Shown here: piece after piece, positions 1 through 64,000 of the stretch | Numbering within the stretch: the stretch's first letter is position 1 | Layout: each line of letters opens with the position of its first letter | From: Pseudomonas mendocina | Lineage (GTDB): Bacteria; Pseudomonadota; Gammaproteobacteria; Pseudomonadales; Pseudomonadaceae | NCBI RefSeq assembly: GCF_003008615.1 | Contig: NZ_CP027657.1 | Coordinates: 496,001-560,000 of the forward strand | Direction: 5' to 3' | Length of the DNA stretch: 64,000 nucleotides | Made by a program: the position numbers and the translations under genes | Notes under the pieces: generated by a model | What the model saw: only the letters and a program-made list of their open reading frames with translations | Told to the model about the DNA's origin: nothing | The model's database searches: none

Positions 1-146
1 GCGGGCGCTCCCTCCCCGGCGCGGTAACAGCTGTGCCGAATCAGGCAGACGTAGGACGGATCGGAACGCCGACCACTCGTGGCGTTAGCGAACAGTCCAC
101 CGATCCATGCCAAACCTGGCAACACGCGATCGCTCGAAATTCCATT

Positions 147-224
147 GGCGTACTGCTTCGCGACGACTGCATGGATGCAGGAGGTAGAGCGACGCAGGAT
201 GCTAAAGCCGAGTACGCCCTACGC
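147..224. repeat. 78-bp intergenic repeat, copy 1
   Basis: This segment is identical over 78 bp to 13353-13430. It begins GGCGTACTGCTTCGCG and ends GAGTACGCCCTACGC, so its ends carry the inverted octamers GGCGTACT and AGTACGCC. A shorter version lacking the middle lies at 11968-11991. It is a REP-like intergenic element of the kind abundant in pseudomonads; no transposase is associated. Confidence 0.8.
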
Positions 225-353
225 TCTAGCGGCCTCGCCCCAAATCATCACCGCTCCCACCTGGGAGATCGCCAGATAGCCCGCCCCTGCCTTGAGCACC
301 GTACCGCCCAACACCGAAGCCTGGCTGGGCACAACCTCGGCGGTTGCCATCAT
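219..353 (-). pseudogene. Remnant of MFS transporter C-terminal region
   Basis: The minus strand reads a 44-codon frame. Its middle (GGTVLKAGAGYLAISQVGAV) matches the C-terminal GGAVIKAGLGYPAISLAGAA of the intact MFS exporter encoded at 978-2159, about 15 identities in 21 positions. The match ends near the 78-bp repeat, which supplies the stop codon. The rest of the transporter is missing. I read it as a decayed fragment of a related exporter gene, possibly left by recombination or by insertion of the repeat. It is unlikely to make a functional protein. Confidence 0.6.
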
Positions 354-399
354 GCGATGGAGATGCCGCAAAAGTGGATCACTCATAAAGCCTTTAATT

Positions 400-417
400 G
401 GATCAATACCTTGATCC
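400..417. promoter_or_regulatory. Operator-like palindrome upstream of AhpD-like gene
   Basis: GGATCAA-TACC-TTGATCC is a perfect inverted repeat with 7-bp arms and a 4-bp centre, 61 bp before the AhpD-like start. It looks like a site for a dimeric regulator; the cognate regulator is unknown. Confidence 0.45.
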
Positions 418-478
418 TCTTAGTTGTCTTAATGGGGCAACGCCTTACTGATTCCACATCCTCAAAGGGTATTGCTCC

Positions 479-928
479 ATGAATCGTATTAACTGGTTTG
501 AGGCATCAGCCGGTGCAGCTAAAGCACTGGGAGGTCTGCACCATTTCGTCACCACCGGAACAAACCTGCCGCCTCAACTCATCCATCTCGTGTTCTTGCG
601 GGCGTCACAGATCAATGGATGCGCGCACTGCATCGATATCCATTCACGGGATCTGATCAAGGGAGGTATGTCAGTAGAAAAACTCGTGCTGGTGCCTGTC
701 TGGCATGAGGCCGCGGATCTGTTTTCTGAGCAGGAACGCTCCGCTTTGGCCTGGACGGAAGAAGTGACCTTGGTCAGTGAGACGCATGTTTCCGACGCAG
801 CTTATGCCGCAGTATCGTCCGCATTCACCCCGAAAGACCTGGTCGACCTTACGGCGGCTATCGCAGCCATGAACGCTTTCAACCGTATGGGCGTCAGCTT
901 TCGCTTGAGTCCTGCTGCGAAGGCGTAA
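479..928 (+). CDS. AhpD-like carboxymuconolactone decarboxylase family protein
   Basis: This 149-residue protein belongs to the alkylhydroperoxidase AhpD/carboxymuconolactone decarboxylase family. It carries the redox signature C48-A-H-C51 followed by H55, the CxxC-x3-His arrangement that reduces peroxides in AhpD. The length is typical of the single-domain form. The start ATG at 479 follows AAAGGG at a reasonable distance. A perfect palindrome at 400-417 suggests dedicated regulation. The MFS exporter gene downstream is convergent. A peroxidatic or thiol-disulfide role in the cytoplasm is the family inference; the true substrate is unknown. Confidence 0.85.
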   Translation: MNRINWFEASAGAAKALGGLHHFVTTGTNLPPQLIHLVFLRASQINGCAHCIDIHSRDLIKGGMSVEKLVLVPVWHEAADLFSEQERSALAWTEEVTLVSETHVSDAAYAAVSSAFTPKDLVDLTAAIAAMNAFNRMGVSFRLSPAAKA

Positions 929-977
929 ACCGAAAAGGGGTGGATCATTAATCCGCCCCTTTCCAATTGCCGCTCTC

Positions 978-2159
978 TTAGATCGCCGCAGCTGCCACTG
1001 CCCTGGAACGCCAGGCAAACCCCAGCACCATCAGCAGTCCCAGCCCCGCCATCGCCGCACCGGCCAGGGAGATCGCCGGGTAGCCCAGCCCTGCCTTGAT
1101 CACCGCACCGCCCAGTGCCGCGCCGATGGCGTTACCCAGGTTGAAGGCACCGATATTCACTGCCGAGGCCAGGTTGGGTGCGGCCTTGGCCGCCTCCATC
1201 ACGCGCATCTGTAGCGGCGGTACGATGGCGAAGCTGGCGATGCCCCAGATCAGGATGGCCACGGCGGCGGGCAGCGGCCAGCGCATCAGCACGGTGAAGG
1301 CCAGCAAGACCAGAATCAGAGTACCCAGCGAGACGATCAGAGTGCGGTCGACGGAGCGATCCGCCGCCTTGCCGCCCCACACGTTGCCCAGCGTCAGGCC
1401 GATGCCGTACAGCACCAACATGGCGGTGATGAAGGCGGTGGAGGCCTGGGTCTCGCTGCTGAGGATCGGCGCGATATAGGTGAACACGGTGAACATCGCG
1501 CTGGAACCGATCACGGTCAGGGCCAGCGCTGCCAGCACCGGACCACGGCCCAGCACGCGGATTTCAGCCAGTACGCCGTCGCTCTTCGGCAGCGGCACAT
1601 TGGGCAGCGCGAACCACAGCGAGAGCATCGCCAGCACACCGAGGCCGGTGATGCCCCAGAACGCCGTGCGCCAGCCAAACACCTCACCGAACCAGGCCGC
1701 CAGCGGCACACCGCCGATGGTCGCCAGGGTCAGGCCCATGAACATGGCCGCCACCGCCCCCGCACGTTTGTCTGGTGCGACCACGCTGGCAGCGACGATG
1801 GAGCCGACGCCGAAGAAGGCGCCGTGGTTGAGCGAGGTCACCACCCGGGCGATCAGCAGGCTGGTGTAGTCAGTCGCCAGGGCCGACATCAGGTTGCCCA
1901 GGGTGAAGATGGCCATCAGCCCGATCAGCAGATAGCGCCGAGGAATCTTGCCGGTGGTCAGGGTCATCAGTGGTGCGCCGAGCAACACGCCCAGCGCATA
2001 GGCGCTGACCAGCAGGCCGGCGGCGGGAATGGAAACGCCGAGATCGCTGGCGATACCCGGCAACATGCCCATGGGGGCGAACTCGGTGACACCGATGCCG
2101 AAGGCACCGATGGCGAGTGCAACGAGTGGTGGATTGATACGCATGGAAAGTCTCCTCAT
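978..2159 (-). CDS. MFS transporter, AraJ/NepI-type drug or sugar efflux
   Basis: This 393-residue inner-membrane protein has the 12 hydrophobic segments of the major facilitator superfamily. It most resembles the DHA1 branch containing AraJ, YdhP and NepI: an N-terminal GAFGIGVTEFAPMGMLPGIA segment and a loop ending GKIPRRYLL. It probably exports a small molecule by proton antiport. A LysR gene starts 80 bp away on the opposite strand, the usual arrangement for a regulator of its neighbour. The C-terminal part has a decayed relative at 219-353. Substrate cannot be told from sequence. Confidence 0.85.
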   Translation of the reverse strand: MRRLSMRINPPLVALAIGAFGIGVTEFAPMGMLPGIASDLGVSIPAAGLLVSAYALGVLLGAPLMTLTTGKIPRRYLLIGLMAIFTLGNLMSALATDYTSLLIARVVTSLNHGAFFGVGSIVAASVVAPDKRAGAVAAMFMGLTLATIGGVPLAAWFGEVFGWRTAFWGITGLGVLAMLSLWFALPNVPLPKSDGVLAEIRVLGRGPVLAALALTVIGSSAMFTVFTYIAPILSSETQASTAFITAMLVLYGIGLTLGNVWGGKAADRSVDRTLIVSLGTLILVLLAFTVLMRWPLPAAVAILIWGIASFAIVPPLQMRVMEAAKAAPNLASAVNIGAFNLGNAIGAALGGAVIKAGLGYPAISLAGAAMAGLGLLMVLGFAWRSRAVAAAAI

Positions 2160-2239
2160 CTATGCCGCGAATGCTACGATCCAGCCTTTACCGGCGGTAG
2201 ATGGCTTTTCTGGCAAACACCTTTGCTTACGGAGCACAA

Positions 2240-3133
2240 ATGGACATAGGCGGCAGATCAGGCGACATGGTGGTGTTCGCCACCGTGGCGGAGGAAGGCA
2301 GCCTGTCGGCCGCTGCACGCGCACTGGGGCTGACACCCTCGGCAGTCAGCCGGATCATCGCGCGCACCGAGCAGCGCCTCGGCACCCGCCTGCTGTTGCG
2401 TACCACCCGCGCGATCACCTTCACCGCCGAGGGTGAGGCGTACCTGCGCGGTGCCCGGCGCATCCTCGCCGACATGGCCGAGGTCGAAGAAGCCATCGCC
2501 GACCAGGGCGTGCCTCGGGGTCGCTTGCGCGTCAGTGCTGCGCTCGGTCACGGGCGGCTGGCCATCGTGCCGCTGGTAGCCGCATTCAGCGCGCGTTACC
2601 CGAACATCACCGTCGACCTCAGCCTGGGCGACGAAGTGGTCGACATTCTCGGTGGCCAGGCTGACGTGGCCGTGCGCTTCGGCCATCTGCCGGACAGCCC
2701 GTTGACCGCCCGCAAGGTCGGCGAAACCGGCCAGGTGGTGGTGGCCTCCCCCGACTACCTGCAGCGCCACGGCACGCCGCAGCAACCGGAAGACCTGCTG
2801 CAACACAACTGCCTGCGCTTCAACTTCCGCCGCGCCGAACCCAACTGGCCGTTCATCCGTGACGGCAAGGAATTCTCTCTGAAGGTCTGCGGCAATATCG
2901 AATGCAGCAGCGGCGAAGCGCTCGCGCAGTTCGCCCGGGTCGGCGCTGGCATCGCGCGCATCGGCGAATTCAGCGTGGCAGAGGATCTGCAACGCGGCGA
3001 TCTGGTGCCGCTGCTGCAAACCTGGAACCCCGGTGACCGGGAGCCGATTCATGCGGTGTTCGTTGGCGGCTCGGCCATGCCGGCGCGCGTACGGGTGTTC
3101 GTGGATTTCCTGCTGGAGCATCACCGGATATGA
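2240..3133 (+). CDS. LysR family transcriptional regulator
   Basis: A 297-residue LysR-type regulator with an N-terminal winged helix-turn-helix (about residues 5-63, including SLSAAARALGLTPSAVSRII) and a C-terminal periplasmic-binding-protein-like effector domain. I chose the ATG at 2240 because GGAG lies just upstream and the length then fits the family; an in-frame upstream start at 2201 would intrude on the divergent promoter. It is divergent from the MFS exporter and probably controls it. The subgroup with the RTTRAITFTAEGEAY wing is common among regulators of exporters and oxidoreductases. Confidence 0.88.
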   Translation: MDIGGRSGDMVVFATVAEEGSLSAAARALGLTPSAVSRIIARTEQRLGTRLLLRTTRAITFTAEGEAYLRGARRILADMAEVEEAIADQGVPRGRLRVSAALGHGRLAIVPLVAAFSARYPNITVDLSLGDEVVDILGGQADVAVRFGHLPDSPLTARKVGETGQVVVASPDYLQRHGTPQQPEDLLQHNCLRFNFRRAEPNWPFIRDGKEFSLKVCGNIECSSGEALAQFARVGAGIARIGEFSVAEDLQRGDLVPLLQTWNPGDREPIHAVFVGGSAMPARVRVFVDFLLEHHRI

Positions 3134-3311
3134 GGGCGTCGCGCGCTGCCTCGCCAACCTCCGCCAGGCGTCGCCAGCAAACACCTGTGAAGCCGGCTGC
3201 ACGCAAGGCTTGACCGGCAATCAAGCTGGTATGATCGCAGCCGTGCGCTCAAGCACCCGCCATCCGTGCCCGCCACGGATGCCTATGGAACGGCCATCGA
3301 ATCGCTGATCA

Positions 3312-3923
3312 ATGAACAAGTTCGACAATTACAAAGCCATTGCCGACAGCATCGCCACGCTGCTTTTTCCTCATGCGGAGGTCGTCATCCACGACCTGGC
3401 CAGCCAGACGGTCGCGCACATCGCCAACAACACTTCCAAGCGCAAACTCGGTGACGAGTCGGCGCTGGAAGACCTGGCGCAAGACATCATCTCGGCGTCC
3501 AACCTCGGGCCCTACGAGAAGCTGAACTGGAACGGCCAGAAGGTGCGCTCGATCAGCAGCGTGCTGCGCAATGACCAGGGCGAGCCCGAGGCGCTGATGT
3601 GCATCAACCTCAACCTGTCGGTGCTCGACCAGGCGCGTGAAGCGCTCGATGCGTTCTTCCAGATGAGCCGCATCATTCCCCAGCCGGACGCCCTCTTCCG
3701 CGATGACTGGCAGGAGCGGATCAACACCTTTCTGCACAGCTGGCTACGCGACAGGCAGCTGTCTCTCGGTGCGCTGAACCAGAAGCACAAGAAGGAGCTG
3801 ATCGAGGCGCTTTTCAAGGAAGGCGCGTTCGATGGGCGCAGCGCGGCAGACTACGTCGCCAATGTGCTGAACATGGGCCGCGCGACGGTCTACAAATACC
3901 TCAAGGCCCTGCGCGCCGCCTGA
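3312..3923 (+). CDS. YheO/DauR-like PAS and HTH transcriptional regulator
   Basis: This 203-residue protein has an N-terminal YheO-type PAS-like domain (about residues 5-115, with the motif FPHAEVVIHDLASQTVAHIANN) and a C-terminal DNA-binding domain (about 150-203, ending GRATVYKYLKALRA). The arrangement is that of DauR, the regulator of D-arginine catabolism in Pseudomonas, and of YheO. Its 3' end overlaps the cyclodeaminase gene tail-to-tail by 23 bp, so it is the likely regulator of that dehydratase-cyclodeaminase pair. No strong ribosome binding site precedes the ATG at 3312. Confidence 0.85.
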   Translation: MNKFDNYKAIADSIATLLFPHAEVVIHDLASQTVAHIANNTSKRKLGDESALEDLAQDIISASNLGPYEKLNWNGQKVRSISSVLRNDQGEPEALMCINLNLSVLDQAREALDAFFQMSRIIPQPDALFRDDWQERINTFLHSWLRDRQLSLGALNQKHKKELIEALFKEGAFDGRSAADYVANVLNMGRATVYKYLKALRAA

Positions 3924-4878
3924 TAGCAGGCAGCGTCATGACAGACTGGAGCGCGCAAAGCGCGATCTGCGCATCCTGCACGGCGACCCCGGTCAGGTCG
4001 ACCAGGGTGATTTCATCGTCGCTCGTGCGCCCGGCAATTCGCCCGTCCAGCAAGGCGCCGATTTCACCCAGTTGCGCCTCCTCGATCAGCCCTGCCTTCA
4101 AGGCGTGGGACACCTCGCCGTACTGACGGCATTGCACGATTGAATCCACGATGATGCGATCGGCCCGCGCGACCAGCAGCGGGTCGAGTTCCTGCTTGCC
4201 CGGCGCATCCGCACCGACTGCGGTGATATGCGTACCCGGCCTGATCCACTCATTGTCGAGAAGCGCTGCGCGCGATGGCGTGGTGCAGACGATCAGGTTG
4301 GCGCCCTCCGCCACCCGCCGTGGTTCCGTGGTGGTGTGAACGTCGAATCCGAGCGCACAGGCGAACGCGCTGTACGACTCCAGCGCGGCCTCGCTGCGGC
4401 CCCAGACGATCACCTTGCGGCACGCGGTAACCGGCAGCAGTTGTTCGAGTTGCATGCGGGCCTGCATTCCCGTGCCGAGAATGCCGATGGCATGCACCTC
4501 ACGCGGCGCCAGAAGTCGTGCCGCGATGCGCCCAGCCAGTGCCGTGCGCATGCAGGTGAGCCAGCCTTGATCCTGCAACAGTGCAAGCGGCTGACCGTTG
4601 CTGGCCGACAGCACCAGCACCAAGCCGTCGTTGCTCTCCAGCCCTTTGCTGGGGTTGTCGTAGAACCCGGTTGAAACCTTGACGGTGAAGGTTTCGCTGC
4701 CCTCTACGAAGGCGGATTTGACGCAGCAATCGCCGTTCGCACCGGTGAAGGCGAAGGTTTGCACCGGAGGCACCTGCACCTTGCCATTGGAGAACGCGAC
4801 GAAGCCTTCTTCGATCCACTGCACCGCCAGGTCTAGGTCGATGTGGGCAACGATTTGCTGCTTGTCGACGATCCTCAC
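3901..4878 (-). CDS. Ornithine cyclodeaminase/mu-crystallin family protein
   Basis: A 325-residue member of the ornithine cyclodeaminase/mu-crystallin family. The Rossmann NAD(P)-binding motif GILGTGMQARMQLEQL lies at about residues 132-147 and the conserved region around K67 and R111 is present. The start is GTG at 4878, overlapping the stop of the upstream dehydratase as GTGA, so the two are translationally coupled. Dehydratase plus cyclodeaminase pairs occur as EutB-EutC in ectoine catabolism and as hydroxyaspartate dehydratase-iminosuccinate reductase in other bacteria. The partner genes of those pathways are absent here, so an imine reductase or ammonia-releasing activity on an unknown amino acid is as far as one can go. 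Confidence 0.85.
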   Translation of the reverse strand: MRIVDKQQIVAHIDLDLAVQWIEEGFVAFSNGKVQVPPVQTFAFTGANGDCCVKSAFVEGSETFTVKVSTGFYDNPSKGLESNDGLVLVLSASNGQPLALLQDQGWLTCMRTALAGRIAARLLAPREVHAIGILGTGMQARMQLEQLLPVTACRKVIVWGRSEAALESYSAFACALGFDVHTTTEPRRVAEGANLIVCTTPSRAALLDNEWIRPGTHITAVGADAPGKQELDPLLVARADRIIVDSIVQCRQYGEVSHALKAGLIEEAQLGEIGALLDGRIAGRTSDDEITLVDLTGVAVQDAQIALCALQSVMTLPAIRRRAGP

Positions 4879-5852
4879 GCCAACGCTCCGAGGAATTTCT
4901 CGAGGGTGATATTGCGTCCGCAAATCACTACAGCGACTCGCTTGCCACGATACTCCGGCGCGAGTTTCTGCATCGCCGCCACGGCAACGCCAGCCGCCCC
5001 TTCGATGATCCAACGCTCGCTGGCGGCCACATCACGCATGGCTGCCTTGATCTCCTGTTCGGAAACCAGCACGGTGCGATCCAGAAGCTGCTGGCACAGC
5101 GCGAAGGTGATGCTGCCGGGCTCGACGCCTCCGGCGGTGCCATCGGACAGGGTCTCGCCCTCCTCCATTTCAATGAGCGCCCCGGCCTCCAGCGACTTCT
5201 GCAGCGTCGGGGCAACGGCAGGCCAGCAGCCGATGATCTGCGTCGATGGGCTCAGCCAGTTGAGTGCAGTGGCGATGCCAGAAATCATGCCGCCGCCACC
5301 CACGGCGACGAACACCGCATCCAGTTGCTCGGCCTGCTCATGCAGCTCCATACCGATGGTGCCTTGACCCGCGATGACCTGGGCATCGTTGTAGGGCGAC
5401 ACGAACGGTTTGCCCTGGAGCTCGGCCTGGCGCGCGGCTTCGAGTTCGACACTCAGCGGATCCGTATCCAGGCTCACCACCTCTGCGCCCTGCGCACGGA
5501 TGGCGTCGAGTTTGACCCGCGAAGCCGTGGCGGTCGTGTAGACAGTGACCGGCACGCCCAACGTCTTGCCAGCCAGCGCGAGCGCCTGCCCGTGATTGCC
5601 GGACGACGCCGTGATCACCCCGGATTGGCGCTGCACCTCGGGTAGCAGACGGATCTTGTTGCTGGCACCGCGAAACTTGAACGACCCGGTGTGCTGCAGG
5701 TGCTCGCACTTGAGATGAACCTCGCAGCCCGTCATCGCGGAAAGCGCAGCACTGTGAATCAGCGGAGTAACCGCCACCTGCGGCCGCAGCGCGACATGCG
5801 CCTGGCTGATCGCCTCGAAGAGCTGCTGCAGGTAGGTATCGTCGAGTTGCAT
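4875..5852 (-). CDS. PLP-dependent threonine dehydratase/serine racemase family (EutB-like)
   Basis: A 325-residue fold-type II pyridoxal-phosphate enzyme. The cofactor lysine is K59 in GSFKFRGA, followed by ASSGNHGQALA and a glycine-rich phosphate loop GGGGMISG. There is no regulatory ACT domain, so it belongs with catabolic dehydratases, serine racemases and EutB/hydroxyaspartate dehydratases rather than biosynthetic IlvA. It is first in a two-gene operon, overlapping the cyclodeaminase start by 4 bp (GTGA). The reaction is probably elimination of water from a beta-hydroxy amino acid to give an imine that the partner enzyme reduces or deaminates. Substrate unknown. Confidence 0.85.
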   Translation of the reverse strand: MQLDDTYLQQLFEAISQAHVALRPQVAVTPLIHSAALSAMTGCEVHLKCEHLQHTGSFKFRGASNKIRLLPEVQRQSGVITASSGNHGQALALAGKTLGVPVTVYTTATASRVKLDAIRAQGAEVVSLDTDPLSVELEAARQAELQGKPFVSPYNDAQVIAGQGTIGMELHEQAEQLDAVFVAVGGGGMISGIATALNWLSPSTQIIGCWPAVAPTLQKSLEAGALIEMEEGETLSDGTAGGVEPGSITFALCQQLLDRTVLVSEQEIKAAMRDVAASERWIIEGAAGVAVAAMQKLAPEYRGKRVAVVICGRNITLEKFLGALA

Positions 5853-6009
5853 CTGGAACCTCTAACGTCAGAAATGATGAAACGGTTGCCCGTTCTGGCC
5901 CTTGCTCAAAAGCGGCGCGCCGGCGCTGTCGCTCCCGCCTGGAACAGGACGGCGTGACGAGACAGGCGGTGTGAGCTCAACAGTTCACAGCTGCGCCAAT
6001 ATAAAATAC

Positions 6010-6026
6010 AAGTCTACAGTAGACTT
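6010..6026. promoter_or_regulatory. Perfect 17-bp operator palindrome
   Basis: AAGTCTACAGTAGACTT is a perfect dyad with 8-bp arms. It lies about 158 bp before the dehydratase start and 148 bp before the quinone reductase start, in an AT-rich stretch. Its shape resembles operators of GntR (FadR/VanR type) dimers. Which promoter it serves is not clear. Confidence 0.5.
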
Positions 6027-6090
6027 TTATTCCACAAACAACAAGATCACTGCTTGAGGCAGTTCCGCCCTGGCTCGACAACCTACCAAT

Positions 6091-6113
6091 GGTAAGTTAC
6101 TTTTAGTAGGTAA
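6091..6113. promoter_or_regulatory. Operator-like dyad before quinone reductase gene
   Basis: TACTTTTAGTA (6098-6108) is a dyad with 4-bp arms and lies within a wider imperfect symmetry, GGTAAG at the left and GGTAA at the right. Similar AGTAAGTTACT-like dyads are bound by HxlR/YodB regulators of quinone reductases, but here the adjacent regulator is of the TetR family. It may be the TetR site or that of a regulator elsewhere. Confidence 0.35.
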
Positions 6114-6173
6114 TGACTCGCCGACGCTATTTCGCTCAGCGAGCCGCTAACCGTCCCTACTGGAGAGCCAACC

Positions 6174-6770
6174 ATGCACAGCCTGATCGTCGTCGCCCAC
6201 CCCAATCCCAATTCACTGACCCACGCCATTGCTCAGCGCGTCGCAGCAGGCATCACCAGTGCCAACCCGCACCACACCTTCGAGCTGGCCGACCTGGCCG
6301 AGGAAGGTTTCGACCCGCGCTTCAATCAGGCGGATCAGGCGTTGTTCACGAAGCAGGCAGCAGCACCCGCCGATGTCGCAGCCGAGCAACAGCGGCTGGA
6401 TCGTGCCGACGCCCTGGTGATCGTCTACCCGATCTACTGGTGGTCGTTCCCCGCCTTGCTAAAGGGCTGGATCGATCGCGTATTCGCCCAGGGTTGGGCC
6501 TATGAGGACAGTGACAACGGCAAGGTGGTGAAGAAACTGCAACGCCTGCAGGTTCATCTGGTTGCCATCGGTGGTGCCGATGAAGGCACCTTCACCCGAC
6601 ACGGCTACGCTCCCGCGATGAAGACCCAGATCGACCATGGGATTTTCGATTACTGCGGTGCAAGCGTGCGCAGCTCCTCCGTGCTATTGGCTTCGGATGC
6701 CGGTTACCCGGCGGCCCATCTGGAGACTGCACAGAAGATCGGTGCTGGCGTATTCGCTTCCCAGCCCTGA
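6174..6770 (+). CDS. NAD(P)H dehydrogenase (quinone), flavodoxin-2 family
   Basis: A 198-residue cytoplasmic FMN/FAD oxidoreductase of the flavodoxin-like fold family that includes MdaB, KefF and NQO1. The hallmarks are the N-terminal IVVAHPNPNSLTHAIA and the central YPIYWWSFPALLKGWIDRVF, which contacts the flavin and quinone. It probably reduces quinones by two electrons, avoiding semiquinone radicals. GGAG lies upstream of the ATG. The TetR gene follows after 23 bp on the same strand and probably senses a quinone or electrophile. Confidence 0.88.
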   Translation: MHSLIVVAHPNPNSLTHAIAQRVAAGITSANPHHTFELADLAEEGFDPRFNQADQALFTKQAAAPADVAAEQQRLDRADALVIVYPIYWWSFPALLKGWIDRVFAQGWAYEDSDNGKVVKKLQRLQVHLVAIGGADEGTFTRHGYAPAMKTQIDHGIFDYCGASVRSSSVLLASDAGYPAAHLETAQKIGAGVFASQP

Positions 6771-6793
6771 GTCGGAGTGGGACAATCGGGCGC

Positions 6794-7393
6794 ATGACCT
6801 CGCCTACTTCCACGCCCTCGCGCCGACGCCTCCCCCGAGAAGCCCGCACTCGCCAGTTGCTGGAAACGTCGTGGACGCTGATCCGCGATGAGGGCACGGA
6901 CGCTCTCACCCTCGGCCGCCTAGCCGAGGCTGCGGGCATCACCAAGCCGGTGGTCTATGACCACTTCGGCACCCGCAATGGCCTGCTGGCCGCGCTTTAC
7001 GAAGACTACGACATTCGGCAAACCGCCCTCTTCGATGCCGCTGTCGCAGCCGCCAAGCCCACCGTGCAGGACAAGGCCCGCGTCATTGCCAGCGCGTATG
7101 TCGACTGCGTACTGACCCAGGGGCGCGAGATCCAGGGAGTACTGGCTGCACTCAGCGGCTCGCCCGAGCTGGCCGCAGTCAAGCGTCAGTACCAGGAGGC
7201 CTTCATCAAGAAGTGTGCCGGGATATTCGCGCCTTTCGCCGGGCCAGAGGGCGTTTCGACAGCCAGCCTGTGGGCGATGCTGGGGGCCGCCGACGCCCTG
7301 TCGGATGCCGCAGTCGTGGGCGACATCACCGAGGCACAGGCCAAGGAAGAACTGCGCCTGACCATCCTGGGAATGGTTCAGCGCAGCAACTAA
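6794..7393 (+). CDS. TetR/AcrR family transcriptional regulator
   Basis: A 199-residue TetR-type repressor. The N-terminal helix-turn-helix spans about residues 15-62 (GRLAEAAGITKPVVYDHFGTRNGLLAAL), followed by a helical ligand domain. It is cotranscribed with the quinone reductase and probably represses it autogenously through the dyad near 6098. A strong bidirectional terminator follows at 7447-7482. The ligand cannot be predicted. Confidence 0.87.
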   Translation: MTSPTSTPSRRRLPREARTRQLLETSWTLIRDEGTDALTLGRLAEAAGITKPVVYDHFGTRNGLLAALYEDYDIRQTALFDAAVAAAKPTVQDKARVIASAYVDCVLTQGREIQGVLAALSGSPELAAVKRQYQEAFIKKCAGIFAPFAGPEGVSTASLWAMLGAADALSDAAVVGDITEAQAKEELRLTILGMVQRSN

Positions 7394-7446
7394 GGCCCCA
7401 CCATAAGCGGCTCAGCACCTGTAATCGCCCTCGCCACACCCAGCAG

Positions 7447-7482
7447 AAACACGAACGCCCGCATAGGCGGGCGTTTGTGTTC
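7447..7482. terminator. Bidirectional intrinsic terminator
   Basis: The stem AACGCCCGC-ATAG-GCGGGCGTT (7454-7475) is extended by AACAC/GTGTT outer arms with AT-rich flanks. It lies between the convergent TetR and citrate transporter genes and serves both. Confidence 0.8.
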
Positions 7483-7502
7483 AAGCAGACAACCGCAATC
7501 AA

Positions 7503-8807
7503 TCAACTGCTGATGAAGGGAAACACGCCCAGCAACAGAGCCGCCGCCAGAATCACCATGCACACCATCACCGCCCATTTTAGGGTGAAGCGTTGCAGGT
7601 CGCCGAACTCGATCTTGGCCAGGCCGATCAGCAGGTAGGTGGACGGCACCAGTGGGCTGAGCAGGTGCACCGGCTGGCCAACGATGGAGGCGCGAGCCAT
7701 TTCCACGGCGCTGATGCCGTAGCTGGACGCTGCCTGGTTCAGCACCGGCAGGATGCCGTAGTAGAAGGCATCGTTGGACATGAAGAAGGTGAACGGCATG
7801 CTCACCAGCGCGGTGATCACCGCCAGGTGCGGGCCGAGTGCCTCGGGGATGACCGCCAGCAGGCTCTTGGACATCGCCTCGACCATGCCGGTGCCGCTGA
7901 GGATGCCGGTGAAGATACCCGCCGCGAAGATCAACCCGACCACCGCCAGGACATTGCCGGCATGCGCCGCGATGCGCTCCTTCTGCTGTTGTAGGCAGGG
8001 GTAGTTGATGATCATGGCGATACTGAAAGCGATCATGAACAGCACCGGCATCGGCAGCAGGCCGGCGATCAGAGTGGTCATCAGCACCACGGTGAGGATG
8101 GCATTGATCCACAGCAGCTTCGGCCTGCGCGCCTCGGGAAACTGCGACACGCTGATCTCTTCCTGAGTGAGCTGATCGTCCGGCAGATGCAGCACGCCCA
8201 GGCGCTTGCGCTCGCGCAGGCCGTAGAGATACGCGACGCCGAACAGTGCGATGGCGCCGATGACCATGCCCGGAATCATCGGCACGAAGACATCGGACGG
8301 GTCGACATGCAGGGCACTGGCGGCACGTGCGGTCGGGCCGCCCCAGGGCGTCATGTTCATGATGCCGCCAGCCATGATGATCAGACCGGCCATGATGGTC
8401 GGACTCATTTTCAGGCGACTGTACAGCGGCAGCATGGCGCCGACACAGATCATGTAGGTGGTCGAGCCGTCGCCATCCAGGGAGACGATCAGCGCCAGGG
8501 CCACGGTGCCGACCGCGACCTTCAGCGGGTCGCCCTTGACCAGTTTGAGGATCAGGCGCACGGGCGGATCGAACAGCCCGGAGTCGATCATGATGGCGAA
8601 GTAGAGGATGGCGAACATCAGCATCACGCCGGTGGGCGCGAGCTTGCTGATGCCTTCGAGCATCATCGGGCCGATCTGGTTGGCGAAGCCACCGATCAGC
8701 GCGAAAAGGATGGGGATGATGATCAGGGCAATCAGCGCCGACAGGCGTTTGCTCATGATCAGGTACATGAAGGTCGAGACCATGGCGAAGCCAAGGAATG
8801 TGAGCAT
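7503..8807 (-). CDS. CitMHS family citrate-metal/proton symporter
   Basis: A 434-residue inner-membrane transporter with about 11-12 hydrophobic segments. The sequence matches the CitMHS family (CitM/CitH of Bacillus), including SLDGDGSTTYMICVGAMLPL and the later segment GTGMVEAMSKSLLAVIPEALGPH. It probably takes up citrate complexed with a divalent metal in symport with protons. It stands alone on its strand and shares the terminator at 7447-7482. No two-component regulator of tricarboxylate uptake is adjacent. Confidence 0.88.
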   Translation of the reverse strand: MLTFLGFAMVSTFMYLIMSKRLSALIALIIIPILFALIGGFANQIGPMMLEGISKLAPTGVMLMFAILYFAIMIDSGLFDPPVRLILKLVKGDPLKVAVGTVALALIVSLDGDGSTTYMICVGAMLPLYSRLKMSPTIMAGLIIMAGGIMNMTPWGGPTARAASALHVDPSDVFVPMIPGMVIGAIALFGVAYLYGLRERKRLGVLHLPDDQLTQEEISVSQFPEARRPKLLWINAILTVVLMTTLIAGLLPMPVLFMIAFSIAMIINYPCLQQQKERIAAHAGNVLAVVGLIFAAGIFTGILSGTGMVEAMSKSLLAVIPEALGPHLAVITALVSMPFTFFMSNDAFYYGILPVLNQAASSYGISAVEMARASIVGQPVHLLSPLVPSTYLLIGLAKIEFGDLQRFTLKWAVMVCMVILAAALLLGVFPFISS

Positions 8808-9241
8808 GGGATTCTCCGGACGTGATTCGGCTGGATGCGAGGGCGATCAGCGAGGGTTGCTGGACGAACGAACGGAGAGAGGGAACGCGAGGCCTGTCAG
8901 AGGCATGGATGTGTACCGTTTTGTTCTTGTTGGTAATGGTCGGCCGCCTGGGCGGTCACGACGCGGTGGCAGGTCTGCGCCCGCCATGGGCAAGAACATA
9001 GGCGTGGAAGCTTTCTGGCAGCTTTCATCACGAAGCTGTCACAAAAAATTCATATTTAGCGATTCGCGCGCTGCACGGGCTTGCAGGCGTGTACGGGGAT
9101 GACGCGCCTCTCATCCCGCATTGGCGCGCTACAGCAACAGGTAAGGATGCCCATGTCGCGGCTAAAGTCCCTCCCACGAACATGGCACTCCAACGGTCAT
9201 CTGCCAGAACGGCGTATACCCTGCGACACAAGGTTCCGCGC
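8808..9241. other. Intergenic region upstream of citrate transporter
   Basis: This 434-bp region holds no convincing gene. Around 9158-9178 it carries a degenerate half of the GTGGGAGGGGC repeat (TCGCGGCTAAAGTCCCTCCC). The citrate transporter promoter should lie here, but I do not see a clear operator. Short frames here lack ribosome binding sites. Confidence 0.5.
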
Positions 9242-9745
9242 TCACGCCCCATCCCGCGGAGCCAGCCCCGCCAGCAGCTTGCCATTCAATTCATGCAACG
9301 TGCGCTGCTCCTCGGCGGTCAATCCTGAGAGCACTCGCTGCAGGTTGGCCACATGGGCGGCGAGCATGTTGTCGATCAGTTCGAAACCAGCCGGCGTCAG
9401 CGCCACCAGCACGCCACGGCGATCGCTCGGGTGCTTGCGGCGCTCGATCAACCCGGCTTTCTCCAGGCGGTCGATGCGACTGGTCATACCACCGGAGGAA
9501 ATCATCGCGCTCTCGTACAACGTGGTCGGCATCAGGGCATAGGGTTCGCCCGATCTGCGCAGGGTCGCGAGCAGGTCGAACTCGCCGGCCTGCAGGCCAT
9601 GCTCGGCGAAGAATGGCAGCAGGTGATCACGGCTGATCAACTGGCTCAGCTCGCCCAGGCGCCCGATCACGGCCATGGAAAAACCGTCCAGATCGGGTCG
9701 TTGTTGCTGCCATTGCTCGGCAGCCAGTTGCGCACGGTCTTGCAT
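9242..9745 (-). CDS. MarR family transcriptional regulator
   Basis: A 167-residue MarR-type regulator with a winged helix-turn-helix in the middle (GMTSRIDRLEKAGLIERRKHPSDRRGVLVALTPAG region, about residues 88-124). An N-terminal extension of about 25 residues resembles PecS-like members. It is divergent from the two exporter genes, and a perfect TATCTTG/CAAGATA dyad lies between them. It most likely represses both itself and the exporters and is relieved by a small phenolic or similar ligand. Confidence 0.87.
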   Translation of the reverse strand: MQDRAQLAAEQWQQQRPDLDGFSMAVIGRLGELSQLISRDHLLPFFAEHGLQAGEFDLLATLRRSGEPYALMPTTLYESAMISSGGMTSRIDRLEKAGLIERRKHPSDRRGVLVALTPAGFELIDNMLAAHVANLQRVLSGLTAEEQRTLHELNGKLLAGLAPRDGA

Positions 9746-9758
9746 GTCGCCCTCGATT

Positions 9759-9776
9759 TATCTTGCCATCAAGATA
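9759..9776. promoter_or_regulatory. MarR-type operator
   Basis: TATCTTG-CCAT-CAAGATA is a perfect inverted repeat with 7-bp arms, 14 bp before the MarR gene and 55 bp before the exporter gene. Size, symmetry and position fit MarR operators. Confidence 0.65.
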
Positions 9777-9830
9777 CTTTTCAAAAAGAATGTTGCCATC
9801 GTAACGTATCCACACCAGGGAGGCACCCGC

Positions 9831-10733
9831 ATGTCGGGCAATCAATATCGACCACTTCTGGCACTGGCCTTGTTGTTCACGGTCGGCGCGCTGATGGGGC
9901 TGACCAGCATCCTGGTCAAGCTTGCCGGCAACGCGGGCTGGCAACCGATGGCCTATCTGCTGTGGAGCCTGCTCGGTGGTGGTCTGCTGCTGTTGCTGTT
10001 CGCCTGGTGGCGTGGCGAGCGGCCTGGCATGAGCCTGCCGCAACAGCGCTACTACCTCGCCTCTGGCCTGCTCAGCATTGCCGTGCCGAACGCTTTGCTG
10101 TTCAGCTCCATCAGCCATGTCGGCGCCGGTTTCGCCTCGATGTGCCTGGCCTTCCCGCCCTTGTTCACCTACCTGCTGGCCCTGGCGCTGCGCATGGAGG
10201 CGCTCAGCCGCATCCGCCTGCTGGGCATCTGCATCGGTCTGTCCGGCAGCTTGCTGCTGGCGCTGGGCAAGCTGCACGGCGGCAGCAGTCCGGTTCTGTG
10301 GGTGATAGCAGCGCTGTGCGTGCCGGTGTTCCTCGCGCTGGGCAATATCTATCGCGCCCGCTACTGGCCGAGCGGTGCCACGCCACTGTCGCTGGCTCCC
10401 GGCATGCTGCTCGGCGGCGCCGTGCTGCTGGTGCCGACCGCCCTGCTCGGGGTCGACTTTTCCCTCCAGCTGAACAGTGCCATGGCCGTCGGCCTGCTGC
10501 TGGCGCAGATGCTGCTGTTCGCGACGGTCTACGCGCTGTTCTTCGTTCTGCAGAACCTGGCTGGCACGGTGTTTCTCAGCCAGATCGGCTCGGTGGCGGC
10601 GATCACCGGTGCTGTCATCGCCATCGGCCTGCTCGGTGAACAGGGCAGCCTGAGCCTGCTGCTGGCAGCGCTGTGTATCGTCGTCAGCGTACTGCTGGTG
10701 GCCTGGCGCGGCGCGCAGGAGGCACAAGCATGA
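9831..10733 (+). CDS. EamA/DMT family transporter
   Basis: A 300-residue inner-membrane protein with ten hydrophobic segments arranged as two EamA repeats, the drug/metabolite transporter superfamily. It probably exports an amino acid, metabolite or drug. The ATG at 9831 is supported by GGGAGG upstream; a longer open frame to the left would run into the divergent MarR gene. The stop overlaps the next gene's start as ATGA, so the two exporters are coupled and likely under the MarR regulator. Confidence 0.87.
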   Translation: MSGNQYRPLLALALLFTVGALMGLTSILVKLAGNAGWQPMAYLLWSLLGGGLLLLLFAWWRGERPGMSLPQQRYYLASGLLSIAVPNALLFSSISHVGAGFASMCLAFPPLFTYLLALALRMEALSRIRLLGICIGLSGSLLLALGKLHGGSSPVLWVIAALCVPVFLALGNIYRARYWPSGATPLSLAPGMLLGGAVLLVPTALLGVDFSLQLNSAMAVGLLLAQMLLFATVYALFFVLQNLAGTVFLSQIGSVAAITGAVIAIGLLGEQGSLSLLLAALCIVVSVLLVAWRGAQEAQA

Positions 10734-11899
10734 AGCGCCAGACCTTGCTGCTGATCGCCATCGTCCTGCTCGGCCTGAACCTGCGCCCGGTGCTGGCGGC
10801 CATCGGGCCACTGCTCGACCGTATCCAGCTCGACACAGGGCTGGATCATATCGGCGCCAGCCTGCTGACCAGCCTGCCGGTCGTCATCATGGGCCTCGGC
10901 GCTCTGGCCGCTGGTCTGCTGCGTAAACGCCTGGGCGAGCGCAACGGGATTCTCGTCGGCGTGCTGCTGATCGCCCTCGCCTGCCTGGCGCGCGGCGTGC
11001 TGCCCGATTCCAGCATCCTGATCGTCACCGCATTGCTGGCCGGCGCGGGGATCGCCTTCGTGCAAGCGCTGTTGCCGGGCCTGATCAAGTCGCGCTTTGC
11101 TGCGGACAGCGGCCGGCTGATCGGTTTCTACAGCTGCGCGATCATGGGGGGCGCGGCCTTCGGTGCGGCGCTGACGCCCTGGCTGGCACAGTCGATAGGA
11201 TGGTCGTGGGCACTGGCGAGCTGGACATTGCCCGCCCTGCTCGCTGCAGCAGTCTGGCGCCGCGCAGCACCGGCGGATGCCTTGGCGGCATCAGGCAACG
11301 TGCCGCATCTGGATGTCTGGCGCTCGCCCAGAGCCTGGCTGCTGATGAGCTTCTTCGGCATCGGTACCGCCGGCTACACGCTGGTACTGGCCTGGCTGCC
11401 GCCCTACTACACCGCGCTGGGCTGGAGTGCGCAGTCCAGCGGTCTGCTGCTGGCTGCGCTGACGCTCTGCGAAGTATTCGCCGGCCTGCTGGCATCGAGC
11501 CTGCTGCCGCGCTGCCCGGATCGGCGCGTGTTGCTGGGCGTGGTATTGCTTGCGCTGCTGACAGGCCTGCTCGGCCTGATGCTCGCACCGCTGCAATTGG
11601 TGGTACCGATCTGCATGCTGCTAGGTATCGGCATCGGTGCACTGTTTCCGCTGTCGCTGGTAGTGGCCCAGGATCACCTGGACGACCCACGCCAGACTGG
11701 CGACCTGCTGGCCTTCGTGCAAGGCGGCGGCTACCTGATCGCCGCCACCGCACCATTCCTGGCAGGCCTGCTACGCCAGTACACCGCCGACCTGCGCCTG
11801 AGCTGGCTGGCAATGGCCGCCGCCACCCTGGTACTGATGGGCATGGCAACGCAGTTCAAGCCAGGCAGCGGACGCTTCCATACACGGCCCCCTGCCTAA
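10730..11899 (+). CDS. CynX/NimT family MFS transporter
   Basis: A 389-residue 12-segment major facilitator of the CynX/NimT (cyanate/2-nitroimidazole) type, recognised by the N-terminal LLGLNLRPVLAAIGPLLDRI and the following GLLTSLPVVIMGLGAL-like segment. Translation is coupled to the DMT gene by a 4-bp ATGA overlap. Members export nitroaromatics and other small compounds, though most have no known substrate. Two unrelated exporters in one operon under a MarR regulator suggest a detoxification unit. Confidence 0.85.
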   Translation: MKRQTLLLIAIVLLGLNLRPVLAAIGPLLDRIQLDTGLDHIGASLLTSLPVVIMGLGALAAGLLRKRLGERNGILVGVLLIALACLARGVLPDSSILIVTALLAGAGIAFVQALLPGLIKSRFAADSGRLIGFYSCAIMGGAAFGAALTPWLAQSIGWSWALASWTLPALLAAAVWRRAAPADALAASGNVPHLDVWRSPRAWLLMSFFGIGTAGYTLVLAWLPPYYTALGWSAQSSGLLLAALTLCEVFAGLLASSLLPRCPDRRVLLGVVLLALLTGLLGLMLAPLQLVVPICMLLGIGIGALFPLSLVVAQDHLDDPRQTGDLLAFVQGGGYLIAATAPFLAGLLRQYTADLRLSWLAMAAATLVLMGMATQFKPGSGRFHTRPPA

Positions 11900-11924
11900 A
11901 ATGTAAGGCGGACTCAGCATGTAG

Positions 11925-11956
11925 GGCGGACTCAGGAGCGAAGCGAACAGTCCGCC
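11925..11956. repeat. GTAGGGCGGACT-type hairpin repeat
   Basis: GGCGGACT (11925-11932) pairs with AGTCCGCC (11949-11956). It is one of the recurrent pseudomonad intergenic repeats in this window and may terminate the convergent exporter and glyA transcripts. A degenerate half-copy precedes it near 11906. Confidence 0.65.
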
Positions 11957-11967
11957 TGTAAACCAAA

Positions 11968-11991
11968 GGCGTACTGCTTCGCGAGTACGCC
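11968..11991. repeat. Short form of the GGCGTACT repeat
   Basis: GGCGTACT-GCTTCGCG-AGTACGCC is a 24-bp hairpin. It has the same ends as the 78-bp repeat at 147-224 and 13353-13430 but lacks the middle of about 50 bp. Confidence 0.7.
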
Positions 11992-12025
11992 CTACGGCCG
12001 CTCCCTTCGCCCGCCCTGAGTGCCG

Positions 12026-13297
12026 CTAGCGATAAACCGGAAAGCGTCGGCACAGTTCCGTCACGTCCTGGCGCACCCGGTCACGCACTTCCATTTGCGC
12101 TTCGCCACCCACCTCGAGCGCATCCAGCACATCACATAGCCAGCCGGCCAGGCGTCCGCATTCGGCAATACCGAAGCCGCGCGTGGTCACGGCTGGCGTG
12201 CCGATGCGCAGCCCCGAAGTCACGAACGGCGAGCGCGGGTCGTTGGGCACCGAGTTCTTGTTGGCGGTGATATGCGCATCGCTCAGCGCCGCATCCGCCT
12301 CCTTGCCGGTGTAAGGCTTGTCGGACAGGTCGATCAGCATCAGGTGGTTGTCGGTGCCGCCCGAGACGATGCGATAACCACGCTGCTGCAGCACGGCGGC
12401 CATGGCCCGGGCGTTGCTGACCACCTGGCGCTGATATGCCTTGAACTCGGGCAGCAGCGCCTCCTTGAAGGCTATCGCCTTGGCGGCGATGACGTGCATC
12501 AGCGGCCCACCCTGGATACCAGGGAATACCGCCGAATCGAGCCGTTTGTAGAAATCCTCGCCCTGCCCCTTGGCCAGGATGATGCCGCCGCGCGGGCCGC
12601 GCAGGGTCTTGTGGGTGGTGCTGGTAACCACATGGGCATGCGGCAGCGGGCTGGGGTATTCACCGGCGGCCACCAGGCCGGCGACATGCGCCATGTCCAC
12701 CCAGAAGATCGCGCCTACCTTGTCGGCGATGGCGCGCATGCGTGCCCAATCCTTGTAGCGCGAATAGGCGGAGAAGCCGCCGATCAGCATCTTCGGCCGG
12801 GTCTCCAGGGCGATGCGCTCCATCTCGTCGTAGTCGATCAGACCGGTCTCGGGGTCGAGGCCATAGGGCACGATGCGATAGTGGCGCCCGGAGAAGTTGG
12901 ACGGATTGCCATGCGTCAGGTGGCCGCCCTGCGCCAGGTTCATGCCCATCACGGTATCGCCTGGATTGGTCAACGCCAGGAATACCGCCGCATTGGCCTG
13001 GGCCCCGGCGTGCGGCTGGACGTTGGCGTAGTCGCAATCGAACAACGCCTTGAGCCGTTCGACGGCCAGACGCTCGGCCACGTCCACATGCTCGCAGCCG
13101 CTGTAGTAGCGCTTGCCGGGGTAGCCTTCGGCGTACTTGTTGGTGAACACCGAGTTCTGCATCGCCATGACCAGCGGGCTGGCGTAGTTCTCGGAGGCGA
13201 TCAGCTCGACGTGATCCTCCTGGCGGCCTTCTTCGAGGCGCACGGCCTCGGCCAGTTCGGGGTCGAAATCGGCCAGGCTCAGAGCGGTGTCATACAT
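12026..13297 (-). CDS. glyA: Serine hydroxymethyltransferase
   Basis: This 423-residue cytoplasmic pyridoxal-phosphate enzyme interconverts serine and glycine with tetrahydrofolate. The cofactor lysine is K230 in [13 protein letters not shown], and [23 protein letters not shown] and HAGAQAN are all present at full length. I prefer the ATG at 13297 because AGGA is 10 bp upstream; the ATG nine bases earlier has it only 1 bp away. Pseudomonads usually have more than one glyA, so this may be an accessory copy. It is downstream of, and on the same strand as, the BenE-YggS-aminotransferase genes, separated by about 190 bp of repeats. Confidence 0.93.
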
Positions 13298-13352
13298 GGG
13301 GGTCATTTCCTGTGCGGGTTAAAAAATTGAGCGGTTTGATCAGCACGCCAAA

Positions 13353-13430
13353 GGCGTACTGCTTCGCGACGACTGCATGGATGCAGGAGGTAGAGCGACG
13401 CAGGATGCTAAAGCCGAGTACGCCCTACGC
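13353..13430. repeat. 78-bp intergenic repeat, copy 2
   Basis: Identical over 78 bp to 147-224. It lies between glyA and the aminotransferase gene. Confidence 0.8.
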
Positions 13431-13453
13431 GACTAGCCCCAAACACCTCGTAG

Positions 13454-13486
13454 GGCGGGCTCAGGAGCGCCAGCGAACAGCCCGCC
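13454..13486. repeat. GTAGGGCGGGCT-type hairpin repeat
   Basis: GGCGGGCT (13454-13461) pairs with AGCCCGCC (13479-13486), just past the stop of the aminotransferase gene. It may act as a terminator between that gene and glyA. Confidence 0.6.
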
Positions 13487-13491
13487 AAAAT

Positions 13492-14664
13492 CTAAGCCAG
13501 CAGCCGAGCGACACGCCGCGCGATCTCGTCGATCTGCGCCTCGCTGCAGATCAGCGGCGGCAGCAGGCGAATCGTGCTGTCACGGGTGACGGTGATCAGC
13601 AGGCGCTGTTCGGGAAGCGCCCGTCCCACCAGTTCCTTGCACGGCCTGTTAAGTTCGATGCCGACCATCAGCCCCTGCCCTCGGATGGCAATGACCTCGG
13701 GGTGATCGCCCAGCGCCTTTTGCAAGCGCCCGAGCAGGCGGTCACCCAGTACAGCGGCGCGCTCCGGCAGGTGCTCGCGCTGCATGATCTCGAGCACGCT
13801 GTAAGCCACCCGGCACGCCATGGGATTTCCGCCGAAAGTGGAGCCGTGCAGGCCCGGAGAGAACAGATCAGCTGCCGCCCCGCGCGCCAGGCAGGCGCCA
13901 ATCGGCACACCATTACCCAGGGCCTTGGCCAGGGTCATCACGTCGGCGCTGATACCTGCATGCTGATGGCCGAACCAGGCGCCTGTGCGCCCCATGCCTG
14001 ACTGAATTTCATCGACCATCAACAGCCAGCCATGCTGATCGCACAGGGCCCGCAGCTCGCGCAGGTAGGCGATGCTGGCGACGCGGATGCCGCCCTCGCC
14101 CTGCACCGGTTCGAGCAGCACCGCCACGATGTCCGGGTGCCGTTCGGCGGCCTGGCGCACGGCCTCGATATCGTCGTAGGGCACACGCACGAAGCCATCG
14201 AGCAGGGGCTCGAAACCGGCCTGCTTCGCCGGGTTGCCCGAGGCGGACAGCGTGCCGAGGGTGCGCCCATGAAAACCGTTGTCCATCACCAGAATCTTCG
14301 GTTGGGCGACGCCGCGACGCTGGCCATGCAGGCGTGCCAACTTGAGGGCCGCCTCGTTGGCCTCAGCGCCCGAGTTGCAGAAGAAGACGCGCTGCATCCC
14401 GGTCAACGCGCACAGGCGCTCGCCCAGCCGTTCCTGCCAGTCGATACGGAAGACGTTGGAGGTGTGCAGCAGCATCCCCGCCTGCTCGGCGATGACCGCC
14501 GCGATCTCTGGGTGAGCATGGCCCAGGCTGGTGACAGCCACGCCGGCGATGGCATCGAGGTACTCGACGCCCTCTTCATCCCATAGCAGCGCCCCGCTGC
14601 CGCGAACGAAGGACACCGGTTGGCGGGCATAGGCGCGCATCAGATGAGAATGGGCAGCAGGCAT
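13492..14664 (-). CDS. Class III aminotransferase, acetylornithine aminotransferase-like
   Basis: A 390-residue fold-type I aminotransferase. It has the phosphate-binding NSGAEANEAALKLAR (about 97-111), D218 in MVDEIQSGMGRTG and the cofactor lysine K247 in TLAKALGNG. It resembles ArgD/acetylornithine aminotransferases in length and motifs. The ATG at 14664 has GAGG eight bases upstream. It follows the YggS gene by 43 bp in the BenE-YggS operon and is likely under the divergent MocR regulator. This context suggests a catabolic amine or omega-amino-acid aminotransferase rather than arginine synthesis. Confidence 0.87.
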   Translation of the reverse strand: MPAAHSHLMRAYARQPVSFVRGSGALLWDEEGVEYLDAIAGVAVTSLGHAHPEIAAVIAEQAGMLLHTSNVFRIDWQERLGERLCALTGMQRVFFCNSGAEANEAALKLARLHGQRRGVAQPKILVMDNGFHGRTLGTLSASGNPAKQAGFEPLLDGFVRVPYDDIEAVRQAAERHPDIVAVLLEPVQGEGGIRVASIAYLRELRALCDQHGWLLMVDEIQSGMGRTGAWFGHQHAGISADVMTLAKALGNGVPIGACLARGAAADLFSPGLHGSTFGGNPMACRVAYSVLEIMQREHLPERAAVLGDRLLGRLQKALGDHPEVIAIRGQGLMVGIELNRPCKELVGRALPEQRLLITVTRDSTIRLLPPLICSEAQIDEIARRVARLLA

Positions 14665-14707
14665 GGATCGAACCTCGATTCGGGACGGTGGAAGAATGGG
14701 GAAAGCG

Positions 14708-15517
14708 TCATGGCTGTTCATCGGATACAGCGCCTGGCCAGTAGTGGCTGTCCGGCAACGGGCGGGCACCGAAGATCGCCTGGCCGACGCGCACTACCGT
14801 GGCGCCCTCCTCGATGGCGATCTCGAAATCGCCGGACATGCCCATCGACAGCGCATCCAGCTCGACGCCAGCAGGTGCGACCTGACGCAACTGGTCACGC
14901 AGGGTGCGTAAACGGATGAAGCACTGGCGCACCCGCTCGGCCTCGCTGGAGAACAGCGCCAGCGTCATCAACCCGCGTATGCGCAATGCGGAGAACGCCG
15001 GCAGTGCCTGAAGGAAGGCCGCTACATCGTCCGGAGCCAGGCCGTACTTGCTGGCTTCGCCGGAGCTGTTGACCTGCACGAACACGTCCAGCGAACGCCC
15101 CTCGATCTGCAGACGACGATCCAGTGCCTCGGCCAGACGCAGACTGTCCAGTGCCTGGAACTCCGTGGCGAAGCGCGCCACCAGCTTGGTCTTGTTGGTT
15201 TGCAGATGGCCGATGACCGACCATTGCAGATCGGCCAGATCCTGCATGGCCTGCCACTTGCCATGGGCCTCCTGCACCTTGTTCTCGCCGAACATCCGGC
15301 AACCGGCGGCATAGGCCATACGCAGGCTGGTTTCGGGCTTGGTCTTGCTCACCGGCAGCAGGCGCACCGTGGCCGGGTCGCGATCGACACGCCGGCAAGC
15401 CGCCTCGATACGCCGCTGCACCTCGGCCAGGTTGTGGCGAAAATCCTCGACCGAAACGGCCTCGGGATAGCGCCCGTGGTTGTCGTGGTGAGTCGCTGTC
15501 GCGCCAGGTACCGGCAT
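14708..15517 (-). CDS. YggS/PLPBP family pyridoxal-phosphate homeostasis protein
   Basis: A 269-residue protein of the YggS (PROSC/PLPHP) family, a TIM-barrel PLP carrier without known catalysis. The PLP lysine is K58 in LLPVSKTKPE, and MFGENKVQEA, WSVIGHLQTNKTK and LSMGMSGDFEIAI are conserved. It has an N-terminal extension of about 22 residues. The ATG at 15517 overlaps the permease stop (ATGA). Most pseudomonads carry yggS beside pilT and proC, so this looks like a second, specialised copy. It may protect or deliver PLP for the neighbouring aminotransferase and SHMT. Confidence 0.87.
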   Translation of the reverse strand: MPVPGATATHHDNHGRYPEAVSVEDFRHNLAEVQRRIEAACRRVDRDPATVRLLPVSKTKPETSLRMAYAAGCRMFGENKVQEAHGKWQAMQDLADLQWSVIGHLQTNKTKLVARFATEFQALDSLRLAEALDRRLQIEGRSLDVFVQVNSSGEASKYGLAPDDVAAFLQALPAFSALRIRGLMTLALFSSEAERVRQCFIRLRTLRDQLRQVAPAGVELDALSMGMSGDFEIAIEEGATVVRVGQAIFGARPLPDSHYWPGAVSDEQP

Positions 15518-16758
15518 CAGTTCGCCCCCTTGTTCAAGGGCAGCTCTGCCGCCGTGGGCTGCGCCACGGGTTGCGACCAGCGGGCATTGAGTACGGCGTA
15601 AGCCAGCAAGCCGATCACCAGCCCCCAGAACGCACCGCCGATGCCCAGCAGGTTGATGTTGGCGGCCGCCGCCAGAAAGGTGATCAGCGATGCCTCGCGG
15701 GTCTTCGCATCGATCATGGCGCTGGCCAGGCTGCCGCCGATGGTGCCGAGCAGTGCCAGGCCGGCCAGCGTGCTGATAAAGGTCGCCGGAAACGCCATGA
15801 ACACCGCCGCAAGGGTGACGCCGAATACGCCGACCAGGATGTACAGCACCCCGGCAGCGATACCGGCGATCCAGCGTTTGGAGGAGTCTTCGTGAGCCTC
15901 ACGCCCGGTACAGATGGCCGCGGTGATTGCAGCGAGATTGAAGGCGTGCGAGCCGAATGGTGCCATCAACAAGGAACCGAGCCCGGTGATGGTGACGATG
16001 GGATTGGCGCTGGTGGTGAAACCATCGTTGCGCAACACCAGCATGCCGGGCATGTATTGCCCGGTCAGGGTGATCAGGAACAGTGGCAGCGCCACGCTCA
16101 GCAGCGCGTTGAGCGAAAACGCCGGCATGGTGAACACCGGCGCCGCCAGTGTCAGGCTCACTGCCGACAGGTCGACACGCGCCTGCAACAGTAGAAAGGC
16201 CAGGCCCAGCAACAGGATGCCGACCACCGCATAACGGCCGCTGAAACGCTTGAATACCAGGTAGACGATGATCAACAGCCCAGCCAGCAACGGGTCGAGG
16301 CTGACACTGGCAAACGCACCGATGCCGAACTGCAGCAGGATGCCCGCCAGCAAACCAGCCGCCACGCCTGGCGGAATCAGGCGGATGACCCGCTCGAACC
16401 AGCCCGACAAGCCCAGCAGGACGAAGGCCGCCGCCGAGATCAGGTAGGCACCCACGGCCTCGGCGTAAGGCGTGGTCGCCAGCGCCGTCACCAGAAATGC
16501 CGCGGCAGGCGTCGACCAGGCGGTGATGATCGGCGCTCGGGCAATCCAGCTCAGTAGGATGCCCGTCACGCCCACACCAATGGAGATCGACCACACCCAG
16601 GAAGCCGTCAGCTCAGGACTGAGGCCTGCCACCTTGGCAGCCTGGAACACCAGAATGAAGGTGCCGCCGTAGTTGACGATGACCGAGATCAGCCCCGCCA
16701 CGACGGGATGGGTGAGATCGCCAAAGCGGATGGACGAAGACGAAGGATTGGCAGACAT
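15517..16758 (-). CDS. BenE family transporter (benzoate/proton symporter-like)
   Basis: A 413-residue inner-membrane protein with about 12 hydrophobic segments, matching the BenE family (benzoate/H+ symporter), with ITAWSTPAAAFLVTAL and a long internal segment ending GSHAFNLAAITAAICTG. No benzoate degradation genes are near; instead it is first in an operon with YggS and an aminotransferase, divergent from a MocR regulator. It may therefore import an amine, amino acid or B6 vitamer rather than benzoate. The ATG at 16758 has AGGAG somewhat far (13 bp) upstream; an in-frame start at 16806 is possible. Confidence 0.82.
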   Translation of the reverse strand: MSANPSSSSIRFGDLTHPVVAGLISVIVNYGGTFILVFQAAKVAGLSPELTASWVWSISIGVGVTGILLSWIARAPIITAWSTPAAAFLVTALATTPYAEAVGAYLISAAAFVLLGLSGWFERVIRLIPPGVAAGLLAGILLQFGIGAFASVSLDPLLAGLLIIVYLVFKRFSGRYAVVGILLLGLAFLLLQARVDLSAVSLTLAAPVFTMPAFSLNALLSVALPLFLITLTGQYMPGMLVLRNDGFTTSANPIVTITGLGSLLMAPFGSHAFNLAAITAAICTGREAHEDSSKRWIAGIAAGVLYILVGVFGVTLAAVFMAFPATFISTLAGLALLGTIGGSLASAMIDAKTREASLITFLAAAANINLLGIGGAFWGLVIGLLAYAVLNARWSQPVAQPTAAELPLNKGAN

Positions 16759-16820
16759 GGCCTGACAAGGACTCCTGAAAGAATGGGGAGAAGGCTTGCG
16801 AGGCACCGTTATAGGCCTAG

Positions 16821-16844
16821 AATGGCCTGATTTATCCTGCCATT
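16821..16844. promoter_or_regulatory. Operator-like dyad between MocR and BenE genes
   Basis: AATGGCCTGA-TTTA-TCCTGCCATT is an imperfect dyad with 10-bp arms (two mismatches) in the intergenic region, 23 bp before the MocR start. It is a good candidate for binding of the MocR dimer. Confidence 0.5.
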
Positions 16845-16866
16845 TTTACAAAGAGATACCGACCAA

Positions 16867-18351
16867 TTGTTCAAACATGCCCAGCTCGAGTCCGTCAAAG
16901 CCTGGATCGGCGACCCAGCGCATGGCGGTCAGCCCCTGCACTTGCGCGTGCAGCGGGCGATTCGTCAGTTGATCCTCGATGGCGTACTCGATGTGGGCAA
17001 GCCATTGCCGGCATCACGTGCCCTGGCCAAATCCCTGGAGGTATCGCGCGATACGGTCGAAGCGGCCTACGGCCAGTTGCATGCAGAAGGTTTCATCGAG
17101 CGCCGCGTCGGTAGCGGCAGCTTCGTCTCGCCACGCACCCAGCGCCTGCCTGGGCGTGGCAGGGCCAGGCACACGCCATCGCGCCAGGCACTGCCACGTC
17201 TCAGCCAGCGCGGCGATGCCATGTTCGCGAACGGTGGTGTGCGCGATTTTCTGATGCCACGCCCATTCGCCCCTGGTGTGCCGGAGACGCGCAACTTTCC
17301 CCTGCAGACCTGGGAGCGCCTGCAGCGCCAGGTACTCAAGGAGTATGGCCATCAAGCGCTGCTGCACAGCCCGCCACAAGGCGTGGAGACACTGCGCCGC
17401 GCCATCGCCGACTACATCAACCTCGAACGAGGCGCCAGCGCCACGGCAGAACGCGTGCTGATCCTCACCAGCTCGCAGCAGGCGCTGACCCTGTGCGCCA
17501 CTGTGTTGCTCGATGCGGGCGAGCGCATCTTCATCGAAGACCCGGCCTACCACGGCGCACGCAAAGCCTTCGAGGCGGCCGGCCTCGAGTGCGTGCCGGT
17601 GCCGCTGGATGAACACGGCATGCAGGTGGAGCGACTGAACCACGAGGGCGAATCCGCCAGGGCGGTGTTCCTCACCCCGTCGCACCAGTTCCCGACGGGC
17701 GCGACGCTAGCACTGGATCGCCGCCTGGCCATCATCGAATGGGCGCAGCGTCAGCAAGGCTGGATCATCGAAGACGACTACGACAGCGAATTCCACTACG
17801 CCGGCAAACCCACGGCCTGCGTGCAGGGGCTCGACCCGCACGAACGCACGATCTACATCGGCACCTTCACCAAATCGCTGTTTCCCGGCCTGCGCATCGG
17901 CTACATGGTGCTGCCGCCACAACTGGTCGCACCCATGACCGTCGCCCGCACCCTGCTCGACGGGCACAGCGCACCGATCCCGCAGCTCACCCTCGCCCGC
18001 TTCATCGAGGGCGGTCACTTCGGCGCGCACATCCGCACCATGCGCGCCGTCTATGCCGAACGCCGCGATGTGCTGGCGCGCCTGGTGCGTGAGCACCTCA
18101 GCGAGTTCGTCGAAACTCAGGTACCCGGTGGCGGCATGCAGATGCCCTGCACGTTCATCCGCGACATCGACGAAGACGAACTGGTGGCAGCCGCACGCCA
18201 GGCCGGCATCGACCTGCTGGGGCTCAGCGCCCTGCACGCCACGCCGCAGCGCACGGCAGGCTTCCTCATGGGCTTCGCCGCCCACGCGCCGCACGAGCTG
18301 GAGCCTGCGGTGAAGAAGCTGGCCGGCCTGCTGCGTGCCAGGTGCGGTTGA
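16867..18351 (+). CDS. MocR/PdxR-type GntR regulator with aminotransferase domain
   Basis: A 494-residue regulator with an N-terminal GntR winged helix (about residues 18-85, LRVQRAIRQLILDGVLDVGKPLPASRALA) joined to a class I aminotransferase-like domain. The PLP lysine is K336 in GTFTKSLFPGLRIGY. MocR proteins sense PLP or its adduct with an amino acid. The only start in range is TTG at 16867, preceded by AAAGAGA. It is divergent from the BenE-YggS-aminotransferase operon, which it probably controls. A terminator follows at 18385-18406. Confidence 0.87.
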   Translation: MFKHAQLESVKAWIGDPAHGGQPLHLRVQRAIRQLILDGVLDVGKPLPASRALAKSLEVSRDTVEAAYGQLHAEGFIERRVGSGSFVSPRTQRLPGRGRARHTPSRQALPRLSQRGDAMFANGGVRDFLMPRPFAPGVPETRNFPLQTWERLQRQVLKEYGHQALLHSPPQGVETLRRAIADYINLERGASATAERVLILTSSQQALTLCATVLLDAGERIFIEDPAYHGARKAFEAAGLECVPVPLDEHGMQVERLNHEGESARAVFLTPSHQFPTGATLALDRRLAIIEWAQRQQGWIIEDDYDSEFHYAGKPTACVQGLDPHERTIYIGTFTKSLFPGLRIGYMVLPPQLVAPMTVARTLLDGHSAPIPQLTLARFIEGGHFGAHIRTMRAVYAERRDVLARLVREHLSEFVETQVPGGGMQMPCTFIRDIDEDELVAAARQAGIDLLGLSALHATPQRTAGFLMGFAAHAPHELEPAVKKLAGLLRARCG

Positions 18352-18384
18352 AGAGACGGCGCTATCACCATCGCCAGGCAACAA

Positions 18385-18406
18385 AAAACCCGCCGTAGCG
18401 GGTTTT
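18385..18406. terminator. Bidirectional intrinsic terminator
   Basis: AAAACCCGC-CGTA-GCGGGTTTT forms a 9-bp stem with an A-run before and a T-run within and after. It lies between the convergent MocR and fadD1 genes. Confidence 0.85.
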
Positions 18407-18424
18407 CGTTTCAGCGAGCTCGAA

Positions 18425-20113
18425 TCACTTCTTGCCCAGCTTCTTCAGCTCTTCGTCACGCAGTTCGCGGCGCAGGATCTTGCCGACGTTGGTGGTCGGC
18501 AGCACATCGCGGAACTCGACGGCCTTGGGCACCTTGTAGCCAGTGAGGTTGGCGCGCATGTGCTCCATCACCTGCTCCTTGGTCACGCTCTCTCCCGGCT
18601 TGACCACCACGAACACCTTGATCGCCTCACCGGATTTCTCGTCCGGCACACCGATGGCGGCGCATTGCAGCACGCCAGGCAGGGTGGCGAGCACGTCTTC
18701 CAGTTCGTTCGGGTAGACGTTGAAGCCGGACACCAGAATCATGTCCTTCTTGCGGTCGACGATACGCAGGTAGCCATCTTCCTGGATCAGGCCGATGTCG
18801 CCGGTCTTCAACCAACCGTCGGCGTCGAGGATTTCATCGGTGGCTTCCTGGCGCTGCCAGTAGCCCTTCATCACCTGCGGGCCTTTCACGCACAGCTCGC
18901 CGATCTCGCCGATGGCCAGCTCCTGGCCCTCGTCGTTGATGATCTTGCACAGGGTCGAAGGCACCGGAATGCCGATGGTGCCCAGCTGGATGGCACTGAA
19001 TGGGTTCACGGTAGCCACCGGGCTGGTCTCGGTCATGCCGAAGCCTTCGCAGATGGCGCAACCGGTGACGTCCTTCCAGCGCTCGGCGGTGGCCAGTTGC
19101 AGGGCCATGCCGCCGGATACGGTGAGCTTCAGGCTGGAGAAGTCCAGCTTGCGGAAGTCCTCGTTGTTGCACAGGGCAACGAACAGGGTGTTGAGGCCGA
19201 CGAAACCAGTGAAGCGGTACTTGGCCAGATCCTTGATCACCGCCGGCAGATCGCGCGGGTTGGTCAGCAGGATGTTGTGGCCACCGATCAGCATCATCGC
19301 CATGCAATGGAAGGTGAAGGCGTAGATGTGGTACAGCGGCAGCGGCGCGATCAGCACCTCGCAACCTTCATTGAGGTTGGCGCCCATCAGCTCCTTGACC
19401 TGCAGCATGTTGGCCACCAGGTTGCGATGGGTCAGCATCGCGCCCTTGGCGACACCCGTGGTGCCACCGGTGTACTGCAGCACGGCGATGTCGTCGTTGC
19501 TCGGGTTGGCTTCGCTGAAGGACTGACCACGGCCCTTGGTCAGGGCATCGTTGAACTTGACCGCCTTGGGCAGGTTGTACGCCGGCACCATCTTCTTCAC
19601 GTGCTTGATCACGGCATTGACCAGCAGACGCTTGAAGGTCGGCAGCATGTCGCCGACTTCGGTGACGATCACGGTCTTGACGCCGGTCTTGGGTACGACC
19701 TGCTCGGCCAGGTGCGCCATGTTGGCCAGGCAGATCAGCGCCTTGGCGCCGGAGTCGTTGAACTGGTGCTCCATTTCCCGCGCGGTGTACAGCGGGTTGG
19801 TGTTGACCACCACCAGGCCGGCGCGCATGGCACCGAACACCACGATGGGGTACTGCAACACGTTGGGCAGTTGCACGGCGATACGGTCGCCAGGCTTGAG
19901 ATCGGTGTGTTTCTGCAGGTAGGCAGCGAAATCACCGGAGAGCTTGTAGATCTCGCCGTAGGTGATGGTCTTGCCCAGGTTGCTGAAAGCAGGCTTGTCG
20001 GCGAAGCGTTGGCAGGACTCTTTCAGTACCGCGAGGATGTTCGGGTACTGGTCGGGATTGATTTCGGCAGCGACCCCAACGGGATACTTGTCCTTCCAGA
20101 AGTTTTCGGTCAT
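18425..20113 (-). CDS. fadD1: Long-chain-fatty-acid--CoA ligase (FadD1)
   Basis: This 562-residue membrane-associated enzyme activates fatty acids to acyl-CoA with ATP for beta-oxidation. The AMP-binding signature YTGGTTGVAKGAM, the GFGMTETSPV motif and the C-terminal GKILRREL are present. It is the downstream member of a tandem pair in the same order as PA3299/PA3300 of P. aeruginosa. The 393-bp gap to the upstream paralogue contains a hairpin, so it probably has its own promoter as well. The flanking terminator at 18385 ends the transcript. Confidence 0.92.
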   Translation of the reverse strand: MTENFWKDKYPVGVAAEINPDQYPNILAVLKESCQRFADKPAFSNLGKTITYGEIYKLSGDFAAYLQKHTDLKPGDRIAVQLPNVLQYPIVVFGAMRAGLVVVNTNPLYTAREMEHQFNDSGAKALICLANMAHLAEQVVPKTGVKTVIVTEVGDMLPTFKRLLVNAVIKHVKKMVPAYNLPKAVKFNDALTKGRGQSFSEANPSNDDIAVLQYTGGTTGVAKGAMLTHRNLVANMLQVKELMGANLNEGCEVLIAPLPLYHIYAFTFHCMAMMLIGGHNILLTNPRDLPAVIKDLAKYRFTGFVGLNTLFVALCNNEDFRKLDFSSLKLTVSGGMALQLATAERWKDVTGCAICEGFGMTETSPVATVNPFSAIQLGTIGIPVPSTLCKIINDEGQELAIGEIGELCVKGPQVMKGYWQRQEATDEILDADGWLKTGDIGLIQEDGYLRIVDRKKDMILVSGFNVYPNELEDVLATLPGVLQCAAIGVPDEKSGEAIKVFVVVKPGESVTKEQVMEHMRANLTGYKVPKAVEFRDVLPTTNVGKILRRELRDEELKKLGKK

Positions 20114-20506
20114 GGAAGCCCACTCCTAAGCAACAGCTGATCTTCACCGCGCGAAGGCGGTTGTTTGTTGTGTGTTTAGCTCGCTTTTACCCTGGCTCAG
20201 GGCCCGGAAGCGCGCCGAGAGTAGCAGCTTTGCCAGAGGCTCACCAGCATCAAACATGGCCTTCAGAGTCGAAAAAGTGACCAAAAAATATCGAATAGTC
20301 ACGACATATTGTTCGCCTGAAGAGCCGAACGAAGGCCTCTAGCTCGCATATTACAGCGCATAGAGCCTAGCTCGGTTGTGCAGAGAATGCCGTGCAATGA
20401 TCGATGAAACGCACCGGGGCGGTTACGAAATCACAACAATTGGACTGCCCGACGGCAGTTGAGGCGGGAAAGTCCCCTCCCCCACTGGGAGAGAGGGGAC
20501 TTCGGG
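20114..20506. other. Spacer between the two fadD genes
   Basis: This 393-bp region contains no gene. It is AT-richer near 20270-20360 and probably holds a fadD1 promoter. A hairpin lies at its far end (20470-20502). Confidence 0.5.
20470..20502. terminator. Hairpin after fadD2, possible attenuator
   Basis: AAGTCCCCTC (20470-20479) pairs with GAGGGGACTT (20493-20502), immediately after the fadD2 stop. It lacks a clear T-run, so it may be a partial terminator or an mRNA-stabilising hairpin between fadD2 and fadD1. Confidence 0.45.
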
Positions 20507-22195
20507 TCAGGCGATGTCGCGCAGCTCGCGACGCAGGATCTTGCCGACCGGGGTCATCGGCAAGGCATCCTTGAACACGATGTGCTTGGGCACCTTGTAG
20601 CCGGTGAAGTTTTCCTTGCAGTAGGCCTTGAGCTCTTCCGCGGTGACGCCGCCGTCACGCGGCACCACGAACAGTTTGACCGCCTCCCCGGACTTCTCGT
20701 CCGGCACACCGATGGCCGCGCAGCTGGCGACTTTCGGATGCGCCATGACCACGTCTTCGATCTCGTTGGGATACACGTTGAAACCCGAGACGATGATCAT
20801 GTCCTTCTTGCGGTCGACGATGCGCACGAAGCCGTCCGGGTCGATCACGGCGATATCGCCGGTCTTGAACCAGCCCTCGGCGTCGAGCACCTCCGCGGTG
20901 GCTTCCTCGCGCTGCCAGTAGCCCTTCATCACTTGCGGGCCCTTGATGCACAGCTCGCCACGCTCGCCCGTGGACAGCTCGTTGCCGTCGTCGTCGATCA
21001 CCTTGAACGCCGTGCCCGGCACCGGAATGCCGACGGTACCCAGGCGCGCCTTGTCGCCGTAGGGGTTGGTGCTGGCTACGGGCGAGGTCTCGGTCAGGCC
21101 GTAGCCTTCCACCACGGTGCAGCCGGTCATGGCCTGCCAACGCTCGGCGGTCGCCTTGACCAGCGCAGTACCCCCGGAGTTGGTGACCTTGAGGTTGGAG
21201 AAGTCGAGGTTCTTGAAGTCCGGGTGATCCATCAGCGCGACGAACAGGGTATTCAGGCCCAGCAACGCGGAGAACTTCCACTTGCCCAGTTCCTTGACGA
21301 AGCCGGGGATGTCACGCGGGTTGGTGATCAGCACGTTGTGGTTGCCGTTGACCATCATGCACATGCAGTTCGCGGTGAAGGCATAGATGTGGTACAGCGG
21401 CAGCGGCGCGATCATGATCTCCTGGCCCTGCTTCATCAGCGGCGTGCCGTCGTCGCCGAGCTGGGACAGGCAGGCATCGACCTGGAGCATGTTGGCCACC
21501 AGGTTGCCGTGGGTGAGCATCGCGCCCTTGGCCACGCCGGTGGTGCCACCGGTGTACTGCAGCACGGCGATGTCGTCATGGCTGGCCTTGACCGGCGTCA
21601 GCGCCTGACCATGGCCCTGCTTGAGCACCTGCTTGAAGGCAATGGCCTGGGGCAGATGGTAGTCGGGCACCATCTTCTTGACCTTCTTCACCACGGTGTT
21701 GACCAACCAGCCCTTGAGGCTCGGCAGCAGGTCGCCCATCTTGGCTTCGATCAGGTAGTCGATCTCGGTGTCCGGCAGCACTTCCTGCACCAGCTTGCCG
21801 AACATGTTCAGGTAAACCAGCGCGCGTACACCGGCATCCTTGAACTGGTGGCGCATCTCGCGGGCGGTGTACAGCGGGTTGGTGTTGACCACGATCAGGC
21901 CAGCACGCATGGCGCCGAACACGGCGATCGGATACTGCAACACGTTGGGCATCTGCACGGCGATGCGCTCGCCCGGCTTGAGATCGGTGTGCTTCTGCAG
22001 ATAAGCGGCGAAGGCCGCGGACAGGCGATCCAGTTCGGCGTAGGTCAGGGTCACGCCCAGGTTGCTGAAGGCCGGGCGGTCAGCGAACTTCTTGCATGAA
22101 CGCTCGAACACCTCGATCACCGACTTGTAGCTGGCCATATCGATATCGTTAGGCACGCCGGCCGGGCGTTTGTCGTTCCAGAAATCAGGTTGCAT
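20507..22195 (-). CDS. fadD2: Long-chain-fatty-acid--CoA ligase (FadD2)
   Basis: A second 562-residue acyl-CoA synthetase, closely similar to its downstream neighbour along its whole length, with YTGGTTGVAKGAM, VVEGYGLTETSPVAS and the C-terminal VGKILRREL. The pair reflects an old duplication retained in Pseudomonas; in P. aeruginosa the two paralogues differ in chain-length preference. The ATG at 22195 has GAGGA upstream; a longer frame starting at 22234 lacks this. A lipase-like hydrolase and PhaJ1 are encoded divergently, so the locus links fatty-acid activation to hydroxyacyl-CoA supply. Confidence 0.92.
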   Translation of the reverse strand: MQPDFWNDKRPAGVPNDIDMASYKSVIEVFERSCKKFADRPAFSNLGVTLTYAELDRLSAAFAAYLQKHTDLKPGERIAVQMPNVLQYPIAVFGAMRAGLIVVNTNPLYTAREMRHQFKDAGVRALVYLNMFGKLVQEVLPDTEIDYLIEAKMGDLLPSLKGWLVNTVVKKVKKMVPDYHLPQAIAFKQVLKQGHGQALTPVKASHDDIAVLQYTGGTTGVAKGAMLTHGNLVANMLQVDACLSQLGDDGTPLMKQGQEIMIAPLPLYHIYAFTANCMCMMVNGNHNVLITNPRDIPGFVKELGKWKFSALLGLNTLFVALMDHPDFKNLDFSNLKVTNSGGTALVKATAERWQAMTGCTVVEGYGLTETSPVASTNPYGDKARLGTVGIPVPGTAFKVIDDDGNELSTGERGELCIKGPQVMKGYWQREEATAEVLDAEGWFKTGDIAVIDPDGFVRIVDRKKDMIIVSGFNVYPNEIEDVVMAHPKVASCAAIGVPDEKSGEAVKLFVVPRDGGVTAEELKAYCKENFTGYKVPKHIVFKDALPMTPVGKILRRELRDIA

Positions 22196-22478
22196 TGTTC
22201 TTGTCCTCTTCCCCTGAAGTGATCTGGCCCGCATCGAGCACCTTGCAACGCCACGCTGACAATGCGGAGAGTTCTTGCAGGCGCCCTGAGGGACTGCCCG
22301 GAAAGTAGCAGCTTAGAGCTGCGCCGCAAATAGCTCGAAGGCGTCATTGATGGGCTGAATTTCGCAATAAATGTAGTGATTCGTAACCGATCTTTGCGCT
22401 TCGAGGGAAAGCGCCGGTGCTATGCCTGATGACGGCCAAGGTGCACAATGCCGCCAACTTCCGGCACAAGGATTCGCC

Positions 22479-23429
22479 ATGCGCCACGACAGTTTCACCC
22501 TCAATGCAAGCGACGGCCTGCCGCTGCACGTCAACCACTGGTACGGCGCCGAACCACCACGGGCCATGGTCATGCTCTCTCATGGCATGGCAGAGCACAG
22601 CTTGCGCTACGCACGCCTGGCCGAAGCGCTGGTAGCGGCAGGCTTCGCACTCTACGCGCTGGATCAGCGCGGTCATGGCGCCACCGCCGAACGCGGTACC
22701 CTCGGTCATTACGCCGACGAAAATGGCTGGAGCAAGGTGGTCGGTGACCTCTCTACCCTCAACCACCACATCCGCCAGCAACACCCGCATACGCCGATAT
22801 TCCTGCTCGGCCACAGCATGGGCAGCTACATCGGCATGGCCTACCTGATGGGGCATAGCTGCAGCTTGCAGGGCGCCGTGCTCTCCGGCTCCAACTACCA
22901 GCCGGTGGCGCTGTACAAGGCCGCCCGGCTGATCGCCGGCTTCGAACGCTGGCGTCTGGGGCCGAAGGGCCGCAGCAAGGTCATCGATTTTCTTTCCTTC
23001 GGCTCGTTCAACAAGGCGTTCAAGCCTAACCGCACCGCCTTCGACTGGCTCAGCCGTGACCCGGTCGAAGTGGACAAGTACGTGACCGATCCACTGTGCG
23101 GTTTCGTCTGCACCACGCAGTTGTGGTGCGACCTGTTCGAAGGTCTGCAACAGATCACCCCGGTGCAGAATCTGGCGCAGATCGATGCCGATCTGCCGCT
23201 GCTGGTGATCGGCGGCGACAGCGACCCCATCAGTGAAGGCAAGCGCCTGAAGGATCTGGCTGGCACCCTGCGCGAAGCCGGGGTGCGCGATGTACAACTG
23301 AAGATTTATCCCGAGGCCCGTCACGAGCTGCTCAACGAGAGCAATCGTGACGAGGTCACTGCCCAACTGATCGAGTGGTTGCAGCAGGCGCTGAACCATA
23401 GCCGACACCCTCTCAAGGAGCCCTCATGA
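22479..23429 (+). CDS. Alpha/beta hydrolase, monoacylglycerol lipase/lysophospholipase-like
   Basis: A 316-residue serine hydrolase of the Hydrolase_4 type. The nucleophile elbow is GHSMGS; the acid is in GGDSDPIS and the histidine in EARHELL. LDQRGHGATAERG is the typical oxyanion-side motif of lysophospholipases and monoglyceride lipases. It has no signal peptide. The ATG at 22479 follows AAGGA. It overlaps phaJ1 by ATGA. It corresponds in position to PA3301 of P. aeruginosa and probably releases fatty acids that the divergent FadD enzymes activate. Confidence 0.87.
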   Translation: MRHDSFTLNASDGLPLHVNHWYGAEPPRAMVMLSHGMAEHSLRYARLAEALVAAGFALYALDQRGHGATAERGTLGHYADENGWSKVVGDLSTLNHHIRQQHPHTPIFLLGHSMGSYIGMAYLMGHSCSLQGAVLSGSNYQPVALYKAARLIAGFERWRLGPKGRSKVIDFLSFGSFNKAFKPNRTAFDWLSRDPVEVDKYVTDPLCGFVCTTQLWCDLFEGLQQITPVQNLAQIDADLPLLVIGGDSDPISEGKRLKDLAGTLREAGVRDVQLKIYPEARHELLNESNRDEVTAQLIEWLQQALNHSRHPLKEPS

Positions 23430-23896
23430 GTCAGGTCACCAATATCCCTTACGACGCCCTCAGCGTTGGCCAGCAGGCCAGCTTCGAAAAGCAGGTGCAA
23501 GAGCGCGACGTGCAACTGTTCGCGGCAGTATCTGGCGACAACAACCCGGTGCATCTGGACGCCGCCTTCGCCGCCGAGACGATGTTCAAGGAACGCATTG
23601 CCCACGGCATGTTCACCGGCGCACTGATCAGTGCCGCCATCGCCTGCAACCTGCCTGGCCCGGGCACCATCTACCTCGGCCAGCAGCTCAAGTTCACCCG
23701 CCCGGTGAAACTCGGCGACACCCTCACCGTGAAGCTGGAAGTACTGGAAAAGCTGCCGAAGAACCGCGTGCGCATCGCCACCCGCGTGTTCAACCAGGAC
23801 GGCAAGCAAGTGGTCGACGGCGAAGCCGAAGTGCTCGCCCCGAGTGCCGAGCAGACCGTGACCATGCCGCCGATGCCGCAAGTCACCGTCAACTGA
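23426..23896 (+). CDS. phaJ1: (R)-specific enoyl-CoA hydratase, MaoC family (PhaJ1)
   Basis: This 156-residue hot-dog-fold enzyme converts trans-2-enoyl-CoA from beta-oxidation to (R)-3-hydroxyacyl-CoA, the monomer for polyhydroxyalkanoate synthase. The hydratase-2 motif is intact, with the catalytic Asp and His in AAVSGDNNPVHLD and ERIAHGMFTGALIS. Length and sequence match PhaJ1 (PA3302). It is translationally coupled to the hydrolase gene and followed by a terminator at 23910-23935. Confidence 0.92.
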   Translation: MSQVTNIPYDALSVGQQASFEKQVQERDVQLFAAVSGDNNPVHLDAAFAAETMFKERIAHGMFTGALISAAIACNLPGPGTIYLGQQLKFTRPVKLGDTLTVKLEVLEKLPKNRVRIATRVFNQDGKQVVDGEAEVLAPSAEQTVTMPPMPQVTVN

Positions 23897-23909
23897 GGCG
23901 CTGCAAGCT

Positions 23910-23941
23910 GGTGCGCGGCAGCAGCGCCGCGCACCACTTTT
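23910..23941 (+). terminator. Intrinsic terminator after phaJ1
   Basis: GGTGCGCGGC (23910-23919) pairs with GCCGCGCACC (23926-23935), followed by a short T-run. Confidence 0.7.
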
Positions 23942-23980
23942 GTTCTACACTCACAAACCTTGAGCGACCTGGCGCTGCAT

Positions 23981-24010
23981 AAGTGCATTTCTTTGTGCAC
24001 TTCGCACAAA
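23981..24010. promoter_or_regulatory. Overlapping operator-like palindromes upstream of codB
   Basis: Two perfect 7-bp-arm dyads overlap: AAGTGCA-N8-TGCACTT (23981-24002) and TTTGTGC-N5-GCACAAA (23992-24010). They lie 40-70 bp upstream of a sigma-54-like promoter, where an enhancer-binding protein such as NtrC would sit. The TGCA-N8-TGCA core is similar to, but one base shorter than, NtrC sites. Confidence 0.5.
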
Positions 24011-24050
24011 ATCCTTTGATCACCTTGCCAACCTGCCCGCTGCGCCGATT

Positions 24051-24067
24051 CTGGCACGCCCCCTGCT
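24051..24067 (+). promoter_or_regulatory. Sigma-54 promoter for the cod operon
   Basis: CTGGCACGCCCCCTGCT matches the sigma-54 consensus with one mismatch in the -12 element (CTGC for TTGC). The GG (24053) and GC (24065) are exactly 12 bp apart. It is about 40 bp before codB. Nitrogen-limited expression of cytosine use would be logical. Confidence 0.65.
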
Positions 24068-24104
24068 ATCGCCAAGGCCTCACCCTCTTACCGGAGCCAG
24101 GGCC

Positions 24105-25376
24105 ATGAGCCACCCTACCCCCGATAGCGATTTCCCGCTGAGCGAAGTCCCCAGCCACGCCCGCAAGGGTCTGTTCTCCACGTCGATCATGCTGTTCTCC
24201 TTCACCTTCTTCACCGCCACCATGTTCGCAGGCGGCAAGATCGGCATGGCCTTCGATTTCACCACGCTGATCTGGGCTGCGATCATCGGCAACCTGCTGC
24301 TCGGTCTGTACGCCGCGGTGCTCGGCCTGATCGCCTGCCGCAGCGGCCTGAACTCGGTGCTGATGGGCCGCTTCTGTTTCGGCGAGGCCGGCAGCAAGCT
24401 GTCCGACGTGCTACTCGGTTTCACCCAGATCGGCTGGTACGCCTGGGGAACGGCGACCATCGCCATCGTCCTGGTGAAGATTCTCGACCTGCCGCAAGGC
24501 CTGACCATCCCGCTGATGGTGTTGTTCGGCTTCGGTTTCTGCGTCACAGCCTTCGTCGGCTACAAGGGCCTGGACATCCTCTCGCGCATTTCCGTACCGG
24601 CCATGCTCGCCCTGCTGGTCTGTTCGCTGTGGATCGCCACCGACGACATCGGCGGCCTGGCCGCGCTGATGGCCGTGGAGCCGACCCAGAGCATGACCCT
24701 CAGCGCCGCCATCACCCTGGTCTTCGGCACCTTCGTCAGTGGCGCCACCCAGGCCACCAACTGGACTCGCTTCGCCCGCAACGGTCGTACCGCGGTGATC
24801 GCCAGCATGGTCGGTTTCTTCATCGGCAACGGTCTGATGATCGTCGCCGGCGCTTATGGCGCCATCGTCTACCAGCAACCGGACATCGTCGAAGTGCTGG
24901 TGCTGCAGGGCCTATCCATGGCCGCCGTGGTGATGCTGTTCCTCAACCTGTGGACGACCCAGGACAACACCATCTACAACTTCGCTGCCGCCGGCTGCAA
25001 CCTGCTGCGTACCGGTCGGCGCAAGACCATGACCATCGTCGGCGCAGCCATCGGTACCGGGCTGGCCATCGGCGGCATGTACGAGCTGCTGATTCCCTTT
25101 CTGATCCTGCTCGGTTCGATCATCCCGCCCATCGGTGGCGTGATCATGGCCGACTACTTCTACGGCCATCGCGGACACTACCCGAAACTCTTCGACGCGA
25201 ACCTGCCGGCGTTCAACTGGGTCGGCCTGGGCGCCTATTTCGCTGGCGCGCTGTGCGCCTACTTCTCGCCCTGGGTCGCGCCACTGGTTGGCATCGCTGT
25301 AGCGGCGGTGGTCTACGTCGCGCTGTTCGAACTGCACAAAGTTCTGGCCGGCCGCCAGCAGGTCGCCGGCGCGTGA
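24105..25376 (+). CDS. codB: Cytosine permease
   Basis: This 423-residue inner-membrane transporter of the NCS1 family has 12 hydrophobic segments and imports cytosine by cation symport. The N-terminal half (SIMLFSFTFFTATMFAGGKIGMAF) and the ATNWTRFARNGRTA segment are typical of CodB. It is first in the codB-pucR-codA operon behind the sigma-54-like promoter; GGAG precedes the ATG. Its stop overlaps the regulator's GTG start (GTGA). Confidence 0.92.
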   Translation: MSHPTPDSDFPLSEVPSHARKGLFSTSIMLFSFTFFTATMFAGGKIGMAFDFTTLIWAAIIGNLLLGLYAAVLGLIACRSGLNSVLMGRFCFGEAGSKLSDVLLGFTQIGWYAWGTATIAIVLVKILDLPQGLTIPLMVLFGFGFCVTAFVGYKGLDILSRISVPAMLALLVCSLWIATDDIGGLAALMAVEPTQSMTLSAAITLVFGTFVSGATQATNWTRFARNGRTAVIASMVGFFIGNGLMIVAGAYGAIVYQQPDIVEVLVLQGLSMAAVVMLFLNLWTTQDNTIYNFAAAGCNLLRTGRRKTMTIVGAAIGTGLAIGGMYELLIPFLILLGSIIPPIGGVIMADYFYGHRGHYPKLFDANLPAFNWVGLGAYFAGALCAYFSPWVAPLVGIAVAAVVYVALFELHKVLAGRQQVAGA

Positions 25377-26596
25377 GCCTGACCGTCGCCGACGTACTTG
25401 CCCTGCCCGGCCTGGACAGCATGCACCTGCGTGCCGGCCAGGCCGGGCGCGACAATGCCGTGCGCTGGCCCTACGTGGCCGAGAACGAAGGCATCGCCGA
25501 CTGGGTCATGGGCGGCGAGTTGATCTTCGTCACCGGCATCAACCACCCGCGCGACGAAGGCAACCTGCTACGCCTGGTGCGCGAGGGGCATGAGCGCCTC
25601 GTCGCCGGCATGGTCATCCTCACGGGTGCCGAGTTCATCCAGGCCATTCCGCCCAGCGTCATAGCCGAAGCCGAGCGCCTTGGCCTGCCGCTAATCGAGC
25701 AGCCCTATGCGCTGAAGATGGTGGTGGTCACCCAGGCTATCGGCACTGCGCTGGTTCAGGCGCAACAGCTCGGCCGTTCGCGCCAGCACGTACTGGAGCA
25801 GGTACTCGACGGCGATTACCAGTCACTCGACGTGCTGCTGCAACGTGGCGACAGCCTTGGCCTGGCCCTGCATGTGCCGCGTCAGGTGGCGCTGCTGCGC
25901 CTCGACGGCAGCGAGCAATTGTTCGGCGACCTGCCCGACGAAGACGCCGAGCGCCAGCTGCAGAGTCGCCAGCAATTGCTGCAACGGCGTCTGGAGCAAT
26001 GTCTCGGCGAACTCGGTGACGCGCTGCCGCTGGTCAGCCAGGGCCGCCACTGGATCGCCCTGCTGCCCTGCCCTGATGCCCCCGCCGAAGCGCGTAACCG
26101 CCAGGCCATGACTGCGCTGCTCGACGAACTGCGCCCACAACTCGGCCCTCTGCGGCTGTTCCTAGGCCTGGGCAGCGCCGGTTGCGGTGCCTCGCGTTTC
26201 GCCCAGGGCCTGGGTGAGGCGCGCCAGGCACTGGCCGTAGCGCAGCGCTTTCCCGAGCGTCTGGGTCTGTGCAGTTTCAATGAATTGGGCGTGCTGGAGC
26301 TGCTCGGCGCGATTCGCGACCGCAGCCTGCTTGATCGCTTCGTCGAACGCGTGGTCGGCCCGCTGATCGGCGACGACTCGCGCCACCAACCGGTGCTGAT
26401 GCCGACGCTGGAAGCCTGGTTCGCCGAGAACGGCAACCTGGCCCTGGCCGCGCAACGCCTGAACGTTCACCGCAATACCCTGAGCTACCGTCTACAGCGC
26501 ATAGAAGCGCTGACCGGCTGCTCGTTCGAAGACCCGCACGACCGCCTGAACATCAGCGTCGCGCTGTTGATCCGGCGTCTGTCGTCGCCTGCCTGA
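25373..26596 (+). CDS. PucR family transcriptional regulator
   Basis: A 407-residue PucR-type regulator: an N-terminal purine-catabolism domain (about residues 5-120, [21 protein letters not shown]), a central GGDEF-like/linker part, and a C-terminal helix-turn-helix (about 350-405, [28 protein letters not shown]). Such proteins activate purine and pyrimidine catabolic genes. The start is GTG at 25373, overlapping the codB stop by 4 bp, so it is expressed with the genes it probably regulates. A 12-bp gap separates it from codA. Confidence 0.88.
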
Positions 26597-26607
26597 GAGG
26601 AAACCTG

Positions 26608-27843
26608 ATGATCATCCACAATGCCAGCCTGCGCGGCCGCGACGGCCTGCACCGCATCACCCTGAACGGAGAGCGCATCGCCGCCATCGAGGCCCAGCAC
26701 GCCCTGCATCCCATCGCCGAGGGCGATCTGGACGCAGCCGGCAACCTGGTCGTGCCGCCCTTCGTCGAGCCGCACATCCACCTCGACGCCACACTGACCG
26801 CCGGCGAGCCGGCCTGGAACATGAGCGGCACGCTGTTCGAGGGCATCGAGCGCTGGGCCGAGCGCAAGGCGCTGGTCACCCATGAAGACACCAAAACCCG
26901 CGCCAGGAAGACCATCGACATGCTGGTCGACCACGGCATCCAGCATGTGCGTACCCATGTCGACGTCACCGACCCGACCCTGGCCGCGCTCAAGGCCATG
27001 CTCGAAGTGCGCGAGGAAACCCGCCATCTGATCGACCTGCAGATCGTCGCCTTCCCGCAAGAGGGCATCGAGTCCTACGCCAATGGTCGCGCGCTGATGG
27101 AGCAGGCCATCGAATTGGGCGCCGACGTGGTCGGCGGCATCCCACACTTCGAGAACACCCGTGACCAGGGCGTGTCGTCGATCAAGTTCCTCATGGATCT
27201 GGCTGAGCGCACCGGCTGTCTGGTGGACGTGCATTGCGACGAGACCGACGACCCGCAGTCGCGCTTTCTCGAAGTGCTGGCCGAGGAGGCCCGCGTGCGC
27301 GGCATGGGCGCGCGCGTCACCGCCAGCCACACCACGGCCATGGGCTCCTACGACAACGCCTACTGCTCCAAGCTGTTCCGCCTGCTGAAAATGAGCGGCA
27401 TCAGCTTCATCTCCTGCCCCACCGAAAGCATCCACCTGCAGGGCCGCTTCGACACCTACCCGAAACGCCGCGGTCTGACTCGCGTGGCGGAGATCGACCG
27501 CGCCGGGATGAACGTCTGCTTCGGCCAGGATTCCATCGTCGATCCCTGGTATCCGCTGGGTAACGGCAACATCCTGCGCATCCTCGAAGCCGGCCTGCAT
27601 ATATGCCACATGCTCGGCTACGAAGACCTCAAGCGCAGCCTGGATCTGATCACCGACAACTCGGCGCGCGCTCTGGCGCTGGGCGATCGTTACGGGCTGG
27701 AGGCGGGTCGCCCGGCCAACCTGCTGATCCTGTCGGCGCCGGACGATTACGAGATGGTGCGCAGCCAGGGCCACGCGCTGGTGTCGGTGCGCCACGGCAA
27801 GGTGCTGATGCGCCGTACGCCGGCGCAGATCGAGCGCGGCTGA
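26608..27843 (+). CDS. codA: Cytosine deaminase
   Basis: This 411-residue metal-dependent amidohydrolase converts cytosine to uracil and ammonia. All metal and catalytic residues of E. coli CodA are present, each shifted by five: H56 and H58 (HIHLD), H209 and E212 (HCDETD), H241 (SHTTAM), D308 ([10 protein letters not shown]). GAGAGGAAA precedes the ATG. Together with CodB it provides cytosine as a nitrogen source. Confidence 0.94.
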
Positions 27844-28058
27844 CACAATGTGTGTTGATGGTACCCACGCTCTGCGTGGGCACCTGCACTTGGGACGCTC
27901 CGCGTCTCTCTTGGCGATGCTAGACGCTGCCTGAACCGCAGCGGACGCTCCGCGTCCTAGACTGTGCTACCACGCGGAGCGTGGGAGCGATCATGTGGGA
28001 GGGGCTTTAGCCGCGACAACCGATAAAGGGCTCGCGGCTAAAGCCCCTCCCACACGCC
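27844..28058. repeat. Repeat-rich spacer after codA with long perfect hairpin
   Basis: The spacer contains several short inverted repeats (CCCACGCTCTGCGTGGG near 27863, GACGCTCCGCGTC copies, and ACGCGGAGCGTGGG near 27972). It ends in a perfect 22-bp inverted repeat: GTGGGAGGGGCTTTAGCC... at 27995-28016 pairs with ...GGCTAAAGCCCCTCCCAC at 28032-28053. This is a common pseudomonad REP-type pair. It separates the convergent codA and efflux operons and may terminate both. Confidence 0.75.
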
Positions 28059-28910
28059 CTACTCCACCCGCACGCTGGCGGTCATCCCGGCGCTCAGCAC
28101 CATGCCCTCGGGCACCTGGTCGAGCTTGATGCGCACCGGAATGCGCTGCGCCAGACGCACCCAGTTGAAGGTCGGTTCGACATCGGCCAGCAATTGCCCG
28201 TCCGGGCTGGCGTTGCGGTCGGTGATGCCGCGACTGATGCTTTCCACCTCGCCGCGGATCTGCTGATCACCGCCCATCAACCAGACCTCCACCGGCGCGC
28301 CAATCTGAATGCGCGGCAGCTTGGTCTCCTCGAAATACGCCTGCACGTAGAACGATTGGGTATCGACCAGCGCCATCACCGCCTGCCCGGCATTCACGTA
28401 ATTGCCCTGCGCCAGCACCAGATTGGTTATCTGCCCATCACGCGGGGCGTGCACTTCGCTGCGCGCCAGATTCAGCTCGGCCACACGCAGATCAGCCTGC
28501 GCTTCGCGGTATTCGCTGCGCGCCATCTCGGCATTGATCTGCGCGTTTTCCAGCAGCTCGGCACTGATCGCCTGGGCGCCCAGGCGGGAACGGCGCGAGG
28601 CCTCATGTTCACGCAGGCTCAACTGCTGACGGCGAATGTCCACCACCGCCCTGGCTTTCTCCACCGCCGCCTGATAGCGGTCACGGTCGATGCTCATCAG
28701 CAGATCGCCCGCCTTGACCTGCTGGTTGTCGCGCACCTTGAGTTCGACCACCCAGCCGGACACGTCCGGGGCGATGGTCACCACGTCGGCGCGCACGCGG
28801 GCGTCACGCGTCCAGGGCGAGTACATGTAGTGCTGCCAGATCCAGGAACCGGCGAATATCGCCGCCCCCACCATGGCCAGGGTGATGCCGACTCGAATGG
28901 TCGAATGCAT
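28059..28910 (-). CDS. AaeA/EmrA-like membrane fusion protein of efflux system
   Basis: A 283-residue HlyD-family periplasmic adaptor with one N-terminal membrane anchor (about residues 5-27), a biotinyl-lipoyl domain (VSGWVVELKVRDNQQVKAGDLL), a helical hairpin and a beta-barrel part. It matches AaeA-type subunits of aromatic carboxylic acid efflux pumps. It is third in a FUSC-DUF1656-MFP operon, 12 bp after the DUF1656 gene. No outer-membrane factor gene is present, so a separately encoded one would be needed. Confidence 0.87.
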   Translation of the reverse strand: MHSTIRVGITLAMVGAAIFAGSWIWQHYMYSPWTRDARVRADVVTIAPDVSGWVVELKVRDNQQVKAGDLLMSIDRDRYQAAVEKARAVVDIRRQQLSLREHEASRRSRLGAQAISAELLENAQINAEMARSEYREAQADLRVAELNLARSEVHAPRDGQITNLVLAQGNYVNAGQAVMALVDTQSFYVQAYFEETKLPRIQIGAPVEVWLMGGDQQIRGEVESISRGITDRNASPDGQLLADVEPTFNWVRLAQRIPVRIKLDQVPEGMVLSAGMTASVRVE

Positions 28911-28922
28911 GCTTTCTTCTCC

Positions 28923-29126
28923 TCAATGCGCCAGGACGACCATCACGGCCGCCAGCACGCAGACATACAAGGCACAGTCGAACAGGGCTTCATGCCAGAT
29001 CCAGCGCGACAGCCCGACGCGCTGCAGCCCTAGGCGCAACACGCCGGTCAGCAACAGCGCCAATACCGCGTAGGCCGCCATCGGGCTCAGCAACACGCCG
29101 CCCAGCGACCATTCATGCAAGCCCAT
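28923..29126 (-). CDS. DUF1656 (AaeX-like) small membrane protein
   Basis: A 67-residue protein with two membrane segments (about residues 8-32 and 47-66), matching the DUF1656/AaeX family that accompanies FUSC pumps and their fusion proteins. Its ATG lies inside the end of the FUSC gene with a 14-bp overlap. Its precise role in the pump is unknown. Confidence 0.85.
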   Translation of the reverse strand: MGLHEWSLGGVLLSPMAAYAVLALLLTGVLRLGLQRVGLSRWIWHEALFDCALYVCVLAAVMVVLAH

Positions 29127-31101
29127 GGGCTTCTCCCTTCAAATGGCACCAGTGGCGCCAGCCGTTCTGCAGCTGCAACAACGCCGCCTCGGCCAGGCGC
29201 TTGTCGATGCTGGGCGTGCAGGCGCGCAGGGCCTCCTGCAATTCGGCCACCGCTGCGTTCAGATCATCTTCACGCCCTGGCGCGGGGCCACGTTCCAGCG
29301 CGTCGTCGAGGCGCTCCAGGAAACGCTGCTGCGACCGCGCCAGGCCTGCATCGGCATTGGCCAGACACTTGCGCAGGTGCAGCAACTCGTCGCCCAGGTC
29401 GAGACCGGCCACGCCATCGTCCCAGCGGCTGCGCGCCTGATCCGGACGTACCGGATAGTGCCTCGCCAGCTGGATCAGACGATCAGCCATACGCCCGCCG
29501 AACCAGTTCTCGGCACGCCCCAGGTCGCGACGGGTCAAGCGTCCGAGGTCGGCCAGAACCGCCTGCATCAGGCGGCGGCCATGCCAGACCGGATTGCGCA
29601 GTACCACCAGTTTGAACGCCATCACCGCACAGCCCACGCCCATCAGCATGCCCGGCGCCTCATTGAGGAAGAACTCGACGTTGTAACCGACACCCGGCGC
29701 CGGCAGGCAGAGCACGATGAAATGCAGGCAGAACGAAGTGGATGTGGCGGCCGTCGCCGGCTTGGCCATGCCCAGCACGCCGAAGAACAGCGGCACGCCT
29801 AGCACCATGCAAAGCATCACGAAGCCATCGATCTGCGGCATAAGGATCTGCCCGACGAAGAACGCCACCGGCAGTGCGTAGAAGATGCCGCGCAAGAACA
29901 TCATGCCGATCTGCGGCGCTGCTTCGAGCCGCGCGAACAGACTGCAGACCACGCAGGCCAGGAGCAACGCACCGGTGGCGTGCGTCCAGCCAGTGGCCAG
30001 CCAGAACGCCGCCAGGGTCAGGAAGGTCAGCGCGCTGCGCGAGCCATACACCAGTGCGGCCTGCCAGTCGTAATGCCAGGACAAGGCACGCGGCGCATCG
30101 GCCGGAGCTTTACCCTCCTCGACCGCGCGCAAGGCACGACTGGCGTCCTCGACACGTAGCAACAGCACCATCAACCGCTCCAGACACAACTGCTGGCCAC
30201 TGCTCAACTCTTCGTCCTGCGCGGCCAAGCGTAATTGCTCGACCAGCTCCAACAGGCCTGCTGGTTGTGTCTGTTGCAGACGCTCATCCACCACCTGCAA
30301 CCAGGGCGCGACCGCCTGCGCCTCGGTGCTACCCAGCTGTCGCCACTGCCGCGCTACACCACGGGCCAGACGCAGCATACCGAGCAGGTCACGGCTCAAC
30401 ACCCGCAACGCTACGGCGCGCTGGCGCCCCTGCGCGCCCTCGAACCAGGCGTGCTCACGCTGGGCATCGACGGCGACGATACGCGCCAGCACCTCCAGTA
30501 AGCCCTGCCGCGAGTCGACCTCGCCGGCCAGCGCCTGGCGCGACGCGGCGACGCCGGCCTGCCAGGTGTTGCGCGCCTGCTGCGCCAGTTGCCGCTCAAC
30601 GCGTTGCGGCCAGAGCAAGGCGCTGCTCAGGGTGGCGCAGACAATGCCCAGACAGATTTCCGTGCAGCGGGCGATGGCTTCATCGAACACCACATGCGGC
30701 TTGCCGATGGCCGGCAAGGCGATGATCGCCACGGTGTAGCCGGCCAACACGAAAGAGTACGACCAGGCGCTGCGCAACATGGTCGAGGCAGCCGTGCACA
30801 ACGCCAGCCACAAGGCGAAGGCCAGTATGAACAGCAGCGGCGCCTGGGCGAACAGCCCCATCATCACCACGGCCATGAAGGTGCCGACCAGAGTGCCGAG
30901 CAGCCGCGCCAGTCCTTTCTGCACCACCATGCCGGACAGCGGCTGGGCTACGATGAAGGCGGTCATCAGCGCCCACTGCGGTTGTTCCAGGCCGAAACGC
31001 AACGCGCACCACAGCGCCAGACCGCCGCCGAGCAGGGTCTTGATGGCGAATTGAACGGCTTGCGAGCTTGGCACGAGAAACGCCAGCAAGGAATCACGCA
31101 C
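29113..31101 (-). CDS. FUSC/AaeB-like aromatic acid efflux pump subunit
   Basis: A 662-residue inner-membrane protein of the FUSC (fusaric acid resistance)/AaeB family. It has two blocks of about five membrane segments (about residues 15-170 and 360-510) separated by a long cytoplasmic helical region. With the DUF1656 and fusion-protein genes it forms an AaeXAB-like exporter of aromatic acids. I chose the GTG at 31101 because AGGTA lies upstream; the longest frame starts with a TTG at 31173 beside a palindrome and is less likely. Confidence 0.85.
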   Translation of the reverse strand: MRDSLLAFLVPSSQAVQFAIKTLLGGGLALWCALRFGLEQPQWALMTAFIVAQPLSGMVVQKGLARLLGTLVGTFMAVVMMGLFAQAPLLFILAFALWLALCTAASTMLRSAWSYSFVLAGYTVAIIALPAIGKPHVVFDEAIARCTEICLGIVCATLSSALLWPQRVERQLAQQARNTWQAGVAASRQALAGEVDSRQGLLEVLARIVAVDAQREHAWFEGAQGRQRAVALRVLSRDLLGMLRLARGVARQWRQLGSTEAQAVAPWLQVVDERLQQTQPAGLLELVEQLRLAAQDEELSSGQQLCLERLMVLLLRVEDASRALRAVEEGKAPADAPRALSWHYDWQAALVYGSRSALTFLTLAAFWLATGWTHATGALLLACVVCSLFARLEAAPQIGMMFLRGIFYALPVAFFVGQILMPQIDGFVMLCMVLGVPLFFGVLGMAKPATAATSTSFCLHFIVLCLPAPGVGYNVEFFLNEAPGMLMGVGCAVMAFKLVVLRNPVWHGRRLMQAVLADLGRLTRRDLGRAENWFGGRMADRLIQLARHYPVRPDQARSRWDDGVAGLDLGDELLHLRKCLANADAGLARSQQRFLERLDDALERGPAPGREDDLNAAVAELQEALRACTPSIDKRLAEAALLQLQNGWRHWCHLKGEAHGLA

Positions 31102-31177
31102 GATGGCTACCTGAAGAAATCTCAGCTCTGAACATAGCTGCAGCGATAGGGTTCCGCTTCCATGCGAAAACAAATTA

Positions 31178-31189
31178 TTAGCTAGCTAA
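31178..31189. promoter_or_regulatory. Perfect 12-bp palindrome before efflux operon
   Basis: TTAGCTAGCTAA lies 77 bp upstream of the chosen FUSC start in AT-rich sequence. It resembles MarR-type operators that control such pumps; no regulator gene is adjacent. Confidence 0.4.
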
Positions 31190-31265
31190 CTATATCTGTC
31201 CAGAGGGAGAAATGATTTCAGGTCGCCAGGCAGCAGCCCGCAGGTTGTCACCCGGAACGTCGGGC

Positions 31266-31291
31266 AAAAAAAAGGGCGACCGAAGTCGCCC
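31266..31291 (-). terminator. Intrinsic terminator of small membrane protein gene
   Basis: Read on the minus strand, GGGCGAC-TTCG-GTCGCCC is followed by eight T residues. It lies 34 bp past the stop of the 38-residue gene. Confidence 0.85.
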
Positions 31292-31324
31292 GAATTGCCT
31301 TGCGTGCCCAGTGAACTGGAAGGG

Positions 31325-31441
31325 TTAGCTCTGCTTGCGCTTGTGAGCATCCTTCCAGATGAAATAACCAACACCCCCGAAGAACGCGACCATCAGAAGC
31401 ACGGTGCCGACTCCGGCGAGAACTACTGTATCGACGAACAT
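31325..31441 (-). CDS. 38-residue single-span membrane protein
   Basis: This small gene encodes a 38-residue protein: MFVDTVVLAGVGTVLLMVAFF opening, one hydrophobic span (about residues 5-28), then a charged tail WKDAHKRKQS. AAAGGAGA lies seven bases before the ATG and a strong terminator follows, so it is a self-contained transcription unit. Its shape resembles CydX/CcoQ-like accessory subunits, but no oxidase genes are near. Function unknown. Confidence 0.75.
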   Translation of the reverse strand: MFVDTVVLAGVGTVLLMVAFFGGVGYFIWKDAHKRKQS

Positions 31442-31640
31442 GGCTGTCTCCTTTTGCGCCTGTCTGTCTGGGATGGCTTCACGTTATCAGCGCTGGCGGC
31501 GGGAAAATTGATCTGGATCAATAGCCGACGAGCAGGCGCGACCCGGCCTGGGGGAATACTGACCCAGGTCAAGAAATCGAGGGGGTAGGAGGCGGGAGGC
31601 GCGGCCCAGCGGCCGCATGCAACGGGAAATGCAGAGGTGT

Positions 31641-31802
31641 TCAGCGTTTCTTCGGCTTGCTCTTGGACTTCTTCTTGGCCTTGCCCAGCGGCAGCACCTG
31701 CTCGAAGACCTGGCGCATCTCGTTGAGGCGCTTGTCGTTGAGATCATGGATACGCTTGTCGCGCTCGGCGGCGAAATCGATCAGCTTGTCGTCATTGCTC
31801 AT
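31641..31802 (-). CDS. Small lysine-rich protein downstream of alkB
   Basis: A 53-residue protein beginning MSNDDKLIDFAAERDKRIHD, with a helical middle and a very basic tail (KAKKKSKSKPKKR). Its ATG overlaps the alkB stop as ATGA, which argues that it is real and translated with alkB. The acidic/helical and then basic layout could bind RNA or DNA, but I recognise no family. Confidence 0.6.
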   Translation of the reverse strand: MSNDDKLIDFAAERDKRIHDLNDKRLNEMRQVFEQVLPLGKAKKKSKSKPKKR

Positions 31803-32398
31803 AGCGGAAACCGGATCAGGCGAAAGGTCAGGTTCAGGCGCGGCGCGCAGGCTTGGCGCGTCTTCGCCACTTGATGTTGCCAATGATGCTGGGTTGGCCC
31901 GCGCATGACCAGTAGCGAAGCGTGCTCCAGCGTCAGCGAATGTTCGATGCGCGTGCTGCCGACCCGGCGCAGGTCGAAACGGCGGCTGCCGCCCAGATTG
32001 AGCGAGGCGATCAGCGGATCGCGCCCCAGCTCTGGCTCGGCATCGCTGTGCCAGCCCATGGAGTCCTGGCCGTCGCGGTAATAGTTGAGCAGCACGGCAT
32101 TGAGCGGTTGCCCCACAGTCTCCGTGACCCGCTGACGAACCTCGTCGAGCAGCGGCGTCCAGGGCAGCGGCTGGTGAATCGTCCCGGAATAGCGATAGCG
32201 CGCCGCCGGGTCGCCGTACCAGGCGGTCAGCCGAGGCGTTCGGTGATAACGGCCGTGAATGAACAGCTCCGGCTGCTGCCAGGGCGTCTGCTCGACCAGC
32301 GTATGCAGCCAGTTGTCGGCGAGCGCGGGGTCGACCCAGCCGGGCAGGTAGTTCAGTTCGGCATCGGCGAGTGAGGGCAAGGGGTCGGCGAACAGCAT
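31799..32398 (-). CDS. alkB: AlkB-like alpha-ketoglutarate-dependent dioxygenase
   Basis: A 199-residue Fe(II)/2-oxoglutarate dioxygenase of the AlkB family, closest in layout to the short ALKBH2-like bacterial forms. The iron ligands are H117 and D119 in MGWHSDAEPELG and H175 in HHWQHQV; the 2-oxoglutarate-binding arginines are in RLNLTFR. It would repair alkylated bases in DNA or RNA by oxidative demethylation. It overlaps the 53-residue gene by 4 bp. No Ada gene is adjacent. Confidence 0.88.
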   Translation of the reverse strand: MLFADPLPSLADAELNYLPGWVDPALADNWLHTLVEQTPWQQPELFIHGRYHRTPRLTAWYGDPAARYRYSGTIHQPLPWTPLLDEVRQRVTETVGQPLNAVLLNYYRDGQDSMGWHSDAEPELGRDPLIASLNLGGSRRFDLRRVGSTRIEHSLTLEHASLLVMRGPTQHHWQHQVAKTRQACAPRLNLTFRLIRFPL

Positions 32399-32432
32399 GA
32401 CGATCTACATGAACGAGAATGAAAGGAGTGTC

Positions 32433-32726
32433 TCAGACTTCAACATCCACCCACAGTCCTTGGCGGGGCAAGTCACCCAGAGCCTGTTCCACCTCTTCCG
32501 GCTCGGCCTCGGCCAACTGTTCAGGGGTGTAGCCACGCCGCTGGCGCCGACGCTGCTCCTCGCGCAGCAGTTCCTCGGTTTCCTGCGGGTGCCGCCTCTC
32601 CAGGCCCAGCGCACTTTCCTTGGCGCTCTCCTCGGCCGGAGTCACCGGCGGGATCTCGGGCTTGGGCTTGATCACGTCCTGCGTGGCCGTGACCGGCACC
32701 AGGCTATGGGGGATCGGTGGCAGCAT
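32433..32726 (-). CDS. Conserved hypothetical protein, charged
   Basis: A 97-residue soluble protein with a proline-rich start and a long charged stretch (LEERRHPQE-like, REEQRRRQRRGYTPEQLAEAEPEE) predicted helical, with a hydrophobic end (GLWVDVEV). AGGAGG lies eight bases upstream of the ATG at 32726; a GTG nine bases earlier is inside the ribosome binding region. It is divergent from rapA. I recognise no function. Confidence 0.65.
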   Translation of the reverse strand: MLPPIPHSLVPVTATQDVIKPKPEIPPVTPAEESAKESALGLERRHPQETEELLREEQRRRQRRGYTPEQLAEAEPEEVEQALGDLPRQGLWVDVEV

Positions 32727-32887
32727 GAACAGCACCTCCTTTGGTCAGGCTGTCGGCCCCGCGACACGCGACTTGAGGGCGTGCTCGCTACACTTTCGAC
32801 TGACGGACGCAACGATAGTGCCACGACCGCTTTGGCCGCGGCTCGGCATCCGTTACCATAGCCGGCTTTTTCACGCGGGAGACAGGC

Positions 32888-35731
32888 ATGGCGCAGTATC
32901 AACCGGGGCAACGCTGGATCAGTGACAGCGAAGCGGAATTGGGTCTGGGAACCATCCTCGCCGAGGACGGCCGCCTACTCACCGTGCTCTACCCGGCCAC
33001 CGGCGAAACCCGCCAGTACGCCACGCGCAATGCCCCGCTGACCCGTGTGCGCTTCGCCCCGGGTGACGAAATCACCCATTTCGAGGGCTGGAAGCTCACC
33101 GTGCAGGAAGTCGAGGACGTCGACGGCCTGCTGGTCTACCACGGCCTCAATGCCCAGCATCAGCCGGTCACCATGCCGGAAACCCAGCTGTCGAACTTCA
33201 TCCAGTTCCGCCTGGCCAGCGACCGCCTGTTCGCCGGCCAGATCGACCCGCTGGCCTGGTTCGCCCTGCGCTACCACAGCCTGGAACACAACAGCCGCCT
33301 GCTGCAGTCTTCGCTGTGGGGCCTGGGCGGTGCACGCGCGCAGCCGATCGCCCACCAGTTGCACATCGCCCGCGAAGTGGCCGACCGCATCGCACCACGC
33401 GTGCTGCTGGCCGACGAAGTGGGCCTGGGCAAGACCATCGAAGCCGGCCTGGTGATCCATCGCCAGCTGCTCTCCGGCCGCGCCAGCCGCGTGCTGATCC
33501 TGGTGCCGGAAAACCTGCAGCACCAGTGGCTGGTGGAAATGCGCCGCCGTTTCAACCTCGACGTGGCCCTGTTCGACGCCGAGCGCTTCATGGAAAGCGA
33601 CGCCAGCAACCCCTTCGAAGACTGCCAGCTGGCGCTGGTCGCCTTGGAGTGGCTGAAGGAAGACGAAAAAGCCCAGGACGCACTGTTCGCCGCCGGATGG
33701 GATCTGCTGGTGGTCGACGAAGCCCACCACCTGGTCTGGCACCCGGAACAGGCCAGCGCCGAATACTCACTGGTCGAGCAACTGGCCGAGGTCATCCCCG
33801 GCGTGCTGCTGCTTACCGCCACCCCGGAACAGCTCGGTCAGGACAGCCACTTCGCCCGCCTACGCCTGCTCGACCCGGCGCGCTTCCATGACCTGGAAAC
33901 CTTCCGCGCCGAAAGCAGCCAGTACCGCCCGGTCGCCGAAGCCGTGCAGGAGCTGCTCGACCAGGGCAAGCTCAGCGCCCAGGCCCGCGATGCCATCGGC
34001 GGCTTCCTCGGTGACGAGGGCCGCGAACTGCTCGACGCCATCGATGGCGGTGACGAAGACGCGCGTGCCCGCCTGGTGCGCGAGCTGCTCGACCGCCACG
34101 GTACCGGCCGTCTGTTGTTCCGTAACACCCGCGCCGCCGTGCAGGGTTTCCCCGAGCGCGAGCTGCACCCCTACCCGCTGCCAAGCCCGGACGAATACCT
34201 GGAGCTGCCGCTGGGCGAGCATGCCGAGCTGTACCCGGAAGTCAGTTACCAGACCCAGGAAGATATCGACGACGAGCAACGCTGGTGGCGCATCGACCCG
34301 CGCGTCGAGTGGCTGATCGATACCCTGAAGATGCTCAAGAAATTCAAGGTGCTGGTGATCTGTGCCCACGCCGAGACCGCACTGGATCTGGAAGACGCCC
34401 TGCGCGTACGTTCCGGCATCCCGGCCACGGTGTTCCACGAAGGCATGAGCATCCTCGAGCGCGACCGCGCGGCGGCCTACTTCGCCGACGAAGAATTCGG
34501 CGCACAGGTGCTGATCTGCTCGGAAATCGGCTCCGAAGGTCGCAACTTCCAATTCGCCCATCACCTGGTGCTGTTCGACCTGCCAGCGCACCCGGATCTG
34601 CTCGAACAACGCATCGGCCGTCTCGACCGTATCGGCCAGAAGCACCGCATCCAGTTGCACGTGCCGTACCTGGAAAACAGCCCGCAGGAACGCCTGTTCC
34701 AGTGGTACCACCAGGCGCTGAACGCCTTCCTTGCCACCTGCCCGACCGGCAACGCCCTGCAGCACCAGTTCGGCCCGCGCCTGCTGCCGCTGCTGGAAAA
34801 CGGCGACGATGGCCAATGGCAGCAGCTGGTGGACGAAGCCACCGCCGAGCGCATCCGCCTCGAAGGCGAGCTGCACAGCGGCCGCGACCGTCTGTTGGAG
34901 CTGAACTCCGGCGGCGCCGGTGAAGGCGAAGCGCTGGTCGAAGCCATCCACGAACAGGACGACCAGTTCACCCTGCCGATCTACATGGAAGAGCTGTTCA
35001 ACGCCTTCGGCATCGACAGCGAAGACCACTCCGACAACGCCCTGATCCTGCGTCCCAGCGAGAAGATGCTGGACGCCAGCTTCCCCCTGGGCGACGACGA
35101 GGCAGTGACCATCACCTACGACCGCGAGCAGGCCCTGGCCCGCGAGGACATGCAGTTCCTTACCTGGGAACACCCCATGGTGCAGGGCGGCATGGATCTG
35201 GTGCTGTCCGGCTCGATGGGCAACACCGCCGTCGCGCTGATCAAGAACAAGGCGCTCAAGCCCGGCACCGTGCTGCTGGAACTGCTCTACGTCAGCGAAG
35301 TGGTAGGCCCGCGCAAGCTGCAACTGGGCCGCTTCCTGCCACCGGCGGCGCTACGCTGCCTGTTCGACGCCAACGGCAACGACTTGGCTGCCAAGGTTGG
35401 CTTCGAGACGCTCAACGACCAGCTCGAAAGCGTACCGCGTGCCAGCGCCAACAAGTTCGTCCAGGCCCAGCGCGACGTACTGGCCAAGCAGATCAACGAC
35501 GCCGAAGCCAAGGTCATGCCGCGCCATGTCGAGCGCGTGAGTGAGGCCAAGCGCCGCCTGATCGCCGAACTGGACGAAGAACTGGCGCGCCTGGTCGCCC
35601 TGCGCGCGGTCAACCCGAGCGTACGTGACAGCGAGATCGACGCCCTGCGCGAGCAGCGCGAACAGAGCCTGGCGATGTTCGACAAGGCCGCCCTGCGCCT
35701 GGAAGCGATTCGCGTGCTGGTGGCGGGGTAA
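32888..35731 (+). CDS. rapA: RNA polymerase-associated ATPase RapA
   Basis: This 947-residue SWI2/SNF2 ATPase binds RNA polymerase and recycles it from stalled post-termination complexes. It has the N-terminal Tudor-like/KOW domains (about 1-110), helicase motif I G179-L-G-K-T, the D277-E-A-H box, the second RecA lobe ending [14 protein letters not shown], and the RapA C-terminal domain. Length matches the family. It is followed by a stem-loop at 35746-35781. It sits close to the P. aeruginosa-like nbdA region. Confidence 0.94.
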
Positions 35732-35745
35732 TCCTCTCAGCACCT

Positions 35746-35784
35746 CCGGTCGAGGCAGTAATCCAGTATGGCCTCGACCGGTTT
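35746..35784 (+). terminator. Stem-loop after rapA
   Basis: CCGGTCGAGGC (35746-35756) pairs perfectly with GCCTCGACCGG (35771-35781), followed by a short TTT. It is probably the rapA terminator. Confidence 0.65.
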
Positions 35785-35885
35785 GCACGCGTTGCCCGCC
35801 CTTGCGCAAAATTGCGCTTTTTTACTCGCGCAGACTGGTAACCAGGCTGCGCAGGCGTAGGATTGGCGTCATCCGGGAGAACACG

Positions 35886-36758
35886 ATGGCGCAACTCGAA
35901 CACCTGCAGGTTTTTCAAAGCATGAGCCGCTCACCCAACGCGCGGCTGCATGGTCTTGCCGAACTGGGCAGTGGTATGGCCGTGGCGCGCTGGAGCAATG
36001 CCCATGATGCGCGCGACTACCTCGCCCCCAGCCATCACACGCTGTCGTGCTACCTCAGCGGTGGCACCGGTACCTTTCGTCGCGAGCGTCCGGGTGACAA
36101 GGGGGCACCGAACAGATTGTGCATCCTGCCGGCCGAACACCAATCCGCCTGGATCATCAATGGCGAAATCCAGCTGGCCCACCTTTATATCGAGCAAGAG
36201 CGCTTTGCTCTGGGCGCGGTCGCCCTGCTCGACCGTGAGCCGCGTAGCTTGCAACTGGAAGAAGCGACCTTTCTCGAAGATGCCGAGCAAGCCGCACGCT
36301 TTCGTCAGATCTGTGCGCTGGACTGGCAAGAGCCGGGCGAGCGCCTTCTGACCAGCAGTCTGGCCCATGCCCTGCTCGATCACGCCTTGCTGACCCAGGT
36401 TGGCTTACGCCAGGGTCTGCGCCTGAAAGGCGGGCTGGCGCCGATACAGCGCAGACGTGTACGCGAATTCATCGAGCAGCACCTGGAAACGCCACTGCCG
36501 CTAAGCCAACTGGCATCACTCTGCGCCCTGTCGGAATATCACTTCGCGCGCATGTTCCAGACCAGCTTCGGCCTGCCACCGCACCGTTACGTGCTGGCCC
36601 GACGCCTGGCTCGCGCCTGCCAGTTGCTACGCCAGCCTTCCTTGTCTCTGAGCGAGGTCGCGCTGAGCTGTGGCTTTGCCAGCTCCAGTCATTTCAGCAA
36701 CCGCTTCCGCCAGGCACTCGGCGCGACGCCGGGGCAGTACCGCGCGGCATTTCTGTAG
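35886..36758 (+). CDS. AraC family transcriptional regulator
   Basis: A 290-residue regulator with an N-terminal cupin-like ligand part and a C-terminal AraC/XylS DNA-binding domain with two helix-turn-helices (about residues 190-288; LSQLASLCALSEYHFARMF and LSEVALSCGFASSSHFSNRF). The ATG at 35886 has GGGAGA upstream; a longer open frame would run inside rapA. The neighbouring genes give no obvious target. A hairpin repeat directly follows the stop. Confidence 0.87.
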   Translation: MAQLEHLQVFQSMSRSPNARLHGLAELGSGMAVARWSNAHDARDYLAPSHHTLSCYLSGGTGTFRRERPGDKGAPNRLCILPAEHQSAWIINGEIQLAHLYIEQERFALGAVALLDREPRSLQLEEATFLEDAEQAARFRQICALDWQEPGERLLTSSLAHALLDHALLTQVGLRQGLRLKGGLAPIQRRRVREFIEQHLETPLPLSQLASLCALSEYHFARMFQTSFGLPPHRYVLARRLARACQLLRQPSLSLSEVALSCGFASSSHFSNRFRQALGATPGQYRAAFL

Positions 36759-36759
36759 G

Positions 36760-36802
36760 GCGGGTGCAACCCGCCAACTTCGCTGCGGCGGGTTGCACCC
36801 GC
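36760..36802. repeat. Long perfect hairpin repeat after AraC gene
   Basis: GCGGGTGCAACCCGCC (36760-36775) pairs perfectly with GGCGGGTTGCACCCGC (36787-36802). It is one of the GTAGGGYG-family intergenic repeats and may act as a terminator. Confidence 0.75.
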
Positions 36803-36957
36803 ACTACTCGCCGAAGGCCTGGGCAACGCTCACGACAGCACGTCGGCAATCTCACCACGACGCCTGCTAATCGCCTCACAGCTATGCGAAAATCTGCGGC
36901 TTTGCATTGCCACGGCTAAGTCATGCGTCCACTTCTCTGCGCGATGGGGCTTCGTTG

Positions 36958-39588
36958 ATGCCCCTGGATATTCACCAGTTACGCCAGGAAGACTGGCGTT
37001 CCGAGTTTGGCGCCGGTGACCTGCGCCGTGGCATCGCCTACGCAGAAGAAAAACGCAGCAAACTGCTCAGCCTCAAGGACAACAGCCTGCTCGCCAATTG
37101 CCGCGGCTCGGCCGGGCAGGTCTACCAGCAACGCATCACTCTGCACCCTTACGGCCGCAAATGGAGCGTGACTGGCCATTGCAACTGTCCTGTCGGTTTC
37201 AACTGCAAGCATGTGGTGGCCGCCCTGCTCACGCTGGAGGCTCAGCAGCGCGACGGCAACGATCTCTCGAGCATCATCGTGGTCAACAAGGAACTGGCAG
37301 AGACGCGCCTGGAAGGCATCGCCCCCATTGCCGTCCTCAGTCTTGGCAGCCAGGTGCGCGTGCATTTCGATGCGCGCAAGGGACGCATGCAGGAGCAGAC
37401 CCAACACCGCGCCGCACTGGCCTTCGACTATGCCGGCCATAAGGTCTTCGGCAAACCCGCCAAGGATCTGGTCAAGCGCCTGGATGGCGATACCAATCTG
37501 CGCGTAATCCGTGATGCCACGGTAGAGGCCACGCTGCGCAAACGCCTTGAAGGCCTCGGCTTGCAGGTGGCGTTGCGACAAAGCGAGGCACTGCCGGCCG
37601 ACGCTGGCGAGCCGTTCGAACTGGAGCGCGAACGCGACTGGCTGGATTTCGTCCAGCAGCGCTTGCCACAACTACGCGCCGAAGGCTGGCAAATCCATAT
37701 GCGCCCGGACTTCCAGTACAACCTGGCTGAGGTCGACGACTGGTATGCCGAGGTCGAGGAAGATCCGCAGCAGAACTGGTTCGATCTTGAACTGGGCATC
37801 GAAGTGGAAGGCCAGCGTCTGAGCCTGCTGCCGATTCTGCTCCAAGCCATCCGACGCACGCCCTGGCTGCTGGCGCCCGAAGCGCTGGCGCAGCGCTCGG
37901 ATGAAGACCGCCTGCTGGTCAATCTGCCGCACGGAGGCAAGCGCATCGCCCTGCCCTTCGCTCGCCTCAAACCGCTGCTGGCAACGCTCGGCGAGCTGTA
38001 CTTTCGCGACCCCGGCGAAGATCACCTGCCGCTACGCCTAGGCCGCGCCGACGCCGCACGCCTGGCCGAACTGGCTACAGGCCCTGCCCTGAGCTGGCAG
38101 GGTGGCGATGAACTACGCGGCTTCGCCGAACGCCTGCAGCATCTTTCCGTCCGGGAAATCGGCGCACCACCAGGCTTGCGCGCCGAACTGCGCGCCTATC
38201 AACTGCAGGGCCTGAACTGGATGCAGACCCTGGCCGAATTACGCGTCGGCGGTGTACTCGCCGATGACATGGGTCTAGGCAAGACCTTGCAGACCCTGGC
38301 GCATGTCCTCTGCGAAAAACTGGCCGGGCGCCTGCAACAGCCAGCGCTGATCGTCATGCCCACCAGCCTGATTCCCAACTGGCAGGATGAAGCCGCACGC
38401 TTCACCCCGGAGTTGCGCGTGCTGGCCCTGCATGGCAGCAAACGCAAGGTACTGTTCGAGGAAATCGCTGCACACGATCTGATTCTGACCACCTATGCCC
38501 TGCTACCGCGCGACCTCAAGGCGCTCAATCAGCACCGTTATCGCCTGCTGATCCTCGATGAGGCGCAGAACATCAAGAACCCGCGCAGCAAGGCGGCCAG
38601 CGCGGCCGCGCAGGTACAGGCCGACCTGCGCTTGTGCCTGACCGGGACGCCACTGGAAAATCACCTGGGCGAGCTGTGGTCGCTGTTTCACTTCCTCATG
38701 CCTGGCTGGCTGGGCGATGCCAAGGCCTTCACTCGCGACTACCGCACCCCCATCGAGAAGCGCGGCGACAGTCAGCGACTGGCTCATCTCAATGGTCGTA
38801 TCCGTCCGTTCCTGTTGCGCCGAACCAAGGAACAGGTGGCCCGCGAGCTGCCGCCGAAGACCGAGATAACTCAGTGGGTCGAGCTGACCCAGCTACAGCG
38901 TGACCGCTACGAAACCCTGCGCCTGGCCATGGATCAGAAAGTGCGCGACGAAATTGCTCGCCAGGGCCTGGCGCGTAGCCACATCGTCATCCTCGAGGCA
39001 TTGTTGCGCCTGCGCCAGAGCTGCTGCGATCTGCGCCTGCTGGGGGAAGACAGCAACCCGTTGACTGCCAGTGACTCGGGCAAACTCAGCGCCTTGCTGG
39101 ATATGCTCGAAGAACTGGTGGACGAAGGCCGCCGTGTGCTGCTGTTCTCCCAGTTCACCTCGATGTTGGCACTGATAGAGCAAGAGCTGCAGGCGCGCAA
39201 GATCGCCTACGCCAAACTGACCGGTAGCACCCAGGATCGGCGTACTCCGGTGCAACGCTTCCAAGCCGGCGAATTCCCGGTCTTTCTGATCAGCCTCAAG
39301 GCCGGTGGTAGCGGACTCAACCTCACCGCCGCTGACACCGTGATCCACTTCGACCCCTGGTGGAACCCGGCAGCCGAGGCTCAGGCCAGCGACCGCGCTT
39401 ACCGTATCGGCCAGGACAAACCGGTGTTCGTCTACAAGCTGATCGCTCGTGGCAGCGTCGAAGAGAAGATCCAGCAACTGCAACAAGCCAAGGCAAGCCT
39501 GGCCAAGGGCGTGCTGGAAGGAGGTGGCCAGGGCCAATGGCAACTGGATGAAGCTGACCTGGCAGCGTTATTCGCGCCACTCAGTTGA
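36958..39588 (+). CDS. SWIM-domain SNF2/DEAD-like helicase
   Basis: An 876-residue ATPase. It begins with a zinc-binding SWIM domain (C75-N-C77, C83-K-H85) and a middle domain, followed by a SNF2 helicase core: motif I G439-L-G-K442-T in DDMGLGKTLQTL, the LDEAQNIKN box, and the second lobe with RAYRIGQDKPVFVYKLI. SWIM-SNF2 proteins probably remodel protein-DNA or RNA polymerase complexes; the bacterial ones have no firm function. The ATG at 36958 is the only credible start. It stands alone between an AraC gene and a GNAT gene. Confidence 0.88.
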   Translation: MPLDIHQLRQEDWRSEFGAGDLRRGIAYAEEKRSKLLSLKDNSLLANCRGSAGQVYQQRITLHPYGRKWSVTGHCNCPVGFNCKHVVAALLTLEAQQRDGNDLSSIIVVNKELAETRLEGIAPIAVLSLGSQVRVHFDARKGRMQEQTQHRAALAFDYAGHKVFGKPAKDLVKRLDGDTNLRVIRDATVEATLRKRLEGLGLQVALRQSEALPADAGEPFELERERDWLDFVQQRLPQLRAEGWQIHMRPDFQYNLAEVDDWYAEVEEDPQQNWFDLELGIEVEGQRLSLLPILLQAIRRTPWLLAPEALAQRSDEDRLLVNLPHGGKRIALPFARLKPLLATLGELYFRDPGEDHLPLRLGRADAARLAELATGPALSWQGGDELRGFAERLQHLSVREIGAPPGLRAELRAYQLQGLNWMQTLAELRVGGVLADDMGLGKTLQTLAHVLCEKLAGRLQQPALIVMPTSLIPNWQDEAARFTPELRVLALHGSKRKVLFEEIAAHDLILTTYALLPRDLKALNQHRYRLLILDEAQNIKNPRSKAASAAAQVQADLRLCLTGTPLENHLGELWSLFHFLMPGWLGDAKAFTRDYRTPIEKRGDSQRLAHLNGRIRPFLLRRTKEQVARELPPKTEITQWVELTQLQRDRYETLRLAMDQKVRDEIARQGLARSHIVILEALLRLRQSCCDLRLLGEDSNPLTASDSGKLSALLDMLEELVDEGRRVLLFSQFTSMLALIEQELQARKIAYAKLTGSTQDRRTPVQRFQAGEFPVFLISLKAGGSGLNLTAADTVIHFDPWWNPAAEAQASDRAYRIGQDKPVFVYKLIARGSVEEKIQQLQQAKASLAKGVLEGGGQGQWQLDEADLAALFAPLS

Positions 39589-39716
39589 TATCGGAAGGCC
39601 TGCCAGATCCATATCAGCTCGCGCAGACAGGACGGTATTGCCTACCAACGGCTGAGCATGGCACACCCTATCCATGACTCTGGTTAAATAACCCACCACC
39701 CCGTTTGCGTGCGCCG

Positions 39717-40127
39717 ATGAGCCGTATCCACTACCGCTGCCTGCTACCGTTGTTGCGGCCATTGGTCGACAAGTTCTACCGCAGCCATCGTTCGCCCATG
39801 CGCAGCCAGGCGGGCGATGAGCTGTGGGTCGCCGAGAGTGAGGGAGAAATCGTCGCCGCCCTCGGCCTGCGTGCAGTAACAGGCGGACAATGGCTTACGG
39901 GGCTGTTCGTCGCCCCCATGTGGCGGTGCCAGGGCGTTGCTGCACAGCTGCTGCGTCACAGCCTCGCAGCGCATCCAGAGCCCGTCTGGCTGTTCTGCCA
40001 CCCCGATCTGCGCATCTTCTATCAACGCCTGGGCTTCGTTGACTGCCAGACGCTTCCTCCCGAACTAGCCGAACGGCTGGCCCGCTACCAGCGCAACAAG
40101 TCGCTAGTATCGCTGCGCATTAACTAG
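39717..40127 (+). CDS. GNAT family N-acetyltransferase
   Basis: A 136-residue short GNAT protein. The acetyl-CoA loop motif is in LFVAPMWRCQGVAAQLLRHS (R/Q-x-x-G-x-G/A) and the C-terminal strand-helix is WLFCHPDLRIFYQRLGF. Its substrate cannot be told. The ATG at 39717 has no strong ribosome binding site; a TTG at 39705 is the alternative. Confidence 0.78.
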   Translation: MSRIHYRCLLPLLRPLVDKFYRSHRSPMRSQAGDELWVAESEGEIVAALGLRAVTGGQWLTGLFVAPMWRCQGVAAQLLRHSLAAHPEPVWLFCHPDLRIFYQRLGFVDCQTLPPELAERLARYQRNKSLVSLRIN

Positions 40128-40235
40128 GCAGCCTGTCACCCCGGGCGTAAATACTGGCACTTTGCTCAGGAATGCCCCTTGCCATTCGCGGTCAAAGCTC
40201 TGCATGCTTGTTCCATAACAACGAAAAGAAACGCT

Positions 40236-41282
40236 ATGGCTATCCAGACCGCTCGTTTGCTGAAGCGCCTGCGCAATGATTTCCAGCTGTCGATCATTAC
40301 CCTGATGGGGCTGTTCGGCGTCATTGGCATCACTCCCTACGCCGTCTACCGCCTGCTGAACGGCAACTATCTGGTCGGTATCGCCGACACCGTCATCGTC
40401 TTATCCACACTATTCGCCGTGCTCTACGCCTGGTTTACCCGTGACACGGTCAAACCCGGTATCTACCTGGCTGCAGTCTTCTCCATCGGTGCCACGCTGA
40501 TCGCCATCAACCTGGGCGTCAATGGCCTGTTCTGGATCTATCCGCTGATTCTCTTCAACTTCTTCATGGTCACGCCTGGCAAAGCGCTGCTGGCGACCTC
40601 CGTGGTGCTGGTCAGCCTGGTCAGCCACGCCCTGCTGGTGCCTGGCAGCGTGTTCGAAAGCCACTACCAGATGGTTTCGTTTCTGGTCACCTGCATGATG
40701 GCCAGCGTACTGAGTTTCATCTTCGCGTTCCGTACGCGTAACCAGCGCGACCAACTGCAGCTGCTGGCCATTCATGACCCACTCACAGGTGCCCGCAACC
40801 GCAGGGCGATGAACGAAGAACTGAAGATCGCCATGGCCAGCCATCGCCGTCACAGCGACAACTACGGACTGCTGGTAATGGATCTGGATCATTTCAAGCA
40901 GATCAATGACCGCTTCGGCCACCATGTCGGCGATCAGGTTCTGGTGGCTTTCGTCGAGCTGATCATACGTTGCTCGCGCAAGGAAGATCGCCTGTTCCGC
41001 TTCGGCGGCGAGGAGTTTCTCCTGCTATTGCCCAACACCGAAATCGACGGCCTGCGCGCTGCCGCACAAAACCTGCTGATGCGGGTCGAACAGGAGTTGA
41101 AAAGCCCAGGCGGCGCGGTCACCGTGTCCATCGGCGGCGCCGTCCTGCACAGCGGCGAGCATTGGGAAAGCTGGCTACAGCGCGCCGACGCCTGTCTCTA
41201 TCGGGCCAAGAGCGAAGGACGTAACCGTGCGGTGATCGCCGGCACCCCGAGCCCCGTGGATCACACCGCCGCAAGCCATTGA
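40236..41282 (+). CDS. Membrane-bound diguanylate cyclase
   Basis: A 348-residue protein with five or six N-terminal membrane segments (about residues 18-175) and a C-terminal GGDEF domain (about 185-345). The active site is GGEEF and the inhibitory site RKED lies five residues before it, so it should synthesise c-di-GMP with product inhibition. The membrane part is not a known sensor family that I can name. The ATG at 40236 follows AAAGAAA. Confidence 0.87.
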   Translation: MAIQTARLLKRLRNDFQLSIITLMGLFGVIGITPYAVYRLLNGNYLVGIADTVIVLSTLFAVLYAWFTRDTVKPGIYLAAVFSIGATLIAINLGVNGLFWIYPLILFNFFMVTPGKALLATSVVLVSLVSHALLVPGSVFESHYQMVSFLVTCMMASVLSFIFAFRTRNQRDQLQLLAIHDPLTGARNRRAMNEELKIAMASHRRHSDNYGLLVMDLDHFKQINDRFGHHVGDQVLVAFVELIIRCSRKEDRLFRFGGEEFLLLLPNTEIDGLRAAAQNLLMRVEQELKSPGGAVTVSIGGAVLHSGEHWESWLQRADACLYRAKSEGRNRAVIAGTPSPVDHTAASH

Positions 41283-41286
41283 ACGA

Positions 41287-41613
41287 TCAGCGACTGCGCT
41301 GCTGCTGATAACTGCCGCTACCGGGTTGGCGTTCGATGATCAGCCCACCCGGATACTCGATGCTCTGCCGAATCCCGCCGCGCGTTTCGCTGGAATGGCT
41401 GCCGTAGCTGCTTTCCTGGCGCACGCTGCCCTGCGGCAGGCGTTGCCCGCCATAGAGGTTGTACTGCTCGTAACTCGACGACCCCGAGACACTGCCACTG
41501 GCGCCCGGGCTGACATAGCTCTTGGGAATCACGCGAATCGTCTGCGGCTGATCGGCGAACGCAGCACCACACACGGATACAGCCAGGATCACCAGAATCG
41601 AACGAATGAACAT
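41287..41613 (-). CDS. Secreted small hypothetical protein
   Basis: A 108-residue protein with a signal peptide (about residues 1-20, cleavage after AAFA) and a polar, serine/glycine/tyrosine-rich mature part containing GSVSGSSSYEQYNLYGG and ending in QQRSR. GGGAGG is six bases before the ATG at 41613. It looks like a periplasmic or exported disordered protein. I recognise no family. Confidence 0.7.
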   Translation of the reverse strand: MFIRSILVILAVSVCGAAFADQPQTIRVIPKSYVSPGASGSVSGSSSYEQYNLYGGQRLPQGSVRQESSYGSHSSETRGGIRQSIEYPGGLIIERQPGSGSYQQQRSR

Positions 41614-41721
41614 GAGCACCTCCCATCGATGCCGAGGCCAGGCGATACCCGCCCGCAGCCGAAACACTATCACCACATGTGCTTCGACAGCAGCGAACAG
41701 GAATGTGCGGCCAGAAACGAC

Positions 41722-41747
41722 AAAGGGTTGGCCGAGGCCAACCCTTT
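41722..41747 (-). terminator. Intrinsic terminator after tRNA-Thr
   Basis: AAAGGGTTGGCC-GA-GGCCAACCCTTT is a perfect 12-bp stem directly downstream of the tRNA on the minus strand. Confidence 0.8.
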
Positions 41748-41755
41748 GAATCAAC

Positions 41756-41831
41756 TGGTGCCGGAGATAGGAATCGAACCTACGACCTTCGCGTTACGAG
41801 TGCGCTGCTCTACCGACTGAGCTACACCGGC
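41756..41831 (-). tRNA. tRNA-Thr (anticodon CGT)
   Basis: The minus strand gives a 76-nt tRNA with CCA encoded. The acceptor starts GCCGG and pairs with CCGGC before ACCA; the D-arm contains AGCTCAGTCGGTAGAGC; the anticodon loop reads TTCGTAA-like with CGT; the T-arm contains GGTTCGATTCC. Sequence closely matches enterobacterial thrW. A terminator follows. Confidence 0.93.
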
Positions 41832-41886
41832 GATGACAAGCGCGCATTATGCGAGTTGCCGCGCTCGCGCTCAAGTCACTGGTGCG

Positions 41887-42729
41887 TCAACTATCGAGCA
41901 GTTCGATACGATCGTCGTGAATGTGAATCAGGCCCTGCTTGTAGAGGCCGCCGATGGCCTTCTTGAAGTTGCCCTTGCTGACCCTGAACTGCTCGGCGAT
42001 CAACTCTGGCGGGCTCTTGTCGCCCAGCGCCAGCACGCCATTCTGCGCCCGCAGGCGCTCGATGATCTGCTCGGCCAGGCCGCTGGCAGCCTCACGCCCG
42101 ATGGGCTGCAGGCTCAGGCTGATCTTGCCGTCGGCGCGCAGTTCCTTGATATAGCCCTTCTCGCGCATGCCATTGCGAATGAACTTGAACAGCTCGTTCT
42201 TGTGGATCAGCCCCCAGTGCTTGCCATCGATGATGGCCTTGAAACCAAGGTCGGTACGCTCGACCACCAGCAGGTCGACTTCCTGGCCGACCTGGTAGTT
42301 GGCCGGCACCTTGTCCAGATGGCGATCCAGGCGAGCTGTCGCGGTGAGGCGGCGGGTGTGCTTGTCCAGATAGAGGTAGATCACACAGTAATCGCCGATC
42401 TGTAGCGGGCGCTTCTCTTCGGAGTGCGGCAGCAGCAGATCCTTGGGCAGGCCCCAGTCGAAGAACAGACCGACACGGTTGATGTCCACCACCTTGAGGC
42501 TGGCGAATTCACCTAGCTGGATCTTCGGTTTCAACGTGGTGGCGATCAGCTTGTCTTCGCTGTCGAGGTAGATGAACACGTTGAGCCAGTCATCGACTTC
42601 GCTCGGCGTGTCCTTGGGGATGTAGCGCTTGGGCAGGAGTATTTCACCGTCCGCGCCACCGTCCAGGTACAGACCGAAGTCGGTGTGTTTGACCACCTGC
42701 AAAGAATTCATGCGCCCAATCAAGGCCAT
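41887..42729 (-). CDS. CvfB-like S1 RNA-binding domain protein
   Basis: A 280-residue protein of the CvfB/YitL family: three S1-like OB domains (about residues 5-65, 70-130 and 145-205) and a C-terminal winged helix (about 215-280, ELIAEQFRVSKGNFKKAIGGLYKQGLI). The family binds RNA and affects virulence gene expression in staphylococci; its role in Pseudomonas is not established. It is alone on its strand downstream of nothing else in operon. Confidence 0.88.
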   Translation of the reverse strand: MALIGRMNSLQVVKHTDFGLYLDGGADGEILLPKRYIPKDTPSEVDDWLNVFIYLDSEDKLIATTLKPKIQLGEFASLKVVDINRVGLFFDWGLPKDLLLPHSEEKRPLQIGDYCVIYLYLDKHTRRLTATARLDRHLDKVPANYQVGQEVDLLVVERTDLGFKAIIDGKHWGLIHKNELFKFIRNGMREKGYIKELRADGKISLSLQPIGREAASGLAEQIIERLRAQNGVLALGDKSPPELIAEQFRVSKGNFKKAIGGLYKQGLIHIHDDRIELLDS

Positions 42730-42969
42730 CGTGTTTCACCTCGCCAAAACAGCCGACCATTCTACCCGAGTTAGCGAGCTTCAGGGCTTGCTGCGTGGCG
42801 ATTCGACGGCCGGTCAGCGGGTGGCGTAAGTACCTGGGAAACAAGCCATAAACGGCTGCGAAAAGCGACCTCTGGATAGGGTTCTGGTAGGCATCAGGGC
42901 GATTAACCAAGCAGGAAGGGGCCAGTTGTGGCATAATGGCCGGCCGCCCATCTGAAAGAGATCAAGGTC

Positions 42970-43161
42970 ATGGCCACTCTGCGCGTGAAGTCCTCCTCCA
43001 GCAAAGTCAGCAAACCCGCCCCTGCCGTGGAAACCCGCGAGTCCATCGAGGCGCAGATTGCAGCCTTCCTGCAAGGTGGTGGCGAGATCCAGCAGATCGC
43101 CAAAGGTGTCAGCGGTCAAACTTACGGCGGCACTCGCCAGATCACCATCAGCAAGAAGTGA
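42970..43161 (+). CDS. Small conserved basic protein
   Basis: A 63-residue protein starting MATLRVKSSSSKVSKPAPAV, with a helix ESIEAQIAAFLQGGGEIQQI and a short basic end (TRQITISKK). It has a purine-rich ribosome binding site (AAAGAGATCAAGG) before the ATG and a -10-like CATAAT about 40 bp upstream. The GGGEIQQI-x-GVSGQT segment looks conserved-protein-like. Function unknown. Confidence 0.7.
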   Translation: MATLRVKSSSSKVSKPAPAVETRESIEAQIAAFLQGGGEIQQIAKGVSGQTYGGTRQITISKK

Positions 43162-43203
43162 TCGCCTTGGGTGCGCCATGCGCACCCGGCCCCTCCTCCC
43201 CCA

Positions 43204-44349
43204 TTACTCGCTCGCCAACCCCAGGCGCAGCAACTGCCCTTTCGGCGCATCCGTCAGCACGTAGATATAGCCGTCCGGCCCTTGCCGCACGTCGCGCACG
43301 CGTGCGTTGAGCGACTCAAGCAAACGTTCCTCATGGACAATCTTGTCGCCATCGAGCTGCAGGCGTATCAGCGCCTGGCCCGAAAGCGCGCCAATGAACA
43401 GATTGTGCTGCCAGGCCGGGAAACGCTCGGCATCGTAGAACGCCATGCCGCTGATAGCCGGCGACTTTTCCCAGACATGATGCGGCGGCTCGGTGCCTTC
43501 GACAGTCTTGCCCTTGGCCTCGGGAATCGCCAGCATCGAGTAGTTCACCCCATGAGTCGCCAGCGGCCAGCCGTAGTTCTTGCCGGCTTCGGGAATATTG
43601 ATTTCATCGCCACCACGCGGACCGTGCTCGTGCGTCCACAGGCGACCGCTCCAGGGGTTGAGCGCCGCGCCCTGCTGGTTGCGATGGCCGTATGACCAGA
43701 TTTCATCGCGGGCACCATCGCGACTCAGGAACGGGTTGTCATCGGGAATGCGTCCATCAGGGAAAATACGCACCAGCTTGCCCTGCAGCTTGTCGAGATC
43801 CTGAGCGGTGGGACGATCATTGTTGTCACCCAGGGCGATGAACAGGTGGCCGTCACGGTCGAACACCAGGCGCGAACCGAAGTGCGTACCGCTCGACAGC
43901 TTGGGCTGCTGACGGAAGATCACCTCGAAATCCTCCAGCGCCGTGGCATCGGCCGACAGTTTGCCACGCCCAACAGCCGTACCCGCCGCCCCGTCACCCG
44001 CCTCGGCAAAGGACAGATAGACCAGTCGATCCGTGGCGAAATCAGGCGACAGCACCACATCGAGCAAACCACCCTGCCCCACGGCGAAGACTTCCGGTAC
44101 ACCGCGCAGCGGCTCGGACACTTCACCTTCGGCGCTTACCCGGCGCAACGCACCTGGCCGTTCACTGACCAGATAACCCTGCCCGTCCGGCAGAAAGGCC
44201 ACGGCCCAGGGGTTGGCCAGGCCTTCGGCAACGGTGTGGACGCTCAGCGACCCCAGCTCGGTGGACTGCTGCCGGTCTTCGGCGAAGCTGTACTGACAAC
44301 CGAACGAGGCGAGCAAAGCAAAGGCAGCAAGTGGCTTGAGGCGCGGCAT
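43204..44349 (-). CDS. PQQ-dependent soluble aldose sugar dehydrogenase-like protein
   Basis: A 381-residue periplasmic protein with a signal peptide (about 1-23) and the six-bladed propeller of the glucose/sorbosone dehydrogenase family (YliI/sGDH). Motifs include LANPWAVAFLPDGQGYLVSERPG, GGLLDVVLSPDF, FIALGDNNDR and THEHGPRGGDEIN. It would oxidise aldose sugars with PQQ. The ATG at 44349 has GGAG eight bases upstream. No partner gene is adjacent. Confidence 0.87.
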   Translation of the reverse strand: MPRLKPLAAFALLASFGCQYSFAEDRQQSTELGSLSVHTVAEGLANPWAVAFLPDGQGYLVSERPGALRRVSAEGEVSEPLRGVPEVFAVGQGGLLDVVLSPDFATDRLVYLSFAEAGDGAAGTAVGRGKLSADATALEDFEVIFRQQPKLSSGTHFGSRLVFDRDGHLFIALGDNNDRPTAQDLDKLQGKLVRIFPDGRIPDDNPFLSRDGARDEIWSYGHRNQQGAALNPWSGRLWTHEHGPRGGDEINIPEAGKNYGWPLATHGVNYSMLAIPEAKGKTVEGTEPPHHVWEKSPAISGMAFYDAERFPAWQHNLFIGALSGQALIRLQLDGDKIVHEERLLESLNARVRDVRQGPDGYIYVLTDAPKGQLLRLGLASE

Positions 44350-44432
44350 TGTGGCATCTCCATGCGTCAGACAAGCGGCCATAGTGCAACAGCCGCCCAA
44401 AGCCAGCAGCCCTGCAAAAGTTTCCTCAGGTT

Positions 44433-45161
44433 TCAGTCCGTCAGGTAGCGCTGCTCGATACGCCGGTACTCGCCAGACTCACGCAAGATTCGCAGCCCCC
44501 GGTCGAAACGCTGACGCTGTTCGGCACGGCGAAAACCGACGCGGTAAGGCGTAGGCGGGAAAATCTCGAACCAGGCCAGTGGCTGGGTCACGTCAACCTG
44601 ATCGGCAACCTCTCGGTCGAAATAGCGAATGATGCGCTTGTCTCCTACCACCACCTCGGAACGTCCGCTGTAGAGCAAACGGTTGCGATTGATCTGCAGG
44701 GCCTCTTCGCGATAGCGCGGGTTGCTCAGGGCCATGCGCTCGAACTCCGCCCCCAATAGCAGACGAGCACGCTGAAAAGCACTGACGGAGTATTGACCGA
44801 GATCGGAGATGCGCTCGATGCGATAGCCACGCTTGGCCAGTGACACCGCAACGTTGTGGTAGTGGATGTAGACGTCCGAATAGAAGGCCTCTACGCCACT
44901 GCGCTCATGAGTCGTGGCAATGGCATCGATCTCGCCGCGCCGCAGCATCAGATGCAGGCGCTCGATCGGCGCGTAGTAAGCAGTCAGCTCGAAACCCGCA
45001 TGTTGAGCGGCACGATCCACCAGCTCGTATTCCAGTCCCCGTGGCTCGCCCTCGAATACGTATGGCGGCTTGTGCGTACCGAAGCCGACATGCAGTACCT
45101 CTGCTGCAACCGTCGTACTCAGGCACGCCACCACCAAACCCAGCCACCCTCTGAGCATCAT
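44433..45161 (-). CDS. Periplasmic solute-binding protein, amino-acid type (SBP_bac_3)
   Basis: A 242-residue protein with a signal peptide (about residues 1-20, ending TTVAA) and the extracellular solute-binding family 3 fold, recognised by FGTHKPPYVFEGEPRGLEYELVDRAA. No permease or ATPase genes are near, so it may be a stand-alone sensor-like binding protein or lend to another transporter. It stands before the divergent reductase gene. Ligand unknown. Confidence 0.85.
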   Translation of the reverse strand: MMLRGWLGLVVACLSTTVAAEVLHVGFGTHKPPYVFEGEPRGLEYELVDRAAQHAGFELTAYYAPIERLHLMLRRGEIDAIATTHERSGVEAFYSDVYIHYHNVAVSLAKRGYRIERISDLGQYSVSAFQRARLLLGAEFERMALSNPRYREEALQINRNRLLYSGRSEVVVGDKRIIRYFDREVADQVDVTQPLAWFEIFPPTPYRVGFRRAEQRQRFDRGLRILRESGEYRRIEQRYLTD

Positions 45162-45305
45162 CTATCCCGTTATCGATCCCGGCAGAGCATAGACGGCTCA
45201 AGGTGGTCATCACCAGAGTGGATGCCAACTGATTCATTCCGCTTTGCCCTATCGCAGCTAGACTGGCTCCACGCATTTTGCGCCTGCTTTCAGGAGACCA
45301 AGCCC

Positions 45306-46283
45306 ATGCTCAAAGCCGAATACCAACACCGTGGCCCGGTGCCGCAAGACGTCATCAGCGCAGTGCCGTTGCAACTGCCGGAACCTGCCGCTGGGCAAGT
45401 CCGGGTCAAGGTACTGGCTGCACCGATCAACCCTTCCGATGTGCTGACCCTGACGGGCGCCTACGGCATGCTGCCACCACTGCCGGCCATTGGCGGCAAC
45501 GAAGGTGTCGGCAAGGTCGAGGCGCTCGGTGAAGGCGTCAGCCACTTCAAGGTCGGCCAGACCGTGCTGCTGCCGGTTGGCTGTGGCACCTGGGTCACAG
45601 CCCTGAATGCTCCGGCGGACAAACTGATTCCGCTGCCGGATGCCGACCCGCTGCAACTGGCGATGCTCACCGTCAACCCGCCGACCGCCTCGTTGCTGCT
45701 CAGCGAATTCGTCGACCTCAAGCCTGGCGACTGGGTGATCCAGAACGCCGCCAACTCGGGCGTCGGCAGCTACCTGATCCAGCTGGCCAAGCTGCGCGGC
45801 TTCAAGACCATCAACGTGGTGCGCCGTGAGTCGGCTGTTGCCGCAGTAGAAGCCGAAGGTGGCGACCTGGTGCTGGTCGATGGCCCGGATCTGGCCAAAC
45901 GCGTACGCGTAGCCACGGGCGGCGCCGAAGTGCGCCTGGGCATCGATGCGGTCGGCGGTGTCAGTACCGACAACCTGGCAGCCACGCTGGCCAACGGTGG
46001 CGTACTGGTGAACTACGGCATGATGAGCGGCCAGGCCTGCCAGGTATCGCCGGCCTCGTTCGTGTTCCGCGACGTGACACTGCGTGGCTTCTGGCTGGCC
46101 AAGTGGTTCCAGCAAGCCAACCAGGCGCAACAGATGAAGGTGTTCGGTGAACTGGTGCAGTTGATCGCCAGCGGCAAGCTGAAGACCCGCGTCGCGGCCA
46201 CCTATGACCTGGCACATATCAAGGATGCCGTGGCGGCAGCCGCCAGCGGCGAGCGTGACGGCAAGATCCTGTTGGTGCCCTGA
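45306..46283 (+). CDS. MDR-family zinc-free dehydrogenase (enoyl/quinone reductase-like)
   Basis: A 325-residue medium-chain dehydrogenase without the zinc ligands of alcohol dehydrogenase. The NADP-binding part is QNAANSGVGSYLIQLAKLRGFKTINVVRR (about residues 144-172), typical of trans-2-enoyl-CoA reductases (ETR/MECR-like) and quinone reductases. AGGAGA precedes the ATG at 45306; a longer open frame to the left overlaps the divergent solute-binding gene. A GCGCCCTAC-GTAGGGCGC hairpin follows. Confidence 0.86.
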   Translation: MLKAEYQHRGPVPQDVISAVPLQLPEPAAGQVRVKVLAAPINPSDVLTLTGAYGMLPPLPAIGGNEGVGKVEALGEGVSHFKVGQTVLLPVGCGTWVTALNAPADKLIPLPDADPLQLAMLTVNPPTASLLLSEFVDLKPGDWVIQNAANSGVGSYLIQLAKLRGFKTINVVRRESAVAAVEAEGGDLVLVDGPDLAKRVRVATGGAEVRLGIDAVGGVSTDNLAATLANGGVLVNYGMMSGQACQVSPASFVFRDVTLRGFWLAKWFQQANQAQQMKVFGELVQLIASGKLKTRVAATYDLAHIKDAVAAAASGERDGKILLVP

Positions 46284-46300
46284 AGCCTCCAGCGCGTGGT

Positions 46301-46459
46301 GCGCCCTACTCCCGTAGGGCGCGCCCCATACCCCCGCTTCCCCCGATAGGGACGTAATGCGTAGCACCAACCCTGCTACCGCTGACTAGCGGCGTACGGC
46401 CTGCGGCGAGTACGCCCTGCGCGGGGGGACGCCGCTGCGTAGGGTGTGCCACGCACACC
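46301..46459. repeat. Cluster of GTAGGGYG-family hairpin repeats
   Basis: Three hairpins lie between the convergent reductase and MFS genes: GCGCCCTAC/GTAGGGCGC at 46301-46322, GGCGTAC/GTACGCC at 46391-46416, and GGTGTGC/GCACACC at 46443-46459. They are intergenic repeat elements and probably include terminators for both genes. Confidence 0.7.
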
Positions 46460-46470
46460 GTGCTCACTCT

Positions 46471-47799
46471 CTATGCCGGAACCGCCCCGGCCAAGCCCTC
46501 ACGCATCCGTAGCGCGTCGCGCTGGAAGCAGCGCGACGCCTGCAGCAATGCCAACAGAGTCAGGAACAACGCAACCGGGATCAGCACCATCGCGTCATGC
46601 AGGCCAGCGGCCTTGAACGCCTCGCTCATCTCGCTGGCACCGGCTGCGTGCATGGCTGCCTGCGCGTAATGATCCGACAGCCAGCCCACCGCCAGCGGAC
46701 CGAGGCCCCCACCCAGCAGGTATAGGCCGGCGAAGAACAGCGCCATGGCCGTGGCCCGCAGGCGCGGCTCGATCACATCCTGGATCGCCGTGTAGACGCA
46801 GGTATAGAAGTTGTAGGAGAACAGCCAGCCCAGGCTGAATACCCCGACGAACACTGCCGTATCGATTCGTCCTGCGCTTAGCGCCCAACCGGTGCAGACG
46901 CAGGCCACCAGCATGCTGAGGGCGGCGAACAGCAGCCGGCCGTTGTGCCAGCGCTGATGTACCTTGTCGGCGATCCAGCCCCCTGCCGTCAGACCGACCA
47001 GCCCGGTGAGCCCGACGATCACGCCAGTGGCCATTGCCGCATCCTGCAGGCCCAGGCCGAAGTAGCGTTGCAGCATCGGCACCATGAACGAGTTGCAGGC
47101 GTAGGCGGCGAAGTTGAACGCCAGGCCCGCCAGTACCAGCCACCAGAAGGTGCGGATTGCCAGCACCGTGCGCAGCGGCTTCTCCACTGGCGCGCTGCTG
47201 ACGCGAGTGACCTCCGCCGCACCACGTGCCGGCTCGCGAATGAAGAACAGGAACAGCGCCAGAATCAGCCCCGGCACGGCGGCGATCAGAAACGGCGCGC
47301 GCCAGCTGCCGAATGCCTGAACCATGGCGCCGATGGTGAAGAACGCCAGCAACAACCCCAGCGGCAGGCCGAGCATGAAGAGGCCCATGGCCCGTGAGCG
47401 CTTGTGGGCAGGAAACAGGTCGCCGATCAGCGAGTTGGCCGCCGGTGCATAGCTGGCCTCACCGATGCCCACGCCCATGCGAATCAGCAGAAAGCTCCAG
47501 AAATTCCAGGCCATGCCGTTGAGCGCTGTCAGGCCACTCCAGGCCGCCAGGCCCCAGCCCATGATCTTGCGCCGCGCGCCGGTATCGGCCATCCGCCCGA
47601 GCGGAATGCCGGCCAGGGCATAGACGATGGTGAAAGCGGTGCCGATCAGGCCGAGCTGCAAATCGCTCAGGCTCCACTCCAGGCGTATCGGCTCGATGAT
47701 GATGGCGGGAATGGTGCGATCGAAGAAGTTGAACAGGTTGGCAAGGAAAAGCAGGAACAGAATGCGCCAGGCATTCGTGGCTTGCTGATTGGGCTGCAT
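46471..47799 (-). CDS. Spinster-type MFS transporter
   Basis: A 442-residue major facilitator of the spinster family. The N-terminal LLFLANLFNFFDRTIPAIIIEPI and the LGRMADTGARRKIMGWGLAAWSGLTALNG loop are typical, and there are 12 membrane segments. Members in proteobacteria transport organic acids or lipids, and the substrate is not predictable. It is divergent from the tubulin-like gene across a 230-bp spacer. Confidence 0.86.
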   Translation of the reverse strand: MQPNQQATNAWRILFLLFLANLFNFFDRTIPAIIIEPIRLEWSLSDLQLGLIGTAFTIVYALAGIPLGRMADTGARRKIMGWGLAAWSGLTALNGMAWNFWSFLLIRMGVGIGEASYAPAANSLIGDLFPAHKRSRAMGLFMLGLPLGLLLAFFTIGAMVQAFGSWRAPFLIAAVPGLILALFLFFIREPARGAAEVTRVSSAPVEKPLRTVLAIRTFWWLVLAGLAFNFAAYACNSFMVPMLQRYFGLGLQDAAMATGVIVGLTGLVGLTAGGWIADKVHQRWHNGRLLFAALSMLVACVCTGWALSAGRIDTAVFVGVFSLGWLFSYNFYTCVYTAIQDVIEPRLRATAMALFFAGLYLLGGGLGPLAVGWLSDHYAQAAMHAAGASEMSEAFKAAGLHDAMVLIPVALFLTLLALLQASRCFQRDALRMREGLAGAVPA

Positions 47800-47983
47800 G
47801 GCAACGTCTCTTTTTTGTTGTCCGCGTGCGGCCTACAACGGTGGCGCCTACCTTGGCAGCACCAGCCAAACGCTGGGACGGGCAATCTAGAGGCTTTGCC
47901 CGGCGTTGTCTGCGACCATTCGCTAGGTTTATGCAGATCGATGGTGACCGATGCCAATCTGCCTCATATCCGGCCGGAATAAG

Positions 47984-48004
47984 GCACGGTGCTTTTTTCC
48001 GTGC
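47984..48004. promoter_or_regulatory. Hairpin in the leader of the tubulin-like gene
   Basis: GCACGG (47984-47989) and CCGTGC (47999-48004) flank a T-rich loop, 25 bp before the gene start. A second perfect palindrome TCCGGCCGGA is at 47969-47978. One of these may be an operator or an RNA regulatory hairpin. Confidence 0.35.
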
Positions 48005-48029
48005 TAGAACCAATGGGGTTGGTCATTTT

Positions 48030-50246
48030 ATGGCCAACAGCCAACACCCCACTGACTCGCCCGGACTGTCACCGATGAAAACTAAAAAAGACGCCGTAGC
48101 CCCCGCCAAGGAAGCCACCCTGGCCGATCTCGCCGACACCCTGCTGGCGCCACCCGCGCTGCCGGTGCACAGCGACAGCGGCGAGCAGTACCTGTACTTC
48201 ACCGAACGCGACATCGAACGCATCCTCGATAACCTCGATGGCCTGCGTAACCTGGTGTTTCCTCTCGGTGAACCGCTGGACGACAGCGAGTCCAGCCGCA
48301 TCCAGCAGTTTCCCTCGGTGTGCCTGATCGGTCTCGGCCGCTGCGGCTCGAACATCGCCCTGGACGTCGCCTCCCTGGTCTACAACGCGCGCCAGTTCTA
48401 TCTGGAGGAGTTTCACAGCGAAGCCACCGCCGCCATCGAGCAGGCCTCGCGCCCCAGCCGCTGGATTCGCAGCAACCTGCTGCGTACGCCGAGCAAGAGC
48501 AGCAAACCGGTATTCCTGATCGAACCGCTGGTGATGCTCGGGGATCTGGACAAGGACATCGAAGGGCGCATCCGCTTTTCCCGCAAAGGAGAAACCAGCG
48601 GCTTTCTCAACGACTACAGCAAGATGAAGATCATGGATCTGTCCGAGGTGCATGCCGGCGGGGCCGGCAACGCGCCGATACTCGGTCAGTACCTGGCCAA
48701 GATCATCCTCAACAAGGACACCCAGCGTTTCACCAACGAGGACTGGAAGTTCATCCACAGCTACCTGATCGACTCCTGCGGGATCAAAGCCAACCAGTCA
48801 CGCCTGTACTTCTACATCTTCAGCGCCGGTGGCGGTACTGGCTCGGGCATGGCCTCGGAGTTTGGCCTGGCGCAGCAGTTCGCCTACATGAGCAAGACCT
48901 TCGACAGCAAGGCACCGGACGACAGCGAGGGCGAGCGCGACCGGGGCTTCGTCTTCGAACCGATTTTCACTAGTGGCATCTGCATCCTGCCGAACATCTC
49001 CGACCAGCGCAGCGAGATGTCCGAAGCGCTGCACATCAATGCCGGGCGTCTGCTGTGCAAGTACCTGGCCGAGGAATGGGACTTCTCCTACAACTTCGAC
49101 AACGAGCAGAGCAGCGCCGAAAGCGTGATGCGCCGCATCCGCCCATGGAACGCCATGATGCTGATCTCCAACGACATCATGCGCTACGCCGAAGAGAGCG
49201 GTGACGGCAGTATCCACAACCTCGACGTAACGGCCATGGAGCGCCATGCCAACCAGTACATCTCGCAGCAGATCTTCAACATTCTTACCGCCCAGGCAGT
49301 AACCAGCGACTACGACCAGAACTACTTCCGCCGCGCCGGCATCGACATCGGCGAAACCATCCGCCTCGACGCCAACGACCTGTTCATGAGCCTGGCCGGC
49401 CCGGTGGCCGTGGCCTATGCCGAGTCCGTGGTGCCCGAACAGCCGGCTCAGCTCTCGGAGAAATTTCGCGTGCTGGACAAGGAACAGCACCCACCGCGAC
49501 TGAACATCGACGACCTGTTCTTCCGCTCCATCGACCTGCCGCACTTCAATAAGGTCACCCAGGCCATCGAAGGTATCAGCCTGCTACCGATCGAATCCAA
49601 GCGCTATCGCCAGGCGCTCGAGCAATACAAGTCCAGCGGCTACGACGCCACCCAGTTGAGCGACCTGCACTTCTTCAAGAACTGTTCCTCGGTGGTGTCC
49701 ATCGTCTCGCTGCCCAAGGACTACAAGCTGTCGTACATGGATCTGAACCGGCTCAAGACCCACCTCAACAACCTCTTCCCCAACACCACGCTCAAGCGCT
49801 ACGCACTGGTGATCGGCGCCTCGGCCAACCTGTCGCTGACCACCCTGATCGTCAAGAGCCCGTGCCTGTCGGACGACTTCCTGACCTTGATCGTCGCCTA
49901 CATCAAGCGCTGCTTCGCCCGCGACCAGTACCGCTTTGACGACAGCCTGGACGACGCCATGCTCGATTTCATCGTCGCCGAACGCTTCAACGAGGCACAG
50001 CTCGACAGCATGCTCAACGAATACGAAGACCCGGCGAAGATCCTCGACACCAACTGGTATGCGATCAAACCGATGTACGAGAAGAAGTACCGTGAACTGA
50101 TCCATGACGCTGAGAAGTTCGTCTCGATCAACGACATCCGTCTATCGCGCGAAAGCGTCAAGCAGGCGATCAAATACCTGCGCGAGATTTACCGCCATCG
50201 CATCGGCAAAACCCGGGTAATTTCGCTCAACGACTACGGGAAATAG
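48030..50246 (+). CDS. Large tubulin/FtsZ-superfamily GTPase-like protein
   Basis: A 738-residue protein with no signal peptide or membrane span. After a 95-residue extension comes CLIGLGRCGSNIA (98-110), like the FtsZ/tubulin T1 loop. HAGGAGNAPILG (209-220) suits T3 and AGGGTGSGMASEFG (266-279) is the tubulin signature T4. SND (380-382) could be a T6-side Asn, and RLDANDLFMSLA (445-456) resembles the catalytic T7 loop of FtsZ (NVDFADV). These suggest GTP binding and perhaps polymerisation. It is much longer than FtsZ or TubZ and resembles the FtsZ-like/Tubulin_2 families proposed for membrane remodelling. No partner gene is coupled; a c-di-GMP enzyme gene follows 65 bp later. I chose the ATG at 48030; 48075 is possible. 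Confidence 0.75.
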   Translation: MANSQHPTDSPGLSPMKTKKDAVAPAKEATLADLADTLLAPPALPVHSDSGEQYLYFTERDIERILDNLDGLRNLVFPLGEPLDDSESSRIQQFPSVCLIGLGRCGSNIALDVASLVYNARQFYLEEFHSEATAAIEQASRPSRWIRSNLLRTPSKSSKPVFLIEPLVMLGDLDKDIEGRIRFSRKGETSGFLNDYSKMKIMDLSEVHAGGAGNAPILGQYLAKIILNKDTQRFTNEDWKFIHSYLIDSCGIKANQSRLYFYIFSAGGGTGSGMASEFGLAQQFAYMSKTFDSKAPDDSEGERDRGFVFEPIFTSGICILPNISDQRSEMSEALHINAGRLLCKYLAEEWDFSYNFDNEQSSAESVMRRIRPWNAMMLISNDIMRYAEESGDGSIHNLDVTAMERHANQYISQQIFNILTAQAVTSDYDQNYFRRAGIDIGETIRLDANDLFMSLAGPVAVAYAESVVPEQPAQLSEKFRVLDKEQHPPRLNIDDLFFRSIDLPHFNKVTQAIEGISLLPIESKRYRQALEQYKSSGYDATQLSDLHFFKNCSSVVSIVSLPKDYKLSYMDLNRLKTHLNNLFPNTTLKRYALVIGASANLSLTTLIVKSPCLSDDFLTLIVAYIKRCFARDQYRFDDSLDDAMLDFIVAERFNEAQLDSMLNEYEDPAKILDTNWYAIKPMYEKKYRELIHDAEKFVSINDIRLSRESVKQAIKYLREIYRHRIGKTRVISLNDYGK

Positions 50247-50311
50247 GCGGTCTGGGGCGTGCTTGTGCTTCACTGAGTAGGGCACGCTAGCCACTGCCAA
50301 GCGGGGTGACT

Positions 50312-52492
50312 ATGGAAGGACTTTCGATCCGCTTTCTCGCTGATCTGCCCGAGCAGGGCCAACTCCTGCTCGACTGCAGCCATGATCCCTGGCTGGTGTT
50401 GCTGTCGTACGTCATCGCCAGCGTCGGCAGTCTCAGCACACTGACCATCGCCAAGCACCTCGATCATGTACAGAGACGCAGCATGCGCCTGGCTTGGGGC
50501 CTAGTTGGTGGCTTGTGCCTGGCGGGCGCAATCTGGTCCATGCACTTCATCGGCATGCTGGCCTTCCAGGCGCCTGTCGCCATCCGTTATGACCTGGCCA
50601 CCACCGTGCTGTCGTTACTGGTAGCCCTGGCTGCCGCCCTGCTCGCCTTGTACTGCATGGCCATGCCACGCCCCGGCTTGGATCGGCAGCTACTGGCCGC
50701 CGTGATCATCGGCCTGGGCATCACCGCCATGCATTACAGCGGCATGGCAGCGATCCGCTCACAGGCCCAAGCCTACTACCACGGTGGCCTGTTCACCCTG
50801 TCCATCGTCATCGCCATCAGTGCCAGCTTTGCCGCGCTGCAACTAAACCGCTACGTACGCTACGGTTCATCGCGCCGTCAGCGCTGGCTGAAATATTCCG
50901 CAGCCCTGGTGATGGGGGCAGCCATCGCCGCGATGCACTACACGGGCATGGCCGCGCTGCATCTGGTGGTGCCGGATGGCACGGCCCTGGAGTTGCGCAG
51001 CGCCGATAACAGCGTGCAACTGGTCGTGATCGTAGCCTCGATCACCCTGCTGATCCTCACCTTGAGCCTGGCCGCCGCCTGGGCCGGACGCAAGCTGGAC
51101 GACAAGGAGCGCGACCTGCAGCGGGTCAACAACCTGCTGGTACAACTTGATCAGGCCAAGGCCTCGTTGGAACAGGTAGCGCACTTCGATCCGCTGACAG
51201 AGCTGCTCAACCGCCGTGGTTTCAATCGGGTATTCGCTGCCACGCTGGAGGAACATGCCGTCACCGGACGCACCCTGGCGGTGATGTTTCTCGATATCGA
51301 TCACTTCAAACGCATCAACGACACCCTCGGTCACGATGCCGGTGACGAACTGCTGCGCGTCGTGGCGCAACGCATCCGCGCCGCGCTGCGTGAACGCGAC
51401 ATCATCGCCCGCTTCGGTGGCGATGAGTTCTGCGTGGTCGCCAGCCTCGACAGCAATGCCGACCCGCGCGCGCTGGCCAACCGAATGCTGGAACAGATGA
51501 AGGAGCCGATCAGCCTGGCCGGGCGCAAGATCGTGATGACCACCAGCGTCGGCATCAGCCTGTTCCCACAAGATGGCAGCAGCGCCGACGAACTGCTCAA
51601 GCACGCCGACCTGGCGCTCTATCAATCCAAGGGCAGCGGACGCAACGTGGTGCATTTCTTCAATCCGCACCTGAAACAGAAGGCCTCGTTCGAGCTGCAA
51701 CTGGAAGAGGATCTGCGCCAGGCATTGCAGCAGGATCACGGCCTGACCCTGTTCTACCAGCCGATCATCGACCTGAGCAGCGGCGCGCTGAGCAAGCTCG
51801 AAGCTCTGGTGCGCTGGCATCATCCGCAACATGGGTTGCTCACGCCCGAGCGCTTCATCGCCGTTGCCGAAGCCAATGGTTTCATCGACCAGCTCGACAA
51901 CTGGGTGCTACGCCGCGCCTGCCTCGACCTCAACAGCCTGGATCAGATGGGCTACCCAGGCCTGAAGATCGCCGTCAACTGCTCGGCCCTGAATCTGGCT
52001 AACGACCAATTACCCGGCCGCATCGAGCAGTTGCTCAACGCCACCGACTGCCCCGCTCAGTGCCTGGAGTTGGAGGTGACCGAAAGCGCGCTGCTGAGCA
52101 ACATCAACCGCGCCATTGGGCTGCTGGAAAACATTCGTGCACTGGGCGTGAGCCTGTCCATCGACGACTTCGGTACTGGCTATTCGTCCCTTGCCTATCT
52201 GCGTCGCCTGCCGCTGGACACACTGAAGGTCGACCGCTCCTTCATTCAGGACATTGCCGATTCGAACCAAGATCGTGAAATCGTCCACGCCATCATCGCC
52301 ATGGCCCACGCCCTGCATCTGAAGGTGGTGGCCGAAGGCGTGGAAACCGCCGAACAGTTGGCGTTCCTGCAGGAACGCGGTTGCGATCAGGTACAGGGCT
52401 ATCTGTTCAGCAAACCGGTGCCACTGGAGGAGATCGTCACCCTCTTCCCGCCACATTACCGCCCGCTGGAGCGCGTGGGCACGAGGTTCTGA
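50312..52492 (+). CDS. MHYT-GGDEF-EAL c-di-GMP enzyme (NbdA/MucR type)
   Basis: A 726-residue inner-membrane protein. Seven membrane segments form an MHYT sensor domain with SMHFIGM, AMHYSGM and AMHYTGM motifs, believed to bind copper and sense NO or oxygen. Then comes a GGDEF domain (GGDEF intact, with inhibitory-site RERD five residues before) and an EAL domain with EAL, the ETES-like glutamate region, DDFGTGYSSL and KVVAEGVET all intact. Both synthesis and hydrolysis of c-di-GMP are therefore possible. The layout matches NbdA (PA3311) and MucR (PA1727); position near rapA favours NbdA. GGGGTG precedes the ATG at 50312. Confidence 0.87.
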   Translation: MEGLSIRFLADLPEQGQLLLDCSHDPWLVLLSYVIASVGSLSTLTIAKHLDHVQRRSMRLAWGLVGGLCLAGAIWSMHFIGMLAFQAPVAIRYDLATTVLSLLVALAAALLALYCMAMPRPGLDRQLLAAVIIGLGITAMHYSGMAAIRSQAQAYYHGGLFTLSIVIAISASFAALQLNRYVRYGSSRRQRWLKYSAALVMGAAIAAMHYTGMAALHLVVPDGTALELRSADNSVQLVVIVASITLLILTLSLAAAWAGRKLDDKERDLQRVNNLLVQLDQAKASLEQVAHFDPLTELLNRRGFNRVFAATLEEHAVTGRTLAVMFLDIDHFKRINDTLGHDAGDELLRVVAQRIRAALRERDIIARFGGDEFCVVASLDSNADPRALANRMLEQMKEPISLAGRKIVMTTSVGISLFPQDGSSADELLKHADLALYQSKGSGRNVVHFFNPHLKQKASFELQLEEDLRQALQQDHGLTLFYQPIIDLSSGALSKLEALVRWHHPQHGLLTPERFIAVAEANGFIDQLDNWVLRRACLDLNSLDQMGYPGLKIAVNCSALNLANDQLPGRIEQLLNATDCPAQCLELEVTESALLSNINRAIGLLENIRALGVSLSIDDFGTGYSSLAYLRRLPLDTLKVDRSFIQDIADSNQDREIVHAIIAMAHALHLKVVAEGVETAEQLAFLQERGCDQVQGYLFSKPVPLEEIVTLFPPHYRPLERVGTRF

Positions 52493-52520
52493 CCTCCGTC
52501 ACCGGCGCACCATCGGCACT

Positions 52521-52599
52521 GTAGGGTGCGCCATGCGCACCGAGCCAAATTGATACAACCGAGAACCATGCGAACCGCGGTGCGCACAGCGCACCCTAC
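52521..52599. repeat. GTAGGGTGCGC inverted repeat pair
   Basis: GTAGGGTGCGCCATGCGCAC at 52521 and its inverted partner ending GCGCACCCTAC at 52599 form a BIME-like pair. The second unit contains the stop codon of the hyi gene (52596-52598). Confidence 0.7.
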
Positions 52600-53381
52600 G
52601 TACGCTGCTGCCACTGCGCCAGCCAGCCGAGGCTCGCCTGCGTGCCCGCATCACCTGGTTTGTACTCGGCGCCCAGCCAACCGGCGTAACCGCTGTCACG
52701 CAGCGCACTGAGCAGGGCCGGGAACGCCAGCTCCCCCGTACCTGGCGCACCGCGCCCCGGCACATCGGCGAACTGCACATGACCGATGCGCCCGGCCAGC
52801 AAGCGCATACCCGCCGCCACATCCAGCCCCTGACGTGCCATGTGGTAGAGGTCGTACTGCGCGGCCAGGTTGGGATGATCGACAGCATGCAACAGCTCGT
52901 CCAACTGCTCAGGCGTATTGATCAGGAAACCCGGCATGTCGATAGGGTTGATCGCCTCCACCAGCACCTGAATGCCCAACAAGGCAAAGGCCTCGGCACT
53001 CTTGCGCAGGTTGGCGGTAAGGCAATCCAGTGCCTGCTCACGATTCACACCCTCAGCCAAGCGCCCCGGTAGCACATTGATGCAGGCCGGGCGCACCATG
53101 GTGGCGTAGGTCAGAGCCTCCTGCAGCGCGGCATCGAAATCCGCCTGACGTGCCGGCACGCCAGCCAGGCCAGGGCCACCGGTCATCAAGTCACCGGCAG
53201 GTACATTGATCAGCACCAGCGGCAGGCCCGTGCGTTCCAAGGTTTCTTTCAGGCTGATGGCCGGCAGCTCGTAGGGGAACTGAATCTCCACACCGTCGAA
53301 GCCGGCAATCGCAGCGGCCTGCACACGCTCGCGCAGCGGCAACTCGGTGAACAGCATGGACAGATTGGCGGCAATTCTCAT
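52596..53381 (-). CDS. hyi: Hydroxypyruvate isomerase
   Basis: A 261-residue TIM-barrel enzyme of the AP-endonuclease-2-like/Hyi family, interconverting hydroxypyruvate and tartronate semialdehyde. Metal-ligand regions are LVEAINPIDMPGF, LAAQYDLYHMARQG and HVQFADVPGRGAPGTGE. I chose the ATG at 53381, which overlaps the upstream stop as ATGA and has GGGAG eight bases before it. It forms an operon with the reductase gene, but the usual gcl (glyoxylate carboligase) gene is absent. Its stop codon is inside an intergenic repeat. Confidence 0.9.
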   Translation of the reverse strand: MRIAANLSMLFTELPLRERVQAAAIAGFDGVEIQFPYELPAISLKETLERTGLPLVLINVPAGDLMTGGPGLAGVPARQADFDAALQEALTYATMVRPACINVLPGRLAEGVNREQALDCLTANLRKSAEAFALLGIQVLVEAINPIDMPGFLINTPEQLDELLHAVDHPNLAAQYDLYHMARQGLDVAAGMRLLAGRIGHVQFADVPGRGAPGTGELAFPALLSALRDSGYAGWLGAEYKPGDAGTQASLGWLAQWQQRT

Positions 53382-54268
53382 GGGCATTGCTCCCGCAGCA
53401 GTTGCACCAGCGTGGCCGGATCACGCTCCAGATTGCCCTGGCTGCCGTGCAATCGCATCAGTTGCGCAGCCAAACCGCTCATCGGCGTAGCGCTGCCCTG
53501 CTCGCGCGCAAGCTTCACCGCTGTATCGAGATCCTTGAGTAGCGTGCGCACGTGCCACTTGATCGGCTCGAACTGGCTGGCGGCCATTTGCGGCGCGAGA
53601 ATCTGCAACGGCTTGGAATCGGCGAAACCACCGGCCAGCGCCGGAGCGATCAAGCTCGCGTCGACATCGGCGCGCTCGGCCAGCGCCACCACCTCGGCGA
53701 TCACCAACGCATTGCAGGCGACGATCATCTGGTTGCACACCTTGGTCACCTGCCCGGCGCCCACCTCGCCCATGCGCGTCAGGCGCTGCCCCAGGTGCGC
53801 GAGCACCGGACGGATACGCTCCACGTCGTCCTCACGCCCGCCGGCCATGATCGCCAGAGTGCCCGCTTCGGCCCCGGGCGTACCGCCGGAAACCGGTGCG
53901 TCCACCCAGCGCATGCCAGTGCGCGCTTCCAGCTCGGCGGCCATCTCACGCGTTGCAGCCGGCTCCAGGCTGGAGAAATCCACCAGCAGTTGTCCCGGCC
54001 GAGCCCCCTCGACGATACCGCCCACGCCAAATACCACCTCACGCACCACGTCGGTATTGGCCAGACACAACATCACCACATTGGCATCGCGGCACAGCTC
54101 GGCCGGTGTTTCCACGCGGTGCGCACCGTGTTCCAGCAGAGGCGCACATTTATCCGGGGTACGGTTCCAGATGGTCAGCGGGTAGCCGGCAGCGAGCAGG
54201 CGACAGGTCATGGGCAGGCCCATCAGGCCAATACCAGCGAAGGCGACGGCGGGCAGCGAAGCGGTCAT
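53378..54268 (-). CDS. glxR: 2-hydroxy-3-oxopropionate (tartronate semialdehyde) reductase
   Basis: A 296-residue beta-hydroxyacid dehydrogenase. The NAD-binding motif is FAGIGLMGLPM, the substrate motif DAPVSGGTPGAEAGTLAIMAGG, and the catalytic lysine is in GAGQVTKVCNQM. With Hyi it would reduce tartronate semialdehyde to glycerate. 3-Hydroxyisobutyrate dehydrogenase is the close alternative, and the P. aeruginosa gene in this neighbourhood is annotated so. The ATG at 54268 has GGAG upstream. Coupled to hyi by ATGA. Confidence 0.85.
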   Translation of the reverse strand: MTASLPAVAFAGIGLMGLPMTCRLLAAGYPLTIWNRTPDKCAPLLEHGAHRVETPAELCRDANVVMLCLANTDVVREVVFGVGGIVEGARPGQLLVDFSSLEPAATREMAAELEARTGMRWVDAPVSGGTPGAEAGTLAIMAGGREDDVERIRPVLAHLGQRLTRMGEVGAGQVTKVCNQMIVACNALVIAEVVALAERADVDASLIAPALAGGFADSKPLQILAPQMAASQFEPIKWHVRTLLKDLDTAVKLAREQGSATPMSGLAAQLMRLHGSQGNLERDPATLVQLLREQCP

Positions 54269-54475
54269 ACGAGGCTCCAGATGGCAGTGAATAAATCGAT
54301 CGGCCAATACTAACCGCGCACGGCGCTTTGCCTGGAGGTTTCATCCACCAATACCACGCTCATTGAAAACACACAGGGCTTGAGCGAGCATCAATAGCTC
54401 ATGGCCATCATGCGCTTAGCACTTGCGCAGTGCCTGGTCATGAATCAACAACCCTTCCCGACAACAGGATGTCGT

Positions 54476-55177
54476 ATGCACGCCCTTAAATGCCTTCTCG
54501 TCGCCAGCCCACTGATCATTGCCGGCTGCGCCAGCCAACCTTCGCTACCGCCACCGGAATATCCAGGCATCGAGCAATCCGACAAGATCGTCATCCACGA
54601 TCGACGCCCAAGCAGCGAGAGAGAGAAGGAAATTTTCAGTCTGCTGGTCACCAGCAGCGCCTACGCGATCTATCGCATGCCGGACACCGCGACCAAGCCC
54701 ACAGGCTCACGGCTGCTCGCCCACCGCGCCTACGAGAAGTTTCCAGAACTGGGCACGCAGCCATCCATCAACGTCCATCACTTCGTGACCTACGCCAACC
54801 TGCAGTCACAGCTGCGCAAGAGTTCGCTGCTCGCCGGGCTGACCGGCCCGATTGGCGTGGCCATTCTGAGCCGCCAGGAACTACCTGTCGGCGAAGTCCT
54901 GACCACTCGGATCGACAGCAGCATCTTCGACAAAACCGCCGGGGACGAGGAATACACCCGCGCCTTCTTCAGCGCCGAAGAAAACCCGGAGAAATCGCCG
55001 GTGAACCTCATCTACATCGACGCGGAAATACTCGGCCAACGCGTTGCCAGCCGCTGCCTGGTGCCGCCGATCAAGGACAAGCCCCACTTGTTCCTGATCG
55101 AGGCGATGGACATGTGCATCACCAACCACCTGGCGCTGTATCGTACCGACTCCGTGAAGGGAACGGCGGCCAAGTGA
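54476..55177 (+). CDS. Putative lipoprotein
   Basis: A 233-residue protein with a lipoprotein signal: MHALKCLLVASPLIIAGC, lipid cysteine at residue 18. Serine at +3 and alanine at +2 favour the outer membrane. The mature part has no family I recognise. AGGA is eight bases before the ATG at 54476. A stem-loop follows the stop. Confidence 0.75.
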   Translation: MHALKCLLVASPLIIAGCASQPSLPPPEYPGIEQSDKIVIHDRRPSSEREKEIFSLLVTSSAYAIYRMPDTATKPTGSRLLAHRAYEKFPELGTQPSINVHHFVTYANLQSQLRKSSLLAGLTGPIGVAILSRQELPVGEVLTTRIDSSIFDKTAGDEEYTRAFFSAEENPEKSPVNLIYIDAEILGQRVASRCLVPPIKDKPHLFLIEAMDMCITNHLALYRTDSVKGTAAK

Positions 55178-55192
55178 ACAGGCCTTGAGCCA

Positions 55193-55224
55193 AGCAGAAA
55201 CCTGTCGCGAGGTGGGTTTCTGCT
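55193..55224 (+). terminator. Stem-loop after lipoprotein gene
   Basis: AGCAGAAACC (55193-55202) pairs with GGTTTCTGCT (55215-55224). Probable terminator although the T-run is weak. Confidence 0.55.
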
Positions 55225-55368
55225 CAAAACCTCAGCGCCTCCACGGCTCGCTCCCGATGCTAGTAAATGGGCGATGACCAGCCCTCCGATGCTTGCTTGA
55301 TAAGGCGCCCGCCAGAGGGCCTGCATCGATGGATGCGGGCGTATCGTTGAGCATGAATGAACCACGCA

Positions 55369-55396
55369 TTGACATATCGGTAAATATCGATATTAT
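55369..55396 (+). promoter_or_regulatory. arsR-type promoter with embedded operator
   Basis: TTGACA (55369) and TATTAT (55391) are spaced by 16 bp. The spacer holds ATATCG and the perfect palindrome ATATCGATAT (55384-55393). This is a strong sigma-70 promoter with an operator in the repression position, 9 bp before the ArsR start, so the message has a very short leader. Confidence 0.75.
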
Positions 55397-55404
55397 CGCT
55401 CCCC

Positions 55405-55707
55405 ATGGAACTGATCGACGTATTCAAAGCCCTCTCGAACCCTACACGCCTCAAGATCTTGAAAGGCCTGAAGGATCCCGTGAAGAACTTCCCCCCACAA
55501 GATGAAGGGGACGTTCATACGGTGGGCGTCTGCGTCAGCAGCATTCAAGAAGGTGTCGGTCTGTCGCAGTCGACGGTGTCCGATTACCTTGCGACGCTGC
55601 AACGAGTGGGCCTGGTCGAAGTCCGTCGCATCGGGCAATGGACTTACTACAAGCGCAATGAAGCAAACATCCGTGCCCTTGCCGAGCTTCTGGACAAGGA
55701 GCTGTAA
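55405..55707 (+). CDS. ArsR family transcriptional regulator
   Basis: A 100-residue winged helix-turn-helix protein of the ArsR/SmtB type: LFKALSNPTRLKILKGL-like first helix, recognition helix in LSQSTVSDYLATLQRVGLVEVRR, and a C-terminal helix RALAELLDKEL. The ELCVCDL metal site is absent, but one cysteine is in TVGVCVSSIQ, so a thiol or electrophile sensor role is possible. Operators like the one in its own promoter recur before the downstream oxidoreductase gene. Confidence 0.87.
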   Translation: MELIDVFKALSNPTRLKILKGLKDPVKNFPPQDEGDVHTVGVCVSSIQEGVGLSQSTVSDYLATLQRVGLVEVRRIGQWTYYKRNEANIRALAELLDKEL

Positions 55708-55721
55708 TTTTTTCACCCATA

Positions 55722-55778
55722 CATATCGAAAAATCTCGATATTCCTTTTTACCGAAACGAGGGCTCACAATGAACTGA
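55722..55778 (+). promoter_or_regulatory. Duplicated leader with operator and two-codon frame
   Basis: CATATCGAAAAATCTCGATAT carries the inverted ATATCGA/TCGATAT pattern of the arsR operator. It is followed by CTTTTTACCGAAACGAGG and a start-stop frame ATG-AAC-TGA (55770-55778). The same order of elements recurs at 55808-55861 before the real oxidoreductase gene. It looks like a relic leader of a lost gene or a minimal leader frame. Confidence 0.5.
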
Positions 55779-55807
55779 GGCCATAGAAGCTCCCTTAAAT
55801 CTTCGCA

Positions 55808-55853
55808 TCAGCATATCGGAAATTCCCTATATCCCTTTTTCCAGAAACGAGGT
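55808..55853 (+). promoter_or_regulatory. Second leader copy before oxidoreductase gene
   Basis: CATATCGGAAATTCCCTATAT followed by CTTTTTCCAGAAACGAGG repeats the design of 55722-55765 with several changes. The half-site pattern is weaker than in the first copy. It runs directly into the oxidoreductase ATG at 55859. Confidence 0.5.
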
Positions 55854-55858
55854 TTACC

Positions 55859-56833
55859 ATGAAAGCACAGATACTGAAGTCATTTGGCGGCCCGGAATCG
55901 TTCGAACTGCGTGACGTGCCCAAGCCCGTACCGCAGGCAGGACAAGTCCTGGTTCGTGTCCACGCCACCTCCATCAACCCGCTGGATTTCCAGGTTCGCC
56001 GCGGCGATTACGCCGACTACGTGCCGCTACCAAGCATTACCGGGCATGACGTCTCCGGCGTCGTCGAAGCGGTCGGCCCCGGTGTGACGAGCTTCGTGCC
56101 AGGCGACGAGGTCTGGTACACCCCGCAAATTTTTGATGGCCCCGGTAGCTACGCCGAGTACCACGTTGCGGCCGAAAACATTGTCGGGAAGAAACCTGCC
56201 TCGCTGAGCCATCTCGAGGCTGCCACCCTGACCCTGGTTGGCGGCACGGCATGGGAAGCACTGGTGGTGCGTGCATCGCTCAGGGTGGGTGAAAGCATTC
56301 TGGTGCACGGCGGCGCGGGAGGCGTCGGTCATGTGGCGATCCAGCTGGCAAAAGCCATAGGCGCCAAGGTGTTCACCACAGTGCGCGAGGCAAACTTCGA
56401 ATTCGCACGAAGCCTGGGTGCCGACGTCGTCATCGACTACGAACAAGAGGATTACGTCGACGCCATCCTGCGAGAAACCGGTGGCCAGGGCGTCGACGTG
56501 ATATTCGACACGATCGGCGGCAACACCCTCTCGCGCAGCCCCGACGCCCTCGCACAACTGGGCCGCGTGGTCTCGATCGTGGATATCGCCCAGCCGCAGA
56601 ACGTCATCCTGGCCTGGGGCAAGAACGCAAGTTACCACTTCGTTTTCACCCGCCAGAACCGCGGCAAGCTCGATGAGCTGAGCGCATTGATCGAGCGCGG
56701 CCAACTGCGGCCACACGTGGGCGCGGTCTTTTCGCTTGCCGACATCCCTCGCGCCCACGCGCTACTGGAAAGCCCCAACAACGGCCTGCGCGGAAAGATT
56801 GCGATTGCCGTCGATCCCTCGCTCGCCCGGTAA
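55859..56833 (+). CDS. Zinc-free quinone oxidoreductase (MDR family)
   Basis: A 324-residue medium-chain reductase of the NADPH:quinone oxidoreductase group. The catalytic-fold start is [32 protein letters not shown] and the nucleotide-binding loop is [27 protein letters not shown]. No structural zinc cysteines. It would reduce quinones or enals with NADPH. It follows the ArsR gene on the same strand behind two operator-like leaders, and the ABM-domain gene follows 41 bp later. Confidence 0.87.
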
Positions 56834-56874
56834 ACGGCAACGTTCAAATACGCAAACCACTTTGGAGAAATCCC

Positions 56875-57216
56875 ATGATTTACGAGATCGCTCTACTCCC
56901 CGTTCACCCGGAACATATCGAGAATTTCAGACCTGCATTTGCCAATGTCGAACCGTTGCTGAAACGCGCCACGGGTTACGGCGGCCACATGCTCACGCAA
57001 GGCATCGAAACGCCTCAGGTATTCAACCTCATCGTGCGCTGGCGCTCACTTACAGACCACAAGGTCTTCGAAGCGAGTGATGACCATCAGGTATTCATGG
57101 ATGGGCTAGAGGAATACTTCTCGGCAGAACCGACGGTCTACCACATTGAAGATGCACCTTTCGTTTCTGCAGGACAGAACGAACAGAGCAGCATCTTCGA
57201 TCAGGCAGCGCCTTAG
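56875..57216 (+). CDS. Antibiotic biosynthesis monooxygenase (ABM) domain protein
   Basis: A 113-residue dimeric alpha-beta barrel protein of the ABM/YgiN type (IYEIALLPVHPEHIENFRPAFANV, GGHMLTQGIETPQVFNLIVRW). Such proteins oxidise quinols or bind haem-like ligands and often pair with quinone reductases, as YgiN does with MdaB. GGAGA precedes the ATG. Its TAG stop (57214-57216) is at the very edge of a MITE-like element, so the original C-terminus may have been altered. Confidence 0.82.
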   Translation: MIYEIALLPVHPEHIENFRPAFANVEPLLKRATGYGGHMLTQGIETPQVFNLIVRWRSLTDHKVFEASDDHQVFMDGLEEYFSAEPTVYHIEDAPFVSAGQNEQSSIFDQAAP

Positions 57217-57372
57217 AGCCTGTTCAAAGTCTCGCGAGCTAGAGCCAGGCAAGGCGAAATCGAGCGAAGAACGCTCGGAGTCGCGTTCGACTTTACGAGC
57301 TGTAAATGAGCATTCTGAGCTTGATTTCAACGCTGCATGGCCGACGCGCAGCAGACTTTGAACACGCTCTTA
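57213..57372. mobile_element. MITE-like element with terminal inverted repeats
   Basis: Ends are AGAGCCTGTTCAAAGTCT (57215-57232) and AGACTTTGAACACGCTCT (57353-57370), an 18-bp inverted repeat with one mismatch. The interior of about 120 bp has no gene and several GAGCGAAG/CGCTC-type repeats. Flanking CTTAG-like bases could be part of the target. It looks like a non-autonomous transposable element. Confidence 0.6.
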
Positions 57373-57786
57373 GAGGCCTATTGGTCTTAAGCAACGGTTC
57401 GTTTCGAGAAATCCTCAGACTTGATTCCGCCAATTTTCAGCAACAGTGATTTGACCTGACAGTTATTGCTCTGAGCGCATGGCTGCCAGGTCAATTCCGT
57501 GCTTCATGGCAACGCCCGCTCGACTGACCTCCCCCTCCAACGCCGAACCAAGGCGTTTTCAAGGCCGCTCGCGCCTGCGCGAGATCCGGCTCAGCGCTGA
57601 GCGCATCGTCCACCGCGTCGCTCGTTCTCCCACCTCGTCAACATGGCGCGCCCCCACCTCAGGTGAGTGCCCTCCCGGCGATTGCCACCGGGCAAGCGGC
57701 TTCTGCCAATGATTTTCATGCGCATGATTGATTTATACATTTGGAAATAATTATCATTAAATGAATCTAAAACAATGTGAGCCATC
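57371..57786. other. Region upstream of TonB receptor gene
   Basis: I see no gene in this stretch. It ends in an AT-rich promoter region (57720-57780) with a Fur-box-like site. Short frames here lack ribosome binding sites. Confidence 0.55.
57743..57761 (+). promoter_or_regulatory. Fur box
   Basis: GGAAATAATTATCATTAAA matches the 19-bp Fur consensus at about 14 positions when read on the minus strand. It lies 26 bp before the TonB receptor gene, so iron repression is likely. Confidence 0.6.
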
Positions 57787-59958
57787 ATGCACAACAGGAA
57801 TAAGAGAGCTCTGCTGGGTCTTCTGCTGGCCAGCTGCAGCGCCCCGCTTGCCGCCCAGGTCGTCAGCCTGGACGCGGTAGAAATCTCCAGCGCCCCCATC
57901 GAGAACGCCGTGCAACGCGCTCACGCCGAACGACGTGAGGCCAGCAGTTCGAAGGCTGTTATCGAAGCCGAGCAGCTCAACCAGTTTGGCGACCAGCCGC
58001 TGGGCGATGCTCTTCGTCGCCTGGTCGGGGTCTCCTTTGCCGGCGCCAACCGCGCGCGTGAGGTGCAGTTGCGCGGCATCGGCCCCGAGTACGCGCAGGT
58101 GCTGGTCAACGGTCGACGTATCCTCGATGCCAACTCCAAGCGCAGCGTGCAGCTGGATCGCATCCCAAGCTCACTGGTCGAGCGAGTCGAGATTATCCGC
58201 TCGCCCCTGGCCAGCCAGGAGGGCCAGGGCGCTGCGGGCACCGTCAATATCATTCTCAAGCAGCGCGCCAAGGGCGGTAACGGCGAGATCGGCATCGGTG
58301 CCGGGCATATGGAAAGCAACGGTGGCCTGGGAGATGCCACCGCCTTCTACAGCCTGGGTAACGACAACGTCACGCTGAACCTGGCGGGTGGCGTGCAGTT
58401 GCAGCGCCGTAACGAGAGCAAGGACTCGCTGGTGTTCAACAACAGTGGCGCCAATGGCGGTGAGCTGGGCACCAATGAACGCCGCTTCGAGCAAGGCAAC
58501 TTCCTGCCCTCGCTGGAGCTGCGCCTGGACGAGGCCAACCGCCTGAACTTCCAGCTCGATTACCTGAAGACCACCGAATACCGCGATGACATCGCTGCCG
58601 AGCTGGAAACCGCGCAGAACGCGGTTCGTCGCACCGAGTTCGAGGATCGCGAGCGCAAGCGCACCAACCTGGGCCTGCTCAGCGACTGGACGCACCAGTG
58701 GAGCGATGACACTGAGCTGCTGCTGAGCCTAGACCTGCAGAAGGCCGACGAGGACACCACCCGCGACGCCAAACGCTACCGGGCCAACGGCACCCTGGAT
58801 CGCACGCGCCTACGCGACGAGAACATCCACATGACCTCCGTCTCTCCCAACCTCAAGGTCAAGACGCTGCTCGACGCGCACAGCCTCGAATGGGGCGTCG
58901 GGGCACGCCGCGAAACCCGCGAAGAGGACAACAGCAATATCGAGAACGGTACGCTCAGGCCAATCAATGCCGCGCGCACCTATCAAATTCGTGAAGACAT
59001 CACCCATCTGTTCGCTCAGGACACCTGGCTCCTGCCCTGGGGCGACAGCCTGACCTACGGCCTGCGCCTGGAAGATGCCCACACCCGCACCCGCGATTTC
59101 AGCGGCGCCAAGCAGCAGACCAGCAAGCTGAGCCCGCTGCCTTCGATCAGCTACCTGGGCCATCTCAGCGCCAACACCGACTGGCGCCTGGGTATCGCGC
59201 GCACGCTGCGCCGGCCGGATCTGCGCGAACTGAGCCCGACCGTCACCACCGACTCCGGCACGTTGGCCAGACCCGACACCGGCGGCAACCCGGCAATGAC
59301 GCCAGAATCCATCTGGGGTGTCGACCTGGGGCTGGATCACTTCTTCAATGATCAACGCGGCCTGCTCTCGGCCAACCTGTTCCATCGCCAGTTCAGCGAC
59401 AAGATCGAAAGCGTCCTCAGCCAGCAGGACAACGGTCGTTGGCTGAGCCACACGGAGAACGCCGGCGACGGCCAGGCCAGCGGTCTGGAGCTGGAAGCAC
59501 GCGCGCCGCTGGATGCCCTTGGTATGCCGCAGCTAACGCTATGGTCCAACGCCACTGCCGTGCACACCCGTCTGAAGAGCGAAGCCACCGGTGAAACCCG
59601 GCGCTTCCTCGATCAACCGGACTACCTGTTCAACGCTGGCGCCGACTACTACCTGGCCAGCCTGCGCACTACCTTCGGCGTCAACTACAACTGGAACAGC
59701 GGCTACAACCAGAAATATCGACTGACCTCGGGCAAGACGGCAGAGGGCGATCAGGATGCCGTCGGCCGTGTCGATGTCTCGGCGCGTACCCAACTCAGCG
59801 AGAACACCAGCCTGAACCTGTCGGTGCTCAACCTGTTCGCCCAGAACGAGGACAGCCGCGCCACCACCTATGGCGCCAATGGCCTGCTGGAAAGCAACAG
59901 CCTGACCGAGGAAGGCACCTACCGCACCTTCTACGTACGCGTACAAACCGCCTTCTGA
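57787..59958 (+). CDS. TonB-dependent outer-membrane receptor
   Basis: A 723-residue outer-membrane receptor with a signal peptide (about 1-23, ending PLAAQ), a plug domain (about 45-155, with LGDALRRLVGVSFAGANRAREVQLRGIG and GAAGTVNIILK), and a 22-strand barrel that ends with a C-terminal phenylalanine. There is no N-terminal signalling domain. Ferric siderophore uptake is likely given the Fur box. The exact ligand is unknown. A terminator follows at 59976. Confidence 0.9.
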   Translation: MHNRNKRALLGLLLASCSAPLAAQVVSLDAVEISSAPIENAVQRAHAERREASSSKAVIEAEQLNQFGDQPLGDALRRLVGVSFAGANRAREVQLRGIGPEYAQVLVNGRRILDANSKRSVQLDRIPSSLVERVEIIRSPLASQEGQGAAGTVNIILKQRAKGGNGEIGIGAGHMESNGGLGDATAFYSLGNDNVTLNLAGGVQLQRRNESKDSLVFNNSGANGGELGTNERRFEQGNFLPSLELRLDEANRLNFQLDYLKTTEYRDDIAAELETAQNAVRRTEFEDRERKRTNLGLLSDWTHQWSDDTELLLSLDLQKADEDTTRDAKRYRANGTLDRTRLRDENIHMTSVSPNLKVKTLLDAHSLEWGVGARRETREEDNSNIENGTLRPINAARTYQIREDITHLFAQDTWLLPWGDSLTYGLRLEDAHTRTRDFSGAKQQTSKLSPLPSISYLGHLSANTDWRLGIARTLRRPDLRELSPTVTTDSGTLARPDTGGNPAMTPESIWGVDLGLDHFFNDQRGLLSANLFHRQFSDKIESVLSQQDNGRWLSHTENAGDGQASGLELEARAPLDALGMPQLTLWSNATAVHTRLKSEATGETRRFLDQPDYLFNAGADYYLASLRTTFGVNYNWNSGYNQKYRLTSGKTAEGDQDAVGRVDVSARTQLSENTSLNLSVLNLFAQNEDSRATTYGANGLLESNSLTEEGTYRTFYVRVQTAF

Positions 59959-59975
59959 CCGGTTTCACCCGCGCC

Positions 59976-60013
59976 AAAGGCTCCGGGCACATCAGTGCCT
60001 GGAGCCTTTCTCA
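59976..60013 (+). terminator. Intrinsic terminator after TonB receptor gene
   Basis: AAAGGCTCC-GGGCAC pairs with GTGCCTGGAGCCTTT across an ATCA loop (59976-60009, one internal mismatch), followed by a T-rich tail. Confidence 0.8.
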
Positions 60014-60079
60014 TTCTGGCATCGCCAGCGTTATTGCCGACTAGACTTCTGACTCCATACACCGCTCTGGAGAGTCGGA

Positions 60080-60559
60080 ATGAGCAGCAAGAACACCATC
60101 TGCCTCTGGTACGACCGTGACGCGCTGGAGGCTGCCACCTTCTACGCCGAGACCTTTCCTGACAGCACCGTGTTGGCCGTGCATCACGCGCCCGGCGATT
60201 ACCCCAGCGGCCAACAGGGCGACGTGCTGACGGTTGAGTTCAAGGTGATGGGCATTCCCTGCCTCGGCCTCAACGGTGGCCCGGTGTTCCGACACAACGA
60301 GGCGTTTTCGTTTCAGGTCGCCACCGACGATCAGGCCGAGACGGATCGCTTGTGGAGCGCGATCATCGACAACGGTGGTCAGGCCAGCGAATGCGGCTGG
60401 TGCAAGGACAAATGGGGTATTTCCTGGCAGATCACGCCACGCATTCTTAGCGATGCCATCGCCAACCCTGACCGCGCAGCCGCCAAGCGCGCCTTCGAGG
60501 CGATGATGACCATGAGCAAGATCGATATCGCCCGGATCGAGGCGGCGCTTAGAGGTTGA
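60080..60559 (+). CDS. VOC/PhnB-like (3-dmu-9_3-mt domain) protein
   Basis: A 159-residue glyoxalase-fold protein of the PhnB/3-demethylubiquinone-9 methyltransferase-like group: WYDRDALEAATFYAETFPDS, GLNGGPVFRHNEAFSFQV, CGWCKDKWGISWQITPR. Function of the family is poorly known. GGAGAG precedes the ATG. Monocistronic between the TonB terminator and a convergent gene. Confidence 0.83.
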   Translation: MSSKNTICLWYDRDALEAATFYAETFPDSTVLAVHHAPGDYPSGQQGDVLTVEFKVMGIPCLGLNGGPVFRHNEAFSFQVATDDQAETDRLWSAIIDNGGQASECGWCKDKWGISWQITPRILSDAIANPDRAAAKRAFEAMMTMSKIDIARIEAALRG

Positions 60560-60571
60560 TCAGCCCGTCGG

Positions 60572-61057
60572 TCAGGTGCGGGCGTTCTTCTTCTCCAGGA
60601 TCAGAGACGCTTCGTTATAGGCGCTCTGGAAGGCGTCGCTGCCGATCCAGGCGACCGCCGCATCCTCGTCTTCGCCATGGAATATCGCCCGGTAGACGAT
60701 CAGCAGGCCCATCATGAAATCGGTCGCGGCGTCTTGCGACTCCTCGGCGACTACCAGCTCCAACACCGGGTATTGCAGGAACACCAGGCACAGCGCGAGC
60801 AGGCTGATGCCCTCGCCGGCCTTCATCGCCTGGAGCAGGTCGTCGAAATGCGCCGGGTCGAAGCCGTTCTCTTCGATGTCCTTGAAGTCGAACGTACTGA
60901 GATCGATCTCGACATCGTCGAACGGCTCGTTGATCAGTGGGTTGGCCAGAATCGGGTGGACGAGATTGGCCTGGTGCTTGGGCTTGCCCATGCGGTTCTG
61001 CTTGGCCTTGGTCTTGGCCCGCTGGGCGCGCTTCTTCTGTTTCTCAGGGGAGGCCAT
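60572..61057 (-). CDS. Conserved hypothetical protein
   Basis: A 161-residue protein with a very basic N-terminus (PEKQKKRAQRAKTKAKQNR) and an acidic middle (FDDVEIDLSTFDFKDIEENGFDP), then helices ISLLALCLVFLQYPVLELVV. I recognise no family. The ATG at 61057 has GAGGAA 11 bases upstream; an in-frame start far upstream would include a low-quality extension. Confidence 0.65.
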   Translation of the reverse strand: MASPEKQKKRAQRAKTKAKQNRMGKPKHQANLVHPILANPLINEPFDDVEIDLSTFDFKDIEENGFDPAHFDDLLQAMKAGEGISLLALCLVFLQYPVLELVVAEESQDAATDFMMGLLIVYRAIFHGEDEDAAVAWIGSDAFQSAYNEASLILEKKNART

Positions 61058-61280
61058 GCAGGCGAGTTCCTCGTTGGTGCAGCCATGTTCATGGCCCGGA
61101 ATGGTCAGGCGCCCATTGTATGGGGTATTGCCGAAGACTGTCGGCCCCAGGCACAGGCATTTTCGAGGCGGCCGAACGCTATACGCCGCCGGCGCCAACC
61201 GGCATGGCATCCACCGCAACGCTGCTGCGAGCGCATGCATCAGGTCGGTAGTTGCGATACGAGCCGGCAAACCCATATCA

Positions 61281-61309
61281 TGCGAATAATTCTCAAATGT
61301 AATTTGAGA
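61281..61309 (+). promoter_or_regulatory. Fur box and palindrome before fecI-like gene
   Basis: TGCGAATAATTCTCAAATG (61281-61299) resembles Fur sites of fecI-type genes. It overlaps TCTCAAATGTAATTTGAGA (61291-61309), a perfect dyad with 8-bp arms. The first possible ATG begins at the last base of this dyad. Confidence 0.65.
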
Positions 61310-61335
61310 TGGATTCCCCCATCGCGAGTTTGCGC

Positions 61336-61854
61336 ATGTCCGCGGCCGAGCCTCCTTTCCAGCAAGCCCTCCATGAGCTCTACAGCGACCACCACGGTTG
61401 GTTGCTCGCCTGGTTGCGTCGCAAGCTTGGCTGCTCGCACAACGCGGCGGATCTGGCGCAGGACACCTTCGCGCGCATTATCTCCTCACGCGAGATGCTG
61501 GGCAGCATCCGTGAGCCGCGAGCCTTCCTGACCACCACGGCACGCCGCCTGGTGATCGACAAGTCACGCCGCCAGCAGATCGAAGACGCCTACCTGCGAG
61601 AACTGGCGCTGGTCGCCGAGAGTCTGGAGGGTTACCAATCGCCCGAGCAGATTCTCGTCACCCTCGAAGCGTTGGAGCAGATCGCCTTCGTGCTCGAGGA
61701 ACTCAGCGCCAAGCAGCGGCAAGCCTTCCTCCTGTATTTCCTGGACGGCCAGACGCAACTCGAAGTCGCCGCACAGATGGGTATTTCCGAGCGGATGGTG
61801 CGCAAGCACCTGATGCAAGCGCTGCTGCATTGCAGTAACGCGCTGGATATCTGA
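61336..61854 (+). CDS. FecI-like ECF sigma factor
   Basis: A 172-residue iron-starvation-type ECF sigma factor: region 2 (ALHELYSDHHGWLLAWLRRKLG, ADLAQDTFARII) and region 4 (QRQAFLLYFLDGQTQLEVAAQMGISERMVRKHLMQALLHC). It would direct polymerase to the receptor gene downstream. I prefer the ATG at 61336 because that at 61309 lies on the operator and would be almost leaderless. A FecR-like gene follows after 8 bp. Confidence 0.88.
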   Translation: MSAAEPPFQQALHELYSDHHGWLLAWLRRKLGCSHNAADLAQDTFARIISSREMLGSIREPRAFLTTTARRLVIDKSRRQQIEDAYLRELALVAESLEGYQSPEQILVTLEALEQIAFVLEELSAKQRQAFLLYFLDGQTQLEVAAQMGISERMVRKHLMQALLHCSNALDI

Positions 61855-61862
61855 ACACTGCC

Positions 61863-62825
61863 ATGAGCAAAACCGACGCCATCAACGAACAGGCCGCCAA
61901 CTGGCTGATCCTGCTCAACGAGCCGGATGCCGACGAGCGCCTGCGCGCCGAGTTCGAGCTCTGGAAACACAGCGACCCGCGTCATGCCGCGGCGGCCGAA
62001 CGACTGCAGGGGTTCATCGGCCAGATGGCGGCGCTGCGTCCGCAGAAGGCTTCGGTGCATGCCGCGCTGGATGCGGCATTCAGCAGTCGCAACACGCGTA
62101 GCAAGCGCAGCACCACTGCCCTGCTCCTGCTGTTCGCCCTGCTGCCCGCCTGGGCGCTGTGGCGCAGCGAGCTACCCAGCTACATGCTGGCTGACCTGCG
62201 CACTCAGCCAGCGCAGTGGTTGCAGCACCAGTTGCCCGATCAGTCGCTGCTGACCCTCAACGGCAACAGCGCCGTGGACGTGCAGTACGACGGCGAACAA
62301 CGTCGTATCCGTTTGTTGCGTGGCGAAGTGCTGGTGGAGGTCGCTCACGATCCGGCGCGGCCGTTCGTCGTCGAGACCGAGCAAGGTCAGATGCGTGCAT
62401 TGGGCACCCGTTTCGTGGTCACCCGGCAGAACGACGTGACCCTGCTGACCATGCTCGAATCACGCGTGGCAGCCAGCGCTGTCGACGCGCCCATAACCGT
62501 CGAGGTAAGCGCTGGCGAGCAGGCACGTATCAGTCGCAGCGACGTGCAACTGACGGCCCCGGTGGATACCCGTAGCGTCGAAGACTCCTGGCGTCACCAT
62601 CAACTGGTGGTGAAGGATCAGCCGCTGCCGGAAGTGCTCGACCAACTGGCCAGGCAGTTCCCCGGCCATGTGCAATTCGACCGGGAGGAACTGGCGAATC
62701 TGCGCGTCTCTGCGGTGCTGCCGCTGGATGACAGCACTCGCGCACTGAACCTGCTCGCCGAGGTGCTGCCGCTGCAGGTTCGCGAGTTCACCCCATGGCT
62801 GCGCATCGTCACCCGCAAGCCCTGA
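61863..62825 (+). CDS. FecR-like anti-sigma/sigma regulator
   Basis: A 320-residue FecR-family protein with an N-terminal cytoplasmic sigma-binding domain (about 1-75, NEQAANWLILLNEPDADERLRAEFELWKHSDPRHAAA), one membrane span (about 83-100) and a periplasmic FecR domain plus a secretin-like end. It relays the signal from the TonB receptor to the sigma factor. Eight bases after the sigma gene. Confidence 0.9.
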   Translation: MSKTDAINEQAANWLILLNEPDADERLRAEFELWKHSDPRHAAAAERLQGFIGQMAALRPQKASVHAALDAAFSSRNTRSKRSTTALLLLFALLPAWALWRSELPSYMLADLRTQPAQWLQHQLPDQSLLTLNGNSAVDVQYDGEQRRIRLLRGEVLVEVAHDPARPFVVETEQGQMRALGTRFVVTRQNDVTLLTMLESRVAASAVDAPITVEVSAGEQARISRSDVQLTAPVDTRSVEDSWRHHQLVVKDQPLPEVLDQLARQFPGHVQFDREELANLRVSAVLPLDDSTRALNLLAEVLPLQVREFTPWLRIVTRKP

Positions 62826-62924
62826 GGCAGTGACCTGAAATAATTTGCACGACCGAGGGTTCCGGGTTTCAGTGCTCGCCCGTCAAGGAGGATAGAAACC
62901 AAAAAACACGGGACTCTATCGATC

Positions 62925-64000
62925 ATGCGCCTCTCCACCGCGCCACTTGGCTACGCCGTCACCCCATTGGCTCTAGCCGTCCAGCTGACGCTCGCCACCC
63001 TGCTCGGCACCGCAGTCATCCTCCCTGCCAGCGCCCTGGGCGCAGAGCAGGTGCAGCACCGCTACGACATCGACGCCGGCCTGCTGGCCGACGTACTGAA
63101 CCGCTTCGCCCAGCAGTCCGGCATCGCCCTGGCGTTCGAGCCGCAGCGGCTGGCCGGCCGGCAGAGCACCGGCCTGCGCGGCCAGTATGACGTCGACAGC
63201 GGTTTCACCACCCTGCTGCAAGGCAGTGGCTTCGCAGCCAGCCGGGGCAACAATGGGTATGTCCTGGTATCCGTGGGCGACAGCCTGGAACTGAGCGCCC
63301 TGACCGTCACCGGAGTCGGCGAGGAACGCGCCACCGAGTACGTGGCCGGCTACGTGGCCAAGCGCAACCTGAGCGCGACCAAGACCGATACGCCCATCAT
63401 CGAAACACCGCAGTCGCTGTCGGTGGTCACCAGCGACGAAATCCGTGATCGCCAATCGGAGACACTGTCCCAGGCGCTGAATCTGACGCCCGGTTTCACC
63501 AGCCAGCCGACCAGCTTCAACCGCACCTCCGACCGCTTCCGCATCCGCGGCTTCGATGTGGAATCGGCCACCGGCGGCTCCCTGCGCGACGGCCTGCGCC
63601 TGCAGAACAACTCCTACGACGGTGTGCAGGAGCCCTACGGCCTGGAGCGCGCGGAAGTGATTCGCGGCGCGGCCTCGGTACTCTACGGCCAGCTCTCGCC
63701 GGGAGGCCTGATCAATGCGGTGAGCAAGCGCCCCACCAGCACACCGCTGCGTGAAGTGAACCTGCAACTGGGCCAGGATGATCGGCGCCAGGTTTCGGCC
63801 GACTTCAGTGGCCCGCTGGGCGACAGCGAAACGCTGAGCTACCGCCTGACCCTGCTCAACCGCGACAGCTCGACGCCGCAGGATCATATCGACAACGACA
63901 AGCTGTACATCGCCCCGGCACTGACCTGGCGCCCGAACGAAGACACCTCGCTGACGCTGCTGTCGTTCTACCAGAAGACCAAGACCGGCTTCTCTGCACC
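62925..64000 (+). CDS. TonB-dependent siderophore receptor with signalling domain (partial)
   Basis: The gene runs past the window end, and 358 codons are visible. A signal peptide of about 44 residues (ending SALGA) is followed by a secretin/TonB short N-terminal signalling domain (about 47-125, RYDIDAGLLADVLNRFAQQSGIAL), a plug (VAKRNLSATKTDTPIIETPQ, RIRGFDVES, RGAASVLYGQLSPGGLINAVSKRP) and the start of the barrel. This is the FpvA/FoxA/FhuE class that activates its own FecI-FecR pair. A strong AAGGAGG at 62885 is too far from the ATG at 62925 to serve it; GGGA is nearer. Confidence 0.88.
   Translation, partial: MRLSTAPLGYAVTPLALAVQLTLATLLGTAVILPASALGAEQVQHRYDIDAGLLADVLNRFAQQSGIALAFEPQRLAGRQSTGLRGQYDVDSGFTTLLQGSGFAASRGNNGYVLVSVGDSLELSALTVTGVGEERATEYVAGYVAKRNLSATKTDTPIIETPQSLSVVTSDEIRDRQSETLSQALNLTPGFTSQPTSFNRTSDRFRIRGFDVESATGGSLRDGLRLQNNSYDGVQEPYGLERAEVIRGAASVLYGQLSPGGLINAVSKRPTSTPLREVNLQLGQDDRRQVSADFSGPLGDSETLSYRLTLLNRDSSTPQDHIDNDKLYIAPALTWRPNEDTSLTLLSFYQKTKTGFSA

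Follow-up and report, generated by a model that had tools for sequence, protein, structure and literature searches.

An FtsZl2-family tubulin homologue of Pseudomonas mendocina and its recurrent but facultative c-di-GMP enzyme neighbours

Background

TubZ/RepX of plasmids and the tubulins of phages belong to the same superfamily as the division protein FtsZ. Another family, FtsZl2, was named by Makarova and Koonin in 2010 and is typified by Pseudomonas PFL_1302, for which a profile match to Pfam Tubulin with an E value of 0.0033 was reported (PMC2875224). Its description comprises a T4 motif of the form GGGTG(S/T)G, T1, T6 and T7, the connector helix H7, additional sequence between T1 and T4 compared with FtsZ, and a C-terminal region of about 300 residues, which is of mixed alpha/beta structure, has no coiled coil and belongs to no known family (PMC2875224). 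FtsZl2 was described as restricted to Proteobacteria and predicted to form filaments, and the part of the paper dealing with it reports no gene associations and "no functional clues" from context; the figure legend names Pseudomonas fluorescens and Marinomonas (PMC2875224). FtsZl1, in contrast, was described with a coiled coil and with vWA and OmpA partners (PMC2875224). Tubulin_2-type proteins are kept apart from the analysis in the relevant part of a 2023 study (PMC9871819). No published test of FtsZl2 function was found in a literature search. One hit, PMC7327170, was rejected, the string FtsZl2 denoting the FtsZ mutant L272E in the matching text.

Here, a stretch of 64,000 nucleotides from P. 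mendocina (NZ_CP027657.1, positions 496,001 to 560,000), referred to as the window, was analysed. An initial annotation had pointed to a large tubulin/FtsZ-like protein of unknown role encoded in it. The family of this protein is the one described in 2010 as FtsZl2.

Results

The gene and the loops of its product

The open reading frame comprises 738 codons and is a real gene. Of the 76 sequences aligned, which include the window protein, at least 90% have M16, and a relative with 96% identity to the window protein has 723 residues. A start at M16, position 48075, is therefore preferred and is probably the correct one rather than 48030. The gene, the loops and the C-terminal elements of the protein are the following:

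48030..50246, + strand: gene of the FtsZl2 family, 738 codons from this start; 48075 (M16, 723 residues) is the more likely start
48330..48353, + strand: T1-like nucleotide loop GLGRCGSN, residues 101-108 (motif and 76-sequence alignment)
48660..48677, + strand: T3-like GAGNAP, residues 211-216; resembles GAGANP of the genome's own FtsZ, the profile match itself not being significant
48828..48848, + strand: T4 signature GGGTGSG, residues 267-273 (motif and 76-sequence alignment)
49164..49178, + strand: T6-like ISNDI, residues 379-383; N381 and D382 invariant
49362..49382, + strand: T7-like RLDANDL, residues 445-451; D447 and D450 invariant
49437..50243, + strand: C-terminal region past T7, from about residue 470 (boundary approximate); no Pfam match in the window protein
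50136..50195, + strand: basic and conserved segment, residues 703-722; no other proline-free stretch of 18 residues has a higher amphipathic moment

The T1, T4 and T7-like motifs noted initially were located as listed, and T3-like and T6-like loops could be added to them. By motif and position, all five follow the order known from FtsZ. Invariant in the 76 aligned sequences, window protein included, are G101, G103, G106, N108, G267 to S272, the pair N381-D382, D447 and D450, while G273 of T4 is conserved in at least 90%. A pattern requiring the motifs in this order was found in 122 of 123 FtsZl2 reading frames and in none of 7177 other reading frames at the same loci. The pattern was written for FtsZl2 and fits only three of 30 gammaproteobacterial FtsZ sequences, probably because ND is required at T6.

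In overall dimensions, the protein differs from FtsZ. It is about 1.8 times as long as the genome's own FtsZ (397 residues as trimmed), somewhat short of the more than twofold length claimed initially, and the starts of T1 and T4 are 166 residues apart (101 and 267) compared to 88 in own FtsZ (18 and 106). About 270 residues follow T7. The basic amphipathic segment within it could be a site of contact to the membrane or to a partner.

Assignment to the superfamily and to FtsZl2

Scores against Pfam models were low. For Tubulin_2 (PF13809), the window protein reached an E value of 0.031 (14 bits, cut-off 27) over the T4 region, and for Tubulin (PF00091) 0.046 (14.4 bits, cut-off 33). While the window protein itself thus stays below the cut-offs, the matches are consistent across the family: all 14 members scanned match Tubulin (E up to 1; best 2.7e-4) and 13 match Tubulin_2 (E up to 1; best 0.0012). 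Four of the 14 also match the unrelated DUF6562 (best E 0.008), and three further families were hit by one member each. A profile comparison of FtsZl2 with 30 gammaproteobacterial FtsZ sequences, both alignments being narrow, gave a P value of 0.025, which is not significant considering the controls (0.011 for reversed FtsZ, 0.017 for one of ten column shuffles). No tubulin match was obtained among PDB sequences with either the single protein or the profile as query. Taken together, the conserved motifs, the weak but consistent Pfam matches and the published profile match of PFL_1302 support membership in the tubulin/FtsZ superfamily, as initially proposed; the assignment is made at the level of sequence.

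Judged by the same kind of evidence, the window protein fits FtsZl2, a kind of protein already known. It has GGGTGSG at T4, T1, T6 and T7 by motif and order, inserts between T1 and T4, and the long C-terminal region without known relatives, and it coexists with FtsZ; the family as found here occurs in both P. fluorescens and Marinomonas. The link to PFL_1302 is by family description, the sequence of PFL_1302 lying outside the alignments made here. To FtsZl1, represented by Tubulin_2, the likeness is confined to the weak match at T4, which is under the Pfam cut-off for the window protein, and at an E value of 0.001 Tubulin_2 matched nothing in the own genome.

Distribution and conservation

In the genus of the window, 27 of 36 genomes (own included) contain FtsZl2, compared to one of 21 other genomes of the relatives set, two of 369 in a class sample and nine of 398 in a phylum sample (own included in both). 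Higher numbers were obtained for the Marinomonas family (29 of 48) and for the order of genome G787 (27 of 247, two of them, G787 and G959, with fragments only). The matches listed include Cellvibrio, Rheinheimera, Arsukibacterium, Alkalimonas, Agarivorans, Corallincola and Celerinatantimonas. Named relatives among them are proteobacterial with one exception, and the genome searches covered the window's own phylum. The exception, P0198, is a close relative labelled Flavobacterium sp., which may be mislabelled or contaminated. In G787 (locus L121) and G959, stops lie between or inside the FtsZl2 fragments; those of G787 adjoin reading frames resembling sucABCD by eye, and a 211-codon reading frame separates the pieces.

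Identity to the window protein ranges from 57 to 83% in an alignment of 14 sequences and from 60 to 75% across 41 loci of other lineages, with most of the length covered. Since the similarity is not restricted to the core, the additional regions of FtsZl2 look constrained as well. Such conservation, along with the long T1-T4 insert and the long extensions, would also suit a GTP-binding regulator or scaffold of tubulin fold that does not build long filaments, the extra domains capping assembly. We regard this as unlikely, because the T7 aspartate pair is invariant in all 76 sequences and filaments were predicted for FtsZl2 in the section of the 2010 paper on the family (PMC2875224).

Relationship to division FtsZ and to plasmid and phage tubulins

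When the own genome was searched with the Pfam Tubulin model, a single gene was detected, encoding an ordinary FtsZ elsewhere in the genome. FtsZl2 shares T1, T4, T6 and T7 with it in the same order, but is longer, patchily distributed and specified by a separate gene. Along with the fragmentary copies, the latter two features speak against FtsZl2 being the division FtsZ, a reading that was rejected. Identity with TubZ/RepX or phage tubulins was likewise rejected, no match having been found in 72,556 plasmid records, 50,697 phage records and a set of viral contigs; the gene is chromosomal here. The protein therefore is distinct from division FtsZ and plasmid TubZ, as had been suggested. That it might act as a second division protein or as a TubZ-like tubulin in plasmid or phage segregation is compatible with loops common to the superfamily, but highly improbable given its patchy presence alongside normal FtsZ, the broken copies in two genomes and the lack of any match in the mobile element sets.

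The c-di-GMP enzyme gene of the window

Downstream of the FtsZl2 gene, a reading frame on the same strand begins about 60 bases past the stop codon:

50306..52492, + strand: gene for an MHYT-GGDEF-EAL c-di-GMP enzyme, ATG at 50312; three MHYT units, GGDEF and EALVRW motifs intact

The neighbour is thus indeed a membrane c-di-GMP enzyme, c-di-GMP being a signal for surface attachment. Between the two genes, a terminator scan revealed no site on the + strand; overall, the scan gave scarcely more sites than shuffled sequence. The two genes are possibly co-transcribed, and the statement that FtsZl2 stands as a single gene appears doubtful.

The pair is flanked by an MFS transporter gene and two genes with AP_endonuc_2 TIM-barrel and 3-hydroxyisobutyrate-dehydrogenase-type domains (46471-47799, 52596-54307). 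Relatives of the latter two are located up to six genes away in 18 and 29 of 88 loci, respectively. A second GGDEF gene (40179-41279) lies about 6.5 kb upstream of FtsZl2 in the window and is kept 5-7 kb upstream in nine other loci.

Recurrence of c-di-GMP enzyme genes next to FtsZl2

Neighbours were counted at 123 loci: the window, 80 named loci and 42 from genome searches, one copy (L121) being broken. The named loci are the best 80 of 497 encoding a relative, and all but one are from Pseudomonas or Pseudomonadaceae, so that the sample is weighted to the genus. Loci with short flanks (L003-L030 and L111-L118) are outside this count. GGDEF, EAL and PilZ were located by a six-frame distance scan, in which the PilZ model, derived from five own-genome seeds, may miss PilZ genes.

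At 62 of the 123 loci, a gene for a GGDEF protein, with or without EAL, is found within 1.3 kb, without exception on the FtsZl2 strand and in 38 cases within 600 bases. Two more loci (L191, L192) have a PilZ gene 1.1-1.2 kb upstream. Pfam-checked representatives fall into four enzyme families, MHYT-GGDEF-EAL, NMT1-GGDEF, ammonium-transporter-PAS-GGDEF-EAL and TPR-GGDEF, which differ in their sensor parts and have intact GGDEF-type and, where present, EAL motifs in the one example inspected per family. Each of the first three types was found upstream of FtsZl2 at some loci and downstream at others. Within Pseudomonas, an NMT1-GGDEF gene occupies the place of the window's MHYT-GGDEF-EAL gene at three loci (L042, L047, L048). 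On the FtsZl2 tree, in which 43 of 118 inner branches are weak, the type of partner changes at least 17 times and the state near or none at least 16 times, both counts being without a shuffle control. A PAS-GAF-GGDEF-EAL gene 2.2 kb downstream at L124 was counted as far.

Within 1.3 kb, 62 matches were obtained in 317 kb of DNA, compared to 14 in the 1548 kb, about five times more, between 1.3 and 8 kb. These raw counts are not independent, and collapsed counts are preferred. Collapsing by enzyme family and side left seven near and four far arrangements, with 0.82 expected near on the basis of the far rate (ratio 8.6; Poisson P = 2.4e-5), and collapsing by family alone left four near against 0.82 expected (P = 0.0098); these P values are optimistic, as the 1.3 kb cut-off was set after the distances had been seen and the far set is small. 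As background, the own genome contains about 54 GGDEF genes in 5.77 Mb (55 segments).

A facultative association

The association is facultative. No GGDEF or EAL gene is present within 1.3 kb in 61 of the 123 loci. Adding the PilZ pair to the positives leaves 59, two of which (L054, L124) are cut by contig ends. Furthermore, in 23 of the 62 near loci the enzyme gene is 933-992 bases upstream, and in all 23 a dehydrogenase-like gene on the opposite strand lies between, excluding a simple shared transcript there.

Orthologs of the ammonium-transporter enzyme in the Marinomonas family were detected in 25 of 29 FtsZl2-positive genomes (20 adjacent, five at other places) and in 15 of the 19 that lack FtsZl2, and no co-inheritance with FtsZl2 was found in these 48 genomes. 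At L296 and L299, both FtsZl2-negative, the same site is kept with the ammonium-transporter-GGDEF-EAL enzyme. Positive genomes carry FtsZl2 on either side of this gene (L210, L215), or have no such gene. From the empty sites and the enzyme-free positives it follows that the enzyme can occur without FtsZl2, and FtsZl2 without the enzyme.

How the neighbours are to be interpreted depends on the weight given to these observations. FtsZl2 could form a GTP-driven filament whose role is unrelated to c-di-GMP, the enzyme genes being chance insertions into permissive sites that were kept by descent. We consider this quite possible, if short of an even chance. Half of the loci have no such neighbour, enzyme and FtsZl2 presence are uncorrelated in Marinomonas, another gene intervenes in 23 loci, GGDEF genes are numerous in the own genome, and the authors of the 2010 paper saw no association in their passage on FtsZl2 (PMC2875224). 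Chance insertion, however, accounts poorly for the seven near arrangements, drawn from four enzyme families, against four far ones, for a uniform orientation in 62 of 62 cases, and for the substitution of MHYT-GGDEF-EAL by NMT1-GGDEF within Pseudomonas.

A link to surface behaviour had initially been considered on the basis of the single neighbour in the window. The recurrence of c-di-GMP neighbours supports it indirectly. Genes for methyl-accepting chemotaxis proteins were seen next to FtsZl2 on both sides at L194, at position -1 on the same strand at L204 and at position +2 on the opposite strand at L209, all three loci having no GGDEF or EAL gene within 1.3 kb. They would fit surface behaviour, but such genes are common and the observation is uncontrolled.

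Discussion

What is new here is the recurrence of same-strand c-di-GMP enzyme genes beside members of a known family; the FtsZl2 section of the 2010 paper (PMC2875224) reports no gene association, whereas adjacent c-di-GMP enzymes recur, facultatively, in the present data. The reading we prefer, with a probability of about 40%, is that FtsZl2 forms a GTP-driven filament working with the local c-di-GMP turnover of the adjacent enzyme. GTP would be bound in the pocket formed by T1 to T4. As in FtsZ, each subunit would contribute its T7 aspartates to complete the active site of its neighbour in a head-to-tail stack. The additional N-terminal part, the insert and the C-terminal region of about 270 residues would decorate the filament, and contact with the membrane or with a partner might be made through the basic amphipathic segment. 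Coupling could operate in either direction: local c-di-GMP from the adjacent enzyme might control the filament, or the filament might position the membrane-bound enzyme. In both cases the pair would serve a surface-related behaviour and not division.

More tentatively, FtsZl2 could be regarded as a cytomotive filament of the tubulin type that is connected to c-di-GMP, being paired in several lineages with a sensory enzyme that may be exchanged for another (MHYT, NMT1, ammonium-transporter or TPR type); in such a module, the tubulin would convert or position a local second-messenger signal. The recurrent neighbours, with one enzyme type replacing another, provide a concrete hypothesis that is testable in common laboratory pseudomonads. 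If it is true, a bacterial tubulin would be linked to second-messenger signalling.
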